DNA of 33,508 nt from an uncultured Spirochaetia bacterium (GTDB lineage Bacteria > Spirochaetota > Spirochaetia > JABEVK01): contig CALGPJ010000027.1 of the NCBI GenBank assembly GCA_937960645.1, positions 1-33,508 on the forward strand, in the 5' to 3' direction. The notes beneath the pieces are model-generated. The model was not told where the DNA came from. It saw nothing but the letters and a program-made list of their open reading frames with translations, and ran no database searches. This document shows, one piece after another, positions 1 through 33,508 of the stretch (position 1 is its first letter; every line of letters begins with the position of its first letter). Made by a program: the position numbers and the translations under genes.

Positions 1-265
1 AGGATATTTCCTGAGGCAGAGTGGAAATTTCATCCGAATGGGAGCCTCGCGGGGAAGTGGCTCAGCGTGTTGGAGTGGCAGGGGGCACGGGCCCTCGTCG
101 GCACCCAGATGAGTGTGGAATTGAAGTGGGCCTTTTGATAGGCGGCAACTGGCGCGGGTGCGGGAGTTTCACCGGCGGGTGTGGAACCGCGAGGATGTGC
201 TGTTGCGCCGGGATGGCAGCGATGTGTTTGGACCCGCCGAGCCGCTGTGGCGGATGCGGGCGTAA
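1..265 (+). CDS. 3' end of unrecognised protein, apparent +1 frameshift
   Basis: Frame 1 is open from the window edge and encodes about 45 residues, ending ...SVELKWAF at a TGA (136-138). Frame 2 is open from 125 to a TAA at 263-265 and gives a natural-looking, high-GC3 continuation (DRRQLARVREFHRR... to ...PLWRMRA). Frame 2 has stops at 110-112 and 122-124 and no convincing start, so the simplest reading is one gene whose frame changes by +1 in the T-run 133-136. The frame-1 end alternates polar and hydrophobic residues and closes on an aromatic, which would suit a last beta strand of an outer-membrane protein, but I do not recognise the family. Sequencing error, mutation or recoding are all possible. 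Confidence 0.45.
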
Positions 266-345
266 AAAAAGAGGGGAGAGCCAACCGCGATGGGACACAG
301 GCTTCGCGGGTGCAATTGCCGCGGCACTACATTTGACTTTGCAAC

Positions 346-374
346 TGGACAATCGCCCAAAAATGTTCAATGAT
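346..374 (+). promoter_or_regulatory. weak candidate promoter for the xpaC-telA operon
   Basis: TGGACA at 346-351 and AATGAT at 369-374 are 17 bases apart. If used, transcription would begin near 381, at the in-frame ATG 382, and the ATG at 370 could not be the start. The -10 match is weak. Confidence 0.25.
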
Positions 375-987
375 AGTGGTGATGAACCCAGGCAAGTTTC
401 AGGGGCCCGCCGCCGCCCTCATTGGCGGGGGGCTTTTCTTCCTCTTCTTGTTTCTATTCCATCAGTTCCTTCCGGCCTTGCTGGCGGCGGTCGGGGGTTT
501 TGTCGCGGGTTTGCTCCTGTTCCAGCCGAGCAGGGAAGTCGAGGTGGTTATCGATGGGATCCCGGCCGAAACCTTGAAAACCATCCTGGAAGAACACAGC
601 TCCCGTGCCCAATACATCCGAGAACTGTGCCAGCGTATGGTCGACGAAAAAGTCAGGCGGGATTCTTTGCGAATTTACAAGTTCTACCAGGAGATCCTTT
701 CCGATATCAAAAAGGACCCCAAAGACCTTAAAACCGCCCGATCCTTTTTGGGATACTACCCCGATGCGGTGATCAAAATCCTGGAGCGCTACCTGGACCT
801 CCAAAAGCGACCGACATCGGATCCTGCCATTGTCAACAGCCTGGCTAAGGCAGAGGGGATGCTGAAACAAATCGCCGACGCTTTCGAAAAACAGCTGACA
901 CGGCTTCTGCAGGACGACGTGATGGACCTCGACACCGAGCTGGAGCTGCTAAGGCGGACGATGCAAAGCGAAGGACTTTCGGACTGA
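370..987 (+). CDS. XpaC-like membrane protein (5-bromo-4-chloroindolyl phosphate hydrolysis family)
   Basis: A 205-residue protein. Residues about 10-52 form a hydrophobic hairpin (ALIGGGLFFLFLFLF and LLAAVGGFVAGLLLF); the rest is a charged, alpha-helical cytoplasmic domain with YIRELC, FYQEIL and a YYPDAVIKILERYLDL stretch. This layout and the telA-like gene 14 bases downstream fit the XpaC family, which often sits beside TelA. XpaC was named from a chromogenic-substrate phenotype; its biochemical role is not established, and a role in envelope stress is only inference. The start is uncertain: ATG 370 has no Shine-Dalgarno, and ATG 382 (residue 5) is equally possible and fits the weak promoter at 346-374 better. 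Family assignment rests on architecture and neighbour rather than a diagnostic motif. Confidence 0.65.
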   Translation: MIVVMNPGKFQGPAAALIGGGLFFLFLFLFHQFLPALLAAVGGFVAGLLLFQPSREVEVVIDGIPAETLKTILEEHSSRAQYIRELCQRMVDEKVRRDSLRIYKFYQEILSDIKKDPKDLKTARSFLGYYPDAVIKILERYLDLQKRPTSDPAIVNSLAKAEGMLKQIADAFEKQLTRLLQDDVMDLDTELELLRRTMQSEGLSD

Positions 988-1001
988 AAAAAGGAGTGAA
1001 C

Positions 1002-2084
1002 ATGGAAGAGAACGCGAAGACAAGTGGATCCCTGATTGAATGGAAAAGCCTGGCCCCGGAGGTCCTGGAAAAGGCCCGGGAACTGGCCAAAACCATCAAG
1101 ATCGACGACTCCCAGGCCGTCATCCAGTATGCGGTGGGAACCCAGGTCAAGATCAGCCAGTTTGCGGATACCATCCTCAACGAGATCCGGGCCAGGGATG
1201 CCGGTTATGTGGGCGAGACCATGACAAACCTTCTCTTGAAGATCAAAGACGTCAATGTCAACAGCCTCGGAGAGGGAAACTTCTGGAGCAAGGTCCCAAT
1301 CATCGGGGCCTTCGTGGACAGCGTCCGGAGGTTCATTGCCCAATACGACAAGCTCAGCGTCCAAATCGAAAAGATCGTGGCCGATTTGGACAAGGCGCGG
1401 ATGAATCTCCTGCGCGACATCACCATGCTGGATGGTTTGTTTGAAAAAAACCAGGAGTACCTCGAAGAGCTCGATGTTTTTACCGCGGCCGGGGCTATGA
1501 AACTGGAGGAACTCCAGACCGTTACCCTGCCCCAGCTCGAAGCCGCGGCCAAGGCGTCCGGGGACCCCAGGGACGCTCAACGGCTGCACGACTTTACCCA
1601 GATGTTGAACCGGTTTGAAAAAAAGCTGCACGATCTGAAACTCAGCCGCATGATCGCCATCCAAACCGCCCCGCAAATCCGCCTGATCCAAAACAACAAT
1701 CAGGTCCTGGTAGAAAAGATCCAGTCGAGCATCCTCAACACCATCCCGTTGTGGAAAAACCAGATCGTGATCGCGATCAGTATTTTCCGCCAGCAGAAGG
1801 CCCTCAAGGTCCAGCGCGAGGTGACCAATACCACCAACGAGCTGTTGAGCAAAAACGCCGAAATGCTCAAACAGGGCAGTTTGGGTGTGGCCCGGGAGAG
1901 CGAGCGTGGCATCGTGGATATCGAGACCCTGAAGAAGGTCAACCAGGATCTAATCACCACCATCGAGGAGACCATCAAGATCCAGGTCGAAGGACGCACC
2001 AAACGGCAGCAGGCGGAGCAGGAACTGAGCAGGCTGGAGGCCGACCTCAAGGCCAAACTGCAGGACATCAAGCCCCTCTCTTGA
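1002..2084 (+). CDS. TelA/KlaA-family toxic anion resistance protein
   Basis: A 360-residue soluble, almost wholly helical protein. The segment VGTQVKISQFADTILNEIRA followed by LLLKIKDVNV, FFW-type linker FWSKVPIIGAFVD and a long C-terminal coiled coil with NQVLVEKIQSSILNTIPLWKNQ is typical of the TelA family (PF05816). ATG 1002 is chosen over the in-frame GTG at 996 because AAAAGGAG (989-996) lies five bases upstream of it. The family name comes from plasmid tellurite resistance; most chromosomal members have no proven tellurite role and are linked to cell-envelope stress. It is cotranscribed with the XpaC-like gene, and its TGA overlaps the TTG start of the next gene, so the three are probably translated together. 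Confidence 0.87.
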   Translation: MEENAKTSGSLIEWKSLAPEVLEKARELAKTIKIDDSQAVIQYAVGTQVKISQFADTILNEIRARDAGYVGETMTNLLLKIKDVNVNSLGEGNFWSKVPIIGAFVDSVRRFIAQYDKLSVQIEKIVADLDKARMNLLRDITMLDGLFEKNQEYLEELDVFTAAGAMKLEELQTVTLPQLEAAAKASGDPRDAQRLHDFTQMLNRFEKKLHDLKLSRMIAIQTAPQIRLIQNNNQVLVEKIQSSILNTIPLWKNQIVIAISIFRQQKALKVQREVTNTTNELLSKNAEMLKQGSLGVARESERGIVDIETLKKVNQDLITTIEETIKIQVEGRTKRQQAEQELSRLEADLKAKLQDIKPLS

Positions 2085-3061
2085 GCCACCAGCCCCCCTA
2101 CCCTGTCGCCATCGTCGGTCTGGGCCGAATCGCCTGGAAGCTCGAAAAGGACAGCCTGAGGGAAAAACCCGCCACCCATGTGGGCGCCATCTTCGAGGAG
2201 CCTCGACTGCAGCTGGTGGCCGGATTGGATCGGGACGAGGGGGCCCGCGATGGCTTTCATCGAGAATATCAGGTGCCGGTTTTTTCCGACTTCGACACGA
2301 TGCTGGGTGAAGTTCACCCCGATTTTCTGGTGATCGCCACCCACCCGGACAGCCACCTGCAGTATCTCCGCAAGGCGGTGGAGGCCAGGATCCCTTTAAT
2401 CCTCTGTGAAAAGCCCCTGGGAATGGTCGAAGAGCGGTTTTCCCCCTTGCTCAACCGGGCACAGCGGTTAGGGCTAAGGATTATGGTCAACCACGAAAGA
2501 CGTTACTCGCGGGACTGGCAGGCTGCCAGGACCCTGATCGAGAGCGACGAACTGGGCCGGCCTCTGAGTTTTTATGCGCGCATTTCGATGGGAAGGACGC
2601 GGGACCCCACCTCGGTCCTATTTTGGGATGGGACCCACATGCTCGACGCCCTGCGATTTTTGTTTCCTGGAAGTTGGAAGGTCCTCGATCGCTGGTCCGG
2701 CAAAAAATCCTGCGGCAAACTCGTTGCCCAGCTGCAATTCGGATCGGTTTGCGGGATTCTGGATGTCTCGTCCGGGTACGACCACCTCGTGTTCGAACTC
2801 GAGGTCCAATTCACTGCCGGACGCCTCAGGATCGGCAACGGCATCTGGGAGGTGTGGCACAGCCAGCCCAGCCCCTTTTACGAGGGCTTTCGCAGCCTGG
2901 TGCGACGGGAGGAACGGGTGTGGTCCACGACCAACTACTTCCGCGGGGTCATGACCGACGCCGCCGATTGTCTGGAAGATCCCTCTCGCAAGCCGCTTTC
3001 CACGGGACGGGACGGATGGGAGGCCTTAAAAATCATCCGCACCTTGCTCGGCGTTCACTGA
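2081..3061 (+). CDS. Gfo/Idh/MocA-family NAD(P)-dependent oxidoreductase
   Basis: A 326-residue protein with an N-terminal Rossmann fold: VAIVGLGRIAW near residue 10 is the GxGxxA nucleotide loop, VVIATHPDSHLQYLRKAVEA-like segment follows at about 85-105, and ILCEKPLG at about 107-114 carries the EKP motif of this family. Residues after about 130 match the substrate-side alpha/beta domain (NHERRYS; WDGTHMLDALRFL). These enzymes oxidise or reduce sugar, cyclitol or related hydroxyls; the substrate cannot be told. I take TTG 2081 as start: it overlaps the TelA stop in a TTGA, there is no stop-free alternative upstream outside telA, and homology begins within a few residues. No Shine-Dalgarno is visible, so translation is probably coupled. 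The gene ends tail to tail with the TPR gene, sharing seven bases. Confidence 0.88.
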   Translation: MSHQPPYPVAIVGLGRIAWKLEKDSLREKPATHVGAIFEEPRLQLVAGLDRDEGARDGFHREYQVPVFSDFDTMLGEVHPDFLVIATHPDSHLQYLRKAVEARIPLILCEKPLGMVEERFSPLLNRAQRLGLRIMVNHERRYSRDWQAARTLIESDELGRPLSFYARISMGRTRDPTSVLFWDGTHMLDALRFLFPGSWKVLDRWSGKKSCGKLVAQLQFGSVCGILDVSSGYDHLVFELEVQFTAGRLRIGNGIWEVWHSQPSPFYEGFRSLVRREERVWSTTNYFRGVMTDAADCLEDPSRKPLSTGRDGWEALKIIRTLLGVH

Positions 3062-5136
3062 TTCAGATAGCGCTCGATTTCGGCCCGCCGGGAATAGTTG
3101 GGCTGTTTTTCCAGCAGGCTACGGAACACCCGGGCTCCTTCCTCGGTTTCGCCCAATGCGTAGTGCACGGTTCCCAGCCGATAGTAAGCGTCCCAGTAGG
3201 AGGGATTGAGCCGCACGAGTTCCGTCAGAACACTTTTTGCCAGGTCGTTGCGTTTGGTTTCGATGTAGGCCAGGGCGAGGTTGAACCGAACCTGCGGGGT
3301 GTCGGCCCGCCGATCGATGGCCCGTTGATAATAGGTGATGGCCTGATCATAAAGTTTTTTCTGAAGCAGGATGTTGCCCAGGTTGTTGTTGACGGTCATG
3401 TTGTTGGGCTCCAGATCGAAGGCGGCCATCAGGAGGTCCAGGGCCCCATCCAGATCCCCGTTTTTCTCCAGGATGTTGGCGAGGTTGACCCGAGGTGCGA
3501 CGTACCGGGAGTCCAATTCCAGGGCACGCCGATAGGTGGACAGGGCATTCGCCTCATCCCCGCTGCGTTCCAGCACCAATCCGAGATGATACTGATACAG
3601 GGCGTTGTTCGGCTCCAGTTGCACCGCCTGACGGGCGTTCTGCAGGGCCGCGGCCGTTTTGTTGAGCCTCAGCTGGGTCAGGCTGAGGTTGTAGGGAATT
3701 TCCGCTCTCGAGGCTTCCAGGGACAATGCCCGGGTCAGGGACTCCTCGGCCTCAGCGAAGCGGTTCAGGTTGAAGTAGGCGGTGCCGAGGGCCAGGTGGT
3801 AGACTCCCCGGTTGGGCTCGAGCTTGACGGCCTCCTGAAGGGACGGGACGGCCTGACCAAAATTGCCTAGCCGGGATTGAGCCTGGCCCAGCGCAAAATG
3901 CCCCACCGCGTAATCAGGCTTGGCCCGGACACTGGCCTGAAAGGACTGGACCGCGCTGCGATCATCGTTGAGCTGCTGGTGGCTCAATCCCTGGTTGTAA
4001 GCCGCACGGTGATTGGCAGGTTCGAGGCGAAGCACCTGCCCGAAGGTCTGGGCCGCTTCTCGGAATTGTTTGTTGCGGTAATACGTCACCCCGAGTTCGT
4101 AAAGGATGGAGGAGTTCTGGGGGTTGAGGCGGTCGGCCTGGCGATAGTTGGTGATCGCCTCGTTCCAGTTCTGAGCCGATTGATACACATCACCGAGGAT
4201 CTTGTAGGGCCGAAAGTTGTTGGGATTGAGCTGCACCGCCTGGTTCAGGTACTCGATGGCCCGCCGTCGGTTTTCGGCACCACCGGGATTTTCCAGATAA
4301 AAGGATTCCCCCATCCGTTCCAAAGCGGTGGCGTTGCGGGAATCTTTCTGGAGCACCTCCTGAAAGATCTGGCGGGCCTCGGGGTGGCGCCCCTGGTTCA
4401 TGAGCTCGATACCGCGGTTGAGCAACTCCTGGCGCTCGCGCTCCTCCCTGCTCAGACGCGCGGCCTCGGCCTGCTGGCGGGCCAGCCGCTCCTGCTCCTC
4501 CCGCGCCCTCTCCTGCTGGCGGCGTGCTTCCTCGTCCTGGGCAGACATTTGGGGCTGGGCAGGCGGTGCGGCAGGTTGCTGTACCACCACGACCCGTTCG
4601 GCAGGCCGAGTGTTTTGCAAGGCCTGCATTTCCTCGCGCCGCCGCCTCTCCTCGGCCTCCCGCTTTCGCTCCAGGGTCTGACTGAGTAGGGACTCGGCCT
4701 CAGCGTCGTTCAGGTCGCGAGTCAACAGACTCTCCAGCAGGCTGATCGCCCGATCGTACTCCCCCTGCTCCAGGTACCGCTGTGCCAGAATCAGGCTGTT
4801 GGCCCGAGAGTTATCGGGGGTTGGCGCCGATCGTGAGCCGGCAACCCAGACCCCACCCAAAAGCAGGGCAAGCACGCCCGCGCCGATGAGGACGGGAAGT
4901 TTCCAACGCCCTGATCGGGTCGGGGCAGGTCCTGAAGGGACAGACGATGTCGGCGGGTTAGCCGCCGCTGGAGCGGACCCGGTGCGCCGCGAAGCCGTTT
5001 TGACAACTTTGGGAGCATCCCTGGAGGCTGTTTTTTTGGAGGGTGCCGTTTCTTTTTTAGGAGCTGCCGCGGTGGTTTTTCGGGGCGGGGCCTTGGCAAC
5101 AGCCTTTTTGGATTTGGGTGTTTTCTCAGTCGGCAA
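3055..5136 (-). CDS. membrane-anchored TPR-repeat protein with histone H1-like basic N-terminal tail
   Basis: A 693-residue protein. Residues 1-77 are rich in Lys, Arg, Ala, Pro and Thr (18 basic, 3 acidic). A single membrane helix spans about 79-100 (LPVLIGAGVLALLLGGVWV). A short TPR-like pair follows, then a Glu/Arg/Gln-rich coiled coil (about 150-225), then roughly a dozen TPRs to the C-terminus (motifs such as NNFRPYKILGDVYQ, YAVGHFALGQAQ, TPQVRFNLALAY). By the positive-inside rule the tail is cytoplasmic and the TPRs periplasmic. I choose TTG at 5136: an ATG at 5454 exists but would overlap the upstream TPR gene by about 330 bases with a shadow-like sequence. TTG 5136 overlaps that gene's end by 11 bases and has GAAGAGG upstream. 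Probably a protein-interaction scaffold; partner unknown. Confidence 0.82.
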   Translation of the reverse strand: MPTEKTPKSKKAVAKAPPRKTTAAAPKKETAPSKKTASRDAPKVVKTASRRTGSAPAAANPPTSSVPSGPAPTRSGRWKLPVLIGAGVLALLLGGVWVAGSRSAPTPDNSRANSLILAQRYLEQGEYDRAISLLESLLTRDLNDAEAESLLSQTLERKREAEERRRREEMQALQNTRPAERVVVVQQPAAPPAQPQMSAQDEEARRQQERAREEQERLARQQAEAARLSREERERQELLNRGIELMNQGRHPEARQIFQEVLQKDSRNATALERMGESFYLENPGGAENRRRAIEYLNQAVQLNPNNFRPYKILGDVYQSAQNWNEAITNYRQADRLNPQNSSILYELGVTYYRNKQFREAAQTFGQVLRLEPANHRAAYNQGLSHQQLNDDRSAVQSFQASVRAKPDYAVGHFALGQAQSRLGNFGQAVPSLQEAVKLEPNRGVYHLALGTAYFNLNRFAEAEESLTRALSLEASRAEIPYNLSLTQLRLNKTAAALQNARQAVQLEPNNALYQYHLGLVLERSGDEANALSTYRRALELDSRYVAPRVNLANILEKNGDLDGALDLLMAAFDLEPNNMTVNNNLGNILLQKKLYDQAITYYQRAIDRRADTPQVRFNLALAYIETKRNDLAKSVLTELVRLNPSYWDAYYRLGTVHYALGETEEGARVFRSLLEKQPNYSRRAEIERYLNQ

Positions 5137-5980
5137 GGTCGAGTTCCTCTTCGGTTTTTTTGATGGCGCCCTCACCGGCCTGCAGGTTTTTCGTTTCCTC
5201 GGCAGCCCGGGAAAGGCTTTCGCGTATTCTAGCCAGAAGTTCCTCCCGTCGTCTATTTTCTTCCTCGAGGCGGGCCTGTTCCTCCGCACGGCGGCGCTCT
5301 TCCTCCAGGCGAGCCTGTTCTGCCGCCCGGCGCTGTTCTTCAGCCTGGATGGCGGCCACTCGTTCCGCCTCACGGCGCGCCTCTTCCTCGCGTGCAATCT
5401 GGGCCAATCGCTGGGCCTCCGCCAGGCGTTCGGCCTCCAGGCGGGCCGCGACATGGGCTCTCAAAAGTTCGATGAGGCGGGCGATCTCCTGCCGCTGAGG
5501 ATTTTGGGGCTGAAGGGCCAGGACCTGAGTATAATCGCCAGCAGCTCCCTCGTAATTTTCACGGATGAGACGCACGTTGGCTCGGTTCAGCAGGGTGTCC
5601 GCATCGCGATGGTCCAGGGCCAGGGCCTGGTTGTAGAAGTCTTCGGCCTCCTGGTACTTTCTCTGGGCCATCAAGACATTCCCCATATTGAACAGAAGGG
5701 TCTGCCTCAAATCCCCCTCCAGATCCAGGCCCCGGCTGAAAAAAGTACGAGCCCGTTCGGTCTGCCCCAGTGAATAGGCAGCGATGCCCAGATACAGAAA
5801 GAGCTTCTGGGAAATCTGCCCCTGACCCAGGCTGGCTTCCAGGAAAACCAGGGCCTCCTGGGGCTTGTTCTCCTGGAGCAACCTTTCCCCCTGCTGCAGG
5901 AAGTCCTGGCTGTGGTTGGCGCCGATGGCCGCCAGACTGATGAGTAAAAATAAACCTATTTGACAGCCTTTTCGGAACAT
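5126..5980 (-). CDS. exported TPR protein with long charged C-terminal helix
   Basis: A 284-residue protein with a Sec signal peptide (MFRKGCQIGLFLLISLAAIGA, likely cleavage near residue 21). About four TPRs follow (residues 24-145; LQQGERLLQENKPQEAL, LFLYLGIAAYSLGQTERA, LFNMGNVLMAQRKYQEA). From about 160 to 255 the protein is nearly all Glu, Arg, Ala and Gln in heptad-like blocks, consistent with a coiled coil or single alpha-helix. ATG 5980 is used because it gives the signal peptide; longer upstream extensions run antisense through the divergent TPR gene. It is the first gene of a two-gene minus-strand operon with the membrane TPR protein, which carries a similar charged helix, so the two may assemble in the periplasm. 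Function unknown. Confidence 0.8.
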   Translation of the reverse strand: MFRKGCQIGLFLLISLAAIGANHSQDFLQQGERLLQENKPQEALVFLEASLGQGQISQKLFLYLGIAAYSLGQTERARTFFSRGLDLEGDLRQTLLFNMGNVLMAQRKYQEAEDFYNQALALDHRDADTLLNRANVRLIRENYEGAAGDYTQVLALQPQNPQRQEIARLIELLRAHVAARLEAERLAEAQRLAQIAREEEARREAERVAAIQAEEQRRAAEQARLEEERRRAEEQARLEEENRRREELLARIRESLSRAAEETKNLQAGEGAIKKTEEELDLAD

Positions 5981-5988
5981 ACTACCAT
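5960..5988 (+). promoter_or_regulatory. sigma-70-type promoter for the TPR/phosphoesterase/ParB-like operon
   Basis: A perfect TTGACA at 5960-5965 and TACCAT at 5983-5988, 17 bases apart, predict a start near 5995. This rules out the ATG at 5960 as the start of the plus-strand gene. The promoter overlaps the first codons of the divergent TPR gene. Confidence 0.6.
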
Positions 5989-6031
5989 TCCAATATACCA
6001 TTATCGGCAAGAATTGACGGGGGTTGTACGC

Positions 6032-7399
6032 TTGGAACTCGTGATCACGCTCGTGTTTGGAGGAGTGGCCCTGGCGGCAGCCCTGTTTTTCCTGTTTACA
6101 CAGGTTCTCGTTCCTCAACGGCTCTCCACCGTTCAAAATCTGATTCGCCAGGGCAAGTATCCCCAAGCGGTCAAAATCGCCCAGAAAATTGTCAGCAAGG
6201 ACATGCGCAACAGCGAGGCCCATTACCTTCTCGGGATGGCCTACCTGCAGCTCAACAAGCCCGAATTGGCCCTGGTCGAATTCAAGACCGTCAATCAGCT
6301 GGGCATCTTCACCGGCGTGATCAAAGAGATCGAGTTTCGCAAGCGAATCGCCGAACTCTACATGCAGTTCGATCAGGACGAAGAAGCCCTGAAGGAGTAC
6401 ATTCTCCTGATCAAGGCGGAACCGCACGAGGCGGAGCATTACTACATGGCCGGGTTTCTGTTCGAGAAACATTCCAAATCCGACCAGGCCCACAAGTACT
6501 ACCGCAAGGCCATCGAGCTGAACCCCACGCACGTGCAGGCCCACCTCCACCTGGGGATGCTCCTGTATCGGGCCAAGCGCGAAAACGATGCCCGAAACGA
6601 GCTCGAGGTCGCGCTCAGGTTTGCCCCCGACAATTTTGAGGCTGCCTATTACATCGGGAAAATCCTCAAGGACAGCAAGGACTATAACGGCGCCCTGGGA
6701 TACTTCGAAAAAAGTTTGAAGGACCCACAGCTGCGCCTCAAAAGCCTCATCGAACGCGGCATCTGCTTCCTCCAACTGGACAATCTCGACAGGGCCATTC
6801 CCGAATTTGAAAGGGCCATCAAACTGGAAAGCCCCGATAACCAGAACGAAATCCTCCACGCCCGCTATTTTCTGGCCTATTGCCACGAAAAGGAAAGAAA
6901 TTTCGATGCGGCGATCGAGCAATGGGAGACCATCTACCGCATCAAACAGAACTTCAAAGATGTGGCCGAAAAACTCAGCCTCTACGCCGACCTCCGCTCC
7001 GACGACAAAATCAAGGACTACCTCACCTGCTCCAAACAGGATTTCGCTCAAATATGCACCGCCCTTACCCAGGCGCAGGGTTTCAAGGTCAGGGAGGCCA
7101 CCGAGATTCCCGACGGGATGCAGATCATCGCCATCGAGAGTGACAGCGAGCAATGGCGCAATGTCAAGAAAATGCCCAAGATCATTCAATACTACCGAAT
7201 CTCCGACAATATCGACGACAGCGTTCTGCGGCCCCTCTCCGATGCCCTTCAGAGAATGCAGGGTAACCGGGTAATCGTGGTCACCAACACAGGCTTTACC
7301 CGAACCGCAATGAACTTCGCCGAGAGCCGGCCCTTCACCCTGATGGCCAAGGATGGGCTGATCAACCTATTAAACAAGGCCAATTGGAAAATCAAATGA
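6032..7399 (+). CDS. membrane-anchored TPR protein with C-terminal degenerate Mrr-like (restriction-endonuclease-fold) domain
   Basis: A 455-residue protein from TTG 6032, preceded by GGGGG (6019-6023) at eight bases; GTG 6041 is an alternative. Residues about 2-25 are a membrane helix (LVITLVFGGVALAAALFFLFT). Some seven TPRs fill about 30-325 (YLLGMAYLQLNKPELAL, AHKYYRKAIELNPTHVQAHLHLGMLL). The last 130 residues resemble an Mrr catalytic domain: a QICTALTQAQGFKV helix-strand, DGMQIIAIE where Mrr has its acidic pair, IIQYYRIS where Mrr has QCKRY, then VIVVTNTGFTRTAMNFAESR and a terminal DGLINLL. The catalytic Lys of the QxK strand is replaced by Tyr, so nuclease activity is doubtful and a binding role more likely. 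It overlaps the phosphoesterase gene by four bases. Confidence 0.8.
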   Translation: MELVITLVFGGVALAAALFFLFTQVLVPQRLSTVQNLIRQGKYPQAVKIAQKIVSKDMRNSEAHYLLGMAYLQLNKPELALVEFKTVNQLGIFTGVIKEIEFRKRIAELYMQFDQDEEALKEYILLIKAEPHEAEHYYMAGFLFEKHSKSDQAHKYYRKAIELNPTHVQAHLHLGMLLYRAKRENDARNELEVALRFAPDNFEAAYYIGKILKDSKDYNGALGYFEKSLKDPQLRLKSLIERGICFLQLDNLDRAIPEFERAIKLESPDNQNEILHARYFLAYCHEKERNFDAAIEQWETIYRIKQNFKDVAEKLSLYADLRSDDKIKDYLTCSKQDFAQICTALTQAQGFKVREATEIPDGMQIIAIESDSEQWRNVKKMPKIIQYYRISDNIDDSVLRPLSDALQRMQGNRVIVVTNTGFTRTAMNFAESRPFTLMAKDGLINLLNKANWKIK

Positions 7400-8070
7400 A
7401 AATCCTCTGCGTGGCCGATCAGATCGACCCCCTGGTCTACAGCAGTTCGATCAAGAGCCGTTTTCGGGATGTGGCCTTTGTGCTGGGGGCCGGGGATCTG
7501 CCGCTGGAGTATTACAGCTTCATCGTCAGCTGCCTCAATGTTCCCCTCTATTACATCTTTGGCAACCACGAACTCGCCAGCTACAAAGCCATCAAGTTTC
7601 GCTCTTTTCGGGATCCCAAGACCTGGGAGGACGATGTCCAGCTCAAGGAAAAGTACGGGGCCATTTACACCGGAGATAAAAACCACCGCCAAAACCGGGT
7701 CCTTCTTGCCGGTCTGGGAGGCAGCAAACGATACAACGATGGAATGAACCAGTACACCGAACTCCAGATGTTTTTCAAGGCGCTGAAACTCCTGCCGGGT
7801 CTGATCTGGAACAGGATCGTCCATGGCAGGTGGCTGGACATCCTTCTGACCCACGCCCCACCCCTGGACATCCACGACAAGCCCGACCCCTGCCACCGGG
7901 GCTTTCGGGTATTTCGCTGGTTCATGCACCTGTTCAAACCGCGTTACCTGGTTCACGGCCACGTCCACCTTTACCGCCTGGACGATCAGCGCTATACCCA
8001 ATTCGAACAGACCATGGTCGTCAACGCGTTCAACCATGTGGTGATCGAAATGGAGGTGGAGGGTGGATGA
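7396..8070 (+). CDS. calcineurin-like metallophosphoesterase
   Basis: A 224-residue cytoplasmic protein with all metal-binding blocks of the family in order: VADQID near residue 7 (first block, with DQ in place of the usual DxH), LGAGDLP about 35 (GD), FGNHE about 57 (GNHE), LLTHAPP about 152 (His) and VHGHVH about 187 (GHxH). The class hydrolyses phosphomonoesters or phosphodiesters using two metal ions; substrate cannot be deduced. The start at ATG 7396 overlaps the TGA of the TPR gene (ATGA); a TTG twelve bases upstream is less likely. The 3' end overlaps the ParB-like gene by eight bases. Tight coupling suggests the three products act together. Confidence 0.88.
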   Translation: MKILCVADQIDPLVYSSSIKSRFRDVAFVLGAGDLPLEYYSFIVSCLNVPLYYIFGNHELASYKAIKFRSFRDPKTWEDDVQLKEKYGAIYTGDKNHRQNRVLLAGLGGSKRYNDGMNQYTELQMFFKALKLLPGLIWNRIVHGRWLDILLTHAPPLDIHDKPDPCHRGFRVFRWFMHLFKPRYLVHGHVHLYRLDDQRYTQFEQTMVVNAFNHVVIEMEVEGG

Positions 8071-8962
8071 ACGGCTGATCACCGCCAAGGCCTCGGACGA
8101 CTTCAACCGTGCCCGGGCCAAGGAAGTGTTTTCACGGATCGTTCACCTCCTCAAACCGGAAAAAACCCAGCTGCTCAACCTCAAGGAGGTAAAGGCCCTG
8201 TTGCGTACCCGAGGTGAGTACTACAAGGGGATGCAGACCGTCCCCATCGACGCGATCGTGGGAAGTGAGGGCCGCTACCGGGACTTCAACCAGGCCTTTC
8301 TTCCGAAACACGAGTACCTGCGCGAACGCTGGGAACGGATCGACAAGGCACGGCTTCGAGACGAGATCCTGCCGCCGATTCGCCTGTACCAAATCGGCGA
8401 GGTCTATTTTGTCCGCGACGGCAACCACCGCGTCAGCGTCGCCAAAAGTCAGGGCCAGAAAGCCATCGACGCCGAGGTGACGGCCATCACTGCCGACATT
8501 CCTCTCAAACCAGGCATGACCCAATCGCAGATGGTCGAAGCGCTGATCGCCTGGGAAAAGCAAAAGTTCATCACCCAGACCCATCTGGACCGGGTCATTC
8601 CTTTGGAGGATCTCAATTTCAGCTCCCCCGGCCGCTTCGACGAAATCATCAAGCACATCGAGGGACACCGCTACTTCATGAACCTCCGCCCCGGTAACAA
8701 TCTGAGCTTCGAACAGGCGGCGCGAAGCTGGTTCGATAACATCTTCTACCCCATCGTGCAGGCCGTGCGCCGTGAAAACCTGCTCAGCCGATTTCCGGGC
8801 CGAAACGAGGCCGACCTTTACATCTGGATCGTCCAGCATTGGGACGGGCTCAAAGCGAAGTACGGCGAAAAGGTGAGCATCACCGAGGCCGCTCGGGACT
8901 TCTCCCAAAAATTCGGAAAGAGCTTCTGGGAGCGGCTGGCCGGCCTGTTCAAGTCCCACTAG
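8063..8962 (+). CDS. ParB/sulfiredoxin-like domain protein
   Basis: A 299-residue soluble protein starting at GTG 8063 with GGAGG seven to eleven bases upstream, inside the end of the phosphoesterase gene. Residues about 58-140 resemble the ParB/Srx fold: VPIDAIVGSEGRYRDF, then a core IRLYQIGEVYFVRDGNHRVSVAKSQG, where DGNHR corresponds to the GxxR/GNHR nucleotide loop of ParB-like proteins. The C-terminal third holds a second conserved-looking block, FPGRNEADLYIWIVQHW (about 252-268), then a helical tail. No helix-turn-helix of classical ParB is obvious, so a partition role is unlikely; nucleotide-dependent switch, kinase or nuclease-like activity are possibilities. Its TAG overlaps the TAG of the convergent chemoreceptor gene in a shared CTAG. 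Confidence 0.72.
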   Translation: MDERLITAKASDDFNRARAKEVFSRIVHLLKPEKTQLLNLKEVKALLRTRGEYYKGMQTVPIDAIVGSEGRYRDFNQAFLPKHEYLRERWERIDKARLRDEILPPIRLYQIGEVYFVRDGNHRVSVAKSQGQKAIDAEVTAITADIPLKPGMTQSQMVEALIAWEKQKFITQTHLDRVIPLEDLNFSSPGRFDEIIKHIEGHRYFMNLRPGNNLSFEQAARSWFDNIFYPIVQAVRRENLLSRFPGRNEADLYIWIVQHWDGLKAKYGEKVSITEAARDFSQKFGKSFWERLAGLFKSH

Positions 8963-11163
8963 AAGTTGGAGAAGTCTCCGTCGTCGAGGTTGATCACAGG
9001 CTTTGGCTTCTGAAGTTTTGGGGGCGAATCCCCTGCCGGGGAATCACTGACAGGTCGAATACCGGCACTCTTACCTGACGCAACGGATTGCCGTGACAGC
9101 AGCAGCGGCCCGCTGTCCTGTGTCCCCTGGCCCTTGAGCTGGAAGCGACTGACCATGACCTTGAGCTGCTGTGCCTGACCGGAAAGCTCCTCGGCGGCAC
9201 TGGCGGTCTGTTCGGCGCTGGCCGTATTGCTTTGGGTGACCTGGTCCACCTGTTCCAGCCCGGTGCTGATTTGCGTCATCCCCTTGGCCTGCTCCTGACT
9301 GGCGGCGGCGATTTCTTCCAGGAGATCCGCAATCTTGCCGATCTCGGTGGTGATCACCGCAAACTGCTCGGCGGTGTCTTTGACCCCCCTGGCCCCGGCG
9401 TCGATACTGCTCAGCGTCCCTTCGATCAGGGCAGTCGTTTCCTTCACGGCCTGGGCCGAGCGCACTGCCAGCGCGCGGACTTCCTCGGCGACCACCGCAA
9501 AGCCCTTTCCGTACTTGCCGGCCCGCGCGGCCTCCACGTTGGCGTTGAGCGCCAGCAAATTTACCTGGAAGGCGATGTCGTCGATGGCCTTGACGATCTT
9601 TTTGGTTTCCTGGCCTTCCCGGTTGATCTTGTCCATCACTTCCCGGAGTTGAATCATTCGTTGCTGGCCTTGCTGAACATTTTGCGCCGCGCCCCGGGCC
9701 ATACGGCTGGCAGTGGTGGCGCTCTCGGCGTTTTGGCGAGCCTGGCTGGAAACCTCCGTGGTGCTGGCGCTGATCTCTTCGAGGCTGGCGGCCTGTTCGG
9801 TGGCCCCCTGGCTGAGGTTCTGGCTGGCCTGACTGACCTGGTCGCTGCCGGCGGCGATCTGGACCACGGCGTTGTTGACCTGGCGAAGGATTTCGTTGAG
9901 GGCGTTCTGCATCGCCCGCAGGCTAAGCCCCAGCCCGTCCCTGTCGCTGGCCAGGTGAATCTCGTCCCTTAGATCGCCGTTGGCGATTTTTTCCAGAGCC
10001 CTGGCCTTGGTGCGAATCGCGCCGATCATCTCGTCGAAGCTCGCGATCAGGTCGGCAATTTCGTCCCGGCTATTGACCTTGGGCATGTCCACCTCCAGGT
10101 CCCCGGCGCTGACGAGTTTACTGAGCTGGGCCACCTGAACAAGCGGACGGGTGATGCTCCGCGTCAACAGCGTGGCGAAGACAGCCCCCAGCACAATAGC
10201 CAGGGCGAATCCGATCACGAGCAGGAAGAGGGACTGGTTCGCCAGGGCGATGGAAATTTCACTCTCCCGGGCAATGTTCTGACTGGCCTGGTTGGACAGG
10301 ATGGCGACCTTTTCCAGCAGGCTGTTTCCCACGGCCTCCCGGCTGACCCGCACGCGCTCGGCCTCCTGCAGGAGGCTCTGGGTCCGTTGAACCTCCTCGA
10401 TATACCGGCGAGCGTTCTGCTCGACAAGGTTCAGCTGTTCGATGTTGTATCCCTGGGTGGTGAGGCTGCGCAGGTTCTGGAACAGGGGGTAGACTTGCTG
10501 GAAGTCGGCGACCGCTTTCTGGAGGATCTCGGGCTGTTTTGTTACCTGGCTGCGATAGTTCGCCACCCGGACCTCAGTGTAAAGGCTCATCAGGTCGTTG
10601 GCCCAGGTGATTTTGTCGTTGCGCCTTCTGAGGGCCTGGGCGGCGGCGTTGGTGTTGATCTCATTCTCCAGTTTGGCGGTCTGATCCTGGACGTAATTCC
10701 TGAGACTTTTAACCAGATCTTCTGCCAGCCTTCCCATCTCTTCCTGGGAAGTTTTTCGGGCGCGGTTGTTGGCCTCGGTGTTGTCGATCTCCGCCTCGTA
10801 GCGTTTTTGCAAGTCCTCGATCTCCCGGACATCGGACAGGCGGTACGACAGCTCTCGATACCGTTCGGCAAGGTCCTTCAAGCGGCCAATCGAGTCACGG
10901 ATCTGCGGCAACACCTCCCGGGCGGCTTTGGCAAACTCCTCGCGTCCATCCATGCCCAGACCCCGTACATGGTAGCGGAGCCAAAGGGACTTCTCGATGA
11001 GATTTTCTGCCTCTTTGAACTCGGCCAGCCAGATCTTTTCGATGGACAGGACTTGATTCTGTTCCTGCAAAAAATTGAACAGGATGATGATTCCGATCAG
11101 CAAAAACGTGCCGATCACCGAAGCAAAGCCCACAGCCAATTTCATGCCGACGTTGAATCTCAT
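8959..11163 (-). CDS. methyl-accepting chemotaxis protein with periplasmic helical sensor and HAMP
   Basis: A 734-residue chemoreceptor. TM1 is at about 8-31; a long helical periplasmic sensor runs from 32 to about 308; TM2 is at about 310-333. HAMP follows (RPLVQVAQLSKLVSAGDLEVD...SRDEIADL), then a second HAMP-like segment (IANGDLRDEIHLASDRDGLG). The signalling domain occupies about 430-690 and its hairpin tip is AVVAEEVRALAVRSAQAVKE near 560. The C-terminus is a flexible Pro/Ser linker ending DDGDFSNF rather than the NWETF-type pentapeptide. It signals to CheA-CheW, whose genes are not here. ATG 11163 has GGAGG six bases upstream. It has its own promoter (11187-11215) downstream of a terminator, so it is a separate transcript. 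Confidence 0.95.
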   Translation of the reverse strand: MRFNVGMKLAVGFASVIGTFLLIGIIILFNFLQEQNQVLSIEKIWLAEFKEAENLIEKSLWLRYHVRGLGMDGREEFAKAAREVLPQIRDSIGRLKDLAERYRELSYRLSDVREIEDLQKRYEAEIDNTEANNRARKTSQEEMGRLAEDLVKSLRNYVQDQTAKLENEINTNAAAQALRRRNDKITWANDLMSLYTEVRVANYRSQVTKQPEILQKAVADFQQVYPLFQNLRSLTTQGYNIEQLNLVEQNARRYIEEVQRTQSLLQEAERVRVSREAVGNSLLEKVAILSNQASQNIARESEISIALANQSLFLLVIGFALAIVLGAVFATLLTRSITRPLVQVAQLSKLVSAGDLEVDMPKVNSRDEIADLIASFDEMIGAIRTKARALEKIANGDLRDEIHLASDRDGLGLSLRAMQNALNEILRQVNNAVVQIAAGSDQVSQASQNLSQGATEQAASLEEISASTTEVSSQARQNAESATTASRMARGAAQNVQQGQQRMIQLREVMDKINREGQETKKIVKAIDDIAFQVNLLALNANVEAARAGKYGKGFAVVAEEVRALAVRSAQAVKETTALIEGTLSSIDAGARGVKDTAEQFAVITTEIGKIADLLEEIAAASQEQAKGMTQISTGLEQVDQVTQSNTASAEQTASAAEELSGQAQQLKVMVSRFQLKGQGTQDSGPLLLSRQSVASGKSAGIRPVSDSPAGDSPPKLQKPKPVINLDDGDFSNF

Positions 11164-11186
11164 GCCCAGCCTCCGTTTGAAAACAT

Positions 11187-11215
11187 ATTATTGCACAGAG
11201 AACCGTAAATTGCAA
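11187..11215 (-). promoter_or_regulatory. promoter of the chemoreceptor gene
   Basis: On the minus strand TTGCAA (11210-11215) and AATAAT (11187-11192) are separated by 17 bases, predicting a short leader of about 17-20 bases that contains the GGAGG ribosome site. It follows directly after the terminator of the PEGA gene. Confidence 0.6.
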
Positions 11216-11217
11216 AC

Positions 11218-11242
11218 AAAAAAGCGCTCTCTCGAGCGCTTT
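11218..11242 (-). terminator. rho-independent terminator after the PEGA gene
   Basis: A perfect nine-base stem (AAAGCGCTC / GAGCGCTTT, 11221-11229 and 11234-11242) with a four-base loop is followed on the minus strand by six consecutive T. It lies 31 bases after the PEGA stop codon. Confidence 0.85.
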
Positions 11243-11272
11243 CAAAAAGAGAGTCATTCTGGATTGTTGCGT

Positions 11273-12193
11273 TCAGCGCACACTGAACCCCAGGTTGGGT
11301 ACCAGCTCGTAGGTGCGGCCAGCCACGAAGTTGACCCGTTGTTCGTTACTCAAGGACCCCAGCACGATGCGCACCTGCCGCTGGCCGGGCTCGACACTGA
11401 AGGTTTCGCCCTGTTGCAGCACGCCATCAACGTAGACCTGGACCTGTCCCACTACCCGAACCGTCGCCAAAAGGGGCTGGAGCACCAGGTTGATGGTCTG
11501 GGGTCCGGTGACCTCGATGTTCAAAATCTGGTCCTGGAAACCGGGAGCTGTGGCCACGATTTGAGCCGGTCCGAGCGGGAGCTGGATGGTTTGCGGAAAG
11601 TTACCGCGCAGCCGTTGGCCGTTGACCGTAACCTGGGCCTGACGCACGTTCGTGGACAGCGTGAGCGAGACGGCGGATGGGGTCAGGTTGAGCGGGATGG
11701 TGGTGCTGCCGGAAACGGTCACGGTGGTGGTGATCGGGTCGTACCCCGGCGCCTCCGCCCGGATGGTGTAGGTTCCCGGGGCGGTCGTCACCGTTTGGGG
11801 CAGGGGGCGGCTCAAGCGGCTATTGGCAAAGGTCAGGATGGTGTTGGGGGCGTTGGAGGTGAACGTCACCTCGACCATGGAGGGCCGGTCCGGTTCCATC
11901 ACGATACTGACGGTCAGGGCACGGTTCTGGACGACGGTGAAGGTGGTCGTGAAATCTTTGTAACCCGCCGCCCGTGCCACCAGGGCGTAGGTCCCCGGCT
12001 GAAAATTGATGGTCTGCGGCAGGGCCCCCCGATAGTCCACAGAGTTGATGGATAGGGTCACTCCCGGGACATTGGCCGTGAACGTGACGGGGGTCCCCAT
12101 CAGGTCCTGCCGGCGCGTCGACGCCTGGGAAAACAGGGGCCCCATGACCAAAGACCCCAGTCCCAGAACCAGCAACATGTTCGATATTTTCAT
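11273..12193 (-). CDS. exported PEGA-domain repeat protein
   Basis: A 306-residue protein with a signal peptide (hydrophobic MLLVLGLGSLVMGPLFSQA, likely cleaved near residue 24). The mature part is about four PEGA-type beta repeats of some 65-70 residues. Each has a strand pair such as VTLSINSVDYRG, a LPQTINFQPGTY or FPQTIQLPLGPA turn and an ARAAGYKDF / AEAPGYDPI / ATAPGFQDQ motif; the last (RVVGQVQVYVDGVLQQGE) is the most divergent. PEGA modules bind or decorate surfaces in bacteria and archaea; the ligand here is unknown. ATG 12193 has AAGGAG five bases upstream. It is divergent from the DUF3187 barrel gene 51 bases away and ends in a strong terminator, so it is monocistronic. Confidence 0.85.
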   Translation of the reverse strand: MKISNMLLVLGLGSLVMGPLFSQASTRRQDLMGTPVTFTANVPGVTLSINSVDYRGALPQTINFQPGTYALVARAAGYKDFTTTFTVVQNRALTVSIVMEPDRPSMVEVTFTSNAPNTILTFANSRLSRPLPQTVTTAPGTYTIRAEAPGYDPITTTVTVSGSTTIPLNLTPSAVSLTLSTNVRQAQVTVNGQRLRGNFPQTIQLPLGPAQIVATAPGFQDQILNIEVTGPQTINLVLQPLLATVRVVGQVQVYVDGVLQQGETFSVEPGQRQVRIVLGSLSNEQRVNFVAGRTYELVPNLGFSVR

Positions 12194-12205
12194 GGATACT
12201 CCTTC

Positions 12206-12238
12206 TTGTCACATTGCGGTGACTAATCATAATATACT
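12206..12238 (+). promoter_or_regulatory. promoter of the DUF3187/hydrolase/CYTH genes
   Basis: TTGTCA at 12206-12211 is followed after 18 bases by TAATAT (12230-12235) and, overlapping it, TATACT (12233-12238), which ends six bases before the GTG start at 12245. No Shine-Dalgarno lies between, so the mRNA is probably leaderless. Confidence 0.5.
12208..12223. promoter_or_regulatory. inverted repeat GTCAC-N6-GTGAC, possible operator
   Basis: Perfect five-base arms with a six-base spacer lie in the 51-base gap between the divergent PEGA and DUF3187 genes and overlap the plus-strand -35 element. Short enough to be chance. Confidence 0.3.
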
Positions 12239-12244
12239 CGAATC

Positions 12245-13243
12245 GTGAAAAAATTACTCCTCGGCGCGATCACATTGTTGTTTGTTTCGGAGCGATTGAC
12301 TGCTTTGGTGCCCCTCCTTCCCAGCCAGCCCCAGTCCTACCCCTTGTTCAGCGGGGGTCTCCCCTACCTTCCCAGCCTGGTTCCCCTCGAGGAAAACGAA
12401 CGGGAGTTCGAGCTTTCGGCCAACTGGTGGAACGCCTTCCGCTACGATTTTCAGCAGTTTTCCGACAACTTCACCCTTGTAGACGCCGAGGGTCTGTTTC
12501 TGAGTCTTCAGTTTCGGCAGGACCTGGGTCGGACCTGGTCCCTGGGCCTGAGGCTGGAGGTACAAAGCGTCTTTGCCGGAGTGCTGGACGTCCCCATCGA
12601 GGGCTTCCACCAGGTATTCGGCCTGCCCAACCAGGGACGCGAAAACAGACCCCAAAACCTTCTGCGCATCTACCACAATCAGGGAGGGACGCCGGTCATC
12701 GATCTCATTCAGAGCTTTACGGACCTGAACCTCCTTTACCTCTGGCTGGAGCGTGAAATTTACCGGGAAAGGGAGGTGCGTCTGGGACTGATGATGGGAT
12801 TTAAGCCCCCCCTGCCCTGGGGGAGACTGAACAGTGTTTCCAGCGGCATCAACCTGGGCTTTTCCTACTTTCAAGGCATTTCGAGCCTGGGGCTGTGGTG
12901 GGGAAGCCAGCTGGGTCTGGGCTTTCAATCCACGCCCTTTCTTCCCCCCGAAGGCGGTTGGAATGCCATTCTGCAATGGGGAGCCTACCTCGGTTGGCAG
13001 GCTGCACCCTGGCTGGCACTCGTGGCCCGGTTGGACATCCAGAACTCCCCCTATGTCGGGGACGCCAGCGTCTCCTCGGGCCGTCAGGGCAACTCCCTTA
13101 TTGCCGCAGCCTGGAAACTGGCCGATTCCACCTGGCTGGTGACAGGACTGCAGGAAGAGGGATTGTCCTGGGCCGGTGTGGAGGTGGGATTTTTGATTTA
13201 CCTGGTTTACCGACACGCCCCTTGGGTTTATGATGAATTATGA
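12245..13243 (+). CDS. DUF3187-family outer-membrane beta-barrel protein
   Basis: A 332-residue protein starting at GTG 12245 with a hydrophobic signal peptide (KKLLLGAITLLFV). The mature part is rich in alternating amphipathic strands with Trp, Tyr and Leu. The block VDAEGLFLSLQFRQDL...WSLGLRLEV, then IEGFHQVFGLPNQGRENRPQN, is the hallmark of DUF3187 (the GFHxxFGLPxxGR segment). This family is predicted to form an outer-membrane barrel of unknown function. No Shine-Dalgarno precedes the GTG; a -10 hexamer ends six bases upstream, suggesting leaderless translation. The stop overlaps the ATG of the hydrolase gene (ATGA), so the two are coupled. Confidence 0.8.
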   Translation: MKKLLLGAITLLFVSERLTALVPLLPSQPQSYPLFSGGLPYLPSLVPLEENEREFELSANWWNAFRYDFQQFSDNFTLVDAEGLFLSLQFRQDLGRTWSLGLRLEVQSVFAGVLDVPIEGFHQVFGLPNQGRENRPQNLLRIYHNQGGTPVIDLIQSFTDLNLLYLWLEREIYREREVRLGLMMGFKPPLPWGRLNSVSSGINLGFSYFQGISSLGLWWGSQLGLGFQSTPFLPPEGGWNAILQWGAYLGWQAAPWLALVARLDIQNSPYVGDASVSSGRQGNSLIAAAWKLADSTWLVTGLQEEGLSWAGVEVGFLIYLVYRHAPWVYDEL

Positions 13244-14091
13244 CCGCTGTTTATTCCGTTCTCCTGATCATTTTGGCCCTCCTCCTGTTGCCGTATCTGG
13301 TGGCCCTGAGAATCCGAAATCTCCTCCTGCACTACCCTCGGTCGGCGGGCTACCAAAGGATGGTGGAGAATAGCCGGCGTTATTTGATGGTCGATCTGCC
13401 GTCTCCCCTGCAGAATCCACTGGCTGTCCTGCTGCCCGGGGCTGGCTCTCGAGCGCGGCAAAGTATGGCCGAAGCCGCGGACTTTTACCGCAGCAAGGGG
13501 TTCGACATCGCGTGGGTGGACTATCCGGACACGTCCCTCCGGGAGGGTCCCCTGGGCTGGGGCCTGCCCGAGGCCAGGGAGCTGGTCGCCAAGCTCCTGA
13601 CGGTCCGCGTCCCTGTGGTTGTCCATGGCAAAAGCTTTGGGGCGGCCGTGGCCTTGATCGCCCATGCTCTGAGCCCCAAAGAATGGACCACGGTTTCCGA
13701 ATCCGCCTACACCAGCCTGAGCGAGGTCCTGGAATACCGGACCCTCCGCCCAAGGTGGCTGCCGCGCTCGATTCTGACGATTCTGAAACAGGGGATCCGA
13801 GAAGCGGAAAAAGCCCTCAAAGCGTGGCGGATTGACGTGGCCGCCAATGCCCCACTCAAATACCTGCGCCCCAAGCGCGGCGCCATGATCTTCCTCCACG
13901 GCACCGACGACCGGCTCATTCCCCCACGGCATTCGCTCCTGTTGTACAAGCAGGCCTCCTGGCAGGGGATTCCCGCCGAGTTGATTCTGATCGAGGGAGG
14001 CCGCCATTCCAACCTGAGATCGGCAGATGTTTCGCGTTGGGAATCGGCTTTGGAGTGGGCGGTCAATCAGGCATGTGGGAAATCGAGTTAA
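13240..14091 (+). CDS. membrane-anchored alpha/beta hydrolase
   Basis: A 283-residue protein. Residues 4-25 are an uncleaved membrane helix (YSVLLIILALLLLPYLVALRI). The catalytic set is complete: nucleophile Ser in VVHGKSFGAAVALIAH (GxSxG, about residue 130), acid in FLHGTDDRLIPP (about 220) and His in EGGRHSN (about 252). The oxyanion region is LAVLLPGAGS near 65. The fold matches the BAAT/dienelactone-hydrolase-like group with a cytoplasmic or periplasmic-facing catalytic domain; substrate is unknown, although envelope lipid or acyl ester would fit the neighbouring barrel gene. It overlaps the barrel gene by four bases and the CYTH gene by 19. Confidence 0.85.
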   Translation: MTAVYSVLLIILALLLLPYLVALRIRNLLLHYPRSAGYQRMVENSRRYLMVDLPSPLQNPLAVLLPGAGSRARQSMAEAADFYRSKGFDIAWVDYPDTSLREGPLGWGLPEARELVAKLLTVRVPVVVHGKSFGAAVALIAHALSPKEWTTVSESAYTSLSEVLEYRTLRPRWLPRSILTILKQGIREAEKALKAWRIDVAANAPLKYLRPKRGAMIFLHGTDDRLIPPRHSLLLYKQASWQGIPAELILIEGGRHSNLRSADVSRWESALEWAVNQACGKSS

Positions 14092-14633
14092 AGGTTCGGG
14101 TGCCACACCCTGACCAGATTGCCCATCAACTGGACGGCCGGGCCGTCCGTGAGGGCGATTACCGGAGAGAGGACATTTACTACTGCCCCGCCGAAGACCC
14201 CGGCGGCCCCACCGCCTTTCGGCTTCGTTCGGATCGGAATTCCTGGGTGGTGACGCATAAAGTGAAAACAGTCGGTCCCCAGGGCATCGAAGAAAGCCGC
14301 GAAACCGAGTTTGGCGTCTCGGATCCCCAGGCCTTCGATCGGTTCGCCCAGGCATTAGGCTATGTGGCCGCCGTGCGCAAGACCAAGGTGGGAAGCTGGT
14401 GGCGCCTGGGTCCCGATTTCAAGGCCGAACTGAGCGAGGTGCCTCCCCTGGGCTACTGGCTGGAGCTGGAGATCCTTCTGGGATTTTCGGCCAGCGGCGA
14501 TGACATCGACAAAGCGAAAATCCGGTTGACAGGCTTCCTTCGCGAATTGGGACTGGATCCCAACCAGGCCGAGACACGCCCCTACACCCAGATGATCCGC
14601 GAAGCGCTTGCCACCGAAAAAGTTTCTGGTTAA
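14073..14633 (+). CDS. CYTH-domain protein (class IV adenylate cyclase/triphosphatase family)
   Basis: A 186-residue protein beginning MWEIELKVRV, where EIELK is the ExExK signature at the N-terminus of CYTH enzymes. Further conserved charges follow: FRLRSD (about 50), WVVTHKVK (about 60), ESRETEF (about 75), KTKVGSWW (about 110), FKAELSEVPPLGYWLELEI (about 122-140). The family hydrolyses triphosphate substrates or, in CyaB, makes cyclic AMP. The residues alone do not separate adenylate cyclase from tripolyphosphatase or thiamine triphosphatase. ATG 14073 places the signature at the extreme N-terminus, as in the family; upstream in-frame sequence lies in the hydrolase gene. It overlaps that gene by 19 bases and precedes htpG by 37. 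Confidence 0.87.
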   Translation: MWEIELKVRVPHPDQIAHQLDGRAVREGDYRREDIYYCPAEDPGGPTAFRLRSDRNSWVVTHKVKTVGPQGIEESRETEFGVSDPQAFDRFAQALGYVAAVRKTKVGSWWRLGPDFKAELSEVPPLGYWLELEILLGFSASGDDIDKAKIRLTGFLRELGLDPNQAETRPYTQMIREALATEKVSG

Positions 14634-14670
14634 TATTTGTTTAGTAAATCCCTTGAGAAACGAGGTCGAT

Positions 14671-16530
14671 ATGTCCGCACACACCTTTCAGACGGAGGTG
14701 AATCAACTCCTCCACCTCATCATCCACAGTCTCTATTCCCACAAAGAAATTTTCCTTCGGGAGCTGATCTCGAATGCGAGCGACGCCCTGGATAAGCTGA
14801 AATACCTTACCCTTACCGAAGAGTCCTACAAGGGGCTGAATTTCGATCCGCGCATCGACATCACCCTGGACGAAAAAAACCACCGGCTCGTCATCCGCGA
14901 CAACGGCATCGGTATGAACGAGGGTGAGCTCATCGAGCATCTGGGAACCATTGCCCGTTCGGGAACCCGGGAGTTTTTGAGCCGTCTGGCAGGGGATGCC
15001 AAAAAAGATAGCAACCTCATCGGGCAGTTCGGGGTGGGTTTTTATTCCGCCTTCATGGTGGCTGAAAAGGTTGAAGTCCTTTCCCGAAAACCCCTCGAAG
15101 ACCGGGCCTGGAAATGGGAGAGCGATGGCAAGGGGACCTTCACCACCGAAGAGTCCTCTTTGGAGGGCTGGGGAACCCAGATCACCCTCCACCTCAACGC
15201 GGAAAATCACGAATACGCCAGGAGCTGGGAAATCAAAAGCCTCATCAAGAAATACTCCAATCACATTGCCTTCCCCATCCACCTTCACTACACCCGCATC
15301 GATTACAAAGACAAAAAGGAGACGGAGGAGAAAGTCGACGAGCAGGTCAACCTCGCCAGTGCCCTCTGGAAGCGTCCTAAAAATGAACTCAAGGATGAAG
15401 ACTACAAAGAGTTCTACAAGTCCATCTCCGGAGACTGGGAGGATCCCTTGCTCTGGTATCACACCCAGGCCGAGGGCACTCTGGAGTACACCACCCTGTT
15501 TTACGTGCCCTCCCGGGCGCCCTTCGATCTTTTCTACGCGGATTACAAGAGCGGGATCAAACTTTACGTCCGGCGCGTATTCATCACGGACGACGACAAA
15601 GAACTCATGCCGACCTACCTTCGCTTCCTCCGGGGAATCGTCGATTCGGAGGACTTACCGCTCAATGTGAGCCGGGAAATCCTGCAACAAAACAAGGTCC
15701 TGGCCAACATCAAAAACAGCTCGGTCAAAAAGATCCTGGGCGAATTCGAGTCCCTGTCTGCCAATAACCCCGAGCTCTACGACAAGTTCATCTCGCTTTA
15801 CAACCGGGTCCTGAAGGAAGGCTTGTACTCCGATTATGCCAACCGTGACCAGCTTCTGGAGCTGGTGCGCTTCCACAGCACGGCCCAGGAGGGATGGGTT
15901 TCGCTCAAGGCTTACAAGGAAAGGATGAAGGAGGGGCAGAAGGCGATCTATGTCCTAAGCGGCGGCAATCTCGACACCCTGAAAAAGTCCCCCCTGCTGG
16001 AGGCCTACAAATCGCGCGGCTGGGAGGTGCTCCTGCTGGATCAGGAGATCGACGAGATAATTCTGCCCTCCCTGGACAAGTACCAGGATCTCGAAATCCG
16101 GAGTATCAATAAGCTGGAGGCTGCCAAGGACCTCGGTTCAGAAGAGCGTGTCGAGGAAAGCGAAAAGACCACCCTTGAAAGAATCAAGAACATTCTCGGG
16201 GATAAGGTCAAAGACGTGATCGCCTCCCGAAGGCTCGTCGAAAGCCCCAGCTGCCTGCTCACCTCGGAAGAGGACCCCACCCTCCAGATGCAACGGATGA
16301 TGCGGGCCCTGGGTCAGGAGACCACAGAGTTAAAACCCATCCTCGAGGTCAACCTCAAACACCCCATCCTGCAGGCCCTGAGCGGTCAAACCGACGAGCA
16401 AATCTGGTCCGACACCGCCAACGTCCTTTTGGATCAGGCTTACCTGACCGAGGGAACTGCGCCCAGGGACCCTTCCCTTCTGGTAGCCAGTCTAAACCGC
16501 CTGGTGATCAGGGCCCTGAGTCAAAAGTAG
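14671..16530 (+). CDS. htpG: chaperone HtpG (Hsp90)
   Basis: A 619-residue protein close to the usual length of 620-640. The GHKL ATPase domain has FLRELISNASDALDKLKY (Glu31 and Asn35, catalytic and Mg-binding), IRDNGIGM (Asp77), the lid around GTIARSGTREF and GQFGVGFYSAFMV near 115. The middle domain has LPLNVSREILQQNKVL near 335, with the conserved Arg for the gamma-phosphate. The C-terminal dimerisation domain is intact. ATG 14671 is preceded by GAGG at five bases and starts at the conserved HTFQTEVNQLL. No heat-shock operator such as CIRCE is seen upstream. It probably shares transcripts with the CYTH gene; the function is a cytoplasmic ATP-dependent protein-folding chaperone. Confidence 0.98.
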   Translation: MSAHTFQTEVNQLLHLIIHSLYSHKEIFLRELISNASDALDKLKYLTLTEESYKGLNFDPRIDITLDEKNHRLVIRDNGIGMNEGELIEHLGTIARSGTREFLSRLAGDAKKDSNLIGQFGVGFYSAFMVAEKVEVLSRKPLEDRAWKWESDGKGTFTTEESSLEGWGTQITLHLNAENHEYARSWEIKSLIKKYSNHIAFPIHLHYTRIDYKDKKETEEKVDEQVNLASALWKRPKNELKDEDYKEFYKSISGDWEDPLLWYHTQAEGTLEYTTLFYVPSRAPFDLFYADYKSGIKLYVRRVFITDDDKELMPTYLRFLRGIVDSEDLPLNVSREILQQNKVLANIKNSSVKKILGEFESLSANNPELYDKFISLYNRVLKEGLYSDYANRDQLLELVRFHSTAQEGWVSLKAYKERMKEGQKAIYVLSGGNLDTLKKSPLLEAYKSRGWEVLLLDQEIDEIILPSLDKYQDLEIRSINKLEAAKDLGSEERVEESEKTTLERIKNILGDKVKDVIASRRLVESPSCLLTSEEDPTLQMQRMMRALGQETTELKPILEVNLKHPILQALSGQTDEQIWSDTANVLLDQAYLTEGTAPRDPSLLVASLNRLVIRALSQK

Positions 16531-16533
16531 CGG

Positions 16534-16542
16534 TGATATAAT
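16534..16542 (+). promoter_or_regulatory. extended -10 promoter of the PAS histidine kinase
   Basis: TGATATAAT combines the TGn extension with a perfect TATAAT (16537-16542). The GTG start of the kinase lies after a six-base gap, exactly where transcription should begin. No good -35 is seen. Confidence 0.6.
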
Positions 16543-16548
16543 GGAACA

Positions 16549-18724
16549 GTGAGGCCGCGACTGGTTCGAATTCTCTACCTGGTCCTTCTCCTGTTCCTTG
16601 TCGCGGCCAACCTTTCGGTGTTCAACAACAGGTATCTCTGGAACGAGCTGGCCACCGTTCTCATCGTCCTGGTGCTGTTGGGAGTCACGATTTATGAGCT
16701 GGCCCAGGAGCCTAACCGCGTTCTCGGATCATCCCAAAAGCTCGAGAAACCCGATCCCCGTGTCGGGGACGTCCCCTTCCCGTTCCTCGTGCTGGATGAG
16801 GCAAATCGTCTCGTCGATTTCTCCTTGGAATGTCTGGAAATCTTGCCTGAATTGAAAGAGGGCCGGGGAAAACATCTTTTGGACATCTTCCCTGTCATCG
16901 ATGAAGAACAACTCAGTCAGGTGCGCGGGTACCTCAACTACCATCCCTTTTCCTCGTTGGAATTGACAATTGCCCGGGATATGAAAACCGTCGAACATTA
17001 CCAGATCCTTTTTCAAAATTGGAAACAAAATCCGGGATGGCTGGTCGGCCTTGCGATCGACAGAACCCTCGAACATCGAGAACGCCAGGAATTGATTCAA
17101 GCCAAAGAGATGCTCGATCAATTTTTGGAAAACATTCCCGGCAGCGTCTATATCAAAGATGCCCGGGGCACGCTGGTTTACCAAAATCAACAATCGATTT
17201 TCGAGTGTATGGAATTTCCCGATCTCCACGTTTTCCTGACGACGCCCGCCCCCCTTCCCCGCCGCAGGTCCGGCATCCCTGCCAGTGTCCGTGCCCAAAG
17301 CCGAAAATTTTCCGAGGAGGTCCGCGAATGGGAGGTTTGGCAGTTTCCCATCGCCACATCCCTGGAGCAGCTCGAAGCGGGAGTGCTTTTCGACGTCACC
17401 AACCGCCGCCAGCAGGAAAGCCGCCTGACAGAAAGCCAGGCGTTTTTGGAGGCCACCCTCAACCACAGCCCGGTGGGACTCATCATCCTGGACGGAAAGA
17501 CCACCAGCATCCGTGTGGCCAACGAAGAGCTCAAACGCCTCTTCGGCATCGACCCCTCGGAGAACCTGACGGGAAGGAGCATCAATTTCGAAAAGCTGGA
17601 GTGGAAGATCTTTCAGCAAGACGGGCAGCCCTTTCCCATCGAACACCACCCGGTCTATCAGGCCTTTTTCCAGGGTCAGGCCTGGAGCGGGCGGGTGGTG
17701 CTCCGCAACGCGACAAACGCGACACGGTATGCGATGGTCAATTCCGCTCCTGTCTATGACTATCGTCGGCAGTTTTTAGCCGTGGTGGTGGTTGTGACGG
17801 ATATCACGGAACTCGTGGATGCCGAGCGCCGTCTGCAGGAACTCAATCGTGAGCTGGAAAATCGGGTGGAAGAGAGGACTCAGGACCTCAGAACGGCCAA
17901 TCTCGAACTTCAGGAAAAAATCGAAGAACTGCGGGAGACTCAACAGCAACTGATCGAAACCGAAAAGATGGCCAGCCTGGGGAATCTGGTCGCCGGTGTT
18001 GCCCACGAGATCAACACCCCTATCGGGGTCGGCGTCACCGCGGCCAGCCTTTTGGACGAATTGACTACCAACCTCCACAAAAAACTCACCGCCGGAAGCC
18101 TGACGCGATCGGAATTCGATGAATATCTCGACAAGGCCCGACTCAGCTGCCAGGTCATCCTCACCAATCTGGAGCGGGCCTCGAAACTGATTCAAAGTTT
18201 CAAGCTCATCAGCGTGGATCAAAACACCGATCCCCTCAGGATTTTTAAAGTGAAGGAATACCTCGAGGATGTTTTTCGCAGCCTTCATCCTCCAGAGAGG
18301 CGGATCCACCTCGACATCAGGGTCCAGGGGGGACGAGGATTTGTGTCTGCACTCTTACCCGGGTGCCTTTTCCCAGATCATCACGAACCTGTACATGAAT
18401 TCCTGCCTGCATGGATTCGAGGGCAGGGATCAGGGAACCATCCTAACCCAGTTTTTATGCGACGGCCCCTGGTTTTTTCTGCATTACGAAGATGACGGCA
18501 AGGGGATGGACACCGAAATCCAAAAAAAAATCTTTGAGCCCTTTTTCAGCACGCGCCGGAACCGGGGCGGCACCGGCCTGGGCATGCACATCGTTTACAA
18601 TCTGGTGACTCAAAAACTCGGTGGCAGCATCACCGTCCAATCCACCCCAGGACGGGGAACGAAATTCATTCTGAAGATTCCCTATTCAGCGAGTCCCGCA
18701 TCCACTGAAGGTAAGGTTCGTTGA
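16549..18724 (+). CDS. membrane PAS-domain sensor histidine kinase, interrupted by a frameshift in a G6 run
   Basis: Frame 1 runs from GTG 16549 and would end at 18495; the ATP-binding domain continues in frame 2 to TGA 18722-18724. Skipping one G in the six-G run at 18327-18332 joins them into about 724 residues. Two membrane helices (about 5-22 and 28-50) are followed by PAS-like regions (about 70-170, 190-290, 300-425), a coiled coil and HisKA with [13 protein letters not shown] (His486). After the shift come the N-box ([13 protein letters not shown]), G1 (YEDDGKGMD) and [25 protein letters not shown]. All catalytic parts are intact apart from the frame. It may be a sequencing error, a phase-variable tract or a recent lesion. 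The 3' end overlaps cutA by 59 bases. No partner regulator is adjacent. Confidence 0.82.
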
Positions 18725-18998
18725 CCTGAGAACACCCCCAGGCCAGGATCTCGGGAACGGTGTACGGATGATGAGTTTTTATAAAATGTTGCAAATCATC
18801 CCACAAGGTGTCGAAACTTTTCAGAAGGATCAAACACTCGGCCTCCTGTTCGATCTTTCCCTGCCAGAGGTAGATGCTGGTCATGGGCGGAAGTACCTGG
18901 GCGCAGGCGGCCAGCCTTGCCTCGATGATGTGCCGTGCCAATTCGTGCGAACCGTCCACAGGATGGCTGACCAGGACGACGATTGCTTTGGGGTTCAT
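18666..18998 (-). CDS. cutA: CutA divalent-ion tolerance protein
   Basis: A 110-residue protein matching CutA1 in length and motifs: IVVLVSHP at the N-terminus, ARHIIEARLAACAQVLPPMTSIYLWQGKIEQEAECLILLKS in the middle (shown here only as landmark: ARLAACAQ, YLWQGKI, ECLILLKS) and HPYTVPEIL near 77-85, then a terminal YLQWMRDSL helix. CutA is a small trimeric PII-like protein; its role in metal tolerance is established only loosely. ATG 18998 overlaps the aroA stop (ATGA), so translation is coupled to aroA. The last 59 bases overlap the end of the kinase gene on the other strand; this is needed for the conserved C-terminal helix and is not a wrong stop. Confidence 0.92.
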   Translation of the reverse strand: MNPKAIVVLVSHPVDGSHELARHIIEARLAACAQVLPPMTSIYLWQGKIEQEAECLILLKSFDTLWDDLQHFIKTHHPYTVPEILAWGCSQVNEPYLQWMRDSLNRESSE

Positions 18999-20272
18999 CG
19001 GCGGATCGATTCCAGGGTCTTGAAGAAGTCGGGAAAGGTGACGCTGGCCGCCTCGGCATCATGAATGATGACAGGACTGTCGGCGCCCAGGGCCGCGATC
19101 GCCAGGCTCATCGCGACCCGATGGTCGTGATGCGAGCTGACCTCACCTCCCCTCAGCTGCCCCCCCTCGATCACCAGACCATCGGGCAATTCTTCGATCC
19201 GGGCCCCCAGTTTGGTGAGTTCTGCGGCCATCACGGCGATGCGATCGGTTTCCTTAAGACGAGCCTGCGGGACGTTGACCAGACGCGTCTGCCCCTCGGC
19301 GTAACACGCGGCCACGGCCAGGGCCGGCAGGGCATCGGGCGTGGCGTTGAGGTCCAACTCGGCTCCCCGAAGGCCCTGAGGTGCATGGATGAGCACATAG
19401 GGCACGCCCTCGAAATATTCCCGACTCACCTGGGCCCCCATGGTCTGAAGCATCCCGAGGACGGCCTTGTCACCCTGAAAATCGTTCAGGTCCAGGCCCT
19501 CGATCGCAACCGAGCTGCCGTTCAGACAGGCGCCCACCAGAAAAAAGGTGGCGCTGCTCCAGTCTGCGGGGATGGTTCGTTCGAACGCACGGTAGGTCTG
19601 GCCGCCCGAAATTCGGAAATGGCCGAAATCCTGCGTGTAGTCAACGGCAACGTGTTGATCCTCGAGCCATTTGAGGGTCATCTCGGCGTAGGGACGCTCG
19701 TAGAGAAGGGGTACCTCGATGTCGGTGACCACGCCGGCGGGCGCCAGAGGTGCCGCAATCAAGAGGGAGGAAAGGTACTGGCTGGTGGGGCATTCGATGC
19801 TGATGCTCCCACCCTTCCAGGGGCCGCGCACAGCGTAGGGGGCGCAGCCGTTTTCCCTGGCCACCACCACCTCGATGCCCAGTCCCTGCAGGGCTCCCAG
19901 AAGATTGGCGGCCGTCCGGCGGCGGATCTGATGGTCCCCGGTAAAAAAGGTCCAGCGCTTCCCCAGGGCGGCCAGAGAGGTCGTGAGGTAGAGGGTGGTA
20001 CCGGAATTGCCGGTGTCGATTACATCCTCGGCAACCCACTCCCGTCCCCCCAGTCCTTCGACCAGCCAGGAAGATCCCGAGGTATCGATGGTGGCTCCCA
20101 GAATGCGGCAAGCTCGGACACAGGATGCGGCATCGTCGGAATGAAGCGGATTGTGAATGACCGACCGCCCTTCGGCGAAGGAGGCGATGAGCAGAGCCCG
20201 GATAGTGTGACTCTTCGATGCCGGAACGCGGACCTTGCCGGCCAGCTTGCCCGGCCGGGCCTCGTACACCAT
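18995..20272 (-). CDS. aroA: 3-phosphoshikimate 1-carboxyvinyltransferase (EPSP synthase)
   Basis: A 425-residue cytoplasmic enzyme of the shikimate pathway that joins PEP to shikimate 3-phosphate. Active-site residues can be placed: PASKSHTIRALL (Lys20, Ser21), GNSGTT (89-93), TGDHQIRRR (113-119), PTSQYLSSLL (Ser164, Gln165), catalytic Asp313 in TPDALP, ARLKETDR (Glu341, Arg344), DHRVAM (Arg385) and Lys418. The GNSGTT form is of the class II type. The residue after GNSGTTL is Tyr95 where most homologues have Arg. The ATG 20272 start lies eight bases after rpmB; no strong Shine-Dalgarno is seen apart from AAGG at the rpmB end, so coupling is likely. aroA stands alone here without other shikimate genes. 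Confidence 0.96.
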   Translation of the reverse strand: MVYEARPGKLAGKVRVPASKSHTIRALLIASFAEGRSVIHNPLHSDDAASCVRACRILGATIDTSGSSWLVEGLGGREWVAEDVIDTGNSGTTLYLTTSLAALGKRWTFFTGDHQIRRRTAANLLGALQGLGIEVVVARENGCAPYAVRGPWKGGSISIECPTSQYLSSLLIAAPLAPAGVVTDIEVPLLYERPYAEMTLKWLEDQHVAVDYTQDFGHFRISGGQTYRAFERTIPADWSSATFFLVGACLNGSSVAIEGLDLNDFQGDKAVLGMLQTMGAQVSREYFEGVPYVLIHAPQGLRGAELDLNATPDALPALAVAACYAEGQTRLVNVPQARLKETDRIAVMAAELTKLGARIEELPDGLVIEGGQLRGGEVSSHHDHRVAMSLAIAALGADSPVIIHDAEAASVTFPDFFKTLESIRR

Positions 20273-20280
20273 GAACGGTC

Positions 20281-20508
20281 TTAAACCTTGACGACCTTGC
20301 CGGCCTTGAGACAGCCCGTACAGACCTTGATGGTCTTCACGGCCCCATCCACGATGGTTTTGACATTCACGATATTGGCCTTGAAAACCCTTGCCGTCAC
20401 CACGCCGATGTGCTGACCGGCCCCGCCCTTTTTCTTGGGCTGCCCCTTGCGGGGAACATTGCTTCCGTAAACGGTACCCTTACCGCAAATCTCACAACGA
20501 CGCGCCAT
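20281..20508 (-). CDS. rpmB: 50S ribosomal protein L28
   Basis: A 75-residue basic protein beginning MARRCEICGKG, the L28 N-terminus. Two Cys pairs (CEIC and CTGC) could bind zinc, the C+ form. The central NVPRKGQPKKKGGAGQHIGV block, followed by ARVFKANI, resembles spirochaete L28 proteins and is the main taxonomic hint in the window. ATG 20508 has GAGG five bases upstream and a strong promoter (20559-20587). It is the first gene of the rpmB-aroA-cutA operon, an unusual pairing that ties an amino-acid pathway gene to a ribosomal-protein promoter. Confidence 0.96.
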   Translation of the reverse strand: MARRCEICGKGTVYGSNVPRKGQPKKKGGAGQHIGVVTARVFKANIVNVKTIVDGAVKTIKVCTGCLKAGKVVKV

Positions 20509-20558
20509 ACCTTCCTCTCTTAGACGATTCTTGCATCACCTTATCGCAGGGTTCGTGG

Positions 20559-20587
20559 ATTTTATCAGAGACGCCCGCTTTAGGCAA
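20559..20587 (-). promoter_or_regulatory. promoter of rpmB-aroA-cutA
   Basis: On the minus strand TTGCCT (20582-20587), 17 bases, then TAAAAT (20559-20564) preceded by TGA as an extended -10. Start near 20552, giving a leader of about 45 bases with a good ribosome site. Confidence 0.7.
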
Positions 20588-20602
20588 GCCCAGGACTTCC
20601 CC

Positions 20603-20630
20603 TCGACAGGCCCGGTTGCCGTGATAAACT
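20603..20630 (+). promoter_or_regulatory. promoter of the paired histidine-kinase genes
   Basis: TCGACA (20603-20608), 16 bases, then TGA plus TAAACT (20625-20630). The GTG start at 20637 follows after six bases, so the mRNA would begin at or next to the start codon. The GAAGGG between them is too close to act as a Shine-Dalgarno. Confidence 0.5.
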
Positions 20631-20636
20631 GAAGGG

Positions 20637-22793
20637 GTGAGGCAATCCGAGTTTGTTCTGGTGTACGACCCCGATCCCATCAGCTCCCAACTTCTTGCCT
20701 ACGCCCTGGACCAGGCCGATGTCGCCAACGTGATTGCCGAAAGCTGGGAAGATTGTCTGGCCAAAGCCGCGGATGCCGACCTCCGGCTGGTCGTGTTGCA
20801 CTCGGACGACCCGCTTCCCTCGCTGCTCGACACGCTTCAGAATCTATACCGCGCCATGGGTTACCCGGCTTTAGTCTTTCTCACCACGCATGATCACTCC
20901 GAAGACCGTACCGAAGTCCTGACCAACACCGCAGCGGTTCGTGTGATCCCCAAACCCTACGACATCCGCCAACTCATCACCTCTGTCAAGGACAGGTTCC
21001 TGGAGGAGGTGGAGGAGAATCACCTTTACCGGGAAATCGAGCAGAAGGAGAAATTGCTGACGGATTCCCTGAAATTCCAGCAGCGTGCCGTCCTCATGGA
21101 GGAAGTGAATCGCGAGATTCTTTACCAGACCACAATGGGACCAAACAGTACGGGCGAGGTCAATGTGTTTGCCCTGGACCGGGAACTCCGATACCTGTAC
21201 TTCACACCGGACCACGCGGCCGCGATGGAGCGTCTTTTTGGCCGCCCCCCGGAGCTGGGGATCAAAGTCACCGACATTCCCTGGCCGCCCCACTTTGACC
21301 AGCTGATCCAGAGCCTGGGCAGGTGCTTTGAGGGAACAGAGGTGGAAACGGACATACATTTCGTGTTCGACATGGTGAAGCTCCACATCCGCGCCCGCTC
21401 ACGCCCCCTCCAACTGGAAAATGGCAGCGTCTTTGGGGCCCTGGTAGGACTGCACAACAGTTTCGCCGAAGATCCTCAGGCCAAGGCCCTGACCATCGAA
21501 GTCAGCCCCAGCTTCCAGCCCGAGTGGGCCAGTCTGATCCTCCGAAACCTTTCCGATGTCAATATTGTTTGCGATCGCGACCTGCGGGTGCTGTACGTCG
21601 CGCCGAACAGGCAGAAGCTTCCTCCCACAGACTATTTCGAGGGCAGGCCCCTGACCGACTTCCTGAAAAACCCTTCCGATTGGCCTGACTGGCGAGAGCT
21701 CAAATCCCGCCGCCTGAGGTGGAACCTGCCGGGCCTGGGCACCACCCCTCTTCGAGTCTCCATCAGCCGAATCGGCGCGAGCCTGAGACATCTGGCGGAG
21801 TACCTGGTAACGATCCATGTGCGTCCTTCCACCAACAAAGCAAACCTCGAAGGGCTTCGCGCCCTCTGGCACCAAAGCTTTCTTCCCGCCGAGGTCTTCG
21901 ATTCCCAGGGGAAACTCCTGACTGTCAACAAAGCCTGGAAAAAAATGTTCCCGCCTCCTACGGAGTCTCAAAAGGCCCACGCCCTGTCGTGGCCGCCTCC
22001 ACGGGGAGGGAGCCCCAAAAAGCTTCAGCATCGAGGGCGTTCGTTTCGGGTTTATTTTTTTCCCCACGAGGATTGGGACTCTACCCTGGCCCTCTTCATC
22101 CCCAAAGACCCGGCCCACAAGTCCCAATGGCTCCAGGGGCCCGAGATCGTCAGCCTGATCGCCCACCAGTGGCGTCAGCCCCTGGCCAACCTTGGGGCCC
22201 TGTTCAACGTCCTCGAGCTCCGAGCCAGCCAGCTGCCCGAGCCCCATCAAGAGTTTCTTCCCAAGATCGCATATGCTCAAAAACTGATTCAACACCTCAG
22301 CTCCACCATCGACGACTTCCGCCAATACCTGAGCCCGCAGCGTACCCCCCTGCCGACCGACCTGGTCGACCTTTGCCAGGCGGTGCATGGCCTGTTCTCA
22401 GAACGGCTGACGGCTTTGAACGTGGAGTGGATTTGGGAAATTCGGCAGCAGCCGCTTTGGGCCCCCCTGTACCGCGGCCTTGTCTTTCAAGCCTTGATCG
22501 AACTGACGCGCAACTGCCTGGTCGCGATGGAATCGATCTCCCGTCCCAAACAGCTTTTGTGGACCCTAGTGCAAAACCAGGACAAGGTTGTCATTGAAAT
22601 TCGCCACACAGGAAGACCCTTTCCCCCGAGCATCATCAGGGCCCTTCAAAAAGAAAAAAAATTGATGCATACTGGCCAGGGACTGCAATTCATTCGCAAG
22701 GTGGTCCATAAAATCCATGGAGGCGTATACGCGGTGGAACAAAACGACCAGTATATCCTGCAAAAAATCTGCTTCCGGGGGGTAAACCCGTGA
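20637..22793 (+). CDS. soluble hybrid sensor histidine kinase with degenerate N-terminal receiver
   Basis: A 718-residue cytoplasmic protein. Residues 1-125 have the receiver fold (FVLVYDPDP with the acidic pair; ALVFLTTHD; VIPKPY with the conserved Lys) but the phospho-acceptor strand reads RLVVLHSDDP, with His where Asp belongs, so it is probably not phosphorylated there. A coiled linker (130-160) and two PAS-like regions (about 175-270 and 300-400) follow, then a third near 415-490. HisKA is VSLIAHQWRQPLANLG (His about 510). The ATPase domain is divergent: N-box FQALIELTRNCLVAME, no DxGxG (IRHTGRPF), and GQGLQFIRKVVHKIHGG as G2. ATP binding is therefore uncertain. It overlaps the next kinase gene by four bases (GTGA), so they likely form one signalling unit. 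Confidence 0.85.
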   Translation: MRQSEFVLVYDPDPISSQLLAYALDQADVANVIAESWEDCLAKAADADLRLVVLHSDDPLPSLLDTLQNLYRAMGYPALVFLTTHDHSEDRTEVLTNTAAVRVIPKPYDIRQLITSVKDRFLEEVEENHLYREIEQKEKLLTDSLKFQQRAVLMEEVNREILYQTTMGPNSTGEVNVFALDRELRYLYFTPDHAAAMERLFGRPPELGIKVTDIPWPPHFDQLIQSLGRCFEGTEVETDIHFVFDMVKLHIRARSRPLQLENGSVFGALVGLHNSFAEDPQAKALTIEVSPSFQPEWASLILRNLSDVNIVCDRDLRVLYVAPNRQKLPPTDYFEGRPLTDFLKNPSDWPDWRELKSRRLRWNLPGLGTTPLRVSISRIGASLRHLAEYLVTIHVRPSTNKANLEGLRALWHQSFLPAEVFDSQGKLLTVNKAWKKMFPPPTESQKAHALSWPPPRGGSPKKLQHRGRSFRVYFFPHEDWDSTLALFIPKDPAHKSQWLQGPEIVSLIAHQWRQPLANLGALFNVLELRASQLPEPHQEFLPKIAYAQKLIQHLSSTIDDFRQYLSPQRTPLPTDLVDLCQAVHGLFSERLTALNVEWIWEIRQQPLWAPLYRGLVFQALIELTRNCLVAMESISRPKQLLWTLVQNQDKVVIEIRHTGRPFPPSIIRALQKEKKLMHTGQGLQFIRKVVHKIHGGVYAVEQNDQYILQKICFRGVNP

Positions 22794-23989
22794 ACAAACT
22801 CGAACTCTTTCACGATCTGGCTCGGGATATTACGGTGCTTTATGCCGAGGACGAGGCCGGAGTCCGAGCATCCACCGTAGAACTTCTTGAGAATTTTTTC
22901 CCGAAAATCCTGCCAGCCCGAGACGGGCAGGAAGCCTGGGAAATATGGCAGCAGCAACACCCCGAGCTGATCATCACCGACGTCCGCATGCCCAAAATGG
23001 ACGGCCTGCAACTCGCTCAAAAGGTTCACGAAGTGAACTTTCAGCAGCGCATTGTGGCCATCAGCGCCTATTCGGATACTCCTTCCCTCGTCAAACTCCT
23101 CCATGAAGGCATCAGCGGCTTCCTTTTGAAACCCCTCGAGGTCAACAAACTCATCGACCTTCTGCTGCGAGAGCTGAAAATCATCCACAGCCAAAAGCAC
23201 GAGGCCACCGCCTTGCAGGATCTCGCCAAAGAGATCGAGCGAAGATCGAAGGCTCTGGACCAGGCCAACCGCAGCATCTCGCTGTTGCTTCAGTCCCGGG
23301 AAAACATGCTGCGCCTGGTGGCCCACGAACTTCGAAACCCGCTCAACTCCCTCAACGGCTTTCTTCAACTCCTGCAAAGTCAACTGCACCACCAGCCCGA
23401 ATACGCCGAATATTTCGACTATTTGTTCAAATCGACATCACGGTTGGAGCAAAGCACCCAGAAGGCTCTGGATTTGATTCGAATCACGAGCAGTCTGGAA
23501 ACCCACAAAGAATGGCTCGCGCTAAAGGCCATTTTTTTCCCCCATCGGGATACCGTGGCCTTGCCCACCGCCATCGGGAATTATCGGTTGCTGGGTAACC
23601 CTGTACTCTTCAGCCTCGTGACCGAAAACATCCTCGAAAACTGGCAAAAGTACGGAAAGCCGCCCTACGAGCTCGAACTCGAAATGGGCGACGACAATCT
23701 GCAAATTCACCTCCGAGATCACGGCCAGGGATTCAGCCCGCAAACCCTGGAAAAGATTCAACGTGGGCCCTTCAGTTCGGGAGATATCTTTCACCACCAC
23801 GAAGGTTTTGGTTTGGGGCTGGAGATTATCCGAACCAGCCTGGCAAAGATGGACATCGATTTGAAACTCTCCAATCATCCGGAGGGCGGAGCAAGATACA
23901 CGCTGATTGTTCCCAAACAAGGCTTCCGGACAGGAGACGATCTTTCATCGAACAGCACCCCGGGCGAACGCGTGGAAGGGCAGGACTGA
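22790..23989 (+). CDS. response receiver-histidine kinase hybrid protein
   Basis: A 399-residue cytoplasmic protein. The N-terminal receiver (about 12-125) is complete: LYAEDEAG acidic pair, IITDVRMPKMDG with the phospho-acceptor Asp near 65, ISAYSD Thr/Ser position and FLLKPLE Lys. A helical linker leads to HisKA with LRLVAHELRNPLNSLNGFLQLL (His about 182). The ATPase domain has the N-box TENILENWQKYG, HLRDHGQGF as G1 and HHEGFGLGLEIIRTSLAKM as G2. Such REC-HK proteins often take phosphate from one kinase and pass or modulate it. GTG 22790 overlaps the stop of the upstream kinase, and there is no separate promoter. The partner regulator or output is not in the window. Confidence 0.92.
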   Translation: MNKLELFHDLARDITVLYAEDEAGVRASTVELLENFFPKILPARDGQEAWEIWQQQHPELIITDVRMPKMDGLQLAQKVHEVNFQQRIVAISAYSDTPSLVKLLHEGISGFLLKPLEVNKLIDLLLRELKIIHSQKHEATALQDLAKEIERRSKALDQANRSISLLLQSRENMLRLVAHELRNPLNSLNGFLQLLQSQLHHQPEYAEYFDYLFKSTSRLEQSTQKALDLIRITSSLETHKEWLALKAIFFPHRDTVALPTAIGNYRLLGNPVLFSLVTENILENWQKYGKPPYELELEMGDDNLQIHLRDHGQGFSPQTLEKIQRGPFSSGDIFHHHEGFGLGLEIIRTSLAKMDIDLKLSNHPEGGARYTLIVPKQGFRTGDDLSSNSTPGERVEGQD

Positions 23990-23990
23990 C

Positions 23991-24482
23991 ATGAAATCGG
24001 AAATGGGACCGAACGGGGAAGGCTGGGTCATTTTGCAGATCATCGCCCTGGCGCTCGCCGGTCTGACGCCACCCCTACCCGAATCTGCCCAGGAAGTGCC
24101 CTGGGTATTGATTGCCGTCGCAGCCGCACTGGCCGTGGCGAGCACCGTCTTAATGATTTGGAGCTTCTGGGTCCTGGGCACCAACCTGCAAGCCCCGCCC
24201 GATCCCCGCCAGGGAAACACCCTGATTACCCGAGGTCCCTATGCCCTGGTTCGCCACCCCGTTTATCTGGCCCTCATCGGCCTGTCCCTCGCGTGGCAAA
24301 TCGCCCGAGCCAATGCCGGCGGCATGCTCTGGGTAGGAATCCTGATCCTGGTCCTCTATCTCAAATCGCGTCGGGAGGAGAAAAAGCTGTTGAACATCCA
24401 CCCGGAATATGCCGCGTACCGAAGCCGTACCGATCGTCTCTTTCCGATTTCCTTCCTGATCGGCAAACGCCCGAACCACTAA
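23991..24482 (+). CDS. isoprenylcysteine carboxyl methyltransferase-like (ICMT/PEMT family) membrane protein
   Basis: A 163-residue protein with three to four membrane helices (about 11-28, 36-60, 100-122). The C-terminal half carries the family signature: TLITRGPYALVRHPVYLALIG (RxPYxxVRHPxY), then REEKKLLNIHPEYAAYRSRTDRLFP (EExxLxxxxxxYxxYxxxxxRxxP). Bacterial members methylate small isoprenoid, lipid or other substrates with S-adenosylmethionine; the substrate is unknown. ATG 23991 lies one base after the kinase stop, with AGGA about seven bases upstream, so it is the last gene of the kinase operon. Its TAA overlaps the TAG of the convergent chemoreceptor gene in CTAA. Confidence 0.88.
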   Translation: MKSEMGPNGEGWVILQIIALALAGLTPPLPESAQEVPWVLIAVAAALAVASTVLMIWSFWVLGTNLQAPPDPRQGNTLITRGPYALVRHPVYLALIGLSLAWQIARANAGGMLWVGILILVLYLKSRREEKKLLNIHPEYAAYRSRTDRLFPISFLIGKRPNH

Positions 24483-26119
24483 GAACCGACCTGGGCCATT
24501 TGGTCCAGGCGTTGATGCAGGTGTTGATTCATTTCTCGCAGCAAGCCCGCGGCGGAGACCAGCTTTGAACTCAGTTCCTCGATCCCCTTGACGCTCGAAA
24601 CTGCAGCCCCCAGATCCCGGAGGTACCGATGCAGCCTCTCGAACTGCTGGGAAAACTGTGCGGCATGACGCTGTTCCCGCACTCTGTTCTCTTCGATCGA
24701 TTGGCTGAGACGGAGCAATTGCCGGGTGTCCTCCATGACTTGCAGGGAGGCTTTGGAAAAGTTTTCCAACTGGCCGAGGGTCTTTCCCGATAGTTCCGCA
24801 CTACTTGCCACTTTTTGCGCCACCATCCGGAAATGACCGCCCAACGCGTCGATCATGGTCTGAGTTTTGGACAGTTGATCCGCCATCATTTTCACGATTT
24901 GGACGATTTCCCCCGCCTGGTTTCCCGCCCCGTCAGCCAACCTTCCCACCTCCTCGGCGACGACGGCAAATCCCTTTCCGGCCTCACCGGCATGGGCCGC
25001 CTCGATGGCCGCATTCATGGCCAGGAGGTTGGTCTGGCTGGAGATGGTCTTGATAACATTGACCACTTCCCTCAGACTTTCCTGGGCTTCGACCAGGTTT
25101 CCCAAATCGCTCAACAAGTCGCCGAGAATACGCTCGGCGTCCCGACTCGATTCCTGCAGGCCGGAATTGATTTTCCCCGTTTCGTTCATATCCTGGATCG
25201 TGAAATGGGTAAGATCCTGAAGCTCTGTTTGCAAATGTGAAATTTTATCGAGCACTGTTCGGTGGCGCTCGAGATGCTGCTGCACGTGATCGATTTCCTG
25301 CATGAGGTTGGTTAAACTCCTTTGATTGTTTTCCGCTTCCTGATCGATCTTTTCGGATTGTTGCAGGAGATGATCGATGTTTCGGGAGAGACCCTCGAAC
25401 TCCCTCGCGATTTCCACAACATTCTTCTCGAATTGTTCCTGAGTTTCCTGACTTTGATGTTTGATTTGGCCGATGTCGCTCACCAATTGCCCCAGGGTCA
25501 GGAGACTTTGTCGGTTTTTTCTGTTTTGTTCCGTGGCGATGCGCAACAGCTGTGCCTGCACCGAGGCGATGTATCCGATAAAAAACGTGTTGGCCAGGTA
25601 AACGATGAAATACAGGGGTGTTCTTGAATGGAGGGATTGTTCGGGGCTGGATAAGACGATGGCGACGAAGCAAAGTCCCGCAAACACACCCAAAATGATG
25701 GTGGACACACGATTCAAAAGAAAGGCCGAGGGCAGAATCACCACGATGGATAAGCCCATCACGCTGACGCCCACCAGGCCAACATCGAGTTTCAGAATGT
25801 GGACCATGGCATAAAACGTGGCCTGGACAATCATCTGTGTCAGAAATAACACGAGGTGGCTCGCGGTCCCAACCCTGCCCTTGACGATCAACACAATTCC
25901 CAAGATCAGGACTGCTATTCCAAAGGATGTGAACGCTCCTGCAAGGTAATTGCCGAGTAAAAAGAGGAAATACAAGGTCATCATCGTACAAAACACGATC
26001 ATGAAAAGACAGAACTGAAAGGCAATTCTAGCCCGGCGCAATTCCAAAAGCTGATGGACCTCGAGATTTTCGGGGATTTTTTTGAAAAAAGATATTAATG
26101 TTTGAGAGAAGTGTCCCAT
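24479..26119 (-). CDS. methyl-accepting chemotaxis protein with six N-terminal membrane helices, no HAMP
   Basis: A 546-residue chemoreceptor. Residues about 30-195 hold six membrane helices with only short loops, so the sensor is membrane-embedded rather than periplasmic. No HAMP domain follows; a coiled coil (205-320) leads to the signalling domain, whose tip reads GKGFAVVAEEVGRLADGAGNQAGEI near 390 after TNLLAMNAAIEAAHAGEAG. The protein ends without a CheR-binding pentapeptide. Like-built receptors occur in several phyla including spirochaetes. ATG 26119 has no clear Shine-Dalgarno; a TAAACT hexamer ends seven bases upstream. It shares its four last bases with the convergent methyltransferase gene. 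Confidence 0.93.
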   Translation of the reverse strand: MGHFSQTLISFFKKIPENLEVHQLLELRRARIAFQFCLFMIVFCTMMTLYFLFLLGNYLAGAFTSFGIAVLILGIVLIVKGRVGTASHLVLFLTQMIVQATFYAMVHILKLDVGLVGVSVMGLSIVVILPSAFLLNRVSTIILGVFAGLCFVAIVLSSPEQSLHSRTPLYFIVYLANTFFIGYIASVQAQLLRIATEQNRKNRQSLLTLGQLVSDIGQIKHQSQETQEQFEKNVVEIAREFEGLSRNIDHLLQQSEKIDQEAENNQRSLTNLMQEIDHVQQHLERHRTVLDKISHLQTELQDLTHFTIQDMNETGKINSGLQESSRDAERILGDLLSDLGNLVEAQESLREVVNVIKTISSQTNLLAMNAAIEAAHAGEAGKGFAVVAEEVGRLADGAGNQAGEIVQIVKMMADQLSKTQTMIDALGGHFRMVAQKVASSAELSGKTLGQLENFSKASLQVMEDTRQLLRLSQSIEENRVREQRHAAQFSQQFERLHRYLRDLGAAVSSVKGIEELSSKLVSAAGLLREMNQHLHQRLDQMAQVGS

Positions 26120-26126
26120 GCTTCAG

Positions 26127-26154
26127 AGTTTAATATAAACTGTTGGAAACACAA
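26127..26154 (-). promoter_or_regulatory. candidate promoter of the six-TM chemoreceptor
   Basis: On the minus strand TTGTGT (26149-26154), 16 bases, then TAAACT (26127-26132), seven bases before ATG 26119. This predicts a leaderless or near-leaderless mRNA. The -35 match is weak. Confidence 0.35.
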
Positions 26155-26179
26155 ATAAGGGATTTCAAAGCCTCCTACC

Positions 26180-26689
26180 TCAGCGCGCTGTCAGACCTAG
26201 GGACTGAATGAGGTGTAAGGCAGCTGTCCATTCCTCGTCCGAAGTCATCACCGCGAAAATCCCGCCCCAGGCCCGGGACCAGGAGAGCGTTCTCTGGATG
26301 AGCTCTTCACTGAAGTTTTGACCACAGACAAATACAATGTCCCTGATGGCGGGCAGTACGGGAAAATCCTGAAAACCTCGAAGCTTCATTTCCGGGACAT
26401 CGGCATCGAGCAGAGGCTGGATCAGTAAACCGCCTTCGACGTGTGCCGCATCTTCATGCGAGAGAGCATGGGCCAGGGCCGTCGCCCCAAGTCCCTCGGC
26501 AATCGCCCAACGCGGTTCCGGCAGATTATTTAACTCCTCGTTGATCGCCGAAGACCAAAGTTCCCGATCGGCGTAGACGAAGGGCTCCGGTTTCAAAATC
26601 GACGCATGTTCCATTTTGGCGGCCCAGGCTTCCATCCAGGGCCTCGAAAGCCTGGAGGGGTGTTCTTTAATGAACAAGACGTAGCTCAT
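26180..26689 (-). CDS. RBBP9/YdeN-like alpha/beta hydrolase fold protein lacking the nucleophile
   Basis: A 169-residue protein of the size and pattern of RBBP9-type serine hydrolases: N-terminal VLFIKEHPSRLSRPWMEAWAA, a helix with WSSAINEEL, the elbow region WAIAEGLGATALAHAL where active members have VGHSLGCLAVAH, GGLLIQPLLDAD, then FPVLPAIRDIVFVCGQNF and the terminal WGGIFAVMTS. The nucleophile position is Gly instead of Ser, and no clear catalytic His follows the last strand. It is therefore probably a pseudo-enzyme, or only distantly related. ATG 26689 has GGAG seven bases upstream and an extended -10 at 26727-26735. It does not overlap the downstream chemoreceptor (60-base gap). Confidence 0.6.
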   Translation of the reverse strand: MSYVLFIKEHPSRLSRPWMEAWAAKMEHASILKPEPFVYADRELWSSAINEELNNLPEPRWAIAEGLGATALAHALSHEDAAHVEGGLLIQPLLDADVPEMKLRGFQDFPVLPAIRDIVFVCGQNFSEELIQRTLSWSRAWGGIFAVMTSDEEWTAALHLIQSLGLTAR

Positions 26690-26702
26690 ACCTCAACTCC
26701 GC

Positions 26703-26731
26703 TTGACACTCTTCCGACTCTTGCCTATTGT
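26703..26731 (+). promoter_or_regulatory. promoter of tRNA-Leu
   Basis: A perfect TTGACA (26703-26708), 17 bases, then TATTGT (26726-26731), giving a start about six bases before the mature tRNA 5' end. The -10 overlaps the minus-strand -10 of the hydrolase-like gene. Confidence 0.65.
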
Positions 26732-26735
26732 AGCA
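26727..26735 (-). promoter_or_regulatory. extended -10 of the RBBP9-like gene
   Basis: On the minus strand TGCTACAAT joins a TGn extension to TACAAT. Start near 26720, leaving a leader of about 30 bases. It occupies the same bases as the tRNA -10. Confidence 0.45.
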
Positions 26736-26743
26736 CAGATATT

Positions 26744-26825
26744 GCGGCGGTGGTGAAATTGGTATACACGCAAGCTTGAGGTGCTTGTGCCGCGAGGTGT
26801 GCGGGTTCGAGTCCCGCCCGCCGCA
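26744..26825 (+). tRNA. tRNA-Leu (anticodon GAG)
   Basis: The acceptor stem GCGGCGG (26744-26750) pairs with CCGCCGC (26818-26824), with A as discriminator base. The anticodon arm CAAGC-TTGAGGT-GCTTG gives anticodon GAG, reading CUC and CUU. A 13-base variable region makes it class II as expected for Leu. The T arm GCGGG-TTCGAGT-CCCGC is canonical. CCA is not encoded. No integrase or repeated 3' end is near, so it is not evidently an attachment site. Confidence 0.97.
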
Positions 26826-26910
26826 AACAATCAGACTTCCCGACAATCAACAGGACCCCCGCTAACCCCAATAGGCCCTAAAAATAGGTTCAATTACTTC
26901 AAAAATACCG

Positions 26911-26928
26911 TATACTTCTGTTGGAGGT
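26911..26928 (+). promoter_or_regulatory. -10 element and ribosome site of lemA
   Basis: TATACT at 26911-26916 and GGAGGT at 26923-26928, four bases before ATG 26933. The leader would be only about ten bases. No good -35 is visible. Confidence 0.45.
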
Positions 26929-26932
26929 ATCG

Positions 26933-27496
26933 ATGGATTATCTATTATGGGTTGCTTTGGGGGCGGTTGTACTGTTGCTCCTGACCATCGTGGGCATTTT
27001 CAACAGCCTGATCGCCAAAAAGAACCAGGTCAAAAAGGTCTTTGGCGGACTGGATGCCCTTCTGAAAAAACGTTGGGACCTCATTCCCAACCTCGTGGCA
27101 ACAGTATCCCGGTATGCCAGGCACGAAGCCGAAGTGTTGGAAAATCTGACCAAACTGCGATCTCAGGGTCAAAACCCCTCCGAGGCCGCCAACACCGATG
27201 TCCAGCTCACCCGGGCCCTTGGGGGATTGCGGGTGGCGGTAGAAAACTACCCGGACCTGAAAGCGAATCAAAACTTCCTCCAACTCCAGGGATCCCTGAA
27301 CGAGGTGGAAGAACAGATCAGCGCGGGGAGGCGGGCTTACAACGCCGCCGTCGAAGAGTACAACAACGCTCTGGAGATGTTTCCTTCCAACATGTTTGCA
27401 GCCATGATGGGTCTCAAGAAAGAAGCCTTTTTCGAGATCACCGCGGCCGAGCGTCAGAACGTCGACGTCCGCCAACTTTTTCAAAGCGATAGGTGA
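26933..27496 (+). CDS. lemA: LemA family protein
   Basis: A 187-residue protein with one N-terminal membrane helix (residues 2-24, YLLWVALGAVVLLLLTIVGIF) and the LemA core: FNSLIAKKNQVKKVFGGLDALLKKRWDLIPNLV, then VENYPDLKANQNFLQLQGSLNEVEEQISAGRRAYNAAVEEYN (landmarks YPDLKAN, EVEEQISAGRRAYN). It ends near FPSNMFAAMMGLKKEAFFE. LemA proteins are coiled helical bundles outside the membrane; function unknown, linked to envelope processes. ATG 26933 is chosen over the in-frame TTG at 26921 because GGAGGT lies between them. It overlaps the DUF3137 gene by four bases, a pairing seen often in bacteria. Confidence 0.95.
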   Translation: MDYLLWVALGAVVLLLLTIVGIFNSLIAKKNQVKKVFGGLDALLKKRWDLIPNLVATVSRYARHEAEVLENLTKLRSQGQNPSEAANTDVQLTRALGGLRVAVENYPDLKANQNFLQLQGSLNEVEEQISAGRRAYNAAVEEYNNALEMFPSNMFAAMMGLKKEAFFEITAAERQNVDVRQLFQSDR

Positions 27497-28506
27497 CCAT
27501 GGTCACTCGATCCGAGGTCGAATCGTTTTACGAGAACGAGCTGAAGTCCCGTATCGGCCCGCTCGAAGCAGAGCGAAAAAAACTGGCGGGAAGGATCGTC
27601 CTCCTGTCGATCATTTCCGGCAGTATCGTGGCGGGCTGTGTCGTCCTCTTCGTCGCCGTCCTGGGCGATGCCTCCCCGTGGCTCGCTTTTCTCGCCATGG
27701 CTCTTTTGATCTCTGCCATCGGAGGCTGGACCTTTTTTCACAATCGGTTAAAGGCCGGCTATGTGGGTCGATTCAAAAATGTCGTGATTCAGGGTCTGAT
27801 CCACCGCATCGATCCGAGCTTTATTTACGAACCGGATGCCTGCATCCCTTTGAAGGAATACCGGAAGAGTGGCATTTTTCGTGAAAGGGTCGATCGGTAC
27901 AGCGGGGACGACCTGGTACGCGGAACCATCGGCGAGACGCCTTTTCATTTCAGTGAGGTCCACTCCGAATACAAGACCGAAAGTACCGACAGCAAGGGAA
28001 ACCGGACCACTCACTGGCATACCATCTTTTGGGGACTGATGTTTCGCGCCCTGTTCGCCAAATCGTTCCACGGGCGCACCTACGTACTAAACGACCGAGG
28101 GGCAGGAAAGAGGGGATTCTTCAAGGCCCTGAACCACTTCTTCCAAAAAATGGACAAGTCACACGGTCAGTTGGTCAAAATGGACAACCCGGACTTCGAG
28201 GAGCTCTTCGTGGTGTACTCGGACGACAGCATCGAGGCGCATTACATCCTTTCCCAAAGCATGATGGAGCGCCTGACGAACTACGCCCGCAAGACGGGAA
28301 GAGGCACCGCATTTTCTTTCGTGGAGAACACCGTGTTTGCGGCCATTCCTTTTAACCGCCCGCTTCTGGAGCCAAAGATATTTCGCACCCTTTACGACAA
28401 AGAAACGATTTTGGGCTATTACGACGATTTGGCCCTGGCAATATCGATCGTGGAGGAGCTTAATCTGAACACCCGGCTTTGGGGCGATGTGGCCTCCCCG
28501 ATTTAG
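27493..28506 (+). CDS. DUF3137 membrane protein
   Basis: A 337-residue protein. Residues about 32-80 form two membrane helices (IVLLSIISGSIVAGCVVLFVAV and LAFLAMALLISAIGGWTFF). The large C-terminal domain carries FIYEPDACIPLKEYRKSGIF, FHFSEVHSEYKTES, IFWGLMFRALFAKSFHGRTYVL, FEELFVVYSDDSIEAHYILS and a final MERLTNYARKTGR, as in DUF3137 proteins encoded next to LemA. The function is unknown. GTG 27493 overlaps the LemA stop (GTGA); ATG 27499 is an in-frame alternative two codons later. Both would be translationally coupled to lemA. Confidence 0.87.
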   Translation: MTMVTRSEVESFYENELKSRIGPLEAERKKLAGRIVLLSIISGSIVAGCVVLFVAVLGDASPWLAFLAMALLISAIGGWTFFHNRLKAGYVGRFKNVVIQGLIHRIDPSFIYEPDACIPLKEYRKSGIFRERVDRYSGDDLVRGTIGETPFHFSEVHSEYKTESTDSKGNRTTHWHTIFWGLMFRALFAKSFHGRTYVLNDRGAGKRGFFKALNHFFQKMDKSHGQLVKMDNPDFEELFVVYSDDSIEAHYILSQSMMERLTNYARKTGRGTAFSFVENTVFAAIPFNRPLLEPKIFRTLYDKETILGYYDDLALAISIVEELNLNTRLWGDVASPI

Positions 28507-28509
28507 GGT

Positions 28510-28538
28510 TTTACTCCGAGCGCTTTTCGTTATAGAAT
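28510..28538 (+). promoter_or_regulatory. promoter of the SGNH hydrolase gene
   Basis: TTTACT (28510-28515), 17 bases, then TAGAAT (28533-28538); start near 28545. The leader of about 30 bases contains AGGGGG five bases before the ATG. Confidence 0.5.
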
Positions 28539-28587
28539 GACGGTCTAACTCTATCTTGTCACCAGGGGGTATACATGGACCGTCATT
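28536..28587. repeat. ten-base inverted repeat around the SGNH start codon
   Basis: AATGACGGTC (28536-28545) and GACCGTCATT (28578-28587) are perfect complements 32 bases apart, enclosing the ribosome site and ATG 28575. The left arm overlaps the -10 element. Confidence 0.5.
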
Positions 28588-29369
28588 TTGCGTGGGGTCT
28601 CGTTATCGTTCTTTTATCCTGCACCTCGGCGGCAAATACCACCGATGCTGCCTGGCGGGTAGCCGTTGTCGGGGACAGCATCAGCGCCGGTATCAACAGC
28701 GAGCGCTCCATCCAGCGGCCCACGGTGGGCTGGGTACACATGTTTACCGAGAATGCCGGGGCGGACAATCTTGCCGCCGACTTTGCGTTTCGCAGTCTGT
28801 TCGGGTCAAATGCCCGGCTCACCAACCTCGCCAAACCGGGCAGCCGGCTTCGGGATTGGATCCAACCCACCCTTTTCGACACCATCGTTCCGACAAGGCC
28901 GGACTACATCATCGTCCTTTTGGGCGGCAACGATCTCTGGGCCCAGGTTCAGGACGGCACCTGGTCCGAAACAGAGCAGGAACGGCTGGCCGGGGACATG
29001 GAACGATTCTTTGACAAACTCGCCGGAGCTTTCCCACTGGCCAGGGTTCTGGTGATCGGCTATTACGACCTCTTCGATGGCCAAAGCAGCCGGCTCCCTG
29101 ACAACTTCCGTCACCTTCGTGGGCTGTCGGAATGGACCCTAAGGGCTAACGAAATATTGGCTCGCAAGGCCCAGGACCGCGGCTGGTGGTACCTGGACAT
29201 TTTGATTCCCTTCACCGGCCACGGTTATGCGCGCCACCTTGGCGGGGAGGCTCTCGAACCGCCCTTTTTTCGGATGCCCCTGTCCCAATTCGACATCCAC
29301 CCGAACACCGCCGGTCACCGCGCCCTGGCCGAAGAAGTCAGCCAATTTTTCCTTCGGGTTCTCAAATAA
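28575..29369 (+). CDS. exported SGNH/GDSL-type esterase, probable lipoprotein
   Basis: A 264-residue protein. The N-terminus MDRHFAWGLVIVLLSCTSA reads as a signal peptide with a possible lipobox (VLLSC, Cys16). The SGNH blocks are present in order: I, VAVVGDSISAG (Ser about 36); II, LAKPGSRL (Gly); III, VLLGGNDLW (Asn about 118); V, FDIHPNTAGH (Asp and His about 243-246). The enzyme class (TesA/arylesterase-like) hydrolyses acyl, thioester or carbohydrate O-acetyl esters in the periplasm; substrate unknown. ATG 28575 has AGGGGG five bases upstream. It is followed at once by a strong bidirectional terminator. Confidence 0.9.
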   Translation: MDRHFAWGLVIVLLSCTSAANTTDAAWRVAVVGDSISAGINSERSIQRPTVGWVHMFTENAGADNLAADFAFRSLFGSNARLTNLAKPGSRLRDWIQPTLFDTIVPTRPDYIIVLLGGNDLWAQVQDGTWSETEQERLAGDMERFFDKLAGAFPLARVLVIGYYDLFDGQSSRLPDNFRHLRGLSEWTLRANEILARKAQDRGWWYLDILIPFTGHGYARHLGGEALEPPFFRMPLSQFDIHPNTAGHRALAEEVSQFFLRVLK

Positions 29370-29396
29370 CAAACCGCCCCTCGAGGGCGGTTTGTT
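29368..29396. terminator. bidirectional rho-independent terminator between the SGNH and nifJ genes
   Basis: A perfect twelve-base stem (AACAAACCGCCC / GGGCGGTTTGTT) with a five-base loop starts inside the SGNH stop codon. T-rich tracts follow on both strands, so it can serve both converging genes. Confidence 0.85.
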
Positions 29397-29419
29397 GTTA
29401 GTTGAACGATTCGTCGCAC

Positions 29420-32980
<3,561 letters not shown>

Positions 32981-33057
32981 AAAAACCTCTTAAATAGAGC
33001 TAGGATAAGACTATTAAAACACATAATTCGATTTTATGCAACTGGTATTTAATATAT

Positions 33058-33073
33058 TGTGAATACGATCACA
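33058..33073. promoter_or_regulatory. palindrome TGTGA-N6-TCACA, probable CRP/FNR-, HcpR- or Rex-type operator of nifJ
   Basis: The arms are perfect and the site sits at the predicted minus-strand start of transcription, next to the -10, where a bound repressor would block transcription. The preceding base makes TTGTGA. Which regulator binds cannot be told from the site; no regulator gene is in the window. Confidence 0.6.
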
Positions 33074-33101
33074 TTATAAACTCAAAAATTGTCTGGATAA
33101 A
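33073..33101 (-). promoter_or_regulatory. candidate promoter of nifJ
   Basis: On the minus strand TATAAT (33073-33078) is a perfect -10; the -35 TTTATC (33096-33101) is poor at 17 bases. Leader of about 85 bases, AT-rich. The weak -35 and overlapping palindrome suggest regulation. Confidence 0.45.
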
Positions 33102-33258
33102 CCAAATATAGTGCCTCGGCAACTGTCCCTGGTTTGGGCGACCCCAGGCGGGATTCTCCGCGGTTTTTCCCTGTTTTGTCCCCTTTTCCTGCATTTCCTG
33201 TGTAAAAACCCGCACAAAACGCGCACTTTTCCGCCTTATCTAGCGGAGGTACCGCGTC

Positions 33259-33508
33259 ATGTCCTTTGTTCCCCTGTTCTGTCCCAACCCGGAGTGCGCC
33301 CACCACCAGCGCCGTTTCCCCCTGGCCGCTGGTGAGCCCCCCTGGCTCCGCATCAAGGGCCGCTTCACCACCGAGCGCAACGGGGAGGTGCAGCGCTACC
33401 AGTGCAAACACTGCGGCCGCACCTTTTCCCAACAGACCTTCTCGGTCGATTACCGCCTGCGTCACCCCGTGAAGTGCGCCCAGGTGCTCGCCTCGTTGTT
33501 CACCGGCC
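33259..33508 (+). CDS. N-terminal part of zinc-ribbon transposase-like protein, cut by the window edge
   Basis: The first 83 codons from ATG 33259, preceded by GGAGGT eight bases upstream. The protein begins with a zinc-ribbon: FCPNPECAHH and YQCKHCGRTFSQQTFSVDY (two CxxxxC/CxxC-type Cys pairs), followed by a helix PVKCAQVLASLFTG that would start a DNA-binding domain. This pattern is typical of transposases of the IS1/IS1595-like or similar zinc-ribbon groups and of related orphan regulators. The gene runs off the window, so catalytic residues and terminal repeats cannot be checked. The 140 bases upstream (from about 33110) hold no other gene and could contain the left end of the element. Confidence 0.55.
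   Translation, partial: MSFVPLFCPNPECAHHQRRFPLAAGEPPWLRIKGRFTTERNGEVQRYQCKHCGRTFSQQTFSVDYRLRHPVKCAQVLASLFTG

Follow-up and report, generated by a model that had tools for sequence, protein, structure and literature searches.

A TPR gene trio and a metallophosphoesterase–ParB-like gene pair side by side at a conserved locus of Spirochaetia

The window analysed here, a stretch of 33,508 nucleotides, is contig C27 in a Spirochaetota genome of 2.23 Mb that consists of 75 contigs. Two divergent arms of genes are found in it, in which three genes for TPR proteins (TPR-A, TPR-B, and TPR-Mrr) lie beside genes for a metallophosphoesterase (MPE) and a ParB-like protein:

3055..5136, minus strand: TPR-B, 693 aa, with a TTG start inside the 3' end of TPR-A
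5126..5980, minus strand: TPR-A, 284 aa, with an ATG start and a signal peptide
5981..6031, no strand: divergent intergenic region of 51 bp, separating the two arms
6032..7399, plus strand: TPR-Mrr, 455 aa, with a TTG start
7396..8070, plus strand: MPE, 224 aa
8063..8962, plus strand: ParB-like protein, 299 aa, with a GTG start

An initial annotation of this DNA had delimited a cluster at 3055-8962. Its genes are all present, with small corrections of coordinates, and they number five rather than the six announced. The overlap of the genes within each arm is confirmed, with 11 bp shared by TPR-A and TPR-B in the minus arm, and 4 bp by TPR-Mrr and MPE and 8 bp by MPE and the ParB-like gene in the plus arm. 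The TTG at position 6032 is the start residue that matches the homologues of TPR-Mrr, including the closest relative.

The order TPR-B< TPR-A< TPR-Mrr> MPE> ParB> is found in 39 of the 80 named Spirochaetes loci (37, plus two with a split gene). As the same five genes recur there in the same order and orientation, the arrangement is far beyond chance. Breznakiella homolactica (L147), cultivable and non-pathogenic, is one of the spirochaetes that carry all five. TPR-A, TPR-B, MPE, and ParB are present in the same layout without TPR-Mrr in 15 of the 80 loci, and MPE> ParB> stands alone in 13, partly owing to contig ends. Among 296 genomes of the phylum, the ParB-like gene was detected in 109, MPE in 113, and an Mrr-type domain in 196. 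Of the 107 genomes with both genes, 91 have MPE immediately upstream of ParB, with a median of 34 bp between the match ends, and TPR-Mrr lies directly upstream of MPE in all 62 same-class genomes compared, which are those with the best Mrr match listed. In the single-contig genome G287, ParB is displaced by 1.2 Mb; in T. denticola-type genomes, MPE is kept and the ParB gene is missing. The apparent ancestral neighbourhood (L037, L098, L109, L118, L127, L132, and others) comprises an outer-membrane-like protein and mutL upstream, and a lipoprotein-like protein, an M23 peptidase, recJ, and deoA downstream. For the TPR module, no functional neighbour emerged from these genes: mutL, recJ, the M23 peptidase, and the others are conserved by position, and none suggests a mechanism.

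Within the class Spirochaetia, the region consists of two modules side by side, the TPR trio and the MPE–ParB pair, since the two are unlinked in deeper lineages and have been lost independently. The trio stays together, with MPE and ParB elsewhere or absent, in outer-phylum loci where it is either divergent (L074, L075, L080, L082, and L083) or codirectional (L085, L086, and L091). All genomes of family f11 that were examined have kept the MPE–ParB pair and lost the TPR genes, Sphaerochaeta-like genomes keep only the pair, and locus L057 reads MutL> MPE> ParB>, the three TPR genes between being missing. The initial annotation, which had put the five genes forward as one candidate system, had taken neighbourhood conservation as a check and scattering of the genes in relatives as a sign against it. 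The neighbourhood holds at the 39 loci mentioned, but scattering is observed in part, outside the class, where the modules lie at separate places, so that the claim of a single system is not sustained.

A more explicit version of such a system, in which the cytoplasmic MPE–ParB pair would make or remove a phosphorylated signal, TPR-Mrr would sense it, and the membrane TPR proteins would pass it on to the envelope, is in our view rather unlikely. The tight TPR-Mrr> MPE> ParB> operon with overlapping genes, present in most Spirochaetia families, speaks for it, and the pseudo-enzyme Mrr domain described below suits the binding of a ligand or a protein. However, either module occurs alone in several lineages, the loci are unlinked in deeper ones, and TPR-Mrr, the proposed reader, is the gene missing from the 15 loci that keep the four others. 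Alternatively, the genes could be unconnected neighbours that have stayed together by chance, gene order being slow to rearrange in this one class. The modules are indeed unlinked outside the class, and mutL, recJ, and deoA are conserved by position too, but this quite improbable explanation could account for no more than the junction of the modules: the pairing of MPE and ParB over four phyla cannot be slow drift, and the TPR trio remains together in the different arrangements given above.

Regarding the minus arm, TPR-A comprises a signal peptide, 3-4 TPRs, and a long charged helix rich in E/A/R. TPR-B exhibits a basic N-terminal tail of 77 aa (18 K/R), a single membrane helix at about residues 80-98, and then about 12 TPRs. 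As the charge bias of these proteins is opposite to that of TPR-Mrr, the positive-inside rule predicts a cytoplasmic TPR-B tail and periplasmic TPRs, and TPR-A is likewise predicted to be periplasmic. In TPR-B relatives, the membrane helix begins at a median residue of 8 and the long basic tail is shorter or absent, so the tail is a lineage-specific, unconserved feature. A tail that is a conserved nucleic-acid binder was thus rejected, and the view that the tail marks nucleic-acid binding is not supported, most relatives carrying just a short N-terminus ahead of the membrane helix. The association of the genes with the membrane and the envelope, in turn, is borne out.

TPR-A is the counterpart of T. 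pallidum TP0470, TPR-B that of TP0468-TP0469, and TPR-Mrr that of TP0471. TPR-A shares with the TP0470 family the signal peptide, the N-terminal TPRs, the C-terminal charged helix, and synteny. A T. pallidum-type genome (1.14 Mb, locus L072) contains EAEEARRK repeats and the three TPR genes, and its TPR-B, with 650 aa, equals the published length of the TP0468-TP0469 fusion, which supports the assignment of all three genes. The order and orientation of TPR-B, TPR-A, and TPR-Mrr in TP0468-TP0471 are the same as in the window. In contrast, the T. pallidum-type genome has neither MPE nor ParB, unlike the window, and the EAEEARRK repeats of TP0470 are replaced in the TPR-A of the window by an imperfect E/A/R-rich helix that is not made of identical 8-residue repeats. 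TP0470 is periplasmic by prediction, and a part in cell-envelope remodelling has been suggested for it, with no function given (PMC9531955). The literature on TP0469-TP0471 deals with antigenicity and repeats, and gives no function beyond these. The assignment puts TP0470, a repeat-variable syphilis typing protein, into a conserved unit of three genes, one of which codes for a membrane TPR protein with a pseudo-nuclease domain. The partners of TP0470 can thus be named, and cultivable treponemes or environmental spirochaetes could serve to test them.

The flagellar collar is a spirochaete-specific periplasmic complex, and TPR proteins serve as periplasmic motor scaffolds (PMC8609358, PMC11870540), so the TPR trio might be an accessory complex of the periplasmic flagellum or of its collar. 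Exactly 12 same-class genomes are without FlhA; all belong to f11, all 12 are also without TPR-Mrr, and they are the sole high-quality FlhA-less genomes in two tallies. As these losses of FlhA fall within one family, they count as one event. Furthermore, G245 keeps FlhA and has lost all three TPR genes, the Borrelia-type family f5, the families f8, f9, and f20, and the greater part of f24 have flagella but no TPR-Mrr, and flagellar genes are absent nearby. The FlcA model NF047371 (NCBIfam) gave TPR-B 84.4 bits against a cut-off of 300, a score of the size expected from common TPRs. We consider the flagellar reading possible but weak, and quite improbable. The identification of TPR-B as a flagellar-collar protein was rejected, as just the TPR signal is in common and nothing in the phylogenetic profile calls for it.

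At its N-terminus, TPR-Mrr exhibits a membrane helix; a TPR solenoid follows, and the pseudo-Mrr domain occupies the C-terminal part (about residues 332-447). The net charge is about 0 before the helix and about +6 in the next 30 residues (median of 48 relatives). Since the positive charge follows the helix, the positive-inside rule predicts an N-out, C-in orientation, with the TPRs and the Mrr domain in the cytoplasm. The C-terminal domain matches the Pfam profile Mrr_cat (PF04471) with 44.8-47.8 bits (cut-off 21; E 1.9e-12 at 47.8 bits), and AlphaFold modelled it as an alpha-beta-beta-beta-alpha-beta-alpha core with a pLDDT mostly of 87-91 and one weaker loop. Foldseek with the whole TPR-Mrr model returned nothing on the Mrr part, as TPR structures swamped the results. 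The catalytic (D/E/Q)xK motif is found in none of 33 Spirochaetia and 22 phylum-wide sequences at the core strand 383-388, which instead reads xLIRFx followed by a near-invariant R389. Position 364, where the first acid is expected, is acidic in only 18 of the 33, and W375, R389, and R433-P434 are conserved in place of the catalytic motif. As the motif has gone from all the aligned sequences, the domain is a pseudo-enzyme across the whole family. Both the pseudo-Mrr assignment of the initial annotation and the fold that it expected from structure prediction agree with these results.

Two known groups of proteins resemble TPR-Mrr. LapB/YciM, a membrane-anchored cytoplasmic TPR protein, is built in the same way, from a membrane helix at the N-terminus, a TPR solenoid, and a small C-terminal domain, but its C-terminal domain is rubredoxin-like rather than pseudo-Mrr, and the NCBIfam LapB models scored far under their cut-off in the window. 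Inactive restriction-endonuclease-like (iREase) adaptors share with TPR-Mrr a multidomain organisation and a PD-(D/E)xK-type fold without catalytic residues, whereas TPR-Mrr is fused to membrane TPRs and has no NACHT or other ATPase. A paralogue of TPR-Mrr with the same architecture is present in the same genome (G000:C7:89000-90397, L174:8001-9398; Mrr_cat 31.7 bits). It weakly matches NA-iREase1, adjoins rsmG, and is close to an SLT lytic transglycosylase gene and an FtsK-type gene. Two Mrr-domain matches are present in many relatives too.

MPE matches the calcineurin-like metallophosphoesterase profile PF00149 with 35.1 bits (cut-off 21.5). Its metal ligands D8, D34, H58, H153, and H191 are conserved in 21 of 21 sequences, and N57 and H189 in 20. 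One canonical metal ligand is lacking: in all 21, position 10, the place of the histidine in the first DxH motif, is I, V, K, R, or P. The subfamily is recognised by the signature GLGGSxRYNxGxNQxTE plus DxxDxCHRGF, which is largely common to the Collinsella partner described below.

The ParB-like protein is predicted to have a ParB/Srx fold (residues 49-144), which carries the motifs GSEGRxxDF, LPPI, and VRDGNHRxSV (the first, the last, and the PP of LPPI being invariant or nearly so), followed by a helical DUF4032-like domain with FPGRxxxDLY. The DGNHR and FPGRNEADLY motifs of the initial annotation are thus both present. All of 19 divergent homologues keep DGNHR unchanged; E69 of GSEGR is invariant in spirochaetes and replaced by V in Tsukamurella, Cetobacterium, and Rubrobacter, and no residue of the protein could be assigned as catalytic. 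The AlphaFold model, built with 32 sequences, has a pLDDT of 90.3 and a pTM of 0.80. In a Foldseek search against the PDB, ParB/Noc came top by E-value, and the best geometric fits, over 86-99 columns, were the free serine kinases SbnI (2.2-2.4 A) and SerK (2.7-2.8 A), along with sulfiredoxin (3.0-3.9 A), human Srx giving an rmsd of 3.2-3.8 A with a prob of about 1.0. These matches bear out the fold that had been proposed. Identity to SbnI is 22% over 86 columns. For the model as a whole, the TM-scores to ParB/Srx are only about 0.22 (of the query), a low value explained by the match covering just some 90 of the 299 residues, and PDB searches by sequence, with single proteins or alignments, returned nothing useful. 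The DUF4032 profile (PF13224) matches the C-terminal half of 15 of 19 homologues (E<0.1, best 2.6e-7); the window protein itself scores 20.4 bits, under the cut-off of 23.8. DUF4032 is unmentioned in the literature searched.

Sulfiredoxin, SerK, and SbnI share with the ParB-like protein the fold, the HR of the phosphate-binding DGNHR-type motif, and the lack of an HTH domain. In contrast, the ParB-like protein has an additional helical DUF4032-like domain, a near-constant MPE neighbour, and no Srx cysteine. According to a survey of the ParB fold, its members may bind CTP, ATP, or GTP, and SerK, SbnI, and Srx are enzymatic members (PMC12704722). A heading in the results of that survey states that nucleotide specificity is not reliably predicted by sequence analysis or AlphaFold3 (PMC12704722), and its main text mentions neither DUF4032 nor a phosphoesterase or MPE-type pairing. 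A ParB_N (PF02195) search of the genome picked up a ParB on C2 and a short protein on C21, but not the window gene. No HTH family was above cut-off in the ParB-like protein and no ParA was found among its neighbours. The canonical ParB of a ParABS system was rejected, as the genome has a separate ParB.

The MPE–ParB pair occurs in four phyla, the spirochaetes and at least three others, the latter in plasmid or chromid records. The two genes are adjacent in Tsukamurella, next to sugar ABC and alpha-amylase genes, in two Cetobacterium records, next to sugar ABC, TrmB, and glycogen phosphorylase genes, in Collinsella and, by coordinates, in Subdoligranulum. These relatives were confirmed with hhalign, in which the ParB of Tsukamurella reached 99.9%, that of Collinsella 95.7%, and the Collinsella MPE 100%. 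In Collinsella, a Bmp/PnrA nucleoside-binding-type domain is joined to the ParB-like region (3.9e-16), a fusion that would predict a ligand of nucleoside type, and the Subdoligranulum ParB relative aligns with this fusion over its full length. These contexts differ (sugar uptake, alpha-glucan, arsenic) and indicate no substrate; they suggest small-molecule metabolism or sensing rather than DNA work. A plasmid of Rubrobacter tropicus carries, within a group of arsenic-resistance genes, a ParB-like domain that stands alone, with no DUF4032 (L178:5812-6291, 48% identical across 83 residues), and a gene of the metallophosphoesterase family (L178:8977-9771).

A membrane-linked nucleic-acid or anti-phage defence system, a direction in which the initial annotation had pointed, would account for the Mrr and ParB-like folds and for the weak PADLOC matches (PDC-S02, 1.7e-5; PDC-S10, 4e-7). 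However, the (D/E/Q)xK motif is missing from the Mrr strand in every aligned sequence, no DNA-binding domain was found on the ParB-like protein, a separate canonical ParB exists, and the basic tail is unconserved. Moreover, the locus is chromosomal, vertical, conserved in order, and located next to mutL, recJ, and the M23 peptidase instead of in an island, and phages are essentially without these genes. We therefore regard a nucleic-acid role as very improbable, and anti-phage defence as such was dismissed, the PADLOC matches being weak and no phage relative convincing.

The best reading of these results, to which we attribute a probability of about 0.5, is an envelope TPR scaffold beside a cytosolic pair formed by a kinase/NTPase-like protein and a phosphatase. 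We infer the topologies of the proteins, their physical interactions, and the division of labour between kinase or switch and phosphatase. The TPR trio would probably form an envelope-spanning scaffold, in which TPR-A and the inner-membrane-anchored TPR-B would display TPR surfaces in the periplasm, and TPR-Mrr, also anchored in the inner membrane, would display a TPR solenoid and a non-catalytic, binding Mrr fold in the cytoplasm. MPE and the ParB-like protein would probably be a cytosolic pair of antagonistic enzymes. The ParB/Srx fold may bind an NTP or NDP, after which the protein could, like Srx, SerK, and SbnI, phosphorylate a small molecule or a protein, or else serve as a nucleotide switch; MPE would strip the phosphate or hydrolyse the product of the bound nucleotide. 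It is conceivable, though we think it unlikely, that the signal of this phylum-crossing pair, a ParB/Srx kinase or nucleotide switch opposed by a dedicated phosphatase, is read in Spirochaetia by the membrane pseudo-Mrr TPR adaptor, which would control a TP0470-containing envelope complex.

No part of the locus has an unknown fold, and the conserved combination is uncharacterised in the literature searched; the MPE–ParB pair itself appears undescribed. A ParB/Srx-fold protein is thus identified with a near-constant gene neighbour, one metallophosphoesterase subfamily, in four phyla. If the proposed functions are true, the range of the ParB fold, which covers DNA segregation and small-molecule kinases, would widen to include a module that pairs a kinase or switch with a phosphatase.

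Several other observations were made at these loci. In Treponemataceae (L046, L049, L067-L070, and L073), the next gene downstream of ParB or MPE codes for a GAF-SpoIIE phosphatase, as tested with Pfam on the copy in L068. At some of these loci, HATPase- and STAS-like genes come after it, and the set is reminiscent of a partner-switching module. L092 and L134 come from SulCav_GS09 metagenome bins whose GTDB records are titled Borreliella garinii and Treponema denticola; their loci do not resemble those of these species, and the titles are probably wrong. In the window, a Halogen_Hydrol (PF10112) gene followed by TelA (PF05816) at 370-2084 forms a toxic-anion-resistance-type pair. Two genes at 26921-28506, named by eye only, code for a LemA-like protein and, after it, a membrane protein, and a tRNA-Leu(gag) at 26743-26826 adjoins them.
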